A DNA stretch of 64,000 bases from an uncultured Bacteroidales bacterium (GTDB lineage: Bacteria > Bacteroidota > Bacteroidia > Bacteroidales > UBA932), in the NCBI GenBank assembly GCA_900316245.1, contig ONCE01000006.1:30701-94700 (forward strand), in the 5' to 3' direction. A program made the position numbers and the translations under genes. Under the pieces are notes generated by a model that did not search any database, was not told the origin of the DNA, and was given only the letters and a program-made list of their open reading frames with translations. Of the stretch, positions 1 through 64,000 are shown one piece after another; the stretch's first letter is position 1; each line of letters opens with the position of its first letter.

Positions 1-1549
1 AACGAATCTTCAAAGACTCCAGTTTGCGGAGTTCCATCTTCACGTCGTCGATTACGCCCACAGGAACATTTTCGGCGGCTATGATCTGTACTGTAGTCTG
101 GGGCTCTCCGGCCTTGTGGGCAGGAACAATGTCCTTGATCTGCTCCTTGGTGTAGATCTTACCGTTGTTCTCCACTTTGCCGTCAGGCAGGACCTTCAGC
201 ACTACAGCGGAGGATTGCTGAGCCTTGTCTGGAATGCGGATCATGAACGTTACGGGCTGGAAGAGCACGGTGGCCACGGGTTTGCCATCCTTCATGGCCG
301 GAGTCCAGTCAGGGGACTTTTCAATTGCTTTCACAACAATCTTGTCCAACTGTTCGCAGAGGCTGTTCATGATCTCAACGCTTCCCACCTTGCCGTCTTC
401 TCCAATGGTGAACATGGCCACCAGGGTGCCGTCGTAGAGACAGTCATTCGGGTATGCGATGCGGCCGGTAAGCCAATGGCCAAAGTTCTCACTGCAAACG
501 GGGGCCGTGTCAAAGTTCTTGCCGGCGGTGAGCTGGATGTCTCCCACATTGTTCACGTGGACCACATCCTCTTCTTTCACCGTAGCGGGAGCATACTTGA
601 CCACGGTCACTTTGTTAAGTACGTACTCGAATTTTTCATCGGCCGGGATTTTTTCACTATCTTTGTCCACCGGGACATAGACGGTCTTTGCCTGAAGGCC
701 TATGGCCAGGCACACGAGCGGGAGCAGGTAGAGCACCCGCAACCCTCTCACAAGGGGAGATTTGGATTTTGACATCATAGTAATACGATTTTTAAGGATA
801 CTGTGATTAAAGCTGTTAGCCACTGAGTAGCCGCTCTTGCTAACAGCTTTTCTTATTAGCAGATACTGATATTCCTTGATGTTGGTGCCTGCGCGGAGTA
901 CGGCGTCATCGGCCTCATATTCGTGCAACTCCTGAAGGTCTGCGCGAAGCATCCAGATAACCGGATTGAACCACTGGAAGGCCGAAAGCAGATCCACCAC
1001 CAGCAGCTCCAACGAATGTCCATAGGCAATGTGTGCCTTCTCGTGGGCAATGATGGAAGCGTGCGGGCCTTCCCAGTCCTGACGAGACAGAACAATGAAT
1101 TTCATCCAGCTGAAAGGATCGATGTCCCGGTCGGTCACGATGATGCGGCAGCCGTCTTCCTCGCTCACTACCTCTCCCTGCGCCACAATCTTCAAGATGG
1201 ACAGGATGGAGACGATCACCCTTATAATTACAAAGGCAACGCCTGCCCAGAAGAGGGCGGTGAGCGCCAAGGGCCACCAGGGGGCCGATACCTCCCCTGC
1301 CGGGCCCAGTTCCAGGGTCAGGGGCTCTTCGGCCTCGAAGAAGACGCTCTCTGCGGCCTTCACCACTTCAATGGGTTTATGGATGGTGACAATGCAGAGC
1401 GGCAGCAGGAAAGCCAGCACGGCGGTACTCACCAGCACAACCCGGTTGAACCGGTGGAAAGTTTCCTTCCGGAGCATCAGCCGGTAGAACATATAGAAAA
1501 GGACCAGGGCAATGGCCACTTTTACCTCATAGATAAGGAATGCAGGCAT
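1..1549 (-). CDS. BlaR1-like M56 metallopeptidase fused to TonB C-terminal and ExbD-like domains (partial, runs off left edge)
   Basis: A single frame of 516 codons is open from the ATG at 1549 to the window edge. Hydrophobic segments lie near residues 5-25, 37-56, 91-118 and 268-287. The M56 zinc-protease motif HEKAH is at residues 169-173, followed by a conserved FNP and a glutamate-rich HEYEADD stretch. After the fourth membrane segment a TonB C-terminal domain (about residues 370-437) is followed by a region that reads like the periplasmic ExbD/TolR domain (about 450-516: VLPDGKVENNGKIY, then VQIIAAENVPVGVIDDV). The start is one base after the blaI-like stop, so the two are co-transcribed. 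BlaR1 proteins sense cell-wall damage and cleave the BlaI repressor; what the TonB/ExbD tail does is inference. The true C-terminus lies outside the window. Confidence 0.85.
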   Translation of the reverse strand, partial: MPAFLIYEVKVAIALVLFYMFYRLMLRKETFHRFNRVVLVSTAVLAFLLPLCIVTIHKPIEVVKAAESVFFEAEEPLTLELGPAGEVSAPWWPLALTALFWAGVAFVIIRVIVSILSILKIVAQGEVVSEEDGCRIIVTDRDIDPFSWMKFIVLSRQDWEGPHASIIAHEKAHIAYGHSLELLVVDLLSAFQWFNPVIWMLRADLQELHEYEADDAVLRAGTNIKEYQYLLIRKAVSKSGYSVANSFNHSILKNRITMMSKSKSPLVRGLRVLYLLPLVCLAIGLQAKTVYVPVDKDSEKIPADEKFEYVLNKVTVVKYAPATVKEEDVVHVNNVGDIQLTAGKNFDTAPVCSENFGHWLTGRIAYPNDCLYDGTLVAMFTIGEDGKVGSVEIMNSLCEQLDKIVVKAIEKSPDWTPAMKDGKPVATVLFQPVTFMIRIPDKAQQSSAVVLKVLPDGKVENNGKIYTKEQIKDIVPAHKAGEPQTTVQIIAAENVPVGVIDDVKMELRKLESLKIR

Positions 1550-1550
1550 C

Positions 1551-1910
1551 TTATTTCTTTTTTTCTACCAGTTCAATGAGTTCCTTGAGTTCTTCCACGC
1601 TGATCTTCTCTTCCTTTACCAGGGCAGAGACAGCGCTGAGATAAGAGTTGTCAAAGTACTTGTCAATAAGGCCGATGAGCGACCGCTGCTTATACTCCTC
1701 CTTAGTAACCTTGGCAAAATACTGATAAGTAGGGCCGAAGGATTTGTGGTCCACAAACCCCTCCTCCTCCAGCGTACGCACCTGCGTGGACAGGGTGGAG
1801 AAGTGGGGCTGGGGTTCCGGATACAGTTCCCGGAGCTCCCTCACGAACAGGGGGCCCTTGTCCCAAAAGTGATTCATAATCACCTCTTCTTTCTTGGTCA
1901 GTCGTTTCAT
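1551..1910 (-). CDS. BlaI/MecI/CopY-family transcriptional repressor
   Basis: The 119-residue product has the BlaI layout: an N-terminal winged helix (LTKKEEVIMNHFWDKG, then STLSTQVRTLEEEGFV) and a C-terminal dimerisation helix region (residues about 80-119) where the cognate protease normally cuts. Family members are typically 115-130 residues, so it is full length. It is the first gene of a two-gene operon with the M56/TonB gene, one base apart. A -7 box and overlapping palindromes directly upstream suggest autorepression. The family call is firm; the regulated genes and the inducing signal cannot be read from the window. Confidence 0.9.
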   Translation of the reverse strand: MKRLTKKEEVIMNHFWDKGPLFVRELRELYPEPQPHFSTLSTQVRTLEEEGFVDHKSFGPTYQYFAKVTKEEYKQRSLIGLIDKYFDNSYLSAVSALVKEEKISVEELKELIELVEKKK

Positions 1911-1926
1911 AAGCCAACTCTTTTTC

Positions 1927-1960
1927 GCAAAGGTAACTAATTTTTTTAGTTATGCAACTA
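1927..1960 (-). promoter_or_regulatory. Promoter with nested palindromes upstream of blaI (candidate BlaI operator)
   Basis: Read on the minus strand, a Bacteroidota -7 box TACCTTTG lies within 1927-1936 and a TTGC at 1954-1957 sits at about the -33 position. Two overlapping inverted repeats cover the promoter: TAACTAA-5-TTAGTTA (plus strand 1934-1952, perfect 7-bp arms) and TAGTT-ATGC-AACTA (1947-1960, perfect 5-bp arms). Dyads of this type at blaI promoters are bound by BlaI dimers. The sequence of the repeats is directly seen; repressor binding is inference. Confidence 0.5.
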
Positions 1961-2039
1961 TTTTTGTTTAGTTTTTCAATTATTTTTTCTAAACAGCCCC
2001 TTTTTCGGCCCCTTTGATCTCCTTTCTCCTCCCCCTGCG

Positions 2040-2148
2040 CCGTGAAATGGAACCATCTCAGTTACTGATAATTACACAAATCCTCCTCCGCGTTTTGCAG
2101 AGGAGGATTTTCATAAAACACACTGTCTCAATCAGTTCCATTTCACGG
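2040..2148. repeat. 109-bp hairpin repeat, left copy (RAYT-associated, REP/REPIN-like)
   Basis: The outer ends are a perfect 14-bp inverted repeat, CCGTGAAATGGAAC at 2040-2053 against its complement at 2135-2148. Inside is an 11-bp perfect stem AAATCCTCCTC (2078-2088) / GAGGAGGATTT (2100-2110), extendable by GC/GC around a GTTTT loop. A same-length copy in inverted orientation lies at 4855-4963; about three quarters of positions agree. The element ends just upstream of a REP-associated transposase gene. The inner hairpin could also act as a terminator, but that would not explain the conserved outer arms. Confidence 0.8.
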
Positions 2149-2254
2149 TCCTAAAATGGCTCTTGCAGAATTAATAGGAAATACCCATCTTTGCTTTGCG
2201 GTTAAGGATGCCCGTAAACACTGCTACCACAAGTGGCAGAGAATTGACATACTT

Positions 2255-3178
2255 ATGAAGTACCGCACTTTTAAGAGTGGTATCTTGAACCACTGCTATC
2301 AAAGATCGGCCGACCACGGCCTCCTTTTCTACAGTCAAAGCGACTATCTGGTCTGGTTTACTACGGTTTGCACGGTCGCACCCCGTCACAATATCAAGAT
2401 TCTGGGGCTCTGCCCCATGCCCGACCATATCCATATGGCTGTGATTGCCCGGACTAAACAGGACCTTTCCCGTTTTGTGGGACAAGTGAACCGTACCTTC
2501 TCCAAACTTCAGAATGATGTCTGTCACCTGAAGTGGGCTTGGTTTGAAAAGCCCTTTGGAAGTGCCCCTAAGGAAGGAAGCAAAAACGGAAGGAACTGTC
2601 TTCTCTATGTGGGGAACAATCCCCCCGAGCGGCAATTGGCTCAGAGGGCCGAAGACTATCGCTGGACCTTCCTGGCTTATGCCGTGAGCAGACACCCGTT
2701 CTCAGAGAAACTCGTGATACGGAATTCTTCATGGCCCCTGCGACAGGCCGTTAAGGAAATACGCGCGCAGCGAATGGCTGGAAAACCGCTGAAATATAAT
2801 CTGTTACAACGCCTCTCTCAAAAGTTGGACGACCGGGAGAAAGAGCAATTAATAGATTATATCATCTGCATTTATGATGTAATTGATCATAAGGAAGCAC
2901 TCCGCTATTTTGATGGGAGTTACGAGAAAATGACCGCAGCATTGGCCCTCTCCACGGCCAAGGAGTACGATTTAAACGAAACGTTTGTGGGCTGGTCGGA
3001 TAAGCCATACGCTACAATGACCCATAAGATTATGGAGAAATACAAGTTGGACGACATTCACGAAATGCTCTCCTGGCCTCAGGAACAAAAAGCCCAGGCC
3101 TTCCGCTTTCTGAGAACAACAACCCGGTATATCCCAGAGCAAATTTCTAAATTTCTTCACTGGTGGGGAAAAATGTGA
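2255..3178 (+). CDS. REP-associated tyrosine transposase (RAYT, IS200/Y1-like)
   Basis: This is a Y1 HUH-type single-strand transposase of the RAYT group, which acts on hairpin REP sequences in known systems. The HUH motif is the HIH in CPMPDHIHMAV and the likely nucleophile is the tyrosine in LLYVGNNPPE, followed by the family's EDYRWTF stretch. A C-terminal segment (about the last 50 residues) ending RYIPEQISKFL looks like the DNA-binding tail seen in longer RAYTs. I prefer the ATG at 2255 (307 residues) because the family homology starts there; an in-frame ATG at 2156 would add 33 residues with no family resemblance. The gene lies between two inverted copies of a hairpin repeat, as expected for a RAYT. 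Confidence 0.85.
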   Translation: MKYRTFKSGILNHCYQRSADHGLLFYSQSDYLVWFTTVCTVAPRHNIKILGLCPMPDHIHMAVIARTKQDLSRFVGQVNRTFSKLQNDVCHLKWAWFEKPFGSAPKEGSKNGRNCLLYVGNNPPERQLAQRAEDYRWTFLAYAVSRHPFSEKLVIRNSSWPLRQAVKEIRAQRMAGKPLKYNLLQRLSQKLDDREKEQLIDYIICIYDVIDHKEALRYFDGSYEKMTAALALSTAKEYDLNETFVGWSDKPYATMTHKIMEKYKLDDIHEMLSWPQEQKAQAFRFLRTTTRYIPEQISKFLHWWGKM

Positions 3179-3216
3179 TTAACTTTTCACGATTTTTGCG
3201 TCTGATAGGGCAGAGT

Positions 3217-3705
3217 ATGGAAAACACGCTGGAAATAGAGCTCGCAGAAGTAAGGCCGAAGGTCCTGGCACTGACCCGGAAATTCTTCCGGGCATCGCGC
3301 CTGGAGGGAGACCCGGAAGACGTGGTGCAGGACGTCCTGATCCGTCTGTGGGAGGCCCGGCGCAGCGGGGCCGATATCCGGAATCCGGAGGCCTGGGCCG
3401 TTACCATCACCAAAAACGCCTGTGTGTCGCTCTGGCGAAAAGCCCGTTATAACCGGCAGGAGCCGCTTCCGCTGAGTCTCGCCTCTGCAGAAAGCGCGAC
3501 GCTCCCTATAGAGCAGGCCGAAGCCCGTCAGCGCGCCAACCAAGTATTGAACAGCGTACCGGTTGCCACCTTGCGCCTCCTCCAGCTCAAGGCCAGTGGC
3601 CTTTCGCTGGACGAAATAGCGGCCATTACCGGTCGGCCCAAGGGTAGCATCAAAGCCTCCATCTCCATAGCCAGAAAGGAACTGATTAAAAGTCTGCAGC
3701 AATAA
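3217..3705 (+). CDS. ECF-type RNA polymerase sigma factor
   Basis: The 162-residue product has a sigma-70 region 2 (GDPEDVVQDVLIRLWE, then NPEAWAVTITKNACVSLWRK) and a region 4 helix-turn-helix (LDEIAAITGRPKGSIKASISIARKEL). ECF factors of this size lack regions 1 and 3. An in-frame ATG at 3163 overlaps the transposase stop; I prefer 3217 because region 2 homology starts soon after it and the extra 18 residues are not sigma-like. The next gene, a one-pass membrane protein, starts one base after the stop, the usual place for the anti-sigma factor. What signal releases it is unknown. Confidence 0.9.
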   Translation: MENTLEIELAEVRPKVLALTRKFFRASRLEGDPEDVVQDVLIRLWEARRSGADIRNPEAWAVTITKNACVSLWRKARYNRQEPLPLSLASAESATLPIEQAEARQRANQVLNSVPVATLRLLQLKASGLSLDEIAAITGRPKGSIKASISIARKELIKSLQQ

Positions 3706-3706
3706 T

Positions 3707-4219
3707 ATGAATCGCAAAACCTTAATAGAAAGATATCTATCGGCCGATGCCACTCCTGAGGAAGAGCGTCTGCTGGCTCAGTCTTTCGCCTCCTTCCCTC
3801 CCGAGGGAGAAGAGGAAAAGGCCGTCGCGGAGCTTTTGGGCATCATCGGCCCTGTTGAGACGGAACCTCTGGAAGAGGCCTCAGACCAGTATGACAAGAT
3901 GGTCCGCCGTGCGCGCAAGCGGTCCATTAGAATCTGGAGCCTGACCTTTTCGGGTGTGGCTGCTGTTCTCCTGGCCGTGGTTTTCCTTCACCGGAAACCA
4001 GAGCCGGCTGACACGGAATCTCCCAGTACCATGGAATGGCTACAACAGCTTCAATTGATCTCCAATATGGACCCGGCCGAAGCCGAGGACTATGAGTTCA
4101 GGCCCGTTGGAGACGGTTTTATCATGACCGCCCGGTTTAAGGATGGCAGTGAGGCCTCCTACATCCTTACACCTATGGATGGCGGAAATACTTTCCATCT
4201 TGTATCCATGAATAATTAA
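3707..4219 (+). CDS. Single-pass membrane protein, probable anti-sigma factor
   Basis: The 170-residue product has an acidic N-terminal cytoplasmic part (about 1-70: LIERYLSADATPEEERLLAQSF), basic residues RRARKRS, one membrane helix (about 78-96) and a small periplasmic domain of about 70 residues. This topology, and a start one base after the ECF sigma stop, are typical of Bacteroidota anti-sigma factors. The opening resembles the 'ryl.g.at.eE...l' N-terminus of FecR-type regulators, but no FecR domain follows. Function is inferred from topology and position; I recognise no named family for the periplasmic part. Confidence 0.6.
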   Translation: MNRKTLIERYLSADATPEEERLLAQSFASFPPEGEEEKAVAELLGIIGPVETEPLEEASDQYDKMVRRARKRSIRIWSLTFSGVAAVLLAVVFLHRKPEPADTESPSTMEWLQQLQLISNMDPAEAEDYEFRPVGDGFIMTARFKDGSEASYILTPMDGGNTFHLVSMNN

Positions 4220-4230
4220 AAACAGCATCT

Positions 4231-4860
4231 ATGAAAAAGATACTCTTTATTATCGTCCTTATGCTCTGCTCCGTATGTTTATGGGGACAACAGACCATCT
4301 ATGTTATCGACAATGTGACCGTTGAACATTTTGACGGCTCGCAGCTGAAGGGAAAAACCATCGGCGATTACCAGATCACCACAACGGGAAAGGGCAACAA
4401 GGCCGTAACCGTCCACGCCATTACTACGGTAAAAAGAACCATGAGAAGCCAGATCATTGTCAATGATAATGGCAAGATCATTATGAAAACCGACTCTTTG
4501 TTGGCAAAATCCGGAGTGAATCATTTCGGTTCCGGTACTGGTCAAAACACTGTGTACATAGTTGACGGAAAAGTGGTGGAAGAATCCGAAGTCAAGAACC
4601 TGCCAACCAAACAGATTCAAAGTGTTACGGTGATCAAAGATTCCGAAAGCCTTAAGCAGTTCAACCTGGATGGGAGTTCTTCCGTTGTGAATATCATTAC
4701 CAAGAGTGAAGAGAGTGCCAAGGAATTACTTAAGTCCCTTCCCGGTGCCAAAGTTGAGGAGGACGGCACCGTAACCATCAACGGTCAATCCGTGAAAAAA
4801 ATCACTATCAATGGCCGCAATTACCAAGTAGCCCCCGCTTCCGCTCCCATTGAGCCGTGA
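4231..4860 (+). CDS. Secreted protein with two TonB-receptor plug-like segments
   Basis: The 209-residue product starts with a signal peptide (about 1-19, ending LWGQ). Two stretches resemble motifs otherwise found in outer-membrane TonB-dependent receptors: VYIVDGKVVEESEVKNLP with IQSVTVIKDSE and VVNIITK (plug-type, about 108-165), and LLKSLPGAKVEEDGTVTING with SVKKITINGR (about 167-200). There is no beta-barrel, so it is a plug without a pore. It is the fourth gene after the RAYT, 11 bases behind the probable anti-sigma gene, and its stop codon falls inside the right-hand 109-bp repeat. It could be a periplasmic partner or decoy of the sigma system; that is inference. Confidence 0.55.
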   Translation: MKKILFIIVLMLCSVCLWGQQTIYVIDNVTVEHFDGSQLKGKTIGDYQITTTGKGNKAVTVHAITTVKRTMRSQIIVNDNGKIIMKTDSLLAKSGVNHFGSGTGQNTVYIVDGKVVEESEVKNLPTKQIQSVTVIKDSESLKQFNLDGSSSVVNIITKSEESAKELLKSLPGAKVEEDGTVTINGQSVKKITINGRNYQVAPASAPIEP

Positions 4861-4963
4861 AACGGAACTAGTTAACATTCACTACTTTATACAAATCCTC
4901 CTCTGCGTTTTGCGGAGGAGGATTTTCGTAATTACCAGTAACTAAGACAGTTACATTTCACGG
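4855..4963. repeat. 109-bp hairpin repeat, right copy (inverted relative to the left copy)
   Basis: The ends CCGTGAAACGGAAC (4855-4868) and GTTACATTTCACGG (4950-4963) pair at 12 of 14 positions. The inner stem AAATCCTCCTC/GAGGAGGATTT is identical to the left copy. The flanking arms match the left copy only after reverse complementing, which fixes the inverted orientation. The stop codon of the plug-like gene overlaps its first bases. The inner hairpin ends in T-runs and may double as a terminator for both this operon and the xyl operon that converges on it. Confidence 0.8.
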
Positions 4964-4995
4964 GCCGAAGACCACGGGCCAGGGGCCGAAGGGCG

Positions 4996-6465
4996 CTAGA
5001 TATTTCCCTGCTGCTCGGGAGGGAGTTCCTTGCGCCAGAGGCGGGTCATGTCTTCGAGCGTCTTGCCCTTGGTCTCGGGCACCAGGCGCCACACGAAGAT
5101 GGCGGCGATGATGCAGATGACACCGTAGAGGGCGTAGGCGAAGAAATGGCCGAAGCTTTCACCCATAGCACCCAGCTTCATATTGTACATAGGCACGAAG
5201 GTGCTGGATACGATGAAGTTGAAAATCCACTGGAAGGCGACGGCGATGGCCGTGGCCTGGCTGCGGATGGTGTTGGGGAAGAGCTCGGCAATGTACACCC
5301 AGCAGATGGGACCCCAGCTGAACATAAAGCAGGCGCTGTACACCATAATGCTGATCACGGGTACCAGGGCCGGCATCGTTACCACGTTGCTCAGGGCAAC
5401 GCCCAGGGCGCCGATGGCCATACCGATGGAACCGGTGATGAGCAGGGGCTTGCGGCCCAGCTTTTCTACCGTGAAGACGGCTACCAGCGTGAAGGTGATG
5501 TTGATGATGCCCATAATGACCGTAAACAGCATATTGTCGCTTACGCCCATGGATTCAAAAATACGGGGCGCGAAGTACAGCACGGCATTGATGCCGATGA
5601 TCTGCTGGAATACGGACAGCATACAGCCGATGAAGATAACCAGGACGCCATAGGCGAAGAGGCTTTCCTTCTCTTCCTTGACAGTTTCGATGATGTCCAG
5701 CAGAATCTTTCTGCCCTGGCCTTCTCCGTTGATCTTGGAAAGGACCTCGAGGGCCTTGTCGTTCTGCTTGCGCAGCACCAGGTAACGGGGCGTCTCGGGC
5801 ACCAGGAGAATCAGGAGGGCGAAGAGTCCGGCGGGCACTGCCTCGGAAACGAACATCACTCTCCAGCCGATGGAATTGGTCCAGGCTACGATCTCAGGGT
5901 CGTTGGCGTGACTCTGGATGATGAGGAAGTTCACAAAGTACACCACCAGCTGACCGAAGATAATGGCAAACTGGTTCCAGGATACCAGGCGTCCGCGCTT
6001 GCGGGCCGGGGCAATCTCTGCAATGTACATAGGGCAGATGGCCGATGCGAGGCCCACGCCCACGCCGCCCAGGATGCGGTAGCCGTTGAAGGCTACGAGC
6101 AGGCCCTTGGAAGCGGCGCCCTTGGAAAAGAAGAGGAACTCGGGATAGTAGGAACCCAGGGCGCTCAGGAAGAAGAGGATACCCGCCACAAAGAGGGTTT
6201 TCTTTCTTCCGAAACGGTGGGCCAGCCTACCCGACAGAAGGGCACCGATCACGCAGCCGATAAGGGCGCTGGAGGTGGTGAAACCGTGCCAGCCGTCGGT
6301 GTAGGTGAAGTCCGGCGCGCTCTGGAAAAAGGCCTGGAGGCCTTTCTCCGCGCCGGAAATCACAGCTGTATCGTAACCGAAAAGCAGACCGCCTATGACC
6401 GCTACCAGCACAATGCTGACCAGGTACAGGACGCTGCCTTCCTGCTTGTAGGAACTACTTTGCAT
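4996..6465 (-). CDS. xylE: D-xylose:proton symporter, MFS sugar porter family
   Basis: The 489-residue protein has the sugar-porter signatures in order: GYDTAVISGAEKGLQ in helix 1, RFGRKKT after helix 2, PETPRYLV before the central loop, QQIIGINAVLYFAPRIF in helix 7, GRKPLLI, and PETKGKTLEDM after helix 12. The QQ(I)xGIN stretch lines the sugar site in XylE. The start overlaps the last 11 bases of xylA, so it is the third gene of a xylB-xylA-xylE operon, and the context supports xylose as substrate over other pentoses or glucose. It imports the sugar across the inner membrane. Confidence 0.9.
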   Translation of the reverse strand: MQSSSYKQEGSVLYLVSIVLVAVIGGLLFGYDTAVISGAEKGLQAFFQSAPDFTYTDGWHGFTTSSALIGCVIGALLSGRLAHRFGRKKTLFVAGILFFLSALGSYYPEFLFFSKGAASKGLLVAFNGYRILGGVGVGLASAICPMYIAEIAPARKRGRLVSWNQFAIIFGQLVVYFVNFLIIQSHANDPEIVAWTNSIGWRVMFVSEAVPAGLFALLILLVPETPRYLVLRKQNDKALEVLSKINGEGQGRKILLDIIETVKEEKESLFAYGVLVIFIGCMLSVFQQIIGINAVLYFAPRIFESMGVSDNMLFTVIMGIINITFTLVAVFTVEKLGRKPLLITGSIGMAIGALGVALSNVVTMPALVPVISIMVYSACFMFSWGPICWVYIAELFPNTIRSQATAIAVAFQWIFNFIVSSTFVPMYNMKLGAMGESFGHFFAYALYGVICIIAAIFVWRLVPETKGKTLEDMTRLWRKELPPEQQGNI

Positions 6466-7771
6466 AGAGGTTCAGATAAGTTTCGCAGAGTTCCTGTTTG
6501 CCGGAAGCGGCCACGGGTTCTCCGTTCTTCTTGGCATATTCGTACAGGTCTTCCAGGGAAGCCTTGCCTTCTTCGAATTTCTTGCCCAGACCGCTGTCGA
6601 AGGAAGCGTAACGTTCCTTGACCATAGCGGGCAGCGGGCTCTCTTCCAGGATGGCGGCCGCGTTCAGGAGGGCGTGAGCCATGGCATCCATAGCGCTGAT
6701 GTGGGCGATGAAGATATCCTCAGGATCCGTTGAAGAACGGCGGAGTTTGGCGTCGAAGTTGGTACCGCCATTGCCGAAGCCACCGTTGAGGATGATCTGC
6801 ATCATAGCCTGGGTGAGATCCAGGGCGTCGATGGGGAACTGGTCCGTATCCCAGCCGTTCTGGGCGTCTCCGCGGTTGGCGTCGATGGAACCCAGGAAGC
6901 CGTTCTCGCGGGCCACGGTGAGTTCGTGCTCAAAGGTGTGGCCGGCCAGGGTGGCGTGGTTGACCTCGATATTCACCTTGAAGTCCTTTTCCAGGCCGTT
7001 GGCGCGGAGGAAACCGATCACGGTCTCGGTGTCTACGTCGTACTGGTGTTTGGTGGGCTCCATCGGTTTGGGCTCAATGAGGAAGGTGCCTTTGAAGCCC
7101 TTGGCGCGGGCGTAGTCGCGGGCGGCGGTGAGCATCTTGGCCAGATGGTCCTTCTCTCGCTGCATCTGGGTGTTGAGCAGCGTGTAGTAGCCTTCGCGGC
7201 CACCCCAGAACACATAGTTGGTACCACCCAGCTTGATGGTGGCATCCAGGGCGTTCTTGATCTGGACGGCGGCACGGGCCACAATGTCAAACTGAGGGTT
7301 GGTGGCGGCACCGTTCATATAGCGCTTGTTGCCGAACACGTTGGCGGTACCCCAGAGGTTCTTGATGCCGGTTTCCTTCATCTTGACCAGGAGGTAGTCC
7401 GTGATGTCCTTCATACGGGCCTCGTACTCGGCAATGTCTTCACAGTCCTCGATGAGGTCGATGTCGTGGAAGCAGAAGTACTCGATGCCCAGTTTCTGCA
7501 TAAGCTCGAAGCCGGCATCGGCCTTGGCCTTGGCGCGGCAGTAGGGGCACTCGCCTTTGTCCCATTCGTAGGAGCGGGTCTGGCCGCCGAAGGGGTCTCC
7601 GGAAGCCTGGCCCAGGGTGTGCCACCAGGCCATGGCATATTTGAGCCAGTCCTTCATGGGCTTGCCCATAACTACCTGGGAGGCGTTATAATAGTGGAAT
7701 GCAAGGGGATTCTTGCTCTTGGGTCCTTCAAACGGGATCTTGCCGATACCCGGGAAATACTCTTTAGTCAT
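6455..7771 (-). CDS. xylA: Xylose isomerase
   Basis: This 438-residue enzyme converts D-xylose to D-xylulose in the cytoplasm. The catalytic segment FCFHDIDLIE, the metal-site stretches EPKPMEPTKHQYD and VNHATLAGHTFEHE, and DANRGDAQNGWDTDQFP are all present, and the length matches class II xylose isomerases. It starts with ATG at 7771, 27 bases after the xylB stop, and overlaps xylE by 11 bases. All catalytic motifs look intact. Confidence 0.97.
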   Translation of the reverse strand: MTKEYFPGIGKIPFEGPKSKNPLAFHYYNASQVVMGKPMKDWLKYAMAWWHTLGQASGDPFGGQTRSYEWDKGECPYCRAKAKADAGFELMQKLGIEYFCFHDIDLIEDCEDIAEYEARMKDITDYLLVKMKETGIKNLWGTANVFGNKRYMNGAATNPQFDIVARAAVQIKNALDATIKLGGTNYVFWGGREGYYTLLNTQMQREKDHLAKMLTAARDYARAKGFKGTFLIEPKPMEPTKHQYDVDTETVIGFLRANGLEKDFKVNIEVNHATLAGHTFEHELTVARENGFLGSIDANRGDAQNGWDTDQFPIDALDLTQAMMQIILNGGFGNGGTNFDAKLRRSSTDPEDIFIAHISAMDAMAHALLNAAAILEESPLPAMVKERYASFDSGLGKKFEEGKASLEDLYEYAKKNGEPVAASGKQELCETYLNLYAK

Positions 7772-7798
7772 AGTGATATGGGTTTGATTGGTTGTTTA

Positions 7799-9274
7799 TC
7801 ATACAGTAAGGTGGGACTTCCAACGCTCGTAGGCTTCTCTGTACAGGTCTCGGTTGTCTGGGGTAATCACCGCCAGGCGGTTGAGGGAAGAGAAAGCCTC
7901 GTTGGCATTCTTGTAGATGCCGGCGCCCAGGCCTGCACCCTTGGCGGCCCCAACGGAGCCGTCCGTGTCGTACAGTTCGATGGTGGCCCCGGATACGCCG
8001 GAGAGCGTCTCCTGGAATATTCGGCTCTGGAACATATTGGCCTTGCCGGCGTGGATCTTGTCCACCTTCAGGCCCATCTGCTCCATAATCTCAATGCCGT
8101 ACTGGAAGGAGAACACGATGCCCTCCTGGGCGGCCCGCAGCAGGTGGCTGTTGGTATGCCGGTTGAAGTTGACGCCATACAGGCTGCAGCCTACGTCCTT
8201 GTTCTGGAGCATTCTTTCGGCCCCGTTTCCGAACGGCAGGATGCTTACGCCTTCCGAGCCGATGGGAACTTTTTCGGCCATCTTGTCCATTTCCGGATAG
8301 GAACTGCCGGTGGGGGCTACATTGTGCCGCATCCAGGAGTTGAGGATGCCCGTTCCGTTGATGCAGAGCAGCACGCCCAGACGGGGATCCTGAGGGGTAT
8401 GGTTCACGTGTGCAAAGGAATTCACGCGGGACAGAGGGTCGTGAGAGACCTGGCCGATGACGCCGTACACCACGCCGGAAGTGCCGGCGGTGGAGGCAAT
8501 CTCACCGGGCTGCAGCACACCCAGGCTGAGGGCATTGTTGGGCTGGTCTCCGGCCCGGTAGGTGACAGGGGTTCCTTCTGCCAGGCCCAGGCGCTGGGCG
8601 GCTTCGCGCGTGAGGGTTCCCTGCAGGCCGAAGGTGGGCTTGACGGGAGCCAGCACGGAAGGATCGAACTGGAAATAGTCCAGGAGTTCCTTGCTGGGAG
8701 CGTTCTTCTTGAAGTCCCAGAAGATGCCTTCCGACAGACCGCTTACGGTGGTGCAGACACTGCCGGTGAGCCGCATCGCAATATAGTCTCCGGGAAGCAT
8801 AATCTTCCAGATGCGGTTATACAGCTCCGGTTCGTTTTCCTTGACCCAGGCCAGTTTGGCGGCGGTGAAGTTGCCGGGCGAATTCAGCAGATGCTCCAGG
8901 CACCACTTCTTGCCCAGGGTCTCAAAGGCCTGCTGGCCATAGGGGACAGCCCGGGAATCGCACCAGATGATGGAGGGCCGAAGCACGTTCATCTCCTTGT
9001 CCACGCACACCAGGCCGTGCATCTGATAGGAAATGCCAATGGCTTTGATGTCCTTGGGGTTGATGGCGTGCACCTGATGGAGCACGTCTTCCGTGGCCAG
9101 ACGCAGGTTGCCCAGCCACATAGACGGGTCTTGCTCTGCCCAGCCGGTGTGTTTGGCAATGATGGGAGCCTCAGACTTGGGATAGAAGGCCGAAGCCACG
9201 CATTTTCCGCTCTGGGCGTCTACCAGGGAAGCCTTTACCGAAGAACTGCCGATATCGTAACCTAAAAGATACAT
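7799..9274 (-). CDS. xylB: Xylulokinase (FGGY family)
   Basis: The 491-residue kinase phosphorylates D-xylulose to D-xylulose 5-phosphate, feeding the pentose phosphate pathway. Visible FGGY-family signatures are GYDIGSSSVKASLVD at the N-terminus (first ATP loop), SYQMHGLVCVD, RAGDQPNNALSLGV and TAGTSGVVYGV. The ATG at 9274 lies four bases after a TAATTTTG -7 box, predicting a leaderless mRNA. It opens the xylB-xylA-xylE operon; the split transketolase genes 3-5 kb away act on its product. Confidence 0.95.
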   Translation of the reverse strand: MYLLGYDIGSSSVKASLVDAQSGKCVASAFYPKSEAPIIAKHTGWAEQDPSMWLGNLRLATEDVLHQVHAINPKDIKAIGISYQMHGLVCVDKEMNVLRPSIIWCDSRAVPYGQQAFETLGKKWCLEHLLNSPGNFTAAKLAWVKENEPELYNRIWKIMLPGDYIAMRLTGSVCTTVSGLSEGIFWDFKKNAPSKELLDYFQFDPSVLAPVKPTFGLQGTLTREAAQRLGLAEGTPVTYRAGDQPNNALSLGVLQPGEIASTAGTSGVVYGVIGQVSHDPLSRVNSFAHVNHTPQDPRLGVLLCINGTGILNSWMRHNVAPTGSSYPEMDKMAEKVPIGSEGVSILPFGNGAERMLQNKDVGCSLYGVNFNRHTNSHLLRAAQEGIVFSFQYGIEIMEQMGLKVDKIHAGKANMFQSRIFQETLSGVSGATIELYDTDGSVGAAKGAGLGAGIYKNANEAFSSLNRLAVITPDNRDLYREAYERWKSHLTV

Positions 9275-9278
9275 AGTG

Positions 9279-9286
9279 CAAAATTA
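9279..9286 (-). promoter_or_regulatory. -7 box of the xyl operon promoter
   Basis: TAATTTTG on the minus strand, followed by four bases and then the xylB ATG. No good TTTG -33 element is visible upstream, where the tRNA-Pro gene begins. No operator or riboswitch is evident. Confidence 0.5.
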
Positions 9287-9296
9287 AGTGGTTATG

Positions 9297-9370
9297 TCGG
9301 GGTGATGTGACTCGAACACACGACCCTCTGGTCCCAAACCAGATGCGCTAGCCAACTGCGCCACACCCCG
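9297..9370 (-). tRNA. tRNA-Pro (anticodon TGG)
   Basis: The reverse strand folds as a cloverleaf: acceptor CGGGGTG pairs with CACCCCG, the D arm is GCGCAGTTGGCTAGCGC, the anticodon stem-loop is CTGGTTTGGGACCAG with anticodon TGG, and the T loop reads TTCGAGTC. The discriminator base is A and CCA is not encoded. It sits between xylB and the phospholipase D-family gene. Confidence 0.95.
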
Positions 9371-9398
9371 TGGTGTATCTACAAAGATAGGAAAAAAA

Positions 9399-10544
9399 TC
9401 AGAACAGAGGGCTCAATACCTTGAGGAATTTTCGGTATCCCCGTCTAAATCCTTCGGAAGGCTGAGAATCCGGGCTGAGCGGCAGCGACTGCCCAATCAC
9501 GTGGTCAATCAGGCCTTTGAAATGGGCCACGCTCTCGGGATCATAGAAATAGAATCCGTCCTCCCGGTTGGTCCGGAGGCTGCGGTAATCCATATTGACC
9601 GTGCCGCAACTGGCAAGCTCATCGTCTATGACAAAAAGTTTGGAATGGTCGTAAGCGCCCACATACACATAGATGCCCACCCCGGCCCTCAGCAGTTCCA
9701 CGGCATACTCCCGCGTGAGTTCATTCATAAAGCCCCAGTCGCATTTCTGGGGAATCACCAGGCGCACATCCACCCCGCGGGCGGCGCAGGTCTTGAAGGC
9801 CTCTATCAGTTCCCGGGGCGGGGCAAAGTAAGGCGTCTGGAGATAGAAATACTCCTGGGCCTGCTTCAGAAGGGCTATGAAAGTGGTATCCAGCCGGGCT
9901 TTTTCTTCCGTGCCGAAGGCCTCCGCCACCACCGTCCCCACGGGAGCGGGGGAGGCGGGTTCGAGGGTTTCTCCGGCCAGCATCTCCCAGGACTGGGCAA
10001 AGAGCATCCACAGCTGCGTGGCCACGGGGCCTTCTACCCGCACCTGCGTGTCAATCCAGTCGTAGATGGCCTGGTCGTAGAAATTCATTCCTCCGGTGTA
10101 GGCAATGCGTCCGTCAATGATGATGATCTTGCGGTGGTCCCGCGGTCCCAGGATGCTCCCCAGGGCCCGGAGTGGCCCCATCTTCTCAAAAGGATGCGTG
10201 TAATAGAGTTCCACGCCGGCATCCTTCATTTCCTGATAGTAGGATTCCGTGACGGTGGGTGTGATCAGGTTGTCCATGATCAGCCGCACCTTCACGCCCT
10301 CGCGGGCCTTGGCCATCAGGGCGTCCTTCACCCGCTGGCCGGAGCGGTCCTTGGCAAACCAGTAGTACTCTATCTCTACGGAGTGCCGGGCGGCGGCTAC
10401 ATCCTGCAGCATCCGGTCCAGGAACTCTTCTCCGTTCTTGGTGCTCCAGAGGGCGTTGCCTCCCACCGCGTTGGCGCGGTTCTGTGCCGGCGAGAGCCAG
10501 TACAGAAAGAGCAAAACCAGGAGTATGAGTTTGCGCTTTTGCAA
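9399..10544 (-). CDS. Phospholipase D-family protein, cardiolipin synthase-like
   Basis: Two HKD motifs are intact: RDHRKIIIIDGRIAYTGG and YDHSKLFVIDDELASCGTVN, in the arrangement of ClsA-type cardiolipin synthases, which join two phosphatidylglycerols at the membrane. The N-terminus is QKRK followed by one hydrophobic segment (LILLVLLFLYWL), so a single anchor rather than the two of E. coli ClsA. No ATG opens the frame. A TTG at 10574 lies inside a good -7 box (TACCTTTG), so I favour the TTG at 10544, giving 381 residues. The gene is divergent from lolD with interleaved promoters. Confidence 0.8.
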   Translation of the reverse strand: MQKRKLILLVLLFLYWLSPAQNRANAVGGNALWSTKNGEEFLDRMLQDVAAARHSVEIEYYWFAKDRSGQRVKDALMAKAREGVKVRLIMDNLITPTVTESYYQEMKDAGVELYYTHPFEKMGPLRALGSILGPRDHRKIIIIDGRIAYTGGMNFYDQAIYDWIDTQVRVEGPVATQLWMLFAQSWEMLAGETLEPASPAPVGTVVAEAFGTEEKARLDTTFIALLKQAQEYFYLQTPYFAPPRELIEAFKTCAARGVDVRLVIPQKCDWGFMNELTREYAVELLRAGVGIYVYVGAYDHSKLFVIDDELASCGTVNMDYRSLRTNREDGFYFYDPESVAHFKGLIDHVIGQSLPLSPDSQPSEGFRRGYRKFLKVLSPLF

Positions 10545-10602
10545 GAGAGTTCCTATCTTTGTGAAATCGAGCAAAGGTACAAAAAATGATTATCGAAGCC
10601 AA
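10530..10602. promoter_or_regulatory. Interleaved divergent promoters for the PLD-family gene and lolD
   Basis: On the plus strand TTTG at 10530-10533, 20 bases, then TATCTTTG at 10554-10561 drives lolD. On the minus strand TACCTTTG at 10578-10571, preceded by TTTG 20 bases upstream inside lolD, drives the PLD-family gene. The two promoters cross each other, so each lies partly in the other's transcribed region. Confidence 0.6.
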
Positions 10603-11242
10603 AGATATTCGCAAGTCTTTTAACAAGTTGGAGGTGTTGAAGGGTGTAGATTTTTCTGCACGGCAAGGCGAGGTGGTGGCCATAATGGGCGCATCCGGAG
10701 CCGGCAAGTCCACCCTCCTCCAGATTCTGGGAACCCTCCTGACGCCGGACAGCGGCAGCCTGGTCATTGACGGCTCCAACGTGCTGGATATGGACGCCAG
10801 GGAATTGGCCGCCTTCCGCAACCGCCGCATAGGCTTCGTTTTCCAGGCCCATCACCTGCTGCCGGAGTTCACGGCGGTGGAAAACGTGATGATTCCTTCG
10901 CTCATCGGCGGCGCTTCTTCGGCCCAGGCCAAGGCCCGTGCCCAGGAACTCCTGGCCCTCGTGGGCCTGGAGGCCCGTCTCGCCCATAAGCCCTCGGAAC
11001 TTTCCGGCGGTGAGCAGCAGCGGGTGGCCATTGCCCGTGCGCTGGCCAATCGGCCCGCCATCCTCTTTGCAGACGAACCTACCGGCAACCTCGATTCCCA
11101 TACCAAGGAAGAGATTCACCAGCTCTTCTTTGACCTGCGCAAACAATTAGGCCAGACCGTGGTCATTGTTACACATGACGCAGGTCTGGCCCAACTTTGT
11201 GACAGGAGCTGTTACATGGTGGACGGCTCTTTCGAGGGCTGA
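10586..11242 (+). CDS. lolD: ABC transporter ATP-binding protein, LolD-type
   Basis: The 218-residue protein has Walker A (GASGAGKST), Q-loop, the ABC signature [15 protein letters not shown], Walker B ([12 protein letters not shown]) and the switch histidine in IVTHD. Its length and the absence of a fused membrane domain fit the LolD/MacB ATPase group, which powers release of lipoproteins from the inner membrane for transport to the outer membrane. The membrane partners LolC/E are not adjacent. The last 31 bases overlap the end of the convergent LTxxQ-like gene. A related ATPase of the same group (for example FtsE-like or MacB-like) is the main alternative. Confidence 0.8.
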
Positions 11243-11736
11243 GGACGGTTGCCGGGCCGATTACCACCGGCACCGGGGCGTCCGGGGCCGCCTTGTCCCA
11301 GGCGGTGAATCTGGTTCTGGCGGAACTTTTCTTCGGCCAGCAGGAGCTTGGCCACTTTGCTCACGGGCAGCACGTTCTTGTAGCGGGCCACGGCTTCGGC
11401 CTCTACCTTTTCCCCGGCACTCTTGGCGTCCAGGTATTTGTCCAGGAGGTTGGCGGCATCGTTGCCGTTGGCTCCCTCACTGAGGGCCTTGAAGGCCTGT
11501 CCGGTTGCCTGGAATGCCTCGCGGCGCTGTTTCTGGACGTCGTTGTAGACGGGCCAGAAGGCCTGGGCTTCGCTTTCCGTGAGATCCAGCTCGGAGGTAA
11601 TGAAGGCCACCTGCTCTGCACGCACTTTTTCTCTCCAGTCGTTGCCTCCCTTCTTCTGATCCTGCTTGTTGTTCTGGGCCTGTGCAAGACCGGCTACCAG
11701 TGCAAGCGATAAAAATACACTAATAATTTTCTTCAT
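11212..11736 (-). CDS. Secreted Spy/CpxP-like (LTxxQ-type) protein
   Basis: The 174-residue product has a signal peptide (1-20, ending AQAQ), a helical domain with [15 protein letters not shown] (an LTxxQ-like repeat) and charged helices, and a glycine/proline/arginine-rich tail. Spy/CpxP proteins are periplasmic chaperones and stress sensors. It is the third gene of a sigma - anti-sigma - effector operon, overlapping the preceding gene by 17 bases. It may be a regulated output or a sensor of that system. The family assignment rests on one motif and helical composition, so it is moderate. Confidence 0.55.
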
Positions 11737-12094
11737 AGTTCGCTTCTGCTAATAGTTCAACTGAAACGTTGTCGGCCAAAAGGAAATTGACAATGTCCTC
11801 GCTTGTCAGGTCTGTGGTCTCCACTTGCTCGAGCATCCCGTCCGGATCCAGAGAACGGGATAAATAGGAGAGGTAGTCCCAACTGTACTCTTCCTGCAGA
11901 ACCGGTTCTGCAGCTTTTCTGAAGAGGAAGCCACCCACCGTTGCCAGGATAACAAGGCTGGCGGCGTAGGCAATCCAGGGAGATACCTTTTGCAGGGTGG
12001 TGGGGCGCACCTCCTGCTGGGGGATGCGGCTCAGTTTCTGCTCCAGGTTTTGGAAGTAGCCTTCGGGGACAAATATGTCGTTTTTCTTGGTCAT
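11720..12094 (-). CDS. Single-pass membrane protein, probable anti-sigma factor
   Basis: The 124-residue product has a short cytoplasmic N-terminus (MTKKNDIFVPEGYFQNLEQKL), one membrane helix (about 41-58) and an acidic outer part of about 60 residues. It lies four bases after the ECF sigma stop and overlaps the LTxxQ-like gene. The GYFxxLexkl opening is common in small Bacteroidota membrane proteins paired with ECF sigma factors. Function is inferred from topology and context. Confidence 0.55.
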   Translation of the reverse strand: MTKKNDIFVPEGYFQNLEQKLSRIPQQEVRPTTLQKVSPWIAYAASLVILATVGGFLFRKAAEPVLQEEYSWDYLSYLSRSLDPDGMLEQVETTDLTSEDIVNFLLADNVSVELLAEANYEENY

Positions 12095-12098
12095 ACGC

Positions 12099-12614
12099 TT
12101 ACTTTGACACCTCCAGGGTCGAAAGGTTTAATTTAAGTTTTTCCTGCGCAATATGATAAGAGGCTTTCAACGCGCCCACCGAAGTTCCGGTAATGGCCGA
12201 AATCTCCTCGTAGCTAAGCTCATCCCACCATCTCATCACAAAGACCTGGCGTTGTTTCTCCGGGAGTTTGGCGAGGCCTTTCATCAGTTCGCGCTGGGCC
12301 TCGGTGCCGTTGAAGTAGGGGTCTCCCTCTACGCGGCGCTCCATCTCGGCGTCGATGGACTGCATCCTCAGGGCCGCGCGCACGCGTTCCTTCCTGAGAT
12401 GGTTGAGGGTCTCGTTGGTGGCAATGCGCCACACCCAGGTATAGAGCTGCGCCTCCCCCCGGAAGGAGGGAAGCGCAGTCCATATTTTAAGGAAGATCTC
12501 CTGGAGCAGGTCGTCGGCGTCTTCGTGGCTCGCGACCATACGGCGCACGTGCCAGTACAGCCGTTCACTGTACTCTTTTACGATGCCGTTGAATACCTGC
12601 TCAAGTTCCTTCAT
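12099..12614 (-). CDS. ECF-type RNA polymerase sigma factor
   Basis: The 171-residue protein has sigma region 2 (HEDADDLLQEIFLKIWTALPSF, then LYTWVWRIATNETLNHLRKE) and region 4 (LPEKQRQVFVMRWWDELSYEEISAITGTSVGALKASYHIAQEKL). It starts one base after the end of the transketolase C-terminal gene, so it may be transcribed with it or from an internal promoter I cannot pick out. It leads a three-gene sigma / anti-sigma / secreted-protein set, comparable in layout to the set at 3217-4860. Confidence 0.92.
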   Translation of the reverse strand: MKELEQVFNGIVKEYSERLYWHVRRMVASHEDADDLLQEIFLKIWTALPSFRGEAQLYTWVWRIATNETLNHLRKERVRAALRMQSIDAEMERRVEGDPYFNGTEAQRELMKGLAKLPEKQRQVFVMRWWDELSYEEISAITGTSVGALKASYHIAQEKLKLNLSTLEVSK

Positions 12615-13568
12615 TTATTTACGGGCGATGGCCTTCTTGGCGGCTTCCGCAATGTGCGGGGCGTCCAGGCCGTACGCGGCCATTAATGCAGAAGGCGTGC
12701 CAGACTGGCCAAAACGGTCTCCTCCGTTCACAAATTCTACGGGCGTGGGGAGCTGGGCGGCCAGGGCGCCGGCAACGGCCTCTCCAAGACCGCCGAAGGC
12801 GTTGTGCTCCTCTACCACCACGATGCAGCCGGTCTTGGAGGCCGATGCGACGATGGCCTTCTCGTCCAGGGGCTTGATGGTGGCGATGTCGATGACCTCG
12901 GCGCTGATGCCTTCGGCCTCCAGGGCCTCGGCGGCCTGCAGGGCCTCCCAGACGGTGTGGCCGGTGGCGATGAGGGTAACGTCCTTGCCTTCGCTCAGTA
13001 CGATGGCTTTGCCAATCACGAAGGGCTCGTTCTCATCCGTGAAGTTGGGAACGGACGGGCGGCCGAAACGAAGATAAACGGGACCTTCGTATTTGGCGGC
13101 GGCAATAGTGGCCTGCACGGTTTGGTTGAAGTCGCAGGGATTGAGGACCACCATTCCGGGAAGGGCGCGCATCAGGGCGATGTCTTCCATCGTCTGGTGG
13201 GTGGCGCCGTCTTCTCCCAGGGTGATGCCGGCGTGGGAGGAGGCAATCTTCACATTGGTATTGCCGTAGGCCACTTCCTGGCGGATCTGGTCGTACACAC
13301 GGCCGGTGACGAACTCTGCGAAGGAGCCGATGAAGGGAATCTTTCCGGTGATGGCGAGGCCGGCGGCGGCGCCCACCATATTGGCTTCGGCAATGCCGCA
13401 CTGGAAAAAGCGCTCAGGGAATTCGGCGGCGAAGGCGTCCATCTTGAGGGAGCCCTTAAGGTCTGCCGTCATGGCTACTACGCGCTGATCGGCCTGTCCG
13501 GCCTTCAGAAGGCCTACTCCAAACCCGCTGCGGGTGTCTTTCTTTCCTGTATCTGTATACTTTTTCAT
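12615..13568 (-). CDS. Transketolase, C-terminal subunit (split enzyme)
   Basis: The 317-residue protein matches the pyrimidine-binding and C-terminal domains of transketolase: GIAEANMVGAAAGLAITGKIPFIGSFAEF (including the conserved cofactor-site glutamate), HAGITLGEDGATHQTMEDIALMRALPGM, and a C-terminal domain ending FGQSGTP. The partner subunit lies one base upstream. Together they form the thiamine diphosphate enzyme that exchanges two-carbon units between sugar phosphates in the cytoplasm and can process xylulose 5-phosphate from the xyl operon. Confidence 0.92.
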   Translation of the reverse strand: MKKYTDTGKKDTRSGFGVGLLKAGQADQRVVAMTADLKGSLKMDAFAAEFPERFFQCGIAEANMVGAAAGLAITGKIPFIGSFAEFVTGRVYDQIRQEVAYGNTNVKIASSHAGITLGEDGATHQTMEDIALMRALPGMVVLNPCDFNQTVQATIAAAKYEGPVYLRFGRPSVPNFTDENEPFVIGKAIVLSEGKDVTLIATGHTVWEALQAAEALEAEGISAEVIDIATIKPLDEKAIVASASKTGCIVVVEEHNAFGGLGEAVAGALAAQLPTPVEFVNGGDRFGQSGTPSALMAAYGLDAPHIAEAAKKAIARK

Positions 13569-13569
13569 A

Positions 13570-14421
13570 CTAAAAATCTCCTAAGGGGGTTTCACCTAAC
13601 TGTTTGAGGGCGTCTTCCAGCTGCTCGGGCTTGGGGACGGAACCGTGGAACTTGTGGGTGCCGGCCATAAAGTCTACTCCGTGACCCATTTCGCTCTTGA
13701 ACAGGATCATAGTGGGCTTGCCGCTGCCCTTTCCGGCCTTGGCCAGCTCGAAGGCCTTGTTGATGGAATCGAAGTCGTGGGCGTCGGCCACAATCACGTT
13801 CCAGCCCCAGGCTTCCCACTTGGCGGCCAGGTCTCCAATTCCGGAAACCTCTTCCACGGGACCGTCAATCTGCTTGCCGTTCCAGTCCGTCATGGCAATG
13901 AGGTTGTCCAGTTTGTGGAATACGGCAAACATACCGGCTTCCCAGATCTGGCCTTCCTCGCTTTCGCCGTCTCCGCAGAGGCAGTAGACAAAATTCTCGT
14001 CCTTGTCCATTTTCTTGCCCAGAGCCAGACCGGTGGCGGCGCTCAGGCCCTGTCCCAGGGAACCGGAGGCCTGGAAAATGCCGGGCAGCTGCTTGCGGAT
14101 CGAGGGGTGTCCCTGCAGGCGGGTGCCCATCTGGCGGAAGGTGGCCAGCTCGCTCACCGGGAAATAGCCGGTGCGGGCCAGGATGGAATAGTATACCGGG
14201 GTCATGTGTCCGGCGCTCAGGATGAACATGTCCTGTCCTTTTCCGTCACGGGTCCAGGTGGCAGGATTGTGCTTCATCTGATTGAAATAGAGGGTGGTAA
14301 GGACATCCGTAGATGACATGGAGCCGCCGGGATGACCGGATTTTGCCAGACACACCATACGGAGGATGTCCCTCCGCACCTGGGTGGCAATCTGCTGGAG
14401 TTCTGCGTTAGTTTTAGCCAT
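13570..14421 (-). CDS. Transketolase, N-terminal subunit (split enzyme)
   Basis: The 283-residue protein is the thiamine diphosphate-binding half: AKSGHPGGSMSSTDVLTTLYF at the N-terminus, GHMTPVYYSILARTGYF, GSLGQGLSAATGLALGKK, and the GDGESEEGQIWEAGMFAVFHKLDNL ... DWNG cofactor motif, of which only these pieces are given here. Split transketolases are common in Bacteroidota and Archaea. A -7 box TAAATTTG lies at 14445-14452 on the minus strand, 23 bases before the ATG, and probably drives both subunits. Confidence 0.92.
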   Translation of the reverse strand: MAKTNAELQQIATQVRRDILRMVCLAKSGHPGGSMSSTDVLTTLYFNQMKHNPATWTRDGKGQDMFILSAGHMTPVYYSILARTGYFPVSELATFRQMGTRLQGHPSIRKQLPGIFQASGSLGQGLSAATGLALGKKMDKDENFVYCLCGDGESEEGQIWEAGMFAVFHKLDNLIAMTDWNGKQIDGPVEEVSGIGDLAAKWEAWGWNVIVADAHDFDSINKAFELAKAGKGSGKPTMILFKSEMGHGVDFMAGTHKFHGSVPKPEQLEDALKQLGETPLGDF

Positions 14422-14444
14422 AGATTCTTATAATGTCAGATTTA

Positions 14445-14452
14445 CAAATTTA
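14445..14452 (-). promoter_or_regulatory. -7 box upstream of the transketolase genes
   Basis: TAAATTTG on the minus strand, 23 bases before the start codon of the N-terminal subunit. The stretch between 14453 and the end of menA at 14519 is AT-rich with no other visible feature. Confidence 0.45.
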
Positions 14453-14518
14453 ACCATTTATGGCGATTATCCTATTTTATATGGAGTGTTATTTTTCCGT
14501 GCCGAGCACGAAATCGGC

Positions 14519-15427
14519 TCAGAACAGGAACGCGCAGAAGCCCAGGCCCATCAGAAGGCAAAGGGCGAAGGTGGACAGGACCAGCAGCGGAAGCATAGGG
14601 TCCAGGGCCCGGTCTTCGCGGGTCCAGATGCCTTTCAGGTGAAGGATGTACAGGGGCAGGGTAATCACCCACACCCAGTGCCACCACGAAGGCCAGCACA
14701 GGAGGCAGTAGGCCACCATACACGCCCATCCGGCGCAGATGAGGACGGTCTGATAAATGCGGGCCCGGTGTGCCCCCAGCTTGATGGCTATGGTAACGCG
14801 GTTGGCCGCATCCGTCTTCATATCTCTGATGTTGTTCACATTGAGCACTCCCACGCTGAAAAAGCCCACACCGGCAGCCGGCAGCAGCAGTTTCCAGTGC
14901 AACCCCAGGCCCTTGGTGCATACGAAGTAAGAGCCCAGCACCGAGACCAGCCCGAAGAACAGGAATACATAGAAGTCTCCTTTGGCATTGTAGCCGTAAG
15001 GATTGCTGCCCAGGGTGTATTTCATAGCGCCGATGATGGCGGCAGCCCCCAGCATCAGGACCAGGATGGGGGTCATTTCCAGCAGCGTGCCAAAGGCCCG
15101 CCAGGTCATAACCGCCCCGCTCACCATACACAGAACCACGAACAGGCCGATGAGCTTTTTCATATCGGCCTCTGTCATAGCCCCGCTGTTGAGTCCGTAC
15201 TGCGGGCCCTGGCGGTCGGCGGTGTCGGTCCCGTGAAGGACGTCTCCCAGCTCATTGGAGAGGTTGGAGAGAATCTGCAGGCAAACGGTGGTGAGGACTA
15301 TGAGAACGGCGGTCCAGGGATCTACTTTCCAGTCGGAAACGGCCAGGAGGATGCCCAGCAGCACGCCGGCTATGGAAAGCGGCAGCGTGCGAAGGCGCAT
15401 GGATTGAACGGCAGCTTTAATATTCAT
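14519..15427 (-). CDS. menA: 1,4-dihydroxy-2-naphthoate polyprenyltransferase (menaquinone synthesis)
   Basis: The 302-residue integral membrane protein has the UbiA-family aspartate motifs: SNELGDVLHGTDTADRQGP in the first half and NNIRDMKTDAANRVTIAIKLG in the second, with about eight hydrophobic segments. It attaches the prenyl chain during menaquinone synthesis. An upstream in-frame ATG at 15451 would lie upstream of a clear -7 box (TATCTTTG at 15439-15432), so the start is the ATG at 15427, four bases after that box, giving a probably leaderless mRNA. It is divergent from lepA. Confidence 0.9.
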   Translation of the reverse strand: MNIKAAVQSMRLRTLPLSIAGVLLGILLAVSDWKVDPWTAVLIVLTTVCLQILSNLSNELGDVLHGTDTADRQGPQYGLNSGAMTEADMKKLIGLFVVLCMVSGAVMTWRAFGTLLEMTPILVLMLGAAAIIGAMKYTLGSNPYGYNAKGDFYVFLFFGLVSVLGSYFVCTKGLGLHWKLLLPAAGVGFFSVGVLNVNNIRDMKTDAANRVTIAIKLGAHRARIYQTVLICAGWACMVAYCLLCWPSWWHWVWVITLPLYILHLKGIWTREDRALDPMLPLLVLSTFALCLLMGLGFCAFLF

Positions 15428-15431
15428 GACA

Positions 15432-15459
15432 CAAAGATACGAAAAATGCATTATCTTTG
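15432..15459. promoter_or_regulatory. Back-to-back -7 boxes for menA and lepA
   Basis: TATCTTTG occurs on the minus strand at 15439-15432 (four bases before the menA ATG) and on the plus strand at 15452-15459 (six bases before the lepA ATG). The two start codons are only 38 bases apart, so each -33 region must lie inside the other gene. Confidence 0.65.
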
Positions 15460-15465
15460 CAGGCT

Positions 15466-17253
15466 ATGAAGAATATCCGCAATTTCTGCATCATTGCCCA
15501 TATTGACCACGGCAAATCCACCCTGGCCGACCGCCTGCTGGAGCTCACCCAGACCCTGAGCGCCCGCGAGATGGAAAACCAGGTGCTGGACGACATGGAC
15601 CTGGAACGCGAGAAGGGAATCACCATCAAGAGCCACGCCATCCAGATGGATTACGTGCGCGATGGCCAGACCTATCGGCTCAACCTCATCGATACCCCCG
15701 GTCACGTGGACTTCTCCTACGAGGTGTCCCGCTCCATCGCTTCCTGCGAAGGGGCCTTGCTGGTGGTGGATGCCTCCCAGGGTATCCAGGCCCAGACCAT
15801 TTCCAACCTGTACCAGGCCATTGACCACTCGCTGGAGATTATCCCCGTGCTCAACAAGATTGATATGGACAGCGCCCAGCCGGAAGTGGTGACGGACCAG
15901 GTTTGCGACCTCCTGGGTTGCGACCCCGAGGACGTCCTGCGTGTGAGCGCCCGTACCGGTGAAGGCGTGCAGGCCGTGCTGGATGCCATTGTGGATAAGG
16001 TCCCCGCTCCCAAAGGGGATCCTTCGGCCCCTCTTCAGGCCCTCATCTTCGACTCCGTTTTCAACCAGTTCCGCGGCATCATCGCTTACTTCAAGGTGGT
16101 CAACGGCTCCCTCAAGACCGGAGACAAGGTGAAGTTCTTCTCTACCGGCAACGAGTATGAGGCCGAAGAAGTGGGCAACCTCAAACTGAAACTGAATCCC
16201 ACCGGCGAGGTAAGGGCCGGAGACGTGGGATACATCATTACCGGCATCAAGGCCGCCGTGGAAGTGAAGGTGGGTGATACCATCACGCACGTGGAAGAGC
16301 CCTGCAAGGAGGCCATTGCCGGCTTCGAGGAGGTAAAGCCCATGGTTTTCGCCGGTCTGTATCCGGTAGACGCCTCCAAGTTTGAAGAACTCCGCGCCAC
16401 GCTGGAGAAGTTCCAGCTCAACGACGCCTCGTTCACCTACGAGCCTGAGAGCTCGCTGGCCCTGGGCTTCGGTTTCCGCTGCGGCTTCCTGGGCCTGCTG
16501 CACCTGGAGATTGTGCAGGAGCGCCTGTTCCGCGAGTTCAATATGGACGTGATCACCACCGTTCCCAACGTATCTTATAAGGTATATACCACCAAGGGAG
16601 AGGTGATAGACGTCCACAACCCGTCCGGCCTTCCTTCGGCCACCATCATCGACCATATTGAAGAGCCCTATATCCGCGCCCAGATCATCACCAAGAGCGA
16701 TTTCTATGGTCCCATTATGAAACTGTGCATGGACAAGCGCGGTACGCTCATCGGCCAGCACTATATTACCACGGACCGTGTGGAACTCAATTATGACCTT
16801 CCGCTCTCCGAGGTAGTGTTTGACTTCTACGACAAGCTCAAATCCATCTCCAAGGGCTATGCTTCCTTCGACTACCACGTCACGGACTTCCGCCCGGCGC
16901 GGCTGGTGAAGCTGGATATCCTCCTCAATGGAGACCCGGCCGATGCCCTGAGCACCCTCATCCACGAGGACCACGCCTACGATTTTGGCCGAAAGATCTG
17001 TCTCAAGTTAAAGGATCTGATTCCCCGCCAGCAGTTTGACATTGCCGTGCAGGCAGCCATCGGCGCCAAGATTATTGCCCGCGAAACCGTGCGTCAGGTA
17101 AGAAAGGACGTGACCGCCAAGTGCTACGGCGGCGACGTAACCCGCAAGCGCAAGCTCCTGGAAAAGCAGAAGGAAGGTAAGAAGCGTATGCGCCAGATTG
17201 GTACCGTCCAAGTCCCCCAAAGCGCCTTCATGGCCGTTCTCAAATTAGATTAA
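15466..17253 (+). CDS. lepA: Elongation factor 4 (LepA), ribosome back-translocase GTPase
   Basis: The 595-residue GTPase has G1 AHIDHGKST, the switch region [16 protein letters not shown]3 DTPGHVD, G4 NKID, and the LepA-specific C-terminal domain ([21 protein letters not shown]). Length is as expected. The ATG at 15466 is chosen over a TTG nine bases upstream because the TTG sits within the -7 box TATCTTTG and because [18 protein letters not shown] is the usual start. Confidence 0.97.
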
Positions 17254-17273
17254 CCTATCCCCTTATTATAAGT

Positions 17274-17292
17274 CCCTCCCCCGAGGGGAGGG
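17274..17292 (+). terminator. G+C-rich hairpin after lepA
   Basis: CCCTCCCC (17274-17281) pairs perfectly with GGGGAGGG (17285-17292) around a three-base loop, 20 bases after the lepA stop. It is not followed by a T-run on either strand, so it may work together with the next hairpin. Confidence 0.4.
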
Positions 17293-17302
17293 AAAGGTAT
17301 AT

Positions 17303-17386
17303 AAAGAGAACAGAGCCCCTCCCCAAGGGCTCTGTTCAAGTATATAAAACGAACTTAACAAAGGACATGAATCACTTCAATGTCCG
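17303..17386 (-). ncRNA. Candidate small RNA with its own promoter and terminator
   Basis: On the minus strand a TTG (17417-17419), a 19-base spacer and TAACTTTG (17397-17390) make a good Bacteroidota promoter with no open reading frame behind it. About 50 bases after the predicted start comes a perfect 10-bp hairpin, AACAGAGCCC/GGGCTCTGTT (17309-17336), followed by TCTCTTT on the minus strand. The predicted transcript is about 80-85 bases. No known RNA family is recognised. The alternative is that the hairpin is only a terminator shared by lepA and the opposing gene. Confidence 0.35.
17309..17336. terminator. Bidirectional terminator-like hairpin between lepA and the LytTR gene
   Basis: A perfect 10-bp stem AACAGAGCCC/GGGCTCTGTT with an eight-base loop. 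T-richness is present on the minus-strand side (TCTCTTT) and weak on the plus-strand side. The rest of 17337-17490 is AT-rich and holds only the candidate minus-strand promoter. Confidence 0.55.
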
Positions 17387-17490
17387 GTGCAAAGTTACGG
17401 TTTTTTATTCTGAAAACAACGATTTTTACACTTAAAACAAAAATAAAATATTTTAGTTTCAAAATGTAATCCGTAAACGCTTCAATTTCA

Positions 17491-18303
17491 TTAGAGTAGG
17501 GAAACGATGGCGTCGTAGTATTTTTTGCTCACCGGAATGTTTTTTACCCCGTGTTGGTCCAATTGGGCCAGGGCATAGCCGTTGGCGTCCTTCTTGAGAA
17601 GGTCTACGTGGGCAGCGTTGACAAAGAAACTGCGGTGGCAGCGGACGAGTCCGTGGCGCTGGAGAATTTCTTCCAGGGCGCGCATCGAGGAGCGGAGCTC
17701 AAAATCCTTCACCTTGCCGTTGTCCAGGTGCACGATGTGGACGTAGTTTTCTTCGGCCTCAATGTAAAGGACGGCCTCGGAGGAAACCACCAGTTTGAGG
17801 CGCTTCTGCTCGTCCTGGAAGCGGATGAGGGTTTTCTCGTCCACCACAGGGGCGCTTTCCAGGCGTTTGCCCAGCACGTGCAGCTGGACGGCCATGGAGA
17901 TGATGGAGAGCGGAAAGACCAGGATGGCCGCCATATAAAGCACGCAGAGGGACATAACGCCGAAGTACGGCCTTACGCCGGCCCAGCCGATGCCCATCGG
18001 AATGGACAGGAACAGGCCGCAGAGAATCACTTCTCCCACGCACCAGAGCACGTACAGCGACCAGTTGAGGTCCAGCACGCCTCGCAGCAGGAACAGGAGA
18101 ATCCGGGAGAACACCATCACACCCAGCACAATGAGGGTGGCCACGATGAGGTTGAGGGCGTAATGGCCCTTTCCGACGGCCAGGAAGGTGTCTATGTCGA
18201 AAGGCTTGTAGGCCAGAACGAACAAAAAGAAAAAGATGGGGACGGCCGTGAAGAACATCACATTCACGGGCATCTTGTAAAATGTGCGGGCTATGGTTTT
18301 CAT
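17491..18303 (-). CDS. Membrane-bound LytTR-family transcriptional regulator
   Basis: The first half (about residues 10-145) has four hydrophobic segments; the second half (about 175-270) is a LytTR DNA-binding domain (LYIEAEENYVHIVHLDNGKV, LRSSMRALEEIL, LVRCHRSFFVNAAHV, IPVSKKYYDAI). Such 4-TM/LytTR proteins are widespread in Bacteroidota and lack a receiver domain, so they respond to a membrane signal or partner rather than a classical histidine kinase. The ATG at 18303 (270 residues) is preferred over 18354 because a TATCTTTG -7 box lies at 18329-18322, between them. No target is evident; ppdK is the divergent neighbour. Confidence 0.85.
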   Translation of the reverse strand: MKTIARTFYKMPVNVMFFTAVPIFFFLFVLAYKPFDIDTFLAVGKGHYALNLIVATLIVLGVMVFSRILLFLLRGVLDLNWSLYVLWCVGEVILCGLFLSIPMGIGWAGVRPYFGVMSLCVLYMAAILVFPLSIISMAVQLHVLGKRLESAPVVDEKTLIRFQDEQKRLKLVVSSEAVLYIEAEENYVHIVHLDNGKVKDFELRSSMRALEEILQRHGLVRCHRSFFVNAAHVDLLKKDANGYALAQLDQHGVKNIPVSKKYYDAIVSLL

Positions 18304-18321
18304 GGTCTTTTTTCTGGCAGA

Positions 18322-18329
18322 CAAAGATA
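18322..18329 (-). promoter_or_regulatory. -7 box of the LytTR-family gene
   Basis: TATCTTTG on the minus strand, 18 bases before the ATG at 18303. Confidence 0.5.
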
Positions 18330-18377
18330 CAAATAATTCCGGATAAGGCGCCATATAAGGCTCAAACGGTCAATCTG

Positions 18378-18408
18378 TTTCAAAATTGCCAAAAAAAGTG
18401 TATATTTG
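18378..18408 (+). promoter_or_regulatory. ppdK promoter
   Basis: A TTTC at 18378-18381, a 19-base spacer and the -7 box TATATTTG at 18401-18408 precede ppdK. The predicted leader is about 50 bases and AT-rich (TTATAGCTGTAGGAAAC and following) with no evident riboswitch. Confidence 0.55.
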
Positions 18409-18461
18409 CACGTTTATAGCTGTAGGAAACTAAAAATTATTATAAACTAATTAGAGAATTT

Positions 18462-21188
<2,727 letters not shown>

Positions 21189-21213
21189 CTGAGGTTATTG
21201 CTTCGCGCACAAT

Positions 21214-21246
21214 AAAGGCCTTCCCGGTGCTCGGGAGGGCCTTTTT
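21214..21246 (+). terminator. Rho-independent terminator of ppdK
   Basis: AAAGGCC (21214-21220) pairs with GGCCTTT, extended by TCCCG/CGGGA around the loop GTGCT, and followed by a T-run. The segment GGTGCTCGGGAG recurs at 21277-21288, where CGAGCAC (21254-21260) and GTGCTCG (21279-21285) could form a second, weaker hairpin. Confidence 0.85.
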
Positions 21247-21382
21247 GCTATGTTCGAGCACAAATCGCACTATTTTGGTGCTCGGGAGATACTTTAAGAA
21301 CCCCTAGTCAGGCCGATAGAATCTTTTTTTTGATTATTAAAGTATTCTTGCGAAATTTGCTGAAACACAAGCTGATAACGAT

Positions 21383-21961
21383 ATGGGATTATTTTCTTTA
21401 TTCAAAAAGGAGTCAAAGCCGGTAGTTGTTCCTTCTCTCGAGGAACAATTCACAATTGCCAAGCAATATGTGGACTCATTCCTGGATGAGATATTTGATG
21501 GCTTTAACAAGGACAACGAGGACGATTTCGATTGCGCTAAGTTCCGTATAGCAGGAATTAGTAATTACTGTTCCAATTCTGATATTGGGATAATCAAGGG
21601 CGTTACCTTCCCTCAGAATAACCCATATGATAAAACTGCAATTGCTTTAGGCAAAATAATTAATGGGTCCGTAAACGCACTCTTTGGTTACATTGCCAAG
21701 GATGATAAGAAGGAGTTTAACAAATTTGCGGATGATAACAAACAACGTCCGTTTATTGGCTATATCCGGGAGTTTTTTACCGAAGAGGGTCGTCGTGGAA
21801 TAATGGGCGTGGTTAAGATATATAAAGGTAATGGCTCTAATCTTTATCAGCAGATGATAAAGGATACACAACTGATTCAAGGTGTCTTTAAAGGATACTA
21901 TAATGACGCTCCTTTGGAGGAAGGAGAAAAGATTGAGTGGATTCTTGACAGACACTTTTAG
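21383..21961 (+). CDS. HIRAN-like domain protein
   Basis: The 192-residue product has no signal peptide or membrane helix. Its middle (about residues 50-150) reads like a HIRAN domain: FRIAGISNY, then FPQNNPYDKTAIALGK, then ALFGYIAKDD, matching the pattern of strand, 'P.NPyD..AI' and 'GYipk'. HIRAN domains bind single-stranded or damaged DNA ends in SNF2-type proteins and also occur alone in bacteria. The gene is clearly AT-rich compared with ppdK and phoH on either side, which suggests recent acquisition. It stands alone between terminators. The domain call is by eye and moderate. Confidence 0.5.
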   Translation: MGLFSLFKKESKPVVVPSLEEQFTIAKQYVDSFLDEIFDGFNKDNEDDFDCAKFRIAGISNYCSNSDIGIIKGVTFPQNNPYDKTAIALGKIINGSVNALFGYIAKDDKKEFNKFADDNKQRPFIGYIREFFTEEGRRGIMGVVKIYKGNGSNLYQQMIKDTQLIQGVFKGYYNDAPLEEGEKIEWILDRHF

Positions 21962-22356
21962 GGAGTGTGAGGCTGATTTCTCAATATCAGAGGGTATGTA
22001 CATAGGCTAACCCTTCGCAATCCCTTTCATCTTCCGGAAGAAATAGAGCATCGGCAACAGTCTGGCACATCTGACTTTTACCTTTGGGGCCATGAATCCA
22101 CATGACCCCATTTTTGTTGCCCCGCCCATCACGGAGATTCCAGACTACGTCTGGCCCCGGCAGTATGATAAGCCAGCCTTCTTGCACGGGAGGCCCGTGC
22201 AGAAGCCCAAAGAGGAAGGCCGAAAGATTCCTCATCCGGATGCCGATAGTGCGCTACAGGCGGCAAAACGGTCCTGCCGTGCCCATCCGGGCCGATGGTT
22301 CGGCAGAGCATCAGGAAGCGACGAAAAAACCACCTTCCTGGTTTCGGAGCTTTTTT
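21962..22356. other. 395-bp interval without a confident gene; several short palindromes
   Basis: The stretch is GC-rich, unlike the HIRAN-like gene before it. It contains perfect short dyads: CCAGAC-TAC-GTCTGG (22140-22154), TGCACGGG-AGG-CCCGTGCA (22183-22201) and the 10-bp palindrome CATCCGGATG. A minus-strand frame of 82 codons (22235-21987) includes WIHGPKGKSQMCQTVADALF, which I do not recognise. It could be a gene remnant. No RNA gene fold is evident. Confidence 0.3.
22327..22344 (-). terminator. Rho-independent terminator of phoH
   Basis: On the minus strand AAACCA-GGAAGG-TGGTTT followed by further T residues, 13 bases past the phoH stop. Confidence 0.6.
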
Positions 22357-23682
22357 TTATAGCAACTTGGCGGCCACTTCCGAGAGTTCGGAACGCTCGC
22401 CCTTGAGGAGGGAGATGTGCTGGAACAGGGGTTGTCCGTGCATCTTTTCTCCCAAGTGGGTGAGACCGTTACTCCACTGGTCCAGGAAGGGCTGGTCTAT
22501 CTGGTAGATATCTCCGGTGAACACCATCTTGGTGCCTTCGCCGGCGCGGGTGATGATGGTTTTGACCTCGTGCGGAGTGAGGTTCTGGGCCTCGTCCACA
22601 ATGAAGTAAACCTTGCCCAGGGAACGGCCGCGGATGTAGGCCAGGGGCGAGATGATGAGTTTCTCTTCCCTGATCATGGCGTCCAGTTTCTGGGACTGCT
22701 TGCTGCCGGGCTTGTAGCAGTGGCGGATTACCTCCAGGTTGTCCATCAGCGGCTGGATGTAAGGAGACATCTTGGTCTTCTGGTCTCCGGGCAGATAGCC
22801 GATATCCTGGCCTCCCAGCACCACGGTAGGGCGCGAGAGGATAATCTGGTCATAGTCGTTGGCCTGTTCCAGTGCGGCAGCCAGGGCAATGAGGGTCTTG
22901 CCCGTACCGGCGCCGCCGGTGATGGAAACCAGCGGAATCCTGGGATTGAGGCAGGCGTCCATGGCGAATTTCTGCTCGTCGTTGCGGGGACGGATGCCGG
23001 CGGCCGTCTGGGTGCGTACCAGAGCAATGACCCCACGGGAGGCATCGTAACGGGCGCAGACGTTTTCTCCGCCAAACACAAACTTGTACAGCTGGTTGGG
23101 TTTGGGTTCCTGCTCCTGCACCTCCTGCCAGGGGAGGCAGTTGTCCTGACCGTAGGCCAGGCGCTGCGTAGCTTCGGAAGATACTTCTACGGTAATGACC
23201 TCCTTCTCCAGGCTCATCATCACCTCGTCATCTACACGGTCCCTCAGGTAATCTTGGGCTTCCATGCCCACGGCTTTGGCCTTCAAGCGAAGGTTGATAT
23301 CCTTGGTGACCAGGGCCACGAAGCGGTCCGGGTTGTGGTCCCTTACCCACATGGCGGTGGACAGGATGCGGTGGTCCTGGGTGTCGTCCCGGAACAGGTC
23401 CTGGTACTTGGGGGCGAAGGGGTGATTGGGCTCCAGCTTGATGCAGCCCAGCTTTCGGCCCAGGTTGTAGCCCCGGTGGCCGTTGGGCTTGCGGTCCATC
23501 AGCTTGTTCATTTCCCGCATGAAGGAACGGGCGTTGAACGCCAGGGCGTCGTTGCCTTTCTTGAACTTGTCCAGTTCCTCCACCACGGCGATGGGAATCA
23601 CGATGTCATTATCCTGGAACTGCTTGATGGCATTGAAATCGTGCAGGATAATGTTGGTGTCTAAAACAAAAATCTTGGCCAT
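22357..23682 (-). CDS. PhoH-family protein (PIN domain + PhoH ATPase)
   Basis: The 441-residue protein has an N-terminal PIN nuclease domain (FVLDTNIILHD with the first acidic residue, then VVEELDKFKKG) and a C-terminal PhoH-type P-loop ATPase (Walker A GGAGTGKT, Walker B YFIVDEAQNL, then TGDIYQIDQPFLD). This PhoH2-like architecture is linked to RNA unwinding and cleavage. It starts two bases after the PurL-like gene, so the two form an operon ending at the hairpin at 22327-22344. Confidence 0.92.
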   Translation of the reverse strand: MAKIFVLDTNIILHDFNAIKQFQDNDIVIPIAVVEELDKFKKGNDALAFNARSFMREMNKLMDRKPNGHRGYNLGRKLGCIKLEPNHPFAPKYQDLFRDDTQDHRILSTAMWVRDHNPDRFVALVTKDINLRLKAKAVGMEAQDYLRDRVDDEVMMSLEKEVITVEVSSEATQRLAYGQDNCLPWQEVQEQEPKPNQLYKFVFGGENVCARYDASRGVIALVRTQTAAGIRPRNDEQKFAMDACLNPRIPLVSITGGAGTGKTLIALAAALEQANDYDQIILSRPTVVLGGQDIGYLPGDQKTKMSPYIQPLMDNLEVIRHCYKPGSKQSQKLDAMIREEKLIISPLAYIRGRSLGKVYFIVDEAQNLTPHEVKTIITRAGEGTKMVFTGDIYQIDQPFLDQWSNGLTHLGEKMHGQPLFQHISLLKGERSELSEVAAKLL

Positions 23683-23684
23683 AG

Positions 23685-24809
23685 TTAATCTTCCCCTTCC
23701 AGCGTGTTCAGAAGGGATTCAAGTATTTGTGGTATTTCTATACGGTTGGTCAGTTTCACTTCCGGATGGCCGGGAACGGGATGGCCGATGGGGAAGTAAA
23801 CCACATCCTGGAGGATGAGTTCGGCATCTACATAGTCATAGTCTATATCGGCTATCTGGATGAGCACGCCCGGCACCTCGGAGAAGAGGATGCGGACGGG
23901 ATGGTCCTCCCCATAGGATTTGGCGATTTCGCGGATGGAGACATCTGCTCCCGTACCGGCCGATGTCATAGCGCGGAGGGCCGTCAGGAGGCCTCCGTCG
24001 CCCACGGTGACGCCGGCTTTGACAATGCCGTCTTCCACCAGTTCCCGCAGCACTTCATAGCAGTCCATGAAATAGTCTGCATCGGCTACATCTGCCGGGG
24101 TGGAGGGATTAGCACCCACGGCCTGCGCCAGGGTAGAACCGCCCAGGCGGAAATCGCAAGGGTCGAAGGGAATATAGATAATCCAGTCCGAAGCTTCCGG
24201 TTGGAAAGAGGCCGAAGCCTTCCGGCGACGGCTCAAACGAGGATTGGCAGTACGGTAGGGCGTGTCTCGGAAGAGGTCTTCCTCTTCCTGCTGGGCATCC
24301 TCTTCCTCCAGCACCGTGCCGGCCTTGAAAGAGACGGAGGGCGCACCGGCAGTGAGGCTGTACTTCTCCAGCTTCACGCCCAGGGCATCTACATAGCTGC
24401 AGGCGGCTTCCACCGACTCATAGAAAGCGGCGGCGTGGCCCATATTCTTCTGGTTCCATTTCCAATCGGCCTTCAGCGTGAGGTCTCCCAGACGGAAGTG
24501 ACCGTTCATCCAGACAACGTCCAGCAGGGCCTGGGCCACCTTGGAGGCGGTGTACGGTCCGGCAAAGGGAAGGGGCAGGCTGCGGGAGCGCCTGAGGTCT
24601 TCCACGGCCACGGCGTACTCCTCGATGGCGCTTTCTTCAAACGAGAAAGAGTCCGGGGCAGGGTCCAGGTGTTCGTCGGCCAGGGTCTCGGGGTCTCCGT
24701 CCGGTTCCAGCGTAGGCTGAACCGTGCACTCCCGGAGCATCTGGGCCGGGGAAAGCGGCATAGGGATGCCGTCCAGAATGTAGCTGCTGTAGAGTAAATC
24801 TGCTGCCAT
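23685..24809 (-). CDS. Divergent AIR synthase/PurL-related protein
   Basis: The 374-residue protein resembles one half of a PurL/AIR-synthase-fold enzyme: HFRLGDLTLKADWKWN and GHAAAFYESVEAACSY in the N-terminal part, FRLGGSTLAQAVG (compare the LGGS of PurL), then TVGDGGLLTALRAMTSAG and VRILFSEVPGVLIQI. Between the halves is an acidic, arginine-rich linker (about 165-205). It is much shorter than bacterial FGAM synthases and I cannot see a full ATP site, so I would not call it PurL. It is co-transcribed with phoH, from a -7 box (TATATTTG) four bases before the ATG. Confidence 0.55.
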   Translation of the reverse strand: MAADLLYSSYILDGIPMPLSPAQMLRECTVQPTLEPDGDPETLADEHLDPAPDSFSFEESAIEEYAVAVEDLRRSRSLPLPFAGPYTASKVAQALLDVVWMNGHFRLGDLTLKADWKWNQKNMGHAAAFYESVEAACSYVDALGVKLEKYSLTAGAPSVSFKAGTVLEEEDAQQEEEDLFRDTPYRTANPRLSRRRKASASFQPEASDWIIYIPFDPCDFRLGGSTLAQAVGANPSTPADVADADYFMDCYEVLRELVEDGIVKAGVTVGDGGLLTALRAMTSAGTGADVSIREIAKSYGEDHPVRILFSEVPGVLIQIADIDYDYVDAELILQDVVYFPIGHPVPGHPEVKLTNRIEIPQILESLLNTLEGED

Positions 24810-24813
24810 ACCC

Positions 24814-24852
24814 CAAATATAAGCATTTTTCCATTAATATTGGTTATCTTTG
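24814..24852. promoter_or_regulatory. Divergent -7 boxes for the PurL-like/phoH operon and folC
   Basis: TATATTTG on the minus strand at 24821-24814 is followed by GGGT and the ATG at 24809. TATCTTTG on the plus strand at 24845-24852 is followed by TATT and the ATG at 24857. Both leave four bases between box and start codon, so both mRNAs are predicted to be leaderless. Confidence 0.6.
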
Positions 24853-24856
24853 TATT

Positions 24857-26200
24857 ATGGAAATGTCTTACGAAGAGCTGTTGGCCCATATTTTCAAGCG
24901 GTTTCCTTCCGTGCAGGGAAATGGCTTCACGCCCGGTGCGTATAAGCCGGGCCTGGAGCATATGCAGCTCTTTGACGAGGTCCTGGGCCATCCGTCCCGC
25001 GCCTTCAAATCCATCCACGTGGCCGGAACCAATGGAAAGGGTTCGGTGTCCAATATGCTGGCTTCGGCCCTTACTTCCTGCGGCTACAAGGTGGGTCTGT
25101 TCACCTCGCCGCACCTGATTGATTTCCGCGAGCGTGCGCGCATAGGAGGGGAAATGATTCCCAAGGAGTATGTCTATGATTTCCTGAAGACGTGGCTGCC
25201 GTGGATTCAGAACCACGACCTTTCCTTCTTTGAGATTACTACCGGCTTGGCTTTCAAGTGGTTCGCCGACGAGCAGGTAGACGCCGCCGTCATCGAGGTG
25301 GGCCTGGGCGGACGCCTGGACTCCACCAACATCCTGGAAAAGCCGGAACTGTGCATTGTTACATCCATCGGCCTGGATCATATGGCCCTGCTGGGGAATA
25401 CCGTTCCGGAAATTGCGGCCGAAAAAGCCGGCATCTTCAAGCCCAGTGTTCCGGCCCTGATAGGGGAGAAGGACCCTGAGACCCTGCCCGTCTTCGAGGA
25501 GAAGGCCTATCTGTTCTGCCCGTTGCATTATGCGGCCGACGAGCGCCCCAGCCTCTGGAACCGCAGTCCCAAGATTCTCGCAGAGATGGATTTGCTGGCC
25601 GAGGTACAGGCCGAAAACCTCCGCACAGTGCTGGTGGCGGTGGATCTGCTCAAAGATACCTTCGAGCGCCTGCAGGACGCCGACGCCGTAGCTGACGGTA
25701 TCATCCACACTGCCCGCAACATGGACTTCCGGGGCCGATGGGAACGGCTTTCGGCCCAGCCTTACGTGATAGCCGACATTGGCCACAACGCCCACGCCCT
25801 GCGTTACAACTTTGCCCAGTTGGAGCGTTATGTGAACGAGGGGCGCTTCTCTTCGCTCATCATTGTGTACGGCATTATGGCCGATAAGGACCTGGACGCC
25901 ATCCTGCCCCTGATGCCGGTGGACGCCACCTATATCTTCGCTTCTCCGGATACCAACCGCGCCCTGCCCGCCAGCGAGCTTCTGCGCCGCTTCAACGAGT
26001 ACCGCCGGAAGGAAGGCCTTCCCAGCCGTTCTTACTTCTCCGGCAGCGTGCGCGAGGCCGTTCAGATGGCCACCCAGCTGGCCCTGAATCTCTCTACCCA
26101 GCTGAACCGGAGTGCATCGGCCCAGCAGCCCGCCCCGCCGCTCATCTACATTGGCGGAAGCGCCTTCGTGGTAGCAGAGGCCTTACCTTTGTTTAAGTAA
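24857..26200 (+). CDS. folC: Folylpolyglutamate synthase / dihydrofolate synthase
   Basis: The 447-residue Mur-ligase-fold enzyme adds glutamate to folates in the cytoplasm. The ATP loop HVAGTNGKGSVSNMLAS, SPHLIDFRERARI, and the central VIEVGLGGRLDSTN and SIGLDHMALLG motifs are present, as is the C-terminal domain (VIADIGHNAHALRY, VYGIMADKD). The start at 24857 follows a -7 box by four bases; an ATG two codons later is the alternative. Confidence 0.95.
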   Translation: MEMSYEELLAHIFKRFPSVQGNGFTPGAYKPGLEHMQLFDEVLGHPSRAFKSIHVAGTNGKGSVSNMLASALTSCGYKVGLFTSPHLIDFRERARIGGEMIPKEYVYDFLKTWLPWIQNHDLSFFEITTGLAFKWFADEQVDAAVIEVGLGGRLDSTNILEKPELCIVTSIGLDHMALLGNTVPEIAAEKAGIFKPSVPALIGEKDPETLPVFEEKAYLFCPLHYAADERPSLWNRSPKILAEMDLLAEVQAENLRTVLVAVDLLKDTFERLQDADAVADGIIHTARNMDFRGRWERLSAQPYVIADIGHNAHALRYNFAQLERYVNEGRFSSLIIVYGIMADKDLDAILPLMPVDATYIFASPDTNRALPASELLRRFNEYRRKEGLPSRSYFSGSVREAVQMATQLALNLSTQLNRSASAQQPAPPLIYIGGSAFVVAEALPLFK

Positions 26201-26275
26201 CGTCATGGCCGGCTCCGACCGGCCATCTCTATTAGCACGAAAATTGATTTATTCCATTTCAAATGGATTGGAAAT

Positions 26276-29200
26276 ATGAGAAAATTACTGATAACCACAT
26301 TGCTGGCCCTGGCCGGCCTGTTCCCCGTTGCTGCGGCCAATGACAAAGGCCACGTTCTCAACGACCTCTGGGATAAATATGAAGAGGCCCGCAAGGCAGA
26401 CCGCCCCCAGAAAGAGGCGGAAATTCTGGCCGATATCCGCCAGAAGGCGCAGAGACAGCACCTTCCGGTGGATTTTTACGATGCCGCTACGCTGTATGTG
26501 AATACCGTCCAGAGAAGGGATTGGAAGCAGGGGGACGCCCTGCGGGAAGAGCTTCAGAAAGAAGTGGAGCGCTTTAACGATCCCGTGGTTACCTTCCTCT
26601 GGATGCGGGAATGGAAGCGGGCTTCCACCAATGACATCTGGACCTACGTGAAGGACCACGCCAAGGATTTCAAGGGTCATCATCCGGCCCTGCACCGTGG
26701 GGTGGATTCTTTCTTGAACGGGGCCCTGAAGCCCTTCATCCGCTCGGATAAGGAATTTGCCCTGTGGAACCTGCTGGGCTCCTCCCGTTCCAACGACGCC
26801 CTCCAGGAAGAGCTTTACAAGGCCTTGAAGGCCGATTTGAACGGCTCCTATCCCGGAGATGGGGCCCTGGAGTATTACCTCCTGAGCCGGAAATACAACC
26901 TGGTGGCCGATCGGCCCAAAAAGAAAGCGGCCCTGCAGGCTCTTCAGAACCAGTATGCCGGCAAGGCGCTGGGCCTTTTCCCGGAGGCCGACCTGCTGCT
27001 TTTGCAGAAAGAAGACCTGGATGAAACCAAGGCCGATGAGAAGCAGTACAAGGACCTGGATGAGGCTTGCAAGCTTTTTGAGAACCGCCGGAAGGGCTAT
27101 ACCGGAGCGGAGGCTACCCTGGCCAAGGCCTGCACGGGCGTTTCGTTCCTGATGAGCCAGCTGGAAGAGGAAGGACTGGATGTGCTGGTAGATTCTTCCC
27201 GCATTCAGGTGCTGTTCAGAAACCTCTACCACGCCAATCTGACGCTCCGGGAGGGCAAGAGAACCATCAAGACGTGGAAGGTGGCCAATTTTGACCGGAG
27301 CTTCTATGTGCAGGATACCGTGAGCGTGGACCTGCCGGAGCTACCCGACGGGGACTATACCGTGGAGGCCGTGAGCGGCAAACACAGCGTGCAGGAAGAG
27401 TATACCAGATATACGCTGTCGCTGGCCGTCCGCCAGGATGCCCTGGGCCGGAGCGTATATGTGGCCGATTATAAGACCGGCGAGCCGCTTCCTATGGTGT
27501 CGTTCCGTCTGCTCAAGGGAGATATGGAAGTGGCCGGTACGTCCTTGCGGATGAACGGATTCACCCTGCTGCCGGAGGCCTTTGTCAAGCCGGTTTCGCA
27601 GGACAGGCGCACTTATTACAGCATCCAGGCCGTGAGCGGAGACCGCCGCTCCCAGCCGCTGACCCTGAGGTCCGGCTCTGATTATACCGGGGATGGGAAA
27701 CAGGTCCAGTGCCACATCTATAAGGACCAGGGCGCTTATCACCCCGGCGATACCGTGCGCTTCAAGGCCATCCTCTATGAATCGGAGGCTTCCCATATGT
27801 CGGTGTGCAAGGGAAAATCCGTCAACGTTTTCCTTCGTGACCAAGAGAATAAGGTGATAGAAACCCTCCGGCTCACCACCAATGAATGGGGCTCCGTTTC
27901 CGGCCGGTTTGTTTTGCCCAAGGGGCATAAGAACGGCTATTTCTCCCTGGAAGTGGAGGGACTGTGCTATGACTGGTTCCGGGTGGACGAGTTTGCCCTG
28001 CCCGCTTTTACCCTCCGGTTCGATTCGGTTGAGCAGGTTTTCCTGCCCGGAGACGAAATTCCCGTTTCCGGCTCCCTGATCAGCTATTCCGGCCATAACC
28101 TCACCGGCGCCAAGGCTTTGCTGCAGGTTACCCGGAACGGCTCTATAGTTTATGAGGAAGAGCAGACCTTTGGTTCCGACAACCGTTTCTTCTTTGCCTT
28201 CCAGGCACTGGAGACCGGTTATTATAAAGTCCGGGTACGCGTTGTGGACGGTACCGGGGAAACCCAGGAATTCTCCGACGGGCACTACGTGACTTCCTCT
28301 CTTGCGGTGTATCCCCGTTTCCCGGATGAGGTGGAAAACGCTTCCGGGGCACAGCATCTGATTGGCGGTAAACAACTCAATGTGGTTTTGGAGGTCTATG
28401 ATGGTTCCGGGTATAAGTCCCAGGTCCCTGTGACCTACCAGCTTTATTCCTGGAAGGATGCCCTGCTGGCCCAGGGAACCATCCCTTCCGGAGAGACCTT
28501 GAGCCTGAGCCTGCCGGGCAGCGGAGTGTACAAGCTCCATACCCAGGCGGAAGTCCGGATGAAGGACGGGACACCGGTCAAGGGAGAGAGCAAGGAGGAG
28601 ATTCTGTGCCTTCTTCCCGGGGAGGAGAAGCTGCCCGAGGGTGCTTTGAAGGTATTCCTACCTATGGAGACAACGGTTCCTGCCGGCGGATCCATCGCTG
28701 CCTGCCTGGGCCATTCTCTGGGAAAGATTTATGCCCAGGTGGCGCTGTATGGAGAGAACAGGCAGTTGCTGGAGTCCAGGCCGATGATTGTAGAGAAGGG
28801 ACAGCTGGGACGGATGGGGCTTCCTTATCTGGACAGTTACCCGGATGCAGTACGGCTTGAGGTCTTCTATTTCTTTGACGGGGGAGTGACGCACGAAAGA
28901 CGGGAATTCCGCCGCCAAAAGGCCCAACACACCTTGCCGCTGTCCTTCTTCCGTTTCCAGGACAAGGCCTTCCCGGGTACGCTTTATAGTTTCAAGGTAA
29001 AGACAGAACCCGGCGCCGAGGCGCTGGTGGCAGCCTGGGACAAGAGCCTGGATGCCGTGGCGAAAAATGATTGGCGGATGGTTTCCACGCAGGATGTGTC
29101 TGTTCCCTTTGTGTCCACGTCCTCCATTTGTGGAACGGCGGGCCGCAGTCGCCCCCGGTTGAAGTATAGCCTGGCTACAAAGGGAGTCAATCGTTCATCG

Positions 29201-31327
29201 GCCATGGTTTCTGATGCGATTTCTGTGGAAGAAGTAGCCGAGGAGGCCCTCCCTTTCCAGTCTATTGAAATGCGTGTGGGTGGGGATAAAAATGCAAGGG
29301 CCGATTTTTCCACCGCCCTTACCTTCCAGCCGCATCTGCGTCCTTCGGCCGACGGAACGCTGGAGTTCAGTTTCCGCACTTCCGATAAACTGTCTACCTA
29401 TTATGTGCGCGTGTACGCGCACGATAAGGAGATGCATAACGCCGTCTGCGAGAAGGAGATGGTGGTCTCCCTGCCGGTGAAAGTGTCCCTGCTGGAGCCC
29501 CGCTGTCTCTATGCCGGAGACGTCTATGAGGCCGCCGTCACGGTGTCCTCCGTGGCCGATAAGCCCGTTTCGGGCGTGATAATGCTCAAGGCAGGGGAGT
29601 CTGTGCAGCAGATTCCCGTTACGGTGAATCCCGGTGCCACGGAAACCCGTCGTTTCACCGTAAAGATCCCCGATCAGGTCGGGGATGACGAGGGCTCGTC
29701 ATTCCCGGCTCCGACCGGGAATCTCGTCCTGACGGCTTCCTTTGTGGCCTCCGAGTTCTCGGATGCCGTGCAGGTTACCGTGCCGGTGTATCCGGCGGCT
29801 CAGGTGCTTACGGAGGCTCACTCCGCCGTGCTGCGGGACGGCACGGACCGGAATGCCCTGCTGGAGGAACTCCGCTCCCGTTTTGTGAATGTTCCGGCCT
29901 CTGAGGCCACCCTCCGGGAAATCACCGTCCTGGATCTGGTCAAGGACGCCATCCCGTCCCACGTGGATCCTCGTGGAGACGACGTCCTGTCCCTCTCCGA
30001 GGCCTGGTATACAGGGCTTATGGCTTCCGTCATACCGGGCACCGAAGGAGTGAGCGTATCTCCCCATCTCCTGGAGAAGATTCTGGCTTGCCAGAACGGC
30101 GACGGCGGCTTTGCGTGGTTCCCGGGAATGAATTCCAACGCCATCATCACGGCCGTGCTGCTGGAGCGCTTTGCACTGCTGCGGGACCGCGGGTTTGAGG
30201 TTCCGGATGTTACAAGGGCTGTCAAGTTCCTGGACAGCAAGCAGTTCGGCGCGGCCTTCCCGATCTGGAGCGGCTGGGTGAGCGATGCCCAGTATATGCG
30301 GGTCCGCGCCCTTTATCCGGAGGTGCCGTTTGAGGTGAAACCCGTATCGGCCACCGAAAAGAAGCGTCTGGCCGAATTTAAGAAATATGCCAAGGAATAC
30401 CTGACTCCGTCCAGGAAGTCCGGTCGCGGACTGGAGGGGCAGATTCTTTCCAAGGCCCGCCGGCTCCTGACCCTTCGGTGCCTGAACGCTTCGGCCCAGG
30501 GCAAGGCGCTGGCAGGTGCGTGGGGAATCGGCCTGTCTTCCAAGCTGGAGAAATCCATACAGGCCGATGTGACCTCTCTGCTGGAGTATGCCGTGGAGCA
30601 TAGGGACGGCGGCTGGTACTATCCCAACGCCGTGATGCCTTTCCGTGGGCTTCTGGAAAGCGAAGCCTACGCCCACGCCCTCCTCTGTCAGTTGCTGTCT
30701 GTCATAACGAGCGAAGCGAGTGTATCTCCTTCCGTCATTGCCGACGGCATCCGCCTGTGGCTTATGCTGCAAAAGGAGACGCAGAAGTGGGATACGGATC
30801 CGGCTTTTGTAGATGCCATTACCGCCATCCTGGACGGCTCTGAGGCTGTTCTGAATACGCGGGTGCTGGCACTTTCGGCCACCTACGAGGCCCCGTTCGA
30901 GAATATCCAGGCCAGTGGAAACGGCTTTACCGTGGAGCGCAAGTTCTATAAGATGACGGACAAGTGGGAACCCCTCCTGCCCAATGAAACCGTGAAGGTG
31001 GGAGACAAGATCAGAGTGGTGTACGCCATCTGGAATGCCGAGAACCGCAGTTTTGTGAAACTTACCGCCGGCCGCGAGGCTTCGCTCCGTCCCGTGGAGC
31101 AGCTTTCCGGCTACGTGGGCTTCTATAGGGGATATCGCAATGTGAAGGCATCGGCCACCGAGTTCTATTTTGATTCCTATCCGGAAGAGAAGACGGAACT
31201 CTCCGAGGAGTTCTTCGTGACCCAGGCCGGCCGGTTTGTGGCCCCCGTCACCGTCATCGAGAGCCTCTACGCCCCCCACTACCGCGCCAACTCCTCCTTC
31301 CGCCCGCCCCTAGTGGTAGCCCAATAA
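26276..31327 (+). CDS. Large secreted alpha-2-macroglobulin-like protein without a thioester
   Basis: The 1683-residue product has a signal peptide (1-20, ending AAAN), a helical repeat-like N-terminal region (about 25-330), macroglobulin domains (MG2-like YKDQGAYHPGDTVRFKAILYE near residue 485; FRVDEFALPAFTLRFD), an A2M-type central domain (LRPSADGTLEFSFRTSDKLSTYYVRVYAHD) and an alpha-toroid region (CQNGDGGFAWFPGMNSNAI). The CxEQ thioester motif expected before the toroid is absent, so covalent trapping of proteases is unlikely. At least four short palindromic elements are embedded in frame (about residues 1130-1150, 1251-1263 and 1476-1485). It probably sits in the periplasm or outer membrane. 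Confidence 0.8.
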   Translation: MRKLLITTLLALAGLFPVAAANDKGHVLNDLWDKYEEARKADRPQKEAEILADIRQKAQRQHLPVDFYDAATLYVNTVQRRDWKQGDALREELQKEVERFNDPVVTFLWMREWKRASTNDIWTYVKDHAKDFKGHHPALHRGVDSFLNGALKPFIRSDKEFALWNLLGSSRSNDALQEELYKALKADLNGSYPGDGALEYYLLSRKYNLVADRPKKKAALQALQNQYAGKALGLFPEADLLLLQKEDLDETKADEKQYKDLDEACKLFENRRKGYTGAEATLAKACTGVSFLMSQLEEEGLDVLVDSSRIQVLFRNLYHANLTLREGKRTIKTWKVANFDRSFYVQDTVSVDLPELPDGDYTVEAVSGKHSVQEEYTRYTLSLAVRQDALGRSVYVADYKTGEPLPMVSFRLLKGDMEVAGTSLRMNGFTLLPEAFVKPVSQDRRTYYSIQAVSGDRRSQPLTLRSGSDYTGDGKQVQCHIYKDQGAYHPGDTVRFKAILYESEASHMSVCKGKSVNVFLRDQENKVIETLRLTTNEWGSVSGRFVLPKGHKNGYFSLEVEGLCYDWFRVDEFALPAFTLRFDSVEQVFLPGDEIPVSGSLISYSGHNLTGAKALLQVTRNGSIVYEEEQTFGSDNRFFFAFQALETGYYKVRVRVVDGTGETQEFSDGHYVTSSLAVYPRFPDEVENASGAQHLIGGKQLNVVLEVYDGSGYKSQVPVTYQLYSWKDALLAQGTIPSGETLSLSLPGSGVYKLHTQAEVRMKDGTPVKGESKEEILCLLPGEEKLPEGALKVFLPMETTVPAGGSIAACLGHSLGKIYAQVALYGENRQLLESRPMIVEKGQLGRMGLPYLDSYPDAVRLEVFYFFDGGVTHERREFRRQKAQHTLPLSFFRFQDKAFPGTLYSFKVKTEPGAEALVAAWDKSLDAVAKNDWRMVSTQDVSVPFVSTSSICGTAGRSRPRLKYSLATKGVNRSSAMVSDAISVEEVAEEALPFQSIEMRVGGDKNARADFSTALTFQPHLRPSADGTLEFSFRTSDKLSTYYVRVYAHDKEMHNAVCEKEMVVSLPVKVSLLEPRCLYAGDVYEAAVTVSSVADKPVSGVIMLKAGESVQQIPVTVNPGATETRRFTVKIPDQVGDDEGSSFPAPTGNLVLTASFVASEFSDAVQVTVPVYPAAQVLTEAHSAVLRDGTDRNALLEELRSRFVNVPASEATLREITVLDLVKDAIPSHVDPRGDDVLSLSEAWYTGLMASVIPGTEGVSVSPHLLEKILACQNGDGGFAWFPGMNSNAIITAVLLERFALLRDRGFEVPDVTRAVKFLDSKQFGAAFPIWSGWVSDAQYMRVRALYPEVPFEVKPVSATEKKRLAEFKKYAKEYLTPSRKSGRGLEGQILSKARRLLTLRCLNASAQGKALAGAWGIGLSSKLEKSIQADVTSLLEYAVEHRDGGWYYPNAVMPFRGLLESEAYAHALLCQLLSVITSEASVSPSVIADGIRLWLMLQKETQKWDTDPAFVDAITAILDGSEAVLNTRVLALSATYEAPFENIQASGNGFTVERKFYKMTDKWEPLLPNETVKVGDKIRVVYAIWNAENRSFVKLTAGREASLRPVEQLSGYVGFYRGYRNVKASATEFYFDSYPEEKTELSEEFFVTQAGRFVAPVTVIESLYAPHYRANSSFRPPLVVAQ
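29664..29690 (-). repeat. CGTCAT-type palindromic element, in frame inside the A2M-like gene (copy 1)
   Basis: The arms ATCCCCGA and TCGGGGAT flank a five-base centre; ends are AGAT and GACG. The 27 bases are identical to the reverse complement of 60841-60867. It encodes IPDQVGDDE within the protein. Confidence 0.8.
29697..29726 (+). repeat. CGTCAT-type palindromic element (copy 2, opposite orientation to copy 1)
   Basis: CGTCAT, then arms TCCCGG and CCGGGA around CTCCGA, then ATCTCG. It lies six bases after copy 1 in the opposite orientation and encodes SSFPAPTGNLVL. Confidence 0.75.
30028..30062 (+). repeat. CGTCAT-type element (copy 3), in frame
   Basis: Begins CGTCATACCGGGC and ends GAGCGTATCTC; the arms are only partly complementary. 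It encodes VIPGTEGVSVSP. Its ends match the family, the centre is diverged. Confidence 0.5.
30701..30728 (+). repeat. GTCAT-type element (copy 4), in frame
   Basis: GTCATAACGAGCGAAGC and GAGTGTATCTC. The class GTCAT..CGAGCGAAGCGAG..ATCTC is a familiar dispersed-repeat pattern in bacterial genomes. It encodes VITSEASVSP. Confidence 0.5.
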
Positions 31328-31357
31328 AAAAAGCGACCATCAAAGGTCGCTTTTTTT
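31326..31357. terminator. Bidirectional rho-independent terminator
   Basis: A-run plus GCGACC (31333-31338), loop ATCAAA, GGTCGC plus a seven-base T-run. It starts at the stop codon of the A2M-like gene and lies directly beyond the 3' end of the convergent tRNA-Val, so it can serve both. Confidence 0.9.
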
Positions 31358-31358
31358 G

Positions 31359-31433
31359 TGGGCGGTGGCGGATTCGAACCGTCGACCCTCTGCTTGTAAG
31401 GCAGATGCTCTGAACCAACTGAGCTAACCGCCC
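31359..31433 (-). tRNA. tRNA-Val (anticodon TAC)
   Basis: On the minus strand the acceptor GGGCGGT pairs with ACCGCCC, the D arm is GCTCAGTTGGTTCAGAGC, the anticodon arm CTGCCTTACAAGCAG carries TAC, and the T loop is TTCGAAT. Discriminator A; no encoded CCA. Confidence 0.95.
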
Positions 31434-31511
31434 GAAATGGGATTGCAAAGGTAGTAATTAAATTTGAATTGACAAATTTTATCGCTATCTTGCAGAATAA
31501 AACTTTCGATT

Positions 31512-32234
31512 ATGATTGGAATACTAGCCCTGGCCCTGTTGCCGCCCTTTATCCTCCTTTGCTATGTGTATCAGCAAGATAAGCTGCAGAAGGAACCCAA
31601 GAAGAACCTGGTGAAAGCCTTTATCTATGGAGGTATTTCCATGTACGCTTCGTTGCTTATTTCCGTACCCTTTATGCATCTGGGGCTGTTCAATAAGGAC
31701 ATTACCTCTTATATGGATGCTTTCCGTACGGCTTTCTTTGGCGCCGCCATTCCGGAAGAGACGGCCAAACTGGTGCTGCTGTGGTTATTCCTCAGATCGT
31801 GCAAGGAATTTGACGAGCGGATGGACGGCATCGTGTATGCTGCCTGCGTGGGACTGGGTTTCGCTTCGTTCGAGAACATCCAGTACCTGTTTGCCGCCGG
31901 TACGGACTGGGTCACCGTGGGTCTGGGCCGCTCCATTACGGCCATTCCCGCCCACTTCGGCTTTGCCGTCATTATGGGCTATTTCTTCTCCCTGCATTAC
32001 TTTGACAAGTACCGTGCTCCCGGCGCCGCCATCAAGATGTGGCTGTACCCTGTGCTGCTGCACGGCACTTATGACTGGATTGCCATGACCCAGAATGTGA
32101 ATCCGCAGCTCAGCGGGGTTATCGCCATCGCCATCCTGCTACTGTGCTTCGTGCTTATGAAGACGGCCAGCAAGCGTATGAAGACCCATCTGAGGACAGA
32201 TTCGTTTTACACCCCCAAAGTAGATCAACAATAA
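31512..32234 (+). CDS. PrsW-family intramembrane protease
   Basis: The 240-residue protein has about seven hydrophobic segments and the family's conserved residues: the glutamate pair in AAIPEETAKLVLL, FASFENIQYLF, and histidines in AIPAHFGFAVIMGYFF and LLHGTYDW. PrsW enzymes cut membrane proteins such as anti-sigma factors. No substrate is evident nearby, although this genome carries at least two membrane anti-sigma candidates within the window. The alkaline phosphatase gene starts 12 bases after its stop, suggesting an operon. Confidence 0.9.
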   Translation: MIGILALALLPPFILLCYVYQQDKLQKEPKKNLVKAFIYGGISMYASLLISVPFMHLGLFNKDITSYMDAFRTAFFGAAIPEETAKLVLLWLFLRSCKEFDERMDGIVYAACVGLGFASFENIQYLFAAGTDWVTVGLGRSITAIPAHFGFAVIMGYFFSLHYFDKYRAPGAAIKMWLYPVLLHGTYDWIAMTQNVNPQLSGVIAIAILLLCFVLMKTASKRMKTHLRTDSFYTPKVDQQ

Positions 32235-32246
32235 GTTTACTCACCA

Positions 32247-33380
32247 ATGAAAAGAATTCTTCTTTTTGTCCTGGCCGCCGCCATCGCTTTTCCCGGCGCC
32301 GCCCAGCATATCGTAAAAGGCTCCATCGAAGGCGTTCCCTATCAGGGTTCCTATCATCCCACATATTCCAGTGACGGAGCCCATTTCGTTCCCAAGAACG
32401 TGATTCTGATGATTGGAGACGGTACGGGCCTGTCCCAGATTGCCTCCGGTTATTATGCCAACAACGGGGAACTCACCTATGCCAACCTCAAGTATATGGG
32501 CTGGGTAACCACCCAGAGCGCCACCCACTTTACCACGGATTCGGCCGCTTCCGGTACCGCCTATGCCACGGGTCAGAAGACTTATAACCGTGCCCTCAGC
32601 CTGGATATGGACAAGAAGCCCATCCCCAGCATCCCCGAGCGGGTTATCGGCAACGGCATCATTTCCGGCGTGGTTAGCACGGACGACCTTAACGGAGCCA
32701 CTCCCGCCGCATTCTTCGCCCATCAGGAAGACAGAGAAATGACGGACGAGATTTGGGCCGATTTACCCGGCAGCGTGCTTCGCTACTTTGCCGCCGGCAG
32801 CAAGGAAAAGTTTGAAAAACGGCCCGAAGCCACCCAGAAGGCCATCCAGGACGCCTTTACCGTGGTGTATTCCCTGGAGGATCCGGCCTGTGCCACCGCT
32901 GAGCGCCTGGGCGTTCTGCCTCCGGCTGTGGAAACCGGTTATATTGTGGACGGCCGTACGGATTTCCTTCCCACGGCAACCCGTCAGGCCATTGATTTCC
33001 TCAATGCCCGCAAGAACGAAGGCAAGGGTTTCTTCCTTATGGTAGAGGGCGCCCGCATAGACAAGGCTTGCCACAGCAACGATTTCCCCAGCGCCGTCAA
33101 GGAACTGCTGGACTTTGACAAGGCCATTGCAGAGGCCATCAAGTTTGCAGACGAAGACGGAAATACCCTGGTGGTAATATCAGCCGACCACGAGACCTCC
33201 GGTCTGGTCCTTTGGGGTGGAGACCCTTCCAAGGGCAATGTGGAAGGCGTTCACATCAGTGGCGGTCATACGCCCCTTCCGGTTCCCATCTTTGCATACG
33301 GCCCTCACGCCCAGGATTTTATGGGTGTTCAGGGAAACGAGCAGGTGGCCCAGAAGATTCTGAAGCTATTGCTGTTTTAA
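32247..33380 (+). CDS. Alkaline phosphatase (PhoA superfamily)
   Basis: The 377-residue protein has a signal peptide (1-19) and the metal and nucleophile motifs: VILMIGDGTGLSQI, FTTDSAASGTAYATG (catalytic serine in DSAAS), MVEGARIDKACHSND, VISADHETSGL and a late histidine in SGGHTPLPVPI. It is a periplasmic phosphomonoesterase. It lacks the long crown insertions of E. coli PhoA. It probably shares a transcript with the PrsW gene. The last 15 bases overlap the end of the convergent AraC-type gene. Confidence 0.92.
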   Translation: MKRILLFVLAAAIAFPGAAQHIVKGSIEGVPYQGSYHPTYSSDGAHFVPKNVILMIGDGTGLSQIASGYYANNGELTYANLKYMGWVTTQSATHFTTDSAASGTAYATGQKTYNRALSLDMDKKPIPSIPERVIGNGIISGVVSTDDLNGATPAAFFAHQEDREMTDEIWADLPGSVLRYFAAGSKEKFEKRPEATQKAIQDAFTVVYSLEDPACATAERLGVLPPAVETGYIVDGRTDFLPTATRQAIDFLNARKNEGKGFFLMVEGARIDKACHSNDFPSAVKELLDFDKAIAEAIKFADEDGNTLVVISADHETSGLVLWGGDPSKGNVEGVHISGGHTPLPVPIFAYGPHAQDFMGVQGNEQVAQKILKLLLF

Positions 33381-34451
33381 CGAAAGCCTGTAATCGGCGG
33401 GGGACATCCCCGTAATCTCTTTAAAATTGCGCCAAGCCGTGGTGCGCGAGCGATAACCGGCATTGAAGAAAGCCGTCTGGACATCGATATCCGGGTTTTC
33501 CTTGATTTGGTTTGCTACGCATTCCACGCGCTTGGCGTTAATCATTTCTTTAAATCCCTTGCCGGTCTCCTGCTGGATAATGCGGCCCAGATAGGTGACA
33601 TTGGTGGCGCAGAGTTTAGACAGGGAGGAGAGGGAGAGGTCCGGGTCTCTCCAGGCTTCTTCTTGGTCCACGATTTGGCAGATGCGTGTCCAAAGATCCG
33701 GCTCCATGGGGCTGGACTCCGCAGGGGCGGTTTCCGTTTGGACCACTTCCGTGTGATGTTTGCTCGGACGTAACCGTTCTTCCAGCTCGTATTCTGTGGA
33801 GAATACGTAGAAGTTGGTGACCAGGAGGGGCATGATAATAAGCAAAATGCCATTGTTGGTGAGCATCAGCGCAATATGGGTAAGGCAGATGGCGATGAGC
33901 CCCAGACAGTAGATGACAATCCACGTGTGGTAGGCGCTGCTCTTGTAGTATTTGTAAGGGAGCAGCAAGGGAATGAGGCAGTACGGGATCATCAGGATCA
34001 GCGGTGCCAGGCGGACAATGACGTCTGGCAGGGCGATGTTCTTCCAAATGTGTTCGGGAGCGTACAGCAATGTCCACCGGTCTGTGAACAGCAGATAGAG
34101 GATAGCCAGTAAGAGTACGGGCAGAAAAAGCAAGGTGAAATTCCGTGTGGTGAGCCATTCCGGCTTGATCACGGAGATGGGATACAGCACCATTACAATG
34201 TTCATACTCATATAGATCAGGCCAATCCAGGGCTGAAGCAAGAAGAAGGGAAGTTCGTGGACGGTATTGATGATATTGGCCAAAACCACGAACAGAGCCA
34301 TAAGGCCGCTGAGGGTTGCGCCAAGGGTTAACATACGCCTGGAACGGTCCCAGTCGTCCCTTTGAAGTTTTATCAAGTTGCGGGCGCAAATGAAGCAGGC
34401 AGTCATCTCAACCGCCGTTGCTGCCAAAGCCAACAAAAAAGTCACTTTCAT
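33366..34451 (-). CDS. AraC-family regulator with an N-terminal multi-pass membrane domain
   Basis: The 361-residue protein has about six to seven hydrophobic segments (residues 1-215), a short linker, and an AraC DNA-binding domain in the last 100 residues with two helix-turn-helix motifs (LSKLCATNVTYLGRIIQQETGKGF; VQTAFFNAGYRSRTTAWRNFKEITGMSPADYR). Such membrane-bound AraC proteins are found in Bacteroidales. It is divergent from the fimbrial operon, and repeated GTTTCAA motifs lie in the shared upstream region, so control of the fimbriae is a reasonable inference. Confidence 0.88.
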   Translation of the reverse strand: MKVTFLLALAATAVEMTACFICARNLIKLQRDDWDRSRRMLTLGATLSGLMALFVVLANIINTVHELPFFLLQPWIGLIYMSMNIVMVLYPISVIKPEWLTTRNFTLLFLPVLLLAILYLLFTDRWTLLYAPEHIWKNIALPDVIVRLAPLILMIPYCLIPLLLPYKYYKSSAYHTWIVIYCLGLIAICLTHIALMLTNNGILLIIMPLLVTNFYVFSTEYELEERLRPSKHHTEVVQTETAPAESSPMEPDLWTRICQIVDQEEAWRDPDLSLSSLSKLCATNVTYLGRIIQQETGKGFKEMINAKRVECVANQIKENPDIDVQTAFFNAGYRSRTTAWRNFKEITGMSPADYRLSLKQQ

Positions 34452-34458
34452 AGCGCTT

Positions 34459-34526
34459 GTTTCAATTGTTGTTTCAAAATTAATAAGAATAATCCAAATA
34501 ACCTATCTTTTTTCAAAGATTGAAAC
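34459..34526. promoter_or_regulatory. Repeated GTTTCAA motifs between the AraC-type gene and the fimbrial operon
   Basis: GTTTCAA occurs at 34459-34465 and 34471-34477 as direct repeats 12 bases apart, and its complement TTGAAAC at 34520-34526. They are candidate sites for the AraC-type regulator. A -7 box TAATTTTG at 34569-34576 precedes the first fimbrial gene. The rest of 34452-34615 is AT-rich. Confidence 0.4.
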
Positions 34527-34615
34527 GCTCGATAACGGTTGTGAAACCTTTAATCATTCCAAATGCCGTAATTTTGCATTAGGAAAAAATCAGACTCTGA
34601 TTACCGTAAGCACTG

Positions 34616-36280
34616 ATGACAAGTAGTTTGAAAAACTTTACGCTGAGCCTCCTCGGGTTTTGCTCGCTTGCTTTATATACTATAGATGTAGCGGGCCAGG
34701 AAGTCTCCTTCCGCAATAACCTGCTGTACGATGCTACCGGCACTGCCAACCTGGGTGTGGAAATCCAGGTGGGAGACCACGTGTCCGTGGGCGTGAGCGG
34801 AGGCTTCAAGAGCTGGCCCCGTTTTCTGGCGTGGGATAACGACAATGAGAACAATACTTCGCATTGGCGTCATTTCCTGGTAGCGCCCGAGGCCCGCTAT
34901 TATTTCAACGAAGTTTATAAAGGCTTTTTTGTTTCCTCCGATTTCATTTATACTCACTTCAATGTGGGAGACGTGAAATTCCCCTTCGGCCTTTATCCCG
35001 AAGTTCAGGAAAACCGTGACCAGGGATCCTTCTGGGGCGGCGGCCTTATGATGGGCTTTTCCTGGTGGGCCTGGCAGCACTGGCGTCTTGAATTTGTGGC
35101 CGGTGTGGCCGGCGGTCTGGCCGCCTACGACCGGTATGACTGCGCCAATTGCGGCTCCAAACTGGCAGAAGAGCGCAAGGCTGCCATCATTCCCCAGGCC
35201 GGCATCAACATAGCTTATAACCCTGTGGCCCGCAATAAGCGCAAACCGCGCGTGCGTACCATAAAAGAGACAGATACCCTTACCGTGGTTTCGGCCCCGG
35301 TGGCTTTTGTGGTGAATCTTCAGCCGGTGAAGGCCCCGGAAAGTGCCGGAGACCGCCTGTCTCAGGAGAAGCCGTGGGTTATTCCCATTTCCAAGTACCG
35401 TCCGCTGGATTATCTCACCCGCCCGGGCCGGGACAGCATTATGTATGTGCTTTTCCCTACGGGCAGTTCGCAGATTCTGCCCAATTATCCGGAAGCCGGC
35501 AGGAATGCTTCCGTTCTGAATGAACTCAAGGGTGCCATCGAGACCATCCGGGATGACGAAACCACCTCCGAAATCCTGGTCTCCATCGTGGGTCTGGCCT
35601 CCATCGAAGGCCCTCAGGTGAGGAACGACACCTTGTCGGCCCGCCGTGCTCGTGTGGTGGCCGACTATCTTAACGAGCACACCTATGTGAACCGCAAGTA
35701 CTTTGAAACCATTCCCAAGGGAGAAGCCTGGGACTGGTTCAAAGATCAGCTGGAAGCCATCCCTGAAGGGGGAGAGGGAATTAGCGCAGACCAGGTGGAG
35801 TGGCTCCTGAATCTTGTATACAACGTCAAGGATGCAGACGAGAGAGAAAGCATCCTCCGTACCAATACCATTCTCTACCGCAAGGTGGTAGACCGCCTGC
35901 TGGGAGACCAGCGCAACGCCGGGTACATCCGGGTGTACTACAACAACCGGCCGGACCCCGCTACGGAAAAACTCAACGGCCCCATCTACGAACTTCTGAA
36001 GTCCAAGAAGTACCACAAGGCCGTGAAGGAAATCCAGGCCGATCCCGCCGTGATGGAGCGTGTGAACCAGGACCCCGAGGCCGCCAACGCTTACGGCGTG
36101 GCTCTCTATTTCGTGGCCCTGGACAACAAGGACGAAGCTGCTGAGAAAGAGGCCATCGAGCTGCTGGAGAGAGCGGCTGTGGACGGCTCTTCCGCCGCTT
36201 TGGCCAACCTGAAAGGAATAGAAACCTATGGCCCCGCCCGCAAGGAGTTCGAGGCCTGGAGACTGATAACCAACCGGTAA
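34616..36280 (+). CDS. DUF3575/OmpA-like outer membrane protein of the fimbrial operon
   Basis: The 554-residue protein has a signal peptide (about 1-27), a DUF3575-like membrane beta-barrel region (NNLLYDATGTANLGVEIQVG, then FLVAPEARYYFN; to about residue 205) and an OmpA-like C-terminal region (residues about 270-360, TLSARRARVVADYLNEHTYV), followed by a helical tail. Proteins with this layout are first genes of fimbrial operons in Bacteroidales and are thought to help fimbriae assemble or anchor at the outer membrane. The next gene starts 12 bases later. Confidence 0.75.
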   Translation: MTSSLKNFTLSLLGFCSLALYTIDVAGQEVSFRNNLLYDATGTANLGVEIQVGDHVSVGVSGGFKSWPRFLAWDNDNENNTSHWRHFLVAPEARYYFNEVYKGFFVSSDFIYTHFNVGDVKFPFGLYPEVQENRDQGSFWGGGLMMGFSWWAWQHWRLEFVAGVAGGLAAYDRYDCANCGSKLAEERKAAIIPQAGINIAYNPVARNKRKPRVRTIKETDTLTVVSAPVAFVVNLQPVKAPESAGDRLSQEKPWVIPISKYRPLDYLTRPGRDSIMYVLFPTGSSQILPNYPEAGRNASVLNELKGAIETIRDDETTSEILVSIVGLASIEGPQVRNDTLSARRARVVADYLNEHTYVNRKYFETIPKGEAWDWFKDQLEAIPEGGEGISADQVEWLLNLVYNVKDADERESILRTNTILYRKVVDRLLGDQRNAGYIRVYYNNRPDPATEKLNGPIYELLKSKKYHKAVKEIQADPAVMERVNQDPEAANAYGVALYFVALDNKDEAAEKEAIELLERAAVDGSSAALANLKGIETYGPARKEFEAWRLITNR

Positions 36281-36292
36281 AAATTGCGAGCT

Positions 36293-37321
36293 ATGAAAAG
36301 AATACTCAGATATTTGCTTCTTGGCGCCGTAGTTTCTGCCCTTGCTTCCTGCGCCCTCATTGACCAGGACCTTTCGGCCTGTGAGGAGGACTATAACCTG
36401 GATTACACCCTTGAGCTGGTAACCAATATGACCACGGAGCTGGAGACCCAGCTCTCCCTGGAAGCCGATGTCGCCGCCCGTACCGCCCTCACGGATTATC
36501 TGGGAGGCATCTTCACGGAATTTGCCCACGATGTAGACCTTTCCTTCTACGATGTGACGGGAGATTCCCTCCGGCTTCACCACGAGGCGCACATCATGGA
36601 TGCCAGTGAAACCAGTTATACCTTGTTCATCCCGGTCCGCGAGTATATGCATACGGCTGTGGCCAATGTGGTTGGAAACGAGGTCGTTTCGCTCAAAGAA
36701 AGCGAGCGTTGCCATACCTCTGCCCTGGTTCAAGTGCTAGGAGACACCATTCCGCCTCACCAGACCGGCCTCTTCACCGCCCGCCTTCCTATGGAAATCC
36801 GTGAAGGGGAAGATCAGGAGTTTGACGTGAACCTGTATATGGCCAACTGTGCATCGGCCCTGGTGCTGGATACGCTGGACAGCGGTGTAAAGGATGTACG
36901 GGTTTTCGCTTCCGGCTTTGCAACGGGATTCGAAATCTGCGACAGCCTTTACCGCTTTGAATATTCACCCATCATCAGAACCGAACAGATTCCTTTGAAA
37001 GACTCTCAGGAACTGTGTTTTGCCGCAGTGCATTTTCCTTCCCGTGAAAACCTGCTCTCCAAGGCCGTCGGTACGGACGACCCTGCCGTAGGAGACGGAA
37101 CCGACCATCCGCTGTGGACCATCCGGGTTTACTCCTATCTGGAGGATGGGAGCATTACCGAGTGTATCCTGGGTGTCATCCAGCCCCTGTTACCCGGAAA
37201 AGTGAGGGTCATTAAGGGCAAGCTTTATTCCAATGGCTCACTGGTCCCCGACGATACCACGGTTGGCGTATGTATTACCCTGGACTGGAAACCGGGTCTC
37301 AATTACGATATTATTTTTTAG
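36293..37321 (+). CDS. FimB/Mfa2-family fimbrial anchor lipoprotein
   Basis: The 342-residue product has a lipoprotein signal (ALASC, lipid-acceptor cysteine about residue 21) and the FimB/Mfa2 pattern of two tandem transthyretin-like domains with conserved cysteines (DLSACEEDYNLDYTLELV; TLFIPVREYMHTAVANVVG). FimB/Mfa2 proteins anchor the fimbrial shaft to the outer membrane and limit its length in Porphyromonas. The ATG at 36293 is used; a TTG nine bases upstream is a weaker start. It precedes the two Mfa1-like genes. Confidence 0.8.
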   Translation: MKRILRYLLLGAVVSALASCALIDQDLSACEEDYNLDYTLELVTNMTTELETQLSLEADVAARTALTDYLGGIFTEFAHDVDLSFYDVTGDSLRLHHEAHIMDASETSYTLFIPVREYMHTAVANVVGNEVVSLKESERCHTSALVQVLGDTIPPHQTGLFTARLPMEIREGEDQEFDVNLYMANCASALVLDTLDSGVKDVRVFASGFATGFEICDSLYRFEYSPIIRTEQIPLKDSQELCFAAVHFPSRENLLSKAVGTDDPAVGDGTDHPLWTIRVYSYLEDGSITECILGVIQPLLPGKVRVIKGKLYSNGSLVPDDTTVGVCITLDWKPGLNYDIIF

Positions 37322-37333
37322 AAAGATAAAAGA

Positions 37334-39802
37334 ATGCATAATATGAACACTAGACATCTTTTCGTATGGGCAGTCGCTATGATGGCTCTGGCCGCATGTA
37401 ACGCTGAGAAAGCTCCGGATAATCCTACCTACAATCCGGACACCAATACTGTGAATGCGCAGTTCGTGCTCAATGTTTCTACCGAAACCGGTAAAGACAC
37501 AAAGACCACGGCTGATTACGCTCAGGTGGGTGGAAAGTTCCTGGGTATGAGTCAGGTACACCTGCTGGCCTACCAGCTGGACGATGGCAATCTGGGTAAG
37601 GGCGGTGCCTCCTCTCAGGGCCATTTCTTCTACAATCCCTGGGTGGGAGGTAAGGCCGTAGCCGCTGCCCGAGATTTCGATCTGGGCAACCTTTTTGCCA
37701 AGGATGCCGTCACCTCCGACAAGGCTTCCCGCGTGGTAGAACTGGCCGTTCCCCTGGGAGTCAACTCATTTTCCCTGTATGGCAAGGCCACCAAGACGGC
37801 CGACAGCGACTATCAGGGCAGTGTCTTTGCAACAGGTGACCCGGCAGACCTTACAACCCTTAAGTTTACGCTGGAATCCCGCTTGAACAGCCAGGATGCA
37901 TACGATGTGGGTGCCTTCTTCTTTTCCAGCATGCTTACTTATTTCCTGGTTTCCGGTTTGGTGGATGAGAAGTCGTTCTGGTCTTATCCTTCCGGTGCTA
38001 CGGACCGTTCTTATGGATTCTGGTATCCCATTCCGGCATCTACTGAGGGTTTCCCTGCCGACCCTAAGGACCAGGATACTTGGGAGGCTGATAATGTGAC
38101 CTACACCTACTACACGGGGCAGTTGTCCTGGAAGCAGCTGGGAACTATGCATTTATACGCCGTTGACGACAATTCCAGTACGGATCCCAGCGAGTTTGTC
38201 AAAACGGCCGGAAAGGACGGCAAAGGGTCAGGGTCTGTATACTATAAGTTTAACCCTTTGGGTGAGGCCCTTGGAGAGGCCTACTACGTTATTTCCACCG
38301 TGGAGCAGAAAGGCTCTTACAAGGAGCTCCGTGCTGGAAGCGCATCGGCTGTCCTGCGAGTCTGCGAGGACTTGTATTCTATTGTGGATAGGGTGAGTTC
38401 GGCTATTCCTACTGGTTGGGAAGAGCATTGTGCCAAGTTGCTTGGTCAATTGATCAAAGACCGTATGGACCTGTATTTCAAGTTGAACACCAATGGTTAT
38501 GATTTTATCAAGACCTCGGAGGGACTTGTTGATGTCGCAACCCTTAAGTCCGTGATGGAGGGTGCCTGCTCTCAAGACCAGTGGGAAAAAATTGTAGATA
38601 AAGTCACAGCGTATTTTGATGAAACCTATTTTTATAACATTGATGCCGGAAACTATGGTTTCCCCATCAATGTGGGACTTCCCTACGGCGCCGCCATTTT
38701 GGATTGCGAACCCGACTGGAGCAACCAGAAAAAGATGGAAGAGTTTGTCTATGTTTCGGACATTCCAGCCTACGGTATGGGCGGAGCCACCTTCCCCATT
38801 GCCAATTACCGTTATCCGCCGGAGTTGATGTATTATGGCAACTCCTCCATCCGTGTTACGGACTCCGAGAAGAAACTCGAGAACTTCCCTACCAGCGTGG
38901 CCATGTGGTCTGATGAGAGCAAGTGGGGTGGCTGGACCAAGAACGGCGCTGTTAAGTCTTCTACCAGAAGTGTGGCCATGAAGAATACCCTCAATTACGG
39001 TACGGCTCTTCTCAAGTCTACGGTCAAGTTTAAGGATGGGGTCACGAAGCTTAAGGATAATAACGCAGCCCTTCACCCGGGAGAAGAAGATAACGAAATT
39101 AGCATCGACGGTTCTTCTGGCGGCTTCCTTGTGACCGGTATCGTCGTGGGCGGTCAGGCCGATGTGATGGGTTGGGATTTCACCCGTTATCCGGACGCGG
39201 GTTCTCAGTATGCCGAAATGGGCTGGGATGCTGAGCATCAGATGTACACCGGTCTGTCGTTTAAAAACAATGGATTTGACAAAATGGTTTATGACCGGGT
39301 AGTTGGTGGCTATCAGGTGGGTTTGACCACCACTCCCATTTACACCATGCTGTGGGACAATTACGACGCCACCAAACCGGCCGATGCCCAGAGTGATGTA
39401 TATATTGGTGTGGAACTGTTGAACCAGACCGGTCAGGATTTCTGGGGAGAACTGAACCTGGTCCGTAAGGACGGCATATTCTATCTGCTTGGAAAACTGA
39501 CCCTGTCCAAGGCTGTGGCGGATGCAAGAAAGAGCAATTCCGATGCTTTCAAAAACCTTTCCCGCCTGGACTATTGCTATCCTCCCTACAATCCGTTAAA
39601 CGGAGAGACCGTCAACGCCCCCCGTGTGTTTATGCAGGATTATGTGACGGAGGCCGTCCTGAACCTGGGTGAGGATGCTCTTAAGCATGCTTATGCCACC
39701 GTGCCGGATCTGAGAGCCTCTCAGGTCTCCATGGGCCTTTCCATCGATATGGCCTGGAAGCCCGGTCTCGCGTTCAATATCGATATGGGTGTTATTGAGT
39801 AA
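37334..39802 (+). CDS. Mfa1-like major fimbrial subunit (paralogue 1)
   Basis: The lipoprotein signal reads MMALAACNAEK. The N-terminal domain has the threonine/lysine-rich start and the GKFLGMSQVHLLAYQLDDG strand typical of Mfa1/FimA-type fimbrillins, in which the N-terminal strand is removed by protease and polymerisation follows by strand exchange. At 822 residues it is much longer than Mfa1 (about 560). Start may be 37334 or the ATG at 37343. It shares a C-terminal layout with the next gene: GLPYGAAIL, YRYPPELMYYGNSSI, FLVTGIVVGGQ, and the ending DMAWKPGLAFNIDMGVIE. Confidence 0.75.
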   Translation: MHNMNTRHLFVWAVAMMALAACNAEKAPDNPTYNPDTNTVNAQFVLNVSTETGKDTKTTADYAQVGGKFLGMSQVHLLAYQLDDGNLGKGGASSQGHFFYNPWVGGKAVAAARDFDLGNLFAKDAVTSDKASRVVELAVPLGVNSFSLYGKATKTADSDYQGSVFATGDPADLTTLKFTLESRLNSQDAYDVGAFFFSSMLTYFLVSGLVDEKSFWSYPSGATDRSYGFWYPIPASTEGFPADPKDQDTWEADNVTYTYYTGQLSWKQLGTMHLYAVDDNSSTDPSEFVKTAGKDGKGSGSVYYKFNPLGEALGEAYYVISTVEQKGSYKELRAGSASAVLRVCEDLYSIVDRVSSAIPTGWEEHCAKLLGQLIKDRMDLYFKLNTNGYDFIKTSEGLVDVATLKSVMEGACSQDQWEKIVDKVTAYFDETYFYNIDAGNYGFPINVGLPYGAAILDCEPDWSNQKKMEEFVYVSDIPAYGMGGATFPIANYRYPPELMYYGNSSIRVTDSEKKLENFPTSVAMWSDESKWGGWTKNGAVKSSTRSVAMKNTLNYGTALLKSTVKFKDGVTKLKDNNAALHPGEEDNEISIDGSSGGFLVTGIVVGGQADVMGWDFTRYPDAGSQYAEMGWDAEHQMYTGLSFKNNGFDKMVYDRVVGGYQVGLTTTPIYTMLWDNYDATKPADAQSDVYIGVELLNQTGQDFWGELNLVRKDGIFYLLGKLTLSKAVADARKSNSDAFKNLSRLDYCYPPYNPLNGETVNAPRVFMQDYVTEAVLNLGEDALKHAYATVPDLRASQVSMGLSIDMAWKPGLAFNIDMGVIE

Positions 39803-39806
39803 TCTT

Positions 39807-41699
39807 ATGAACAGGTTTTTGGGAAATAGCGCATTTGTCCTTGTACTGGCGCTCTTGTTGTCTTGCAATAAGCAGCAGGAGCCTGCCGGAGAGACCTTGT
39901 GCTCTGTTCGCATAAACCTGTCCCTTGATAGGCCTAATAGCGCAACCAAGGCCGATACTCTCGAGTTTACAGAGATGCAGTATGTTCCGGTCTTCCGGGG
40001 AATGACAGACCTCAAGATGGTCCCCTTTGCCGATATCGGAGAAATAGGGCCCAGTTCCACGGCACACAACCGTATGCTGTCCATTCCGGATGTCGGGGTA
40101 ACCCTCTATCCTTCTTCTAGCTATCTGTATTCTTCCGGTATCGATGCCTGGATTCCTACCCGTACGGGTTCGTTGCTCCTGTATGGCCGAGCTCCCGCCC
40201 CGGGAGACCGGGATGAAGCCCGCCGTCACTATGGCTCGCTGGTTCCTACCGGGTTTGATTTGTCCAACCCTTCTTTGCAGGCCGATTCCCTGGGCTTTGC
40301 TCCGGATGTGATTTTCAGCCAGGGTGGCAAGGTACAGGAGGAGGCCGAAACTATTCGTGCTATACTCTCCAAGATTCTTAGCACCAAAACGTATTCGATT
40401 CCGTTTTGGTATGGTCCGGCAGAAGATTCCAAGGGTGATTTTGCCAAAGTGACTTGGAACGAGAGTATTGGAGACAATGAACTCCGGGAACTGTACCTTC
40501 AGATGACCAACGAAGGGGCTCCCATCTCGGGCTCCGGCCCTTTGGTGGAGGACCTTCTGACTACTTTCTACAGACGCCTGTCCGCTTACGAGAGCCACAA
40601 TACCACTACCTATGAATTTGTGAAGGACGGAGTTGTTTATGAAGCCCGGAAAGGCTCCGACCTCACATCTCCGCCCCTTCGGTACAAAGAACTGTACGAT
40701 GGTCTGAGGGATGTCATTCTGAACTACATAAAGGGTATAACAGATGTGACAGTCAAGGAGGTCATTACTGTAGATACAGATCTCGGAACCGTCCGTTTTG
40801 TAGATGAAGATGTTCACAACTTCCCCGAGAATATCGGCCTTCCTTCGGGTAGTGCAGTTCTTCGGTGGACACCTACAGGTTTTGTGATTCCCAAGATAGG
40901 AGGCGTGGAAGGCATAGCTCCTATGGACCGCTATTGTTACCCTCCTACGCTCTATTATTATTGCAATACCACCATCAAGACATCGGATCGAGAAGATATC
41001 CAGTCTGTGTATGAAAATCCCGATAATAAAAATTGGTCTAATGTTTTGAGCAATTACGACCTGGGTAACGTGGTGAGCAATAACACAAAATCCATTGCGT
41101 TGGTAAACCAGGTCAAGTTTGGGGTGGGTATGATGTCTGTCAAAGTCAAGGCAATCAATTCCTTCCTTCCGGATAACGACGGTCAGGCGGGGACCACGGT
41201 GCCCGCTACCGGAACCAACTTCCCGGTTACTGGCTTCATTATGGGCCGCCAGTATGCCCAGAACTATGATTTTACACCGATTTACACCGACAAAAGCACC
41301 GAGTATTACCTCTACGACAGTGTTATCCCGGACGTTTATCTTACTCCCACGGCTTCCAATCCCATCCGGACGCTTTCTCTTCAGACTCCGGAGAATATGG
41401 ACGCCTATATCTGCCTGGAAATGCTCAACAATACGGGCGATACTTTCTATGGGGCCGACGGGCGTGTCCTTCCCGGCAGAACATTTTACCTGGTGGGCAA
41501 ACTGGAATTGGCTTCTGCAGAAGGCAACTTTAGCAGCGTGGTGGTAAAGGGTCACTATACCAATGTGACGTGCACCATCAATTCACTTGCCGGAGCGTAC
41601 AACTGTGTTCCGGACCTGGGCAAGCCGCAACTGGTTCTGGGCATTCAGACCAAGGTAAACTGGACGCTGGCCACCCCTACAACCGTTATGCTTGAATAA
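39807..41699 (+). CDS. Mfa1-like fimbrial subunit (paralogue 2)
   Basis: The 630-residue lipoprotein (LALLLSCNKQQ) is a clear paralogue of the preceding gene: IGLPSGSAVLRW, DRYCYPPTLYYYCNTTI, FPVTGFIMGRQ, IRTLSLQTPENMDAYICLEMLNNTGDTFYG and the ending LGIQTKVNWTLATPTTVMLE. ATG at 39807 is used, four bases after the previous stop. It could be an alternative shaft subunit or an accessory/tip component like Mfa3-5. Confidence 0.72.
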   Translation: MNRFLGNSAFVLVLALLLSCNKQQEPAGETLCSVRINLSLDRPNSATKADTLEFTEMQYVPVFRGMTDLKMVPFADIGEIGPSSTAHNRMLSIPDVGVTLYPSSSYLYSSGIDAWIPTRTGSLLLYGRAPAPGDRDEARRHYGSLVPTGFDLSNPSLQADSLGFAPDVIFSQGGKVQEEAETIRAILSKILSTKTYSIPFWYGPAEDSKGDFAKVTWNESIGDNELRELYLQMTNEGAPISGSGPLVEDLLTTFYRRLSAYESHNTTTYEFVKDGVVYEARKGSDLTSPPLRYKELYDGLRDVILNYIKGITDVTVKEVITVDTDLGTVRFVDEDVHNFPENIGLPSGSAVLRWTPTGFVIPKIGGVEGIAPMDRYCYPPTLYYYCNTTIKTSDREDIQSVYENPDNKNWSNVLSNYDLGNVVSNNTKSIALVNQVKFGVGMMSVKVKAINSFLPDNDGQAGTTVPATGTNFPVTGFIMGRQYAQNYDFTPIYTDKSTEYYLYDSVIPDVYLTPTASNPIRTLSLQTPENMDAYICLEMLNNTGDTFYGADGRVLPGRTFYLVGKLELASAEGNFSSVVVKGHYTNVTCTINSLAGAYNCVPDLGKPQLVLGIQTKVNWTLATPTTVMLE

Positions 41700-43220
41700 A
41701 TGAAGTTTCGCGCTTTCATATGGATGATGGTTTTGCTGTTGCTGGTATGGGCCTGCAACCGCGAAAAGGAGGCTGCTCCCGAGCTGGGCATTACCATCGA
41801 GTTCCCGCTCACAGAGGCCACCAAGGCCGATGTGGGGGAAGTGCCCGCATTGGAGGAGGAGAATAAAATCACGGACCTGAAGATCTGGGTGTTCAACCAC
41901 GAGACCAAGGTCCTGGAAGCTTCTTATGCAACCACGAAAGATTTCCCCGAGGGGGGCGGCGTGCGTAAGTATGCCCTGGCGGTAACTCCGACCTTTGCCA
42001 AGGACAAGCCCAATGTGGATGTTTTTGTGCTGGTCAATTCGGCCTCTATTGGTTGTTCTGAATTGAATGCCAACTGGAACAGTCTCTACACGGCCTTTTT
42101 CGAGGGCGATTATTTTGGTCTCACTCCGGAGAAGCTTGTAAAGTCTGTTCCCTCTTCTGGGCTTCCTATGAGCGGATTGGGAATGGATCTGAGTCTTTCG
42201 GGCGAGGAACCCACTTTTACGCTCCCTACGGTTTCTGTGGTGCGGGCCGTTTCCAAACTGAATTTTGTGTTTTGCCAGATGAAGACGGAAAACCAGGAGG
42301 AAGGAGAGGAAGAATCGTTTAAAATCAAAAGTGTGGAACTGTACGGAAATCTCATTTCCCGGGGGGAATATGTTTTCTCCGAGAATGCCCAATGCCGGGT
42401 TGTGAAGGTTGAAGAGCCCTACTATGACAGCCGGTCCATCCAATTAAACTGGCCCCAGGGATTGACCCTGGCCGAGAATGAGGCCCCGGAGGCTCTCTCT
42501 TATGCCGGACAGGATGGTCCTACCTATGATAAAATGATCCGGGACGCCGTGAATGGCGGCACGCTCTCCCGTTTGGGAACCCTTTATCTCAGGGAGAGTG
42601 ACAAGGCCCTTACCGGTAAGATTAATTATTCCATTACAAAGAACAAGGTCTCCGAAGATAAGGAGACAACCTTTGAGATGGCCAGTGCCGGAGACTTTGC
42701 CCGTAACCATACCTGGACCGTATACGGCTACTTTATCAGCAACCGAACCCTCCAGTTGGCCGTCAGCGCCCTGCCTTGGGACAAAAACAATTATACCATC
42801 GAGTTCAGCACGGCTTCCCTGCAGGTTTCCCATAAGTTTTCGGTAGACCGTAGCTCGGCTGCAAGCATTGTGGATATCAGTGGCGGTAAAGGTAAAGAAT
42901 TCAATGTGTTCGTGAAATCCAACAGTCCGGCCAGGGGCTACATTTCTGTCATTACTCCCCAGGGAGGAAAACTGGAGATTATTCCCGAAGGAACCAGGGC
43001 CGACCTGGAAGCCTTCGTGGTGACGCCGGATAGGGTTGATATTGACCCTTCCCACAACAATGGACGTATTGATATATCCATTGGACTGAACCCGAGCTTT
43101 GAAGGAGACCCTACGGGCCGGAGCATAACGCTGAAATTTAAGGCCTATACGCCGGATGGAGACCGCGAGATAGACGGTTCCTCGGAATGTATAGACCAAA
43201 TCTATCACTTCTGCCTATGA
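41700..43220 (+). CDS. Fimbrillin-family lipoprotein, probable accessory subunit
   Basis: The 506-residue product has a lipoprotein signal (LLLLVWACNREK) and starts on the base after the previous stop. An N-terminal fimbrillin-like domain (ITDLKIWVFNHETKVLEASYATT, then VFVLVNSASIG) is followed by a second beta-rich part and a C-terminal region with ITPQGGKLEIIPEG. Such proteins in Bacteroidales fimbrial operons are accessory subunits near the tip. I cannot assign a named family. Confidence 0.6.
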   Translation: MKFRAFIWMMVLLLLVWACNREKEAAPELGITIEFPLTEATKADVGEVPALEEENKITDLKIWVFNHETKVLEASYATTKDFPEGGGVRKYALAVTPTFAKDKPNVDVFVLVNSASIGCSELNANWNSLYTAFFEGDYFGLTPEKLVKSVPSSGLPMSGLGMDLSLSGEEPTFTLPTVSVVRAVSKLNFVFCQMKTENQEEGEEESFKIKSVELYGNLISRGEYVFSENAQCRVVKVEEPYYDSRSIQLNWPQGLTLAENEAPEALSYAGQDGPTYDKMIRDAVNGGTLSRLGTLYLRESDKALTGKINYSITKNKVSEDKETTFEMASAGDFARNHTWTVYGYFISNRTLQLAVSALPWDKNNYTIEFSTASLQVSHKFSVDRSSAASIVDISGGKGKEFNVFVKSNSPARGYISVITPQGGKLEIIPEGTRADLEAFVVTPDRVDIDPSHNNGRIDISIGLNPSFEGDPTGRSITLKFKAYTPDGDREIDGSSECIDQIYHFCL

Positions 43221-45637
43221 TGCGTCGTCTGTCATACGGAATACTGATGGTTCTTCTGCTGGCCGCTTGCGGAAAGGAGAATCAGGATCCGTTGTGGGAT
43301 GGGCCGGTGATGGAACTTACCGTTTCCTGCCTGGACGCCCAGGATCCAACCAAGGCCGGGAGTGACGGAACGGCGGCCGGTGAGAACCCGTATCACGAAA
43401 ATTTGATCAAGTGGGTAGATTTCTATTTCTATCCGGGTGGGGCCACCTCTGAATCGGCCACGTATCATATCAGAAAGGAATCCGGCAAGCGGGGCAGTGA
43501 TGTGTTCCGCCTTGAACTCACTACCAACCAGGTCAACTATCGCATTTTCCCCGTCCTTTCCGGCATTACGGAGGCCACGGTCTTTGCCATAGCCAATGGC
43601 CCCAAAAAGAAATTGGACGATTTGGACGACACTTCTCTGAGCAGTATCGAAAGCCTGCTGGACACTACGGATTTTGCCGCTCCTTCTGTCTATACCAGCC
43701 ATAGCCAGGAATATTTTATGATGAGCGGGTCCGAAACTATTACCCTGGCAGGACGCAGTCAGAAAGTGGTTTCCCAGGGACTGGTTAACTTGTCCCGCTA
43801 TGCCAGCAAGATTACGGTGGGCATCAAGATGAGCGACCGTGTAGAGTTGAGCGACGGAGAAGTCTGGGTGCCCCGCCCGCAGGAAATGAAAATTTACCTG
43901 GAAAACGGAATGAAGGTGGTTTCCCTGGGTGGCCAGCCGGCCGGAACCACCGTGGGGATTACGCCTTCCACCGAAGCCTATCTGTCTTACAAGGACAACC
44001 CGCTGTATTTCTTCAGTGGCGGAGAGCCTTATTTTGATAAGAGTGGAGATTACTACAACACCTTCCCTATGTATACATACCCTTATCATTGGGTATCCGG
44101 CGCCGAGCATGAACCTTATATCAAACTGGTTATGACTTGGGACAGATTGGAGGAAGGCGGTTATTCCCACAGCCAGAAGGAATTCTATTATAAGATTTTG
44201 ATTCCGGTTGACCGCCGGGGTGGAGATTTTATGAATAGTTTCATCCGGAACAACTGGTATCATTACGATATCAATGTAGGCGTGCTGGGAGCCGATACCG
44301 ATGAGGATGCCGTGGAATTGACGGCCGAAATGTTCCTTGTGTACTGGCAGGAAAAAGATATGGCCGTTAAGCGTGCCAACATTGGTAACGCCCGCTATCT
44401 GTCGGTGGAGGGAACGCATTTTGAAATGTACAACCAGTCCAGCATCAAGGTGATCTACACTTCCAGCAGTCCCATTGAACTCGAGAATATCCACGTTACC
44501 AGACCCTATTTCGCAGAAAATCCACAATTAGGCTATAATGAAAGGTATCGTGGTGATGTAAGGCAGGTTGACTATAGAGACGAGGATACTTATGACGACA
44601 TTTATCCGGACAATAGCTATTATCTGGAGTATAATGAGCAGCGGCGCAAGGCCTATAGCGGCGGCGTCGGGGAGGACTGGATACAGTACGGGGATGGGGC
44701 CATTGTTTATACCCACGCCCTGGAGAACAATTATTCGTCGCAGCAGTTTGAGTATTCTCCCTATACCATCACCTTTGATGTGTTCCATGCCGACGCAACC
44801 CCGACCTTGAAGAAGAATTACATCAAACACGTGGAAATTATCCAGTATCCCGGCATCTTTATCCAGGCTACGCCCAACCCCGACGATATAAAGGACAGCG
44901 GCGAACAATCTACGACCAAGCATCACGGATATGTCTATATTAACGGGGAACAATTCACCCAAAAAGATTATGAGGATGGAGGAAAACAGGAGAGCGATCT
45001 TTGGCGTGTAGTTACCTATAACGGCGGAGGCACGGATATGTATAAAATCAGTGCTACGGTATTGCCTGCCGACTCGGAGTTCATTATCGGAGACCCGCGC
45101 GTTGGCAATGCACAGAGTGCAGAAGAAATGGGATATACATTCTGCGAAGCAAACACCGTTAAAAAAGATGATCAGGGAAAGGAGGTTGTGGATACCGAAA
45201 CTAAGCGTTCCCTTACTTATTATCATCTCACAGACGGCTCTGACCGCACCAAGAATATGATTGCCCCGGCATATCGCGTTTCTACCAAATTGAGCGGATC
45301 GGCCCGTAGTACGCAAATTTCAAAGGAGAATGCCTTGAAACGTTGTGCGTCCATCCAGGAAAATGGCTTCCCGGCCGGCCGCTGGCGCTTGCCCACCCAG
45401 GGAGAGATCAGCTTTATTGCCCAGCTTTCTGCCAACGGCGTGTTTGTCAAACAGTTTGACGATAATTACTGGACGGCCAACGGGGTGGTCCAGGTTAAAA
45501 ACAATAAGGTGACGCCCAACCCGACTGCCACCAAGGCCTATATCCGCTGCGTGTATGACTCGTGGTATTGGGGAGACGACCGAATTCTAGATGGCAATGG
45601 GGATCCTACATTGTTTGTATGGGGAGATGCTGAATGA
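43217..45637 (+). CDS. Large fimbrial lipoprotein with C-terminal DUF1566/FISUMP-like module
   Basis: The 806-residue product has a lipoprotein signal (LLLAACGKEN), an N-terminal fimbrillin-like domain (WVDFYFYPGGATSESATYHI; TVFAIANGPKK) and a C-terminal module with GRWRLPTQGEISFIAQL, NYWTANG and AYIRCVYDSWYWG, the 'WRLPT ... yW' pattern of DUF1566/FISUMP, a fold related to C-type lectin-like domains. Similar endings occur in Bacteroidales fimbrial proteins. The start ATG overlaps the previous stop (ATGA). It is a tip adhesin candidate. Confidence 0.65.
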   Translation: MMRRLSYGILMVLLLAACGKENQDPLWDGPVMELTVSCLDAQDPTKAGSDGTAAGENPYHENLIKWVDFYFYPGGATSESATYHIRKESGKRGSDVFRLELTTNQVNYRIFPVLSGITEATVFAIANGPKKKLDDLDDTSLSSIESLLDTTDFAAPSVYTSHSQEYFMMSGSETITLAGRSQKVVSQGLVNLSRYASKITVGIKMSDRVELSDGEVWVPRPQEMKIYLENGMKVVSLGGQPAGTTVGITPSTEAYLSYKDNPLYFFSGGEPYFDKSGDYYNTFPMYTYPYHWVSGAEHEPYIKLVMTWDRLEEGGYSHSQKEFYYKILIPVDRRGGDFMNSFIRNNWYHYDINVGVLGADTDEDAVELTAEMFLVYWQEKDMAVKRANIGNARYLSVEGTHFEMYNQSSIKVIYTSSSPIELENIHVTRPYFAENPQLGYNERYRGDVRQVDYRDEDTYDDIYPDNSYYLEYNEQRRKAYSGGVGEDWIQYGDGAIVYTHALENNYSSQQFEYSPYTITFDVFHADATPTLKKNYIKHVEIIQYPGIFIQATPNPDDIKDSGEQSTTKHHGYVYINGEQFTQKDYEDGGKQESDLWRVVTYNGGGTDMYKISATVLPADSEFIIGDPRVGNAQSAEEMGYTFCEANTVKKDDQGKEVVDTETKRSLTYYHLTDGSDRTKNMIAPAYRVSTKLSGSARSTQISKENALKRCASIQENGFPAGRWRLPTQGEISFIAQLSANGVFVKQFDDNYWTANGVVQVKNNKVTPNPTATKAYIRCVYDSWYWGDDRILDGNGDPTLFVWGDAE

Positions 45638-48600
45638 TGAAAAAGTGGTTGATCATAGCGATGGCCGCGTTGGCAGCGTATAGCTGCAACCGGGAAGTGG
45701 AACTGGAACCGGAGTTGGATATAACCGACCCCGAGGGCCGGGTGGAGGTGGCGTTTACCGTGACCAGTGAGCAGGCCCCCACCACCAAGACGCTGGGAGA
45801 GGGAGCAAAAGAAGACCTTAAGAACATAGGGGTGGCAGTTTTTGGCGGTTCCGGCTATTTGAAAGAGTATAAGACATATACACCTACCTATGCGGGCACC
45901 CATGACTATAAGTATGTGAATCAAAAGGGTGATTCCTTGACCAAGGCTGTTTTCAAGTATTCTTGTACCATCTCTTTGCCCCTTAGCAACTCCCCGCGAA
46001 CGGTTCATCTGATTGGAAACGGTCCCGGCAGCATTCCCTTTGGGCGAGACAGTGAAGTGCTGCCCTCTCTTTTGGGAGAATCGGAAGAAGGTGGTTTCTG
46101 GCAGATGGTGCGTCTGGACAAAATTTCTGCCCAGACCGCCAAGGATGAGAATAACGTGGAGTACTATATCTATCCCGAAGGAACCACTCGTTGCCGTGAG
46201 GAGGGAGAGCCTTATGTCCCTTCCGAGTCATTAAAGGCGAAATTTAAGGTTGTCGGCCTGATCCGTAACTGGGCCAAGATAGAACTCTCTGCGGAGGATG
46301 GATGTAATTTTACCCCTTATAGTTTTGCCGTTGTGAATGTCCCTTCGAAGGGTACGCTGGTCCCGTATGGGGGAGTCAAAGGCTTTATTGACAATTACAA
46401 GGACTTGAGTTTCGACGAGCTGATCGGAAAGGATTACGATTACTCCGGCAACCTTCCTTCCAGTGTTCCCTTTGATGCTAAGGTTCCCAGCGAGGAGGAT
46501 TTTACGAATTATACGAACGGGGTTAAACAGTATATCGCCAATCCTGAGGTGGATGACGAGGCCCATACGGTTTATCTTTATGAGCGCCCCATACCCGACG
46601 GAACCATTCCTCCCACGTATGTGATTTTGTATGGATTGTACAAAAATCCCAGTGACACCTCGCTCAGTGAAGACGAAAGGACGAATGGCGTCCTGTGTTA
46701 TTATAAGGTGGACCTGATGTCCGGCAGCAAGTATTATCCCGTACTCCGCAACTTCAGGTATCAGATCAATATCCAGAAGATTTCGGCCAAGGGCCACGCT
46801 ACCCCGGCCGAGGCTGCGGCTGCTGCCGGCAGTGCGGATGTATCGGCCGATGTCAATGCATCGCACCTTCCGGACATTTCCGACGGCACCCGAAGGATGG
46901 CTATCCAGCCCTTTATGTCCAAGACCTATATCCACGCTCAGGAGGATTCGGTTTTCGTGGTTTTTTATGACGATATGAACCAAAAACCGGACCCGCTGCC
47001 CAATTTGCTGGATACATGTGTGACTTGGGAGCTTATCCCTGAGGATGCAGGTATCATCAAGAACGTGAAGATACACAAGGCCGTCGATTATAATCCTGAT
47101 ACGGAGCCCAAACCGGATAACTATGGCTGGAGGACCATTACCTATGAGATTGCCTCTCCCGGCGAAGCCCGCGCCCGCACCCAGACGCTTCGGGTCCAGT
47201 GCAAGACCGATCCATACAACAAAGAGGAAAGCTACTTGTATCGCGAAATCGTGCTCTCGCTTTTGCCCATTCAGCCCATGCGGGTGAGCTGTGGCGATAA
47301 TCCCGTCCTTAAAACCAGTGGGCAGAAAGTCAAGGTGGATGTGTCCATTCCGGATGGTCTGGTGGAATCGATGTTCCCGCTGGACTTCAATATAGAGGCC
47401 GAGAAGTTGACGCTTACCGCGGACAATACGGAGACGCAGATTGTGATGCCGGTGCTGTCGGGCCCTTCCCAGACAGGCACAGGAAAGAACGCCTTCTATT
47501 TCCAGCGTACGGTCACCTGGGACGAATATAAAACAATCAAGTCCGAGTTGGATTATGAACACGAGAGCCGTTGGCGTACCTTCTCCAGCTACTTTAAGAC
47601 CAACTGTGACGAGAGTGCTACCAAGATTTATGTAGGGAACAGTTACTTTGAGCCGGGAGAGACGGATTTTGTCAATTTTGAGTCTTTCAAGGACCCCAAG
47701 TTTATCACGTCCATCCCTTATACCAAAAACGCTCCGGTTAAAGTATCGGCCAGTATGATGCTGAAGCGCGATTCTTATGAAGAGACGGTATTCCTGGAAC
47801 TGAAGAACCTCAAACCCAGCGACCCCACCTGGCTGCCGGATGCTTCCGGAAAGTATGCCTATAAGCCCCAGGCCCAGGATATGGTATTTGATCTGCTGAC
47901 CACGGAAACAGGCGGCGATGTGTCGGTGAAATTATCCACGGACAACGGTGTTTACGAACCGGCCACCCTGGTGCCCTGGCATTTCACCAATGTGAGTTTT
48001 GTGGATGCCGTACCAATGCCTGTCACCTCCGGTAAATCTTCCAATGTGGCTTATGGATATGTGAACAGTTCCAGTGGTTCAAAAACCGTTCTGTTCGGAT
48101 TCAGTACGGATAGGGATAATATGACACCTACTGTGAAGATTATACCAGGAGAAGGAGGAATCAATATTCCCAGTGACTACATTAAGGGTTATGATGTAAG
48201 TAAACTTCATAGTAAAACTATTAATCCTTATACGGGCGCAGATAATTATTTCTGGGCCGAGATGACCACGAACAAGGACCAACAGATTACCAGCAAGGTT
48301 TCGTTTGTTCTCTCTTCCGTGGGATATGTAGAGGAGCCTGTGGAGGCCGGCCGTTTTAACGGCAATATCTTCACCTGGGATTTTACTTCCGATAAGTGGA
48401 AGACAGACAAATTGTGGTATGAAGAGACTAAGACCGAGGTCTCTTATAGCAGTTATCTGGGCGTAGGATTCAATACAATTTCCAGTGTGGACGGATCCGG
48501 TGTCAGATTGAATAAAGGAGGCACCTATGAAATTTCCGCCGAAGTCTATAAAAAAAGCGGCAATGTTCATACGGATACGGAATGCGACCTTTATTGCGTG

Positions 48601-48855
48601 ATTATTGAGTACGCCAAGGATAGTAATAATATCCCCAGCATTCCTAAATCGGTTGAGGAACCTATGATTCCGGAGGAGGGCGTGTACTACCAGTATCTGG
48701 GAAGCGAGAATCAGTATCTCTGGACTTTCCCCCGTGGTACAAAGTCGGCAAGATTGACGCTAAAGGCATCCGCCAGCCGCGATATCGTTATCAAGCGTAT
48801 CATCGGAAAGGCCTTCCGTGGTTCCCTGTACCACACGGACGGTCAGCACGATTAG
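45634..48855 (+). CDS. Very large fimbrial-operon lipoprotein, tip adhesin candidate
   Basis: The 1073-residue product has a lipoprotein signal (LAAYSCNREVEL) and starts by ATGA overlap with the previous gene. The N-terminal region is fimbrillin-like (EDLKNIGVAVFGGSGYLKEYK; TVHLIGNGPG; LRNFRYQINIQKI). The middle and C-terminal parts are beta-rich domains I do not recognise, ending in a carbohydrate-binding-like sheet region (GGTYEISAEVYKKSG, RLTLKASASRDIVIKRIIG). As the last and largest lipoprotein of the operon it is a plausible tip adhesin. The stop lies six bases from the convergent pbpC stop. Confidence 0.6.
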   Translation: MMKKWLIIAMAALAAYSCNREVELEPELDITDPEGRVEVAFTVTSEQAPTTKTLGEGAKEDLKNIGVAVFGGSGYLKEYKTYTPTYAGTHDYKYVNQKGDSLTKAVFKYSCTISLPLSNSPRTVHLIGNGPGSIPFGRDSEVLPSLLGESEEGGFWQMVRLDKISAQTAKDENNVEYYIYPEGTTRCREEGEPYVPSESLKAKFKVVGLIRNWAKIELSAEDGCNFTPYSFAVVNVPSKGTLVPYGGVKGFIDNYKDLSFDELIGKDYDYSGNLPSSVPFDAKVPSEEDFTNYTNGVKQYIANPEVDDEAHTVYLYERPIPDGTIPPTYVILYGLYKNPSDTSLSEDERTNGVLCYYKVDLMSGSKYYPVLRNFRYQINIQKISAKGHATPAEAAAAAGSADVSADVNASHLPDISDGTRRMAIQPFMSKTYIHAQEDSVFVVFYDDMNQKPDPLPNLLDTCVTWELIPEDAGIIKNVKIHKAVDYNPDTEPKPDNYGWRTITYEIASPGEARARTQTLRVQCKTDPYNKEESYLYREIVLSLLPIQPMRVSCGDNPVLKTSGQKVKVDVSIPDGLVESMFPLDFNIEAEKLTLTADNTETQIVMPVLSGPSQTGTGKNAFYFQRTVTWDEYKTIKSELDYEHESRWRTFSSYFKTNCDESATKIYVGNSYFEPGETDFVNFESFKDPKFITSIPYTKNAPVKVSASMMLKRDSYEETVFLELKNLKPSDPTWLPDASGKYAYKPQAQDMVFDLLTTETGGDVSVKLSTDNGVYEPATLVPWHFTNVSFVDAVPMPVTSGKSSNVAYGYVNSSSGSKTVLFGFSTDRDNMTPTVKIIPGEGGINIPSDYIKGYDVSKLHSKTINPYTGADNYFWAEMTTNKDQQITSKVSFVLSSVGYVEEPVEAGRFNGNIFTWDFTSDKWKTDKLWYEETKTEVSYSSYLGVGFNTISSVDGSGVRLNKGGTYEISAEVYKKSGNVHTDTECDLYCVIIEYAKDSNNIPSIPKSVEEPMIPEEGVYYQYLGSENQYLWTFPRGTKSARLTLKASASRDIVIKRIIGKAFRGSLYHTDGQHD

Positions 48856-48860
48856 CCCTT

Positions 48861-51068
48861 TTATTCCGCTACGGTAAAGGGGAGGGTGACTGAGTTACCG
48901 TCTCCGTCTACTACCGTGAGGGTGTGTTTTCCGATGGGCGGGGCCAGCCGCAGTTCGTGGATAAAACGGGTTTCTCCCACAAAACTTTGATCCAGATGCC
49001 ACCAGAGGGTGGCATCTGTGCTATGGTGCGCCACGCGGAACACCACGCCTTCCACCTCGCCGGAGAGTTGGCGGGGAAGGTATAGGACGGTGCCGGAACT
49101 GGGATAGATAAACTCCATAACCTGGGCCGATGCGCCTTTCTTGCCGGCTCCCACATACTCCGGATGATGCGGCTTGTAAAACCATTCCATGGCCGGAGGA
49201 AGCACAAATTCCCCGTTTCGGTGATAGGGACAGGGGTCGCTCTCCAGGCAGGCCGAAGGAAGGAGCAGCTCCTCCGTCTGAGGACATTCAGGACCGGCCA
49301 GGTAGCCGGAGGCAACGCAGACTTTGGCAAGAGATGGCCGGTCGGAGTTTTCATCATGCCCGGCTTGACCGGGCATCTCGAACCAGTCGTTGGAGGCGGG
49401 GAGGAGGCCCAGGATGTCAAACATCACGGGACCGGCGGTGCGGGCGCCGGTGAGGCCCGGAACGCCCTGGCCTTCGGCATTGCCGGCCCAGACCCCAATG
49501 GTGTATTCCGGTGTCATCCCCACGGCCCAGGCATCGCGGAAGCCGTAACTGGTGCCGGTCTTCCACGCCGCCTTGCGAACGGAACGGATAAGCCGCCAGT
49601 CCAACTCGTCGGGCCGATTGACCTCCTTAAGGGCGTCCAGGGTGTACCAGGTGGCCAGAGATGGCCGGTCGGTGCCGGCCATGACGGGCTGCTCGGAGCC
49701 GGTTATGACGGAAGCTGCCATGGCGCTGTAGGCGGCGGTGATCTCGTCCAGGCGGCCTTCGGCTCCGCCGAGGATGAGGGAGAGGCCGTAGGTCTCGGGG
49801 CTGCGGGTGAGGGTAGTTAGGCCCCGGGCCTGCAGCAGGGAGTAGAACTTGGGCACGCCGTATTGCCGCAGGAGGAACACGGCCGGAACGTTGAGGGAGC
49901 GGGCCAGGGCTTCGGCGGCCGGTACGGCGCCATAGAACTGCCGGTCAAAGTTTTGCGGGGCAAAACCGCCCAGGTTCACCGGGATGTCGGGAAGCAGCGT
50001 ACGGGGGAGGATGAGCCCCTCCTCCAGGGCGGCCTCATACAGGAAGGGCTTGAGGATGCTGCCGGTGCTCCTTGGAGAGGAAGCAATATCTACCTGCACG
50101 CCGGGCCGTTCGCGGTAAGGGGAGGCATTGCCCACATAGGCCACCACCTCGCCGGTGCGGTTGTCCATTACCACGGCGGCCAGGTCGGACACGCCTTCCC
50201 GGGCCAGGTCGTCGGACTGGCGGTCCACAGCGGCCGTCACGGCTTTCTGCAGTCCTATCCGCAGCGAAGTGCGGGTGCGGACCCCCTTGGGACAGTTCTC
50301 GACATAATGCGGAGCAAAAGCAGGCAGCGGCAGCGGTGCCTGGGGCAGCGGCTCTTCCAGGGCCGCTGCATACGTATCGGCCCCTATGTCTCCGTGCTCC
50401 AGCAGCCGCTTGAGAAGACGGTTGCGCTTTTGCAGGAGTTCCTCCCGGCCGCGGCTCAGGTGCAGGGTGGCCGGTGCGTTGGGCAGGACCGCCAGGGTGG
50501 CGGCTTCGGCCCAGGACAGTTCAGACGCCGGCCGGCCAAAATAGCGCCAGGCGGCCGCTTCCAATCCCACCACATTGCCTCCGAAGGGGGCGTGGGAGGC
50601 ATACAGCGCCAGGATGCGGCGTTTGGAGTAACGCAGTTCCAGGCGCGTGGCCAGTATGGATTCTATGAGTTTTTGCTTTACGGTGCGCTCCTTCTGGCGG
50701 CTGAGGCGGATGACCTGCATAGTAATGGTACTGCCGCCGCTCACCACGTGGCCGCTTCGGAGGTTCTGCACAAGCGCGCGGCCCATAGCCACGGGGTTCA
50801 CGCCGGGATGCCACCGGAAATGCCGGTCCTCAAACTGGACCAGTGCGGTGGCAAAACGCTCCGGTACGGTGTCGCAGGGCGGGAACCGCCACTGCCCGTC
50901 CTCCGCGATGCGTGCGCCCAGGAGCTCGCCCTCGGCACTCTCCACCACGGTGGAATACACCGTGTCCTTGAACAGGTTCCGGGGCAGACAGAAGAGGTAG
51001 GCCAGAAGGATTACAGCCAACCCTAAAGAGATCCCCGGTCTAAGCCGGGGATGACGGGGTCCGGCCAT
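48861..51068 (-). CDS. pbpC: Penicillin-binding protein 1C
   Basis: The 735-residue bifunctional enzyme polymerises and cross-links peptidoglycan. The GT51 domain has EDRHFRWHPGVNPVAMGRA and GGSTITMQVIRL; the transpeptidase has SILK within SPRSTGSILKPFL, SLN in ARSLNVPAV, and KTGTSYGFRDAWAVG; the C-terminal PbpC domain follows. The ATG overlaps the A2M stop by one base. Residues about 4-14 (PRHPRLRPGIS) are encoded by a palindromic repeat; a TTG at 51020 just after it is an alternative start. Two further in-frame repeats insert segments DRPSLAT and MPGQAGHDENSDRPSLAK inside the transpeptidase and C-terminal parts. Confidence 0.93.
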   Translation of the reverse strand: MAGPRHPRLRPGISLGLAVILLAYLFCLPRNLFKDTVYSTVVESAEGELLGARIAEDGQWRFPPCDTVPERFATALVQFEDRHFRWHPGVNPVAMGRALVQNLRSGHVVSGGSTITMQVIRLSRQKERTVKQKLIESILATRLELRYSKRRILALYASHAPFGGNVVGLEAAAWRYFGRPASELSWAEAATLAVLPNAPATLHLSRGREELLQKRNRLLKRLLEHGDIGADTYAAALEEPLPQAPLPLPAFAPHYVENCPKGVRTRTSLRIGLQKAVTAAVDRQSDDLAREGVSDLAAVVMDNRTGEVVAYVGNASPYRERPGVQVDIASSPRSTGSILKPFLYEAALEEGLILPRTLLPDIPVNLGGFAPQNFDRQFYGAVPAAEALARSLNVPAVFLLRQYGVPKFYSLLQARGLTTLTRSPETYGLSLILGGAEGRLDEITAAYSAMAASVITGSEQPVMAGTDRPSLATWYTLDALKEVNRPDELDWRLIRSVRKAAWKTGTSYGFRDAWAVGMTPEYTIGVWAGNAEGQGVPGLTGARTAGPVMFDILGLLPASNDWFEMPGQAGHDENSDRPSLAKVCVASGYLAGPECPQTEELLLPSACLESDPCPYHRNGEFVLPPAMEWFYKPHHPEYVGAGKKGASAQVMEFIYPSSGTVLYLPRQLSGEVEGVVFRVAHHSTDATLWWHLDQSFVGETRFIHELRLAPPIGKHTLTVVDGDGNSVTLPFTVAE
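49331..49380 (+). repeat. CGTCAT-type palindromic elements, in frame inside pbpC (copy 5, composite)
   Basis: ATGCCCGG-CTTGA-CCGGGCAT followed by CTCG is a full element (49351-49380). Directly before it, GAGATGGCCGGTCGG (49331-49345) repeats the first half of copy 6. The encoded peptide is MPGQAGHDENSDRPSLA. Confidence 0.7.
49658..49711 (-). repeat. CGTCAT-type palindromic elements, in frame inside pbpC (copy 6 plus a half copy)
   Basis: GAGATGGCCGG-TCGGTG-CCGGCCATGACGG (in two pieces here) at 49658-49687 is a full element on the minus strand; GAGCCGGTTATGACGG at its right is a further half element. They encode VITGSEQPVMAGTDRPSLA. Confidence 0.7.
51028..51057 (-). repeat. CGTCAT-type palindromic element at the 5' end of pbpC (copy 7)
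   Basis: GAGATCCCCGG, a six-base centre TCTAAG, then CCGGGGATGACGG. It lies ten bases inside the annotated pbpC start and is translated as PRHPRLRPGIS. Confidence 0.8.
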
Positions 51069-54000
51069 TACTCAGTAACTACGGCCGTGCCGGAGGCGGT
51101 GGCGGCCTGGATGGCCGGCTCATACATAGCCTCGGCCACTACGGACGGCAGCATATATCGGCCTTCATAGGCGGCTCGCAGCTGCACGGTGAAGGTCTTG
51201 TGCCGGCCGGCGGGCAGGGCAAAGAACCAGTTCACGCGGTCGTCGCGGATGTCCTTGTAGTCGTAACTCTCCTCGCCGGAACCACCCGTGAGCCGGTCGT
51301 TCTGGATTTCCCAGCCGGAAGCCACGGGGAAGTTGAGGGCCAGGTTCTCGTAAGCCTTGGCACTGGAGGTGTTGGTTACCTTGACCGTGGCGATGAAGCG
51401 CGTTCCCTGGGGCAGGGAAGCGGGGTTCACCGTGGCACCGGTTTCGGCCGAAGTGTATTTGATTTCCAGTTTGAGGCCGTTGGAGGTGGCGGTCCTGACA
51501 GCGCTGCGCTGTGTCTTGATCAGGGTGCCGTACACCGTACCGTTGGAGTTGTTCTTCACAACCTGCTCCCCGGAGAGGTTTTCAACCAGGCTCTTCTGGG
51601 CCTGGACGGCTTTGTCCCCAAGGGTTACCTTGAGCTCGGAAGCGGGCACCTTGTCGTAGAGGTGGCGGTAGGCCACGGTGGCAAAGGCAGTCTCCTGCGT
51701 GCTCATAGAACGCTCTGCGGGTTCGCTGGCCAAGGAGAGGGCCTCGGCTATGTTCTCACAGAGAACCAGGGCGTCCAGGGCCACCATACGGTCCCGGTAG
51801 CCGGTTCCGTAGGTGAGGTTGTAAGGCTCGTATTCCGGGAAGTCCTTGCCAATGCCTTCCAGCAGGCCCTGTCCCAGGGTAGCCTTGCCGCTCAGGGCAT
51901 AGGCACCGGCCAGCATATAGCGGGCGCGGTCTCCAATCTTGGAGGCTTCCTTGAGGCGGTTCATACCGGATACCTGGGCCTCTCCGGCGAGAGCCATGGT
52001 GTACAGGCGGTAGGCTTCGTCCAGGTTGGAGAAGAAGTTGTCTCCGGCCACGCGGAACACCTGGCTCATCTTCTTCTGGTAGGCTTTCCAGTTCTTGATG
52101 ACGCCGCTGTTCACTTCAAAGCCGGCCTTGGAGGCGGCGGTGAGGAAGTGACCGGCCATCGAACTCACCCAGGTGTCGCTTCGGCTGCCGCTCCAGTAGG
52201 CAAAGCCACCGTCGGCATTCTGACGGGCGTACAGTTTGTTGATAAGGGTAGGGATGAGGGCCCTGGCTCCGGCTGCCTCTTTCTCGGACAGCATAGGCAG
52301 GAGGCTCACCATAGTAAGGCCGCGGGCGCTCAGCTGTTCGCCGCACTCGTAGCGGTAGTCGCGCATATTGATGTACCAGGCTTGGGCGTCCGGGGCGGGG
52401 AATCCGGCCAGCTGCAGCGTGCCGTTCCCTACGGTGCGGCTCTCGCCGGGCTTGAGGGAGAAGCGGCTTACCGTTGCAATCTCGGGCTGGGGATTCTGCA
52501 CGGTGAGGGCTATGGTCTCGCTGGCCTTGTGGCCGCTGCCGGCGGCTTCCACCGTGATGTGAGCCACGCCTTCCTCGCCGGTGGCCTTGAGGGCAAACTT
52601 CACCAGCCGGTCACCCTTGGCGGCAAAGGTAAGTTTCTGGGAGGCGGGGCCTTCCAGTTTCACCGGACCGTCCACCTTGACGGATACCTGGGCTTCCTTG
52701 ACGCCGTCTTCCATCGCAAACACGTTCACCGGAATCTGGCACTCCTCGTTGATGCCCAGCACACGCGGCAGGGTGGTCACCACCATCAGCGGATTCTGGA
52801 CGGGCACGGTCTTTTCGGCATTGCCGAAGGCACCTTCGTGGCCGGCCACCACCATCACGCGCACGCTGCCCACATAGGTGGGAAGCTTAAGTTTGAGGAC
52901 GTCTCCGTTCTTGTCCACCGTCTTGGGCTGCAGGAACAGCACTACGGGGTTGAAGCGATTGTCTTTTCGGGCCGATACAATGTTCTCCTGGTCGCCGCCG
53001 ATGGAAGCGATGGGGGCGAACTTGCCGCTGAAGGCGCCCACCACCTGGTCGTACAGGTCCCAGGTCTTGACGCCCAGGGCTTCGTTCTTGTACATATAGT
53101 CCCAGGGATTGGGGGTCTTGAAGGCCGTCAGGTCCAGCAGGCCTTCATCCACGATGGCCAGGGTATAGGTCATGGGCTTGCCGGACTTCTCGGTCACCTT
53201 GACGGTGAATTCCTCGTCCGGGTGCAGCACCTGCGGCAGGGTAACCACCGGTTCCAGGTGCGAGGCGGGGTTCTCCACCTTCACGCGCTGGACGCCGTAC
53301 ATACGCAGCGGGAGGTCGTTCTCCGTGGCGCCATAAGGCTGCAGCAGGGTTACGTGCACGTAGATGTTGGGAGCCATACCGGGCTCTACGGTAAACTTGT
53401 AAGGGGTATCCTTTTCAGACAGGCTTACCCATTCCCGCTGTAGCACGCCGCCGGCGTTCTCCAGGGATACCAGGGCCTGACCGCCCTTGGCGGCGGGTAT
53501 GTACACCGTGGCCTTCTCGCCCACCTGGTAGGAAGGCTTGTCGGTGGAGATGGTAAGCATCGTAAGGGCTTCGGGATCCTGCCGGTTGGCGCGGCCGCGG
53601 TAGTCGGACCAGTCAACGGTTACGAAGGATCCGCTTACGTGGCCGGAGTTCCGGTCCTTGGCCAGGATGAGGTAGCGGCCCCAGTCGGGGTAGTTGACCC
53701 GGAGGTTGATGCCGGTGTCATCGGCCCCGGAAGTAAGGGTGCCGGAGGCAATCTTTGTTACCGAATTGCCCTTTACGTAGGAATCCAGTTCTCCGCCGGG
53801 ATTCTCCCACCACCAGTTCCAGCCGGTCTTGAACACTACGTATTCAATCTGGTGGCCCTTGACGCGTTTGCCGTGGGCATCCACGACGGCCATCTGGATA
53901 GGCTGGTCTTTGTCGGTTTCCAGGAAGTCGCCTTCCGGTACCTTGATGCCTACATAGGCGCTGTAAGGGGAGTAGGGAAGGGTCTCGGTGGTGAAACTCT

Positions 54001-56155
54001 CGTCTCCGCCGGGTTCCTCTACGCTGGTTACCACAAAGGCCTGCAGCAGGCCGGGAGCGCCTTCGGCGGCCGGGAATTGCAGTTTCACGGAGGTGTTGCC
54101 GGTGCCGTCCAGGCGGGACTTGAAGAGCAAGTATTCCGCCGTGGTGAACTGGGAAGCCGGATTGTTGAAGTTGTATTTCTCAAAGCCCTTGAAGGGGACG
54201 TTGGCCTTGCGGAGGGTCATATCGGCCCTTACGTTGCAGTCGGATGCCGCACCGCCGGAGAGCCAGCTGGCGGCTACCCGCAGGGTGCTGGTTCCGTCGG
54301 CCTCCAGCATTTCAGGGTAGGCCGTGGTAATCTTGAGGCGGTTGGGCTTCACGGTTTCCACGTGCAAGGTCTTGTGGAAGGTGCTGCCGCCCACCTTGAA
54401 GTAGGCGTTCCAGTAGCCGGTGGGATCATCGGCCTTGGTGGTTACCTCGTAGCTGAAGAAGCCGTCGGTGCCTTTGGCCACCTGCTTGGTGTAGAACTGG
54501 CCTTCGGGGGTATACAGCTCCAGGGTGGCCGGGTGGCCTTCGGGCAGGTTCTTGCCCTTGTCCTGGAGGATGAGCGTGAGGTGCATGGTGTCTCCGGGGC
54601 GCCAGATGCCGCGCTCTCCGTACACGAAGCCCTTGATGCCCTGCTGCACGGTTTCGCCGCCCACGTCATAACGGCTCAGCGAACGCTCGTTGCCGTTGGT
54701 GACTTTCAGGTAAGAGGTGCTGCCGCCGGCCTTGGCCACTACGGCAAAGGGCTTGTGGTTTACAGTGATTTGGGCCAGGCCCTTGCTGTCGGTCTTGGCT
54801 TCTCCCATCTTCTGGAGCTGGAAGTCATACACTTCCAGGTTCACGCCGGGGAGACCCTTGGCGGTGAGGAGGTCCGTGGCGGCCACCCAGAGGGTGTTGC
54901 CGTCTGCGTATTCGGCCATCAGGCCCAGGTCGCTGGAGAGCAGCTGGATGGCGGGGAACCGGTCGCTGTCCATATAGTAGGACGGCTTGGTAGGGTCGTC
55001 GCTCTCTTCCCATTCGTACTCTTCCCAGTCGTAGTCGTTGTCCCAGAAGTAAGGGTTGGCTTTGTCCCACTCGGCTTCGTCGGCCGGGGTGGGCTTGCCG
55101 GTGAGGGCCTGGGCACTCACGATGGGTTCCTTGCCGCCATACAGGCTCTGGTCCTGGCGGAAGCTCAGGCGCACCCGGTAAATGGCACCGGGCTCCTGGC
55201 GGATGAGGCCGCCCAGGTAAATGGTGTGGGTATTCCACTTGTGCAGGTTCTTGGAAGCGTCCAGCTGCACGTCTCCGCGGTATACCAAACGGCCGCTGCG
55301 GCGCAGGCTGCCGGAACCGCCCAGGTCGTTTTCCTGGAGGAAGGAGAGCACGTTTTTCTCGTAAATCTTGATGATGCGTACCTCCACGGCGCTCAGGTTC
55401 ACGGCGCGGAAGGGGAGGAGGAGCTGGTTCTTGTCCGGAAGGATGTTGCCGCTCACCAGCAGTTCCACGGCGGGCTTGGGCTCGTTCAGGGTGAAGTTGC
55501 GTTGGAAGGTCTCTCCCAGGGTGTTGCCGTCGGCGTCCTTGAGGTTCTTGTCCAGGGTGAGCACCAGGTCTGCCTTCTGGTTCTCAAAGTGAACCTTGAC
55601 CATCTTGTCCTCCACTTGTACATAACTGCGGGCGGCGCCCTCCAGTTCTATCAGGCCTTTGACGGTGGCGTTGGCCGGAGCCTTGGAGAACGTCACTTCC
55701 ACCAGGTTTTCTTTCAGTTCGGCCTTGGATACCTGGAAGGGACGGCCGTTGTCGGGCTCGCCGGCTTCCGGCTCCTCTTCGCTCCTGCCGCGGACGGCCA
55801 TGCTGAAGGTAAAGGGTGAGGGGGCGTCCGGGAGCACTTTGTCCAGCGCGAAACTGATGGTATACGTCTCTCCGGCCTTCAGGCTTTCGGGCGTAAAGGT
55901 TACGGTGGTGGGGGTGGCCCACTGCGTATTGCCCTGCACTTTGGGCTGGATGGTGAACAGGCCCTCGGTGGGTTGCTGGGCAGCTTCCCGGGCCAGGTCA
56001 ATGCGGATGATGGCATCCTCTCCCACGATACCGCCGGTATAGGCCTTTACGTATTCGGCAAATTCCTGGGCCGAAGGCGTTTCTACGGCCGTCTTCCTGG
56101 GCCCGCAGGCCACGATGGCCGCAGCAGCGGCCATCCAAAACAAAAACTTACGCAT
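51068..56155 (-). CDS. Alpha-2-macroglobulin family lipoprotein with intact thioester motif
   Basis: The 1695-residue protein has a lipoprotein signal (AAIVACGPRK), macroglobulin domains (for example the MG2-like KGFVYGERGIWRPGDTMHL near residue 515), an A2M central domain (PVVLFLQPKTVDKNGDVLKLKLPTYVGSVRVMVVAG), the thioester CGEQ in YRYECGEQLSARGLTM, and an alpha-toroid (RQNADGGFAYWSGS). Bacterial A2M proteins of this type trap invading proteases in the periplasm and are commonly paired with PBP1C, as here, where pbpC starts within its stop codon. The start overlaps patB by eight bases. Confidence 0.95.
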   Translation of the reverse strand: MRKFLFWMAAAAAIVACGPRKTAVETPSAQEFAEYVKAYTGGIVGEDAIIRIDLAREAAQQPTEGLFTIQPKVQGNTQWATPTTVTFTPESLKAGETYTISFALDKVLPDAPSPFTFSMAVRGRSEEEPEAGEPDNGRPFQVSKAELKENLVEVTFSKAPANATVKGLIELEGAARSYVQVEDKMVKVHFENQKADLVLTLDKNLKDADGNTLGETFQRNFTLNEPKPAVELLVSGNILPDKNQLLLPFRAVNLSAVEVRIIKIYEKNVLSFLQENDLGGSGSLRRSGRLVYRGDVQLDASKNLHKWNTHTIYLGGLIRQEPGAIYRVRLSFRQDQSLYGGKEPIVSAQALTGKPTPADEAEWDKANPYFWDNDYDWEEYEWEESDDPTKPSYYMDSDRFPAIQLLSSDLGLMAEYADGNTLWVAATDLLTAKGLPGVNLEVYDFQLQKMGEAKTDSKGLAQITVNHKPFAVVAKAGGSTSYLKVTNGNERSLSRYDVGGETVQQGIKGFVYGERGIWRPGDTMHLTLILQDKGKNLPEGHPATLELYTPEGQFYTKQVAKGTDGFFSYEVTTKADDPTGYWNAYFKVGGSTFHKTLHVETVKPNRLKITTAYPEMLEADGTSTLRVAASWLSGGAASDCNVRADMTLRKANVPFKGFEKYNFNNPASQFTTAEYLLFKSRLDGTGNTSVKLQFPAAEGAPGLLQAFVVTSVEEPGGDESFTTETLPYSPYSAYVGIKVPEGDFLETDKDQPIQMAVVDAHGKRVKGHQIEYVVFKTGWNWWWENPGGELDSYVKGNSVTKIASGTLTSGADDTGINLRVNYPDWGRYLILAKDRNSGHVSGSFVTVDWSDYRGRANRQDPEALTMLTISTDKPSYQVGEKATVYIPAAKGGQALVSLENAGGVLQREWVSLSEKDTPYKFTVEPGMAPNIYVHVTLLQPYGATENDLPLRMYGVQRVKVENPASHLEPVVTLPQVLHPDEEFTVKVTEKSGKPMTYTLAIVDEGLLDLTAFKTPNPWDYMYKNEALGVKTWDLYDQVVGAFSGKFAPIASIGGDQENIVSARKDNRFNPVVLFLQPKTVDKNGDVLKLKLPTYVGSVRVMVVAGHEGAFGNAEKTVPVQNPLMVVTTLPRVLGINEECQIPVNVFAMEDGVKEAQVSVKVDGPVKLEGPASQKLTFAAKGDRLVKFALKATGEEGVAHITVEAAGSGHKASETIALTVQNPQPEIATVSRFSLKPGESRTVGNGTLQLAGFPAPDAQAWYINMRDYRYECGEQLSARGLTMVSLLPMLSEKEAAGARALIPTLINKLYARQNADGGFAYWSGSRSDTWVSSMAGHFLTAASKAGFEVNSGVIKNWKAYQKKMSQVFRVAGDNFFSNLDEAYRLYTMALAGEAQVSGMNRLKEASKIGDRARYMLAGAYALSGKATLGQGLLEGIGKDFPEYEPYNLTYGTGYRDRMVALDALVLCENIAEALSLASEPAERSMSTQETAFATVAYRHLYDKVPASELKVTLGDKAVQAQKSLVENLSGEQVVKNNSNGTVYGTLIKTQRSAVRTATSNGLKLEIKYTSAETGATVNPASLPQGTRFIATVKVTNTSSAKAYENLALNFPVASGWEIQNDRLTGGSGEESYDYKDIRDDRVNWFFALPAGRHKTFTVQLRAAYEGRYMLPSVVAEAMYEPAIQAATASGTAVVTE

Positions 56156-57329
56156 TCTGATAAGATTTTATACCGTCTCTCAAGCGTTCCAGGCCGTCCA
56201 GCAGGCGGGTTCTGGGGCAGGCGATGTTGAGGCGCTCGAAGCCTTCTCCGCTGGCGCCGTAAATGGTTCCGGTACTGAGCACCAGGCCGTGCTTTTCCCG
56301 CAGGTGGCCCGCAAATCGCTCGGAGAAGCCCTCCAGCGGTTCGCCGGGCTTCAAGGCGGCGCGGCAGTCCAGCCACATCAGGTACGTCCCTTCCAGCGGC
56401 GGGCAGGTGATCTGGGGCATTTCGTCTTCCAGGTAGCAGCACACGGTGCGGGCGTTGTGGTAGAGGTAGTTCCGGAGTTCGTCCAGCCAGGGCCCGCCCT
56501 GGCCGTAGGCGGCCTGCAGGGCGGTGGCGCCGAACACGTTCACGTCGCAGCACTCGTTGTCGTTGATGGCCCGGTCCATCTTCTTGAGAATCTCCGGATG
56601 GGCCGCATAGATATTGGCAATCTGGATGCCGGCTATGTTGAAGGCCTTGGTGGGGGAGATGCAGGAGACGGAGTCTTTCACGTATTCCTGGGGCAGGGTG
56701 GCCCAGGGGGTGTAATCGTGGCCGGGGTAGGTGAGTTCGCAGTGGATCTCATCGGAGATCACGAAGACGCCGTTCCGGCGGCAAATCTCGGCCATCAGGA
56801 GCAGTTCTTCCCTGGTCCACACGCGTCCCACGGGGTTGTGGGGGTTGCACAGGAGGAAAACCTTGCAGCCGGCCGCCAACTTTTCGAAGAGGTCCCAGTC
56901 CACTATGAAGTGCTTGCCGTCGTACTGCAGGGGGCAGTCCTGCTGGATGCACTTGTTGTTGCGGATGGCGGGGAAGAAAGCGTTGTAGCAGGGAGTCATC
57001 ACCAGCACCTTGTCTCCGGGTACGGTCATCGCCTTGATGGCGGCGCTGTAGGCCGCAATCACACCGGTGGTGGGAACGATATTCTCCCGGCTGATTCCCT
57101 CCCAGCCGTGCCGGGAGCTGAACCATCGGCCCATTACCTCAAAATAACTGTCCGGCAGCAGTTCGTAGCCAAACACGCCGTGGTCCAGCCTCTTTTGCAG
57201 GGCCTGCTGGATCTCGGGGGCAATGCGGAAGTCCATATCGGCCACCCACATGGGCAGCGTGCCGGGAAACTCATCCCATTTTACGCTTTCGGTCCCTTGA
57301 CGCGGGGGACACTCGTCGAAGTTGTACAT
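56148..57329 (-). CDS. PatB/MalY-type PLP-dependent C-S lyase (aminotransferase class I/II)
   Basis: The 393-residue enzyme has the MalY/PatB signature: LPMWVADMDFRIAPEI, GVFGYELLPDSY, CNPHNPVGRVW, ISDEIHCELTYPGH, the PLP lysine in SISPTKAFNIAG-like CISPTKAFNIAG, and the C-terminal RLNIACPR arginine. These enzymes act as cystathionine beta-lyases or related C-S lyases in the cytoplasm. It lies three bases after the DUF3737 gene and overlaps the A2M gene, so it is within the same operon; a link to cell defence is not obvious. Confidence 0.9.
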   Translation of the reverse strand: MYNFDECPPRQGTESVKWDEFPGTLPMWVADMDFRIAPEIQQALQKRLDHGVFGYELLPDSYFEVMGRWFSSRHGWEGISRENIVPTTGVIAAYSAAIKAMTVPGDKVLVMTPCYNAFFPAIRNNKCIQQDCPLQYDGKHFIVDWDLFEKLAAGCKVFLLCNPHNPVGRVWTREELLLMAEICRRNGVFVISDEIHCELTYPGHDYTPWATLPQEYVKDSVSCISPTKAFNIAGIQIANIYAAHPEILKKMDRAINDNECCDVNVFGATALQAAYGQGGPWLDELRNYLYHNARTVCCYLEDEMPQITCPPLEGTYLMWLDCRAALKPGEPLEGFSERFAGHLREKHGLVLSTGTIYGASGEGFERLNIACPRTRLLDGLERLRDGIKSYQNA

Positions 57330-57332
57330 AAT

Positions 57333-58181
57333 TTATGATAAGGTTTTGATTTCGCAGTCTCCGGGGGCTTTGATGTTCTGGTCCAGGATGATTTCGCCAA
57401 TGGAATCGGCCTGGATGCGGCCGCTGCGGGGGTTCTTCACCGAAACGATGTTCCCCTTCACGGTGGCCTGCACGCTGCTGTACTCGAAGGCCAGGTCTGC
57501 GTCGGGCTCGAAGGTGCAGTTTTCCAGAATCAGGTTCTCGCAGTAGCACAGGGGCTGGGTTCCGCCAATATGGCAGTTCACCAGGCGGAGGTTCTTGGCA
57601 TACCAGCCCAGGAACTCTCCCTGGATGCGGGAGTCGTATACCGTTACGTTCTCGCTCTCCCAGAAGGCATCCTTGGTATCCAGGTTGGAGTTGCGGATGA
57701 CCACGTTCTTGGAGTACTGGAACGAGTAGTTGCCCTGGAGGTTCAGGTTCTCCACATCGATGTTGTCCGTGTGCATAAAGATGTAATCGGCCTTTTTGGC
57801 CTCTACATTGCGGAGCTTTACGCCGTCACAGTCCCAGAAGGTCTCCTGGGCATTGGTGAGCTGGACGTTTTCCAGATAGGTATCCGTGATGCGGCGGAAC
57901 ATCTTGGGAGCTTCCACCAGGGTGTTGAACATTTTGCAGTGGCGCGTGTACCAGAGGGCCGCGCGGGCTCCTTCCCGGAAAATGCAATGGCGGATGGTAA
58001 AGCCGTCGCACTCCCAGAAGGGGTACTTTCCGTTGAATTCGCAGTTTTCGGCCTCTATGTTTGCGCCTTCTTTGAGGGAGGATTCGCCCGGGCCGATGGA
58101 GACGTTTTCCAGTTTCAGGCCCTCGCGTCGGACGTACAGGGGACGCTCCCCTTCGAAGTATTGATCTTTAATGTATTCCAT
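57333..58181 (-). CDS. DUF3737-family beta-helix protein
   Basis: The 282-residue product is almost entirely made of short repeats with the rhythm 'v.l.n..i', for example FWECDGFTIRHCIF, FWDCDGVKLRNVEA and FWESENVTVYDSRI, as in DUF3737 right-handed beta-helix proteins. No signal peptide. It opens the operon that continues with patB, A2M and pbpC, and its ATG follows a TAACTTTG -7 box by six bases. The biochemical role of the family is not known to me. Confidence 0.85.
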   Translation of the reverse strand: MEYIKDQYFEGERPLYVRREGLKLENVSIGPGESSLKEGANIEAENCEFNGKYPFWECDGFTIRHCIFREGARAALWYTRHCKMFNTLVEAPKMFRRITDTYLENVQLTNAQETFWDCDGVKLRNVEAKKADYIFMHTDNIDVENLNLQGNYSFQYSKNVVIRNSNLDTKDAFWESENVTVYDSRIQGEFLGWYAKNLRLVNCHIGGTQPLCYCENLILENCTFEPDADLAFEYSSVQATVKGNIVSVKNPRSGRIQADSIGEIILDQNIKAPGDCEIKTLS

Positions 58182-58187
58182 ATCTTA

Positions 58188-58226
58188 CAAAGTTACAAAT
58201 TATCTTGTTGAAAATAGCTATCTTTG
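58188..58226. promoter_or_regulatory. Divergent -7 boxes for the DUF3737 operon and the EamA transporter
   Basis: TAACTTTG on the minus strand at 58195-58188 precedes the DUF3737 ATG by six bases. TATCTTTG on the plus strand at 58219-58226 precedes the transporter ATG at 58246 by 19 bases. Confidence 0.55.
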
Positions 58227-58245
58227 TGCGCCAAAAAGCTTAGCC

Positions 58246-59157
58246 ATGAAAGAAAACAACGGAGCCCTGGCGGGTAACTTGGCGTGCTTTGCCGCCTACG
58301 CCATCTTTGGTTTCAATATCATCAGTTGCAAGAATATTGCCATTGACGGGAATATTACGCCCATGGCGCTGTTTTGTTTGCGTTCTTTCGGTGCAACGGC
58401 CCTGTTCTGGATCTGGTCTCTGTTTACGGCTCCCAACGACCATATCAAGAAGGAGGACCTTGGAAAGGTGGCGGTGGCTTCCTTCCTGGGGCTCTTCCTG
58501 ACGCAGATTTCCTTCCTCTTTGCCATCACCCAGACCACGGCCATCGACGCCTCCATTATGAGCACCCTCAGCCCCATTATGACGCTGATCATATCGGCCC
58601 TGGTCATCAAAGAGAAGATTACCTGGAGCGGGGTGGCCGGCATAGCCTTGAGTCTGGTGGGCGTTTTCATCCTCATCTTCAACAGCGTTTCCATCCGCTC
58701 CGGGGCCGATTCCACTTCCATCTGGGGCATCCTGGGCATGCTCGTAAATACGTTGAGTTTTGCCTCCTATGTGGGTATCTTCAAGCCCGTCATCAAGCGG
58801 TATTCGGTGGTGACTTTTATGAAGTGGATGTTCCTCTTCTCTTCGCTGATGTCGCTGCCGTTTGCCTTTGGAGCCTTCAAGGCCTCCAACCTGGCCGCCG
58901 TGCCCACCGACATTATGCTCCACGTAATCTACGTGGTGGTGGCCGCTACTTTCATTGCCTATTTTCTCATCCCCTTTGCCCAGAAGCGGCTGCGGCCGGT
59001 TGTGGTGTGTATGTACAGTTACGTGCAGCCGGTCATTGCTATGATCATTGCCCTGGCGCTGGGCCTGGACCAGCTCACCCTCCTGAAAGTGCTGGCTTCC
59101 GTACTGGTCTTCCTGGGCGTGGGCCTGGTGAACTTCGTTCCCCGAAAGGTACAATAA
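58246..59157 (+). CDS. EamA/DMT-family transporter
   Basis: The 303-residue protein has ten hydrophobic segments in two EamA repeats (AIFGFNIISCKNIAIDG in the first; LVNTLSFASYVGIFKPVIKRYS and PVVVCMYSYVQPVIAMIIALALG in the second). DMT exporters of this type move metabolites or amino acids; the substrate cannot be read. The ATG at 58246 is used because it follows the -7 box; an ATG at 58171 lies upstream of that box. A terminator hairpin follows directly. Confidence 0.88.
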   Translation: MKENNGALAGNLACFAAYAIFGFNIISCKNIAIDGNITPMALFCLRSFGATALFWIWSLFTAPNDHIKKEDLGKVAVASFLGLFLTQISFLFAITQTTAIDASIMSTLSPIMTLIISALVIKEKITWSGVAGIALSLVGVFILIFNSVSIRSGADSTSIWGILGMLVNTLSFASYVGIFKPVIKRYSVVTFMKWMFLFSSLMSLPFAFGAFKASNLAAVPTDIMLHVIYVVVAATFIAYFLIPFAQKRLRPVVVCMYSYVQPVIAMIIALALGLDQLTLLKVLASVLVFLGVGLVNFVPRKVQ

Positions 59158-59159
59158 AA

Positions 59160-59188
59160 AATCCCCGGGCCTTTAGAGCTCGGGGATT
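59160..59188. terminator. Terminator hairpin between the EamA transporter gene and groL
   Basis: AATCCCCG (59160-59167) pairs with CGGGGATT (59181-59188), extended by GC/GC inside; preceded by an A-run, which reads as a T-run for groL on the minus strand. Confidence 0.7.
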
Positions 59189-59208
59189 AGTTTATAAGGG
59201 CCGATGGA

Positions 59209-60873
<1,665 letters not shown>

Positions 60874-61140
60874 TTAGAGGATTGCCAAAATATCAGACTG
60901 TTTTACAATGAGGTACTTCTTGTTTTCCACGGTTACCTCGGTGCCGGCGTACTTGCCATAGAGAACGGTGTCGCCTACTTTTACTTCCATAGGTTCGTCC
61001 TTGGCGCCCGGGCCTACGGCCACAATCACGCCCTGCTGGGGCTTCTCTTTGGCATTGTCCGGGATGTAGAGGCCCCCGGCGGTCATGGTTTCGGCCTCTT
61101 TGGGCTCGATAACCACTCTAGTTCCTAAAGGTTTCAGCAT
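60874..61140 (-). CDS. groS: Co-chaperonin GroES (10 kDa)
   Basis: The 88-residue protein starts [13 protein letters not shown] and contains the mobile-loop region [21 protein letters not shown] and the closing [13 protein letters not shown]. The ATG at 61140 is chosen over one at 61197 that would add 19 unrelated residues and lies in the promoter region. It is the first gene of groS-groL. Confidence 0.97.
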
Positions 61141-61181
61141 AATATTTTGTTTGTTTTTGTTTATTTCTGCCGCCATTTTCT

Positions 61182-61222
61182 TCAACAGCTGTGCCAATGG
61201 GCGCCGACTGACAATTTGGCAG
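61182..61222 (-). promoter_or_regulatory. groS upstream control region: near-palindrome and TTGGCAC-N5-TTGA element
   Basis: CTGACAATTTGGCAG (plus strand 61208-61222) is a palindrome with one mismatch. Between it and groS, the minus strand carries TTGGCAC (61197-61191), five bases and TTGA (61185-61182), resembling a sigma-54 -24/-12 element but lacking the -12 GC. No TAnnTTTG -7 box is present upstream of groS and no CIRCE element is seen. A dedicated heat-shock type control is inferred. Confidence 0.4.
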
Positions 61223-61281
61223 CCCTCGACGGCTTATGCTAATAATAAGGCACAATAATTCAAGAATCAATGATTTTTATG

Positions 61282-61289
61282 TATCTTTG
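61282..61289 (+). promoter_or_regulatory. -7 box of the sensor kinase gene
   Basis: TATCTTTG followed by AGGT and the ATG at 61294, predicting a leaderless mRNA. No clear -33 TTTG. Confidence 0.5.
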
Positions 61290-61293
61290 AGGT

Positions 61294-63195
61294 ATGAGAG
61301 CCCGCATCTTTTTTACCCTGATATTTTTAGTGACCACCTTCCGGCTGGCCGCACAGGACAATCCGTACGAAATAGATAATAACTGCTATACTTGGTATCA
61401 GCAGGCGGAATTACTGGTAGGCCAGGAAGGTTTCAAGGAGGCAAGCGACCAATTGCTGAAGACCGCCCTGGAAGCAGGTGACAAAAAGGCAGAGACCCTC
61501 TATTACACACTGATACTTAAAGACCGGGTGATATATCCTTTCACTCCCGAGAATGAGCGGAAGGCCCTGGAAGCGCAGGAGAAGCTGAAACAAGTGGCCT
61601 CGGAAACCGGCTACGACCAATACTATTATTATTCTTATCTGCTGCTCCAGAACTACTATTACAACAACGGTCAAGAATACCACGCCCTGGCCATGACCCA
61701 GGAAATGCAGGCCGAAGCCCTGGAAGCGGGGAACCCCTACGGCCTGTGGCTGAGCGACCGGAACCTTGCCTCCCTGTACATCGCCCAGAACGACTACGTA
61801 AGCGCCAAACCCTATCTGCAGAGCGCCATCCGAACCTGGCAGGAGACAGAGGACGAAACCCTGAAGCGCCAGTCTCTCACCCGTATTTACTGCGACCTGG
61901 CCGACACCTATCCTATCGGCACGGATTCGGTGCGTATCAATGTTGCCAAGGCTATGGAAGAAGCCAAACAGCACCTGGACACACTGCGGTGCTGGTATTA
62001 CCAGGCTCGCCTGGCCGCCCTGGACGGGAATCAGAAACAATACCGCCACCTGCGAGACCTCTGCCTGACCGACCCTCAAATCTATCAGGTGAACCGGAAG
62101 GCCAACATTTACTTTTCCCTCATCGACGCTGTTTTCGATGGCAGCATAGTCCAGAGGAAAGACGAAATCGCAAATATGACCTCCATCCGGGAAAAAAAGG
62201 TCATAGCCAACCTGTGTGAAAACCAGGGTCTCAAGGATTATGCCTTCAATCTGGAGAAGGAATTGGTGGAACGCCTGGAAAGGGCTATTTCCAGGACCAA
62301 TCAGTCCCGGGTTTCGGAACTGGAAATAACCATGGGCAAAGCCGCTCTCAGGGCCGATTTGGAAACCAAGGAGCACCAGATTTCCCGCATCTCGCTCCTG
62401 ACGCTCATCCTGCTGTCTATCCTGATGGCCTTCCTCGCCCTCTTCTTCTGGGTTCACAACCGCAAACTGCGGGAAGCCAATGAGAGGGTGCGCATGGCCG
62501 ATAATGCCAAAACCCGCTTTGTGCAGAACATGAGCCACGAAGTCCGCACTCCGCTGAACGCCATCGTGGGTTTCTCCCAGCTGCTCTCTTTGCCGGATGG
62601 TAGCCTGGCCCCCGAAGAAAAGGAAGAATTTGCCAGCCATATCGTGAACAACACCAAGATGCTCACCATGCTACTGGACGATATCTTGAATGCATCGGCC
62701 ATGGACAGCGGCAATTACAGTATCAATTACGAAGAAGGCGAAAAGGACCACATGGCTCAGGAAGCCATCACCAGTGCGGAACACCGCCTGCAGCCCGGCG
62801 TCCGGCTTTACTACGCACCCGAAGAACCCGAGCCTTTCAGCCTGGTCACCGACCCCCGCCGCGTCCAACAGATTCTGATTAATCTCATCACCAACGCCTG
62901 CAAACATACGTCCCAAGGCGAAATAAAGGTGAGCAGTTCCCTGTCGGAGCACCCGGGTTTCCTCACATACGCCGTCACCGATACCGGCCCCGGCATCCCG
63001 CCGGACCAGGCTGAAAAAATCTTCGAACGCTTCTCCAAACTGAACGATTTCGTGCAGGGGACGGGATTGGGCCTGTCCATCTGCCGAGACATCGCCGGCC
63101 GCATTGGTGCTCAGGTTTATCTGGACACAACGTGGAAAGGCCAGGGCGCCCGTTTTGTCTTCACCATTCCCCTTGAAGCCCCCAAACAATCGTAG
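61294..63195 (+). CDS. Sensor histidine kinase with periplasmic TPR-like region
   Basis: The 633-residue protein has a signal peptide (1-20, ending RLAAQ), a helical TPR-like sensor region (about 25-355), one membrane helix (about 367-388), the H-box MSHEVRTPLNAIVGFSQLL with the phosphorylated histidine, an N-box (LINLITNACKHT), G1 (VTDTGPGIPPDQ) and G2 (GTGLGLSIC). No receiver or DNA-binding domain is fused and no response regulator is adjacent, so it is an orphan kinase here. The ATG follows a TATCTTTG -7 box by four bases. Confidence 0.92.
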   Translation: MRARIFFTLIFLVTTFRLAAQDNPYEIDNNCYTWYQQAELLVGQEGFKEASDQLLKTALEAGDKKAETLYYTLILKDRVIYPFTPENERKALEAQEKLKQVASETGYDQYYYYSYLLLQNYYYNNGQEYHALAMTQEMQAEALEAGNPYGLWLSDRNLASLYIAQNDYVSAKPYLQSAIRTWQETEDETLKRQSLTRIYCDLADTYPIGTDSVRINVAKAMEEAKQHLDTLRCWYYQARLAALDGNQKQYRHLRDLCLTDPQIYQVNRKANIYFSLIDAVFDGSIVQRKDEIANMTSIREKKVIANLCENQGLKDYAFNLEKELVERLERAISRTNQSRVSELEITMGKAALRADLETKEHQISRISLLTLILLSILMAFLALFFWVHNRKLREANERVRMADNAKTRFVQNMSHEVRTPLNAIVGFSQLLSLPDGSLAPEEKEEFASHIVNNTKMLTMLLDDILNASAMDSGNYSINYEEGEKDHMAQEAITSAEHRLQPGVRLYYAPEEPEPFSLVTDPRRVQQILINLITNACKHTSQGEIKVSSSLSEHPGFLTYAVTDTGPGIPPDQAEKIFERFSKLNDFVQGTGLGLSICRDIAGRIGAQVYLDTTWKGQGARFVFTIPLEAPKQS

Positions 63196-63225
63196 AAAAT
63201 GATCCCTATATATAATATATTGCGT

Positions 63226-63621
63226 ATGTGTAAGAAGATTCTCCTATCTCTGTTCCTGCTGCTGGGGGCCTTGGTGCTCAAGGCACAGGATTTTAAAGTG
63301 GTGGCCGATGCGTCCATTCCCTCCGATGCCGCCCAGGTGCTGGTGCAGCGTTTTACCCAGATGCTGGAAGCCGGCGGGCTCACCGTGGTGGAAGAGGGGG
63401 CCGATGTTATTACGCTTACCCCCACCGTCACGGACCGCACGGAAGTGTCCGGTCAGGTGGCCCTCACCGTTGACCTCAAGGCCGCGGCAGGGGAGGTGGA
63501 AGAGGTGTTCCCCATCAAGGGTGTGGGAGAGAATGAGGCCGATGCCTGGCAGCGTGCCGTAAAACAGATATTACCCCGCTCCAAGGCCGCTCAGAGCTTT
63601 GTTGGGAAACTCAAAAAATAA
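63226..63621 (+). CDS. Small secreted protein of unknown function
   Basis: The 131-residue product (ATG at 63226; an upstream ATG at 63199 would put nine residues before the signal peptide) has a signal peptide MCKKILLSLFLLLGALVLKAQ and a small alpha/beta domain of about 110 residues with AAQVLVQRFTQMLEAGGLTVVEEGADVI, reminiscent of surface-exposed lipoprotein or assembly-type domains, but I recognise no family. The gene starts 30 bases after the sensor kinase stop and could be co-transcribed with it. Confidence 0.6.
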   Translation: MCKKILLSLFLLLGALVLKAQDFKVVADASIPSDAAQVLVQRFTQMLEAGGLTVVEEGADVITLTPTVTDRTEVSGQVALTVDLKAAAGEVEEVFPIKGVGENEADAWQRAVKQILPRSKAAQSFVGKLKK

Positions 63622-63698
63622 GTTTTTGGTGCAAGTGATTGATTCTGAATAGCAAATTAAAAATTTTTAAAAATTCTTTGAAAATTTCTCGTAAAAAA

Positions 63699-63729
63699 TT
63701 TGCTAGTTAAAAAAAAGGTAGTACCTTTG
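63699..63729 (+). promoter_or_regulatory. rRNA operon promoter
   Basis: TTTG (63699-63702), a 19-base spacer and TACCTTTG (63722-63729): a full match to the Bacteroidota -33/-7 consensus, with an A/T-rich upstream stretch (63641-63698) that could act as an UP-like element. Confidence 0.85.
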
Positions 63730-63732
63730 CAG

Positions 63733-63759
63733 TCCCGTTCGGCAACGAGCGGGATTTTT
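63733..63759 (+). promoter_or_regulatory. Terminator-like hairpin at the 5' end of the rRNA leader
   Basis: TCCCGTTCG (63733-63741), tetraloop GCAA, CGAGCGGGA (63746-63754), then five T. The nine-pair stem has one G-T wobble. It begins within a few bases of the predicted transcription start. Confidence 0.6.
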
Positions 63760-63909
63760 ACGGCCCAAAGGCCATCAAAAAGTTCATTGAAAAGACTGAA
63801 AGGAAGTACAAGCAAGTACCGAGAAAAAGTGTAACACTTTTTACTTTAAACGAGCGTCAGTTTCTTTACAGAAACAGCGTCAGGACAAGCTAAGCATTAT
63901 AAAAAATAT

Positions 63910-64000
63910 ACAATGAAGAGTTTGATCCTGGCTCAGGATGAACGCTAGCGGCAGGCTTAACACATGCAAGTCGAGGGGCAGCGTGGAGTAGCAATACTCT
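63910..64000 (+). rRNA. 16S ribosomal RNA, 5' end (partial, runs off right edge)
   Basis: ATGAAGAGTTTGATCCTGG and GCTCAGGATGAACGCT are the universal 5' start of bacterial 16S rRNA, followed by TAACACATGCAAGTCGA. The AGCGGCAGGCTTAACACATG version fits Bacteroidota. The leader from about 63735 to 63909 separates it from the promoter. Confidence 0.98.

Follow-up and report, generated by a model that had tools for sequence, protein, structure and literature searches.

What does a RAYT transposase offer its host, and do REP elements influence the order of genes? These general questions arise at a locus in a 64,000-nucleotide stretch of an uncultured Bacteroidales genome (the window), in which a RAYT gene and a sigma-factor operon lie together between two palindromic elements. 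The original prediction held that the RAYT may move this operon, or have captured it, as a composite unit. The locus provides a natural experiment, with one locus, six related genomes and different gene orders, in which the halves of the elements tag the origin of the junctions. We consider it probable that the locus represents an atypical, Bacteroidales kind of REPtron, at which gene blocks were inverted and re-joined at the elements and the cargo operon spread between species. Its parts and immediate neighbors are as follows.

2..1549, minus strand: MecR/BlaR-like membrane sensor, named by position and the look of its sequence; extends left of the window
1551..1910, minus strand: MecI/BlaI-type repressor (Penicillinase_R, 2.3e-24), forming a neighboring element-bounded module with mecR
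2040..2148, no strand: left REPIN-like palindrome of 109 nt, separating mecI from the RAYT gene (model R1, 108 bits)
2255..3178, plus strand: RAYT-type HUH/Y1 single-strand endonuclease, 307 aa (Pfam Y1_Tnp, 8.5e-7)
3179..3203, plus strand: ECF-type promoter-like motif TTAAC...TTTTTGCGTCT, immediately following the RAYT stop codon
3217..3705, plus strand: ECF sigma factor (Sigma70_r2, 1.8e-12); the ORF could begin at 3163
3707..4219, plus strand: probable anti-sigma factor, from its position and one likely membrane segment seen by eye
4231..4860, plus strand: secreted plug-domain-like protein (Plug, 2.4e-4; 22.0 bits against a cut-off of 23.9)
4855..4963, no strand: right palindrome of 109 nt, at the junction of the plug and MFS genes (105 bits)
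4996..6465, minus strand: sugar MFS transporter of the xyl operon, the right-hand anchor (Sugar_tr, 1.4e-116)

As predicted, four same-strand ORFs and no other genes lie between the elements, and the last stop codon falls within the right one (the plug ORF ends at 4860, the element begins at 4855). The first gene was said to start just past the left element. An ORF does open at 2156, but the more likely RAYT start is the ATG at 2255 (307 aa), since in most homologues the alignment to the long ORF begins only near residue 30-45. Just beyond the window is a third element (own contig, C10:30133-30241), so that the mecI-mecR pair is bracketed by elements too; the MecR/BlaR-like sensor has homologues in three relatives. 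A plasmid search gave no match.

The HIH motif and catalytic tyrosine expected of the RAYT were both found, at residues 58-60 and Tyr118 (307-aa numbering), giving an HUH motif and one tyrosine in a Y1 fold with predicted catalysis. H58, H60 and Y118 are invariant in all 40 aligned RAYT sequences, and the C-terminal part of the protein is all helical. The protein scores 29.6 bits against Pfam Y1_Tnp (cut-off 23), and its predicted structure (pLDDT 93) finds its best PDB fold in the REP-bound RAYT 4er8_A (TM 0.72 by target, 0.41 by query). Against NCBIfam NF047646 REP_Tyr_transpos it reaches 31.9 bits, the cut-off being 80, and is thus distantly related to that model; searches of PHROGs and of PDB sequences returned nothing useful. 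The next RAYT in the own genome is 45% identical, and RAYTs within single genomes compared are 38-59% identical, on which ground IS-like spread of the RAYT was rejected. Several near-identical copies at unrelated sites, a trait of IS200/IS605 elements or composite transposons, were not found.

The two elements of equal length, 109 bp, are present at 2040-2148 and 4855-4963, but their supposed inversion relative to each other did not hold up. As an inverted pair they are 76% complementary, and as direct repeats they match at about 75-76% over 109 nt, the direct-repeat families D1 and D2 having a single common spacing of 2815. Because each element is an imperfect palindrome, inverted orientation carries no information, and it was dropped as evidence. 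The identical inner stem AAATCCTCCTC/GAGGAGGATTT occurs in both elements as claimed; of the 14-bp outer arms, the left pairs throughout (14/14) but the right only at 12/14 (counted by eye). Folding as ssDNA gives z scores of -7.8 and -6.7, with none of 200 shuffles equally stable for either element. Covariation in a 22-element alignment is uninformative because the stems hardly vary, and the percent paired was not above shuffles (176 of 500 reach the observed value). A terminator scan did not flag the elements. GTAG and GTGG are absent from the plus strand of both window elements, the right element has one CTAC away from the hairpin foot, and inspection of the 22-element alignment by eye found no conserved GT[AG]G at the foot.

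Across the genus, the distribution of the element family follows that of the RAYT family. Element matches occur in 116 of 200 genus genomes; 98 have both a strong RAYT and the element, 19 the RAYT alone, 18 the element alone and 65 neither (Fisher 4e-19), where strong means E<1e-20, 16 genomes with a weak-E RAYT are counted as without one, and a per-genome tally of 19 elements means at least 19. Of 44 RAYT loci outside the own lineage, 38 have an element within 400 nt (upstream in 25, downstream in 32), 19 of these on both sides; the remaining six have no element nearby by model R1 or by the palindrome scan, the two means of detection (the scan matched 0/210 shuffles). This count takes duplicate loci once, omits three with short flanks (L036, L051 and L137) and leaves seven own-lineage loci uncounted. 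Ten RAYT loci were inspected, and several have another gene between the RAYT and a further element. The own genome has elements at 13 places (26 strand-wise matches), 12 of which score 72-108 bits and one, on C17, only 42. Elements come or go, since two own elements are missing at matching sites in relatives (C22:21412 in G200 and C18 in G201). The genome-wide copies, the flanking positions and the co-occurrence bear out the pairing of the RAYT with cognate palindromes: the elements are likely, from these sequence comparisons, to be its cognate repeats, and the RAYT, present in a single copy of its type, has a family of double palindromes of about 109 nt to itself.

In 4/4 genomes found to have a RAYT of 90% identity or more, counting the own genome, the RAYT is joined to the ECF sigma/anti-sigma/plug operon; the joining is absent in the next three (70-82% identical). 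Operon homologues were followed in the best 20 of 47 genomes matched (E<=1.2e-32), two of which are own-lineage (G000 and G209); none of the 18 others has a RAYT in the DNA examined, and the operon was therefore rejected as a regular RAYT partner. The capture of a regulatory operon is thus borne out for one lineage only. Separation of RAYT and sigma genes in relatives, which had been named as grounds for doubt, is seen outside this lineage but not within it. The joined operon retains its own promoter motif; TTRAC ... TGCGTCT stands upstream of sigma in 19/19 loci inspected by eye, and the more likely sigma start is the ATG at 3217, downstream of this conserved promoter-like motif. The sigma factor matches NF058625 at 3e-24, below the family cut-off, and the anti-sigma candidate has no family match above cut-off.

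At silent sites the cargo operon is far younger than background genes. Its dS is 0.03-0.17 in 9/9 comparisons, against background medians of 0.47 (n=17), 0.79 (n=12) and 0.62 (n=10), and against 0.22-0.46 for the RAYT. For these estimates the coverage limit was lowered from 0.5 to 0.25, and antisense or overlapping ORFs were left out by hand: on the own contig 9847+, 11382+ and 11846+ were replaced by the true MFS, xylA and xylB genes and 1508+ by ALDH, while L018 1759-, L018 3076-, L021 2320- and L022 456+ were dropped.

Relatives were mapped with tblastn and ARAGORN; the genomes compared all appear to be MAGs. The RAYT-sigma-anti-plug and mecI-mecR modules, which are adjacent, are each intact in 4/4, while their orientation or order differs among these species. 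The plug end faces MFS in the own genome, mecR in G200 and G201, and SDR in G202. The RAYT start faces mecI in the own genome and G203, MFS in G200, and tRNA-Leu in G201, G202 and G205. An element is present at all ten mapped plug-end and RAYT-start junctions.

A composite transposon, whose RAYT recognizes the two outer elements and moves the 2.9-kb unit with its cargo to new sites or species, would account for the constant content of the unit in 4/4 genomes while neighbors differ, and for a cargo dS far under background, as after recent transfer. Several observations argue against it, and we regard it as quite improbable. The anti-sigma gene has a single copy in each of the four lineage genomes, and the RAYTs within one genome are as divergent as noted above. 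All locations seen are among the same few neighbors (SDR, MFS, tRNA-Leu and mecI-mecR), so a far jump of the unit is not seen, and the RAYT dS is unlike that of the cargo, so not every move involved the whole unit. No clean empty site for the whole 2.9-kb unit was found in the relatives compared, only empty sites for single elements. A direct join of the xyl- and bla-side genes without the unit was to be looked for: G203 comes close, with mecR facing MFS through one element, but there the RAYT lies on the far side of mecI. In G205, SDR joins MFS through one element, and the same genome has its RAYT close by. Of the proposed movement as a composite unit, what stands is that neighbors and orientation change as one block, with elements at the changed junctions and low cargo dS; the lack of an empty site among the relatives compared, the RAYT divergence and an inversion elsewhere without elements in the genomes that differ, described below, speak against the rest.

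The sequences of the elements themselves indicate where breaks occurred. When half-elements are matched to those of other genomes, the best match lies at the same gene end in 41/76 comparisons (which are not independent), whereas permutation gives a mean of 13.4 and a maximum of 36 in 5000. Half-elements thus tend to follow their gene end, which places many breakpoints inside elements; the other 35 do not follow it, examples being the own mecI end and the G203 mecR end. The rearrangements resemble the outcome of recombination inside elements, not of IS-like insertion.

Could the different orders be false, produced by short-read contigs mis-joined at repeats? The relatives are contigs of MAG-type records, the G200 RAYT is split across two contigs, and two G200 elements have an exact stretch of 71 nt in common, two G201 elements one of 34 nt. 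The own three elements, however, have at most 23 nt exact in common, probably short for usual k-mers, and junctions recur: mecR-plug and SDR-mecI in G200 and G201, mecI-RAYT in the own genome and G203, and RAYT-tRNA-Leu in G201, G202 and G205. We regard misassembly as very improbable.

It is also conceivable, if unlikely, that the elements are passive: they would sit at operon ends, where surviving rearrangements must break, and ordinary recombination at inverted repeats would do the shuffling, the RAYT being irrelevant. One inversion lacks elements in the genomes that differ. A 2.4-kb segment (window 22357-24831) has the opposite orientation in G201 and G202, and its ends have no such element in the own genome, G201 or G202; only G203, with the own orientation, has a weak family member (38 bits) at one end. 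The flanks of own element C22:21412 are non-adjacent in G201, G202 and G203, and no element was found in the stretches fetched there. Distant elements are stable, as expected if only nearby pairs give tolerable inversions: both flanks are kept in 5/5 possible comparisons (C13 in G200 and G201, C4 in G202, C20 and C24 in G200; at C20 and C24 the own element has about 0.4 and 0.85 kb of additional sequence next to it). This stability and the inversion just described also speak against RAYT-specificity. The flanks of element C33 were not found as a pair in G200-G203. Against passive elements stand the half-elements, which place many breakpoints inside and not merely beside the elements, and the uneven placing of the elements, three lying close together at the RAYT in a span of 5.5 kb and the other ten places being scattered.

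In the atypical REPtron that we favor, two elements lying a few kb apart would recombine in their self-complementary inner stems, so that blocks are inverted and re-joined; since each element is a palindrome, either orientation is open to any pair. The RAYT would promote this recombination by nicking element hairpins when these are exposed, and ordinary recombination at inverted repeats is a possible alternative driver. The E. coli TnpAREP is described as cleaving and recombining single-strand REP in vitro (PMC8266576). Transfer of the cargo operon from species to species would have followed, perhaps through recombination whose limits were the 3' part of the RAYT and the right element. A stronger proposal, that RAYT/REP systems are cassette shufflers in which the RAYT cuts palindromic elements and flips, re-orders and passes on blocks, driving interspecies regulatory gene flow, we consider unlikely. 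If true, a "domesticated" transposase would drive the flow of regulatory genes between species, here a sigma-factor operon and a mecI-mecR pair.

The locus suggests that repeats of a class regarded as moving nothing but themselves may in addition mark the places at which gene blocks are shuffled. If the RAYT drives the shuffling, such repeats move genes as well; if not, the locus is still an example of REPIN-like palindromes being able to act as sites of inversion.

Gene blocks that lie between inverted sites in Bacteroidales, in shufflons and other invertible DNA, occur in either orientation. The blocks here do the same, but their inversions are seen between species and not within one population. 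TIRYTs and TIRtrons (Di Nocera 2013) are similar in having a RAYT-like protein and partly self-complementary inverted repeats other than GTAG REPs. They differ by the motif GGGGWSAS, which neither window element can contain since neither has a GGGG (or CCCC) run; this comparison is by repeat motif. TnpAY1 subclass 2.6 is mostly from Bacteroidetes and is flanked by "atypical secondary structures" (Quentin 2018), and the locus resembles it in phylum and in atypical flanking structures with copies in the genome. Proteins of the subclass have about 179 aa, NH[LIV]H and YIH[QN]NP, whereas the RAYT here has 307 aa, DHIH and YVGNNP, so that by motif and length it falls outside the subclass. In a REPtron, a RAYT/TnpAREP gene is flanked by REP or REPIN sequences (Nunvar 2010; Bertels and Rainey 2011; Quentin 2018). 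The locus departs from that scheme in having one 109-nt nested palindrome without a conserved GT[AG]G foot and in low copy number (13), in a RAYT of 307 aa with a long helical C-terminal part, and in an operon inside the bracket and a block order shuffled at the elements. It agrees in its HUH/Y1 protein of the REP-bound RAYT fold, in having its own palindromes flank the gene with dispersed copies, and in RAYTs of one genome that are distinct rather than IS-like copies. A RAYT flanked by its repeats is thus the known arrangement, and the operon joined to it is what is unusual.

The window, part of one contig of a 2.24 Mb assembly in 35 contigs, holds two copies of a 109-nt palindromic, REPIN-like element:

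2040-2148, left element, 109 nt
4855-4963, right element, 109 nt

Between them stand, as the original prediction had it, a RAYT gene (for an HUH/Y1 single-strand endonuclease) and a cargo operon of three genes, which code for an ECF sigma factor, a probable anti-sigma factor and a secreted, plug-like protein. The two elements had also been described as inverted to each other; both are present, but since each folds on its own, they align head to tail (75-76%) as well as inverted (76%). A third element, found with R1, a covariance model built on 22 element copies, lies left of the window beyond mecR. The RAYT, which likely starts at 2255, matches Pfam Y1_Tnp and stays below the cut-off of the NCBIfam RAYT model; 40 of 40 aligned relatives share the HIH motif and catalytic Tyr predicted for it. 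Its predicted structure (pLDDT 93) has as top PDB match, and as the sole one with E<=0.001, 4er8_A, a RAYT in complex with a REP hairpin; most of the next matches are IS200/IS605 transposases. Past residue ~160 of 307 it is all-helical, and family searches gave no family above the cut-off for this part.

R1 matches 13 places in the window's own genome. It also matches every one of the 8 own and related genomes, and 116 of 200 genomes of the genus (up to 19 copies counted per genome). Strong RAYT matches occur in 117 of the 200 (both 98, RAYT alone 19, element alone 18, neither 65). Of 44 RAYT loci (R1 or palindrome scan), 25 have an element within 400 nt upstream, 32 have one within that distance downstream, 19 have both and 6 have neither; these counts are likely a lower bound because R1 derives from one lineage. 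The palindrome scan alone finds elements upstream in 18/52 and downstream in 21/53, and in 0/210 block-shuffled stretches. Outer arms and inner stem vary from one RAYT lineage to another, and the elements up- and downstream of one RAYT mostly agree where both were found, as read from the palindrome-scan output. Palindromes of equal length whose stems are unrelated (arms CCTGGCAAC..., GCGTGGAG...) at L077 (G203:C6) and L069-L070 (G201) presumably belong to other RAYT lineages. Elements come or go: the one at own C22:21412 is missing from the joined site in G200, and that on own C18 is missing in G201, where the flanks are 22 nt apart vs 223; in G202 they are 89 nt apart vs 214.

Gene order around the RAYT-cargo module and the adjacent mecI-mecR module differs among relatives, as shown by maps (REARRANGEMENT) from tblastn and ARAGORN.

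Gene-order maps (E, element; > and <, gene orientation)
own: nitro< ALDH> SDR> E mecR< mecI< E RAYT> sig> anti> plug> E MFS< xylA<
G200: SDR> E mecI> mecR> E plug< anti< sig< RAYT< E MFS< xylA< (two contigs, both ending in RAYT)
G201: SDR> E mecI> mecR> E plug< anti< sig< RAYT< E tRNA-Leu<
G202: SDR> E plug< anti< sig< RAYT< E tRNA-Leu<
G203: tRNA-Leu> nitro> E RAYT< E mecI> mecR> E MFS< (no sigma operon)
G205: tRNA-Leu> E RAYT> E nitro< ALDH> SDR> E MFS<

Most simply, the own genome and G200 differ by two in-place flips, one per module, with the anchors unchanged. At some changed junctions, nitro start/tRNA-Leu (G203) and SDR/tRNA-Leu (G204), the R1 listing has no element. In 41 of 76 comparisons the best match of a half-element spacer is the same gene end, against a mean of 13.4 and maximum of 36 in 5000 permutations (13.6 and 34 when whole elements are permuted). 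The agreement holds also with a different partner gene: plug-end spacers are 89-96% alike in four genomes with three partners. In the other 35, among them the mecI end in own and the mecR end in G203, the match is not the same gene end, and some exchanges therefore occurred elsewhere or by conversion. In G200, two elements have in common an exact tract of 71 nt, from inner stem to element end.

Elsewhere, an element-free 20 kb of the window is collinear between own and G200 over 13.5 kb, and distant elements retain both flanks in 5/5 comparisons. Own, G200 and G203 share one orientation of a 2.4 kb segment (window 22357-24831), and G201 and G202 have the opposite one. Its ends lack an element in own, G201 and G202; in G203 a weak family member (38 bits, L173:2188-2296) lies at one of them. 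A short inverted repeat of ~14 bp lies near the segment's ends in G202. The flanks of C22:21412 are apart in three genomes, with no element within the stretches examined there. Elements are therefore not the sole inversion sites, and we restrict the claim to this cluster.

The anti-sigma gene matched in 47 of 300 genus genomes; among the best 20 of these (E<=1.2e-32), 2 are of the own lineage and 18 are others. In each of the 18, sigma lies upstream and plug-like sequence downstream, and no RAYT occurs nearby (up to 1.5 kb on either side in 18; a total of 5-10 kb in 15). In one of the 15, G232, a weaker element lies 66 nt beyond the plug gene match (46 bits for the element), without a RAYT. 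A motif, TTRAC...TGCGTCT, which we take to be an ECF-type promoter, precedes sigma in 19/19 loci printed (read by eye), and in the own lineage the RAYT stop codon directly adjoins it. Thus an ordinary operon became joined to the RAYT, probably in a single event, and kept its promoter. Of the eight genomes tested, cargo is present in own and G200-G202 and absent from G203-G206. The proposed capture describes the RAYT-sigma join of those four genomes, but not the 18 other operon loci. Among 400 genus genomes, close RAYT relatives (E<=1e-110) numbered 9, with no new close member (same coordinates: G209=G201, G328=G200, G325=G202, G231=G203, G222=G204, G215=G205) and the next at 57-58%.

Silent-site divergence (dS) from relatives is 0.03-0.17 for sigma, anti-sigma and plug (9 comparisons), 0.22-0.46 for the RAYT and 0.28-0.30 for mecI. 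Background medians are 0.47 (G200, n=17), 0.79 (G201, n=12) and 0.62 (G202, n=10), with minima of 0.23, 0.09 and 0.25. The low cargo values relative to background suggest that species have recently exchanged the cargo. The 0.09 belongs to a gene on own C13 (L018:2711-3091) whose end overlaps another element, with outer 38 nt identical in both halves; three genes to its left have 0.73-1.17. This is possibly another exchange at an element. The mecR-like gene (window 2-1549, L025:3228-4775) has dN 0.14-0.17 to G200/G201 vs 0.01 for mecI, and DNA matching is lost over part of its length; its sequence would fit a possible domain replacement.

Other sequences adjoin elements or RAYTs. A GAF-like gene, possibly MsrC (by eye), sits with a RAYT between two elements in two genomes (L033:410-1375, L038:428-1369) and is possibly another captured gene. 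Lipoprotein-like genes (by eye) adjoin RAYTs at L046:2571-3689, L045:2482-3567 and L058:2479-3723, and one end of each overlaps an element. A ~43-bp sequence adjoining an element (L013:3134-3177) is a separate repeat family, with dozens of high-identity copies in four relatives searched. Right next to two elements, the own genome has additional DNA, in part repeated, of ~0.4 kb (L022:3070-3476) and ~0.85 kb (L021:3190-4037) that G200 lacks at the matching sites.

RAYTs flanked by repeats have been published (Quentin 2018 PMC6006769; Nunvar 2010 PMC2817692; Bertels 2011 PMC3116915), as have atypical structures adjoining Bacteroidetes RAYTs (Quentin 2018 PMC6006769). Further RAYT papers describe the TIRYT/TIRtron (Di Nocera 2013 PMC3733652) and the in vitro cleavage and recombination of single-strand REP by E. 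coli TnpAREP (PMC8266576). Among the papers listed in the searches, titles and abstract openings report neither a cargo operon in a REPtron, the known arrangement of a RAYT gene flanked by its own REP/REPIN repeats, nor block shuffling at RAYT elements. The locus is a genuine REPtron of an atypical kind, which has captured an operon and whose element-bounded blocks have been shuffled; the RAYT may possibly drive this cassette shuffling.
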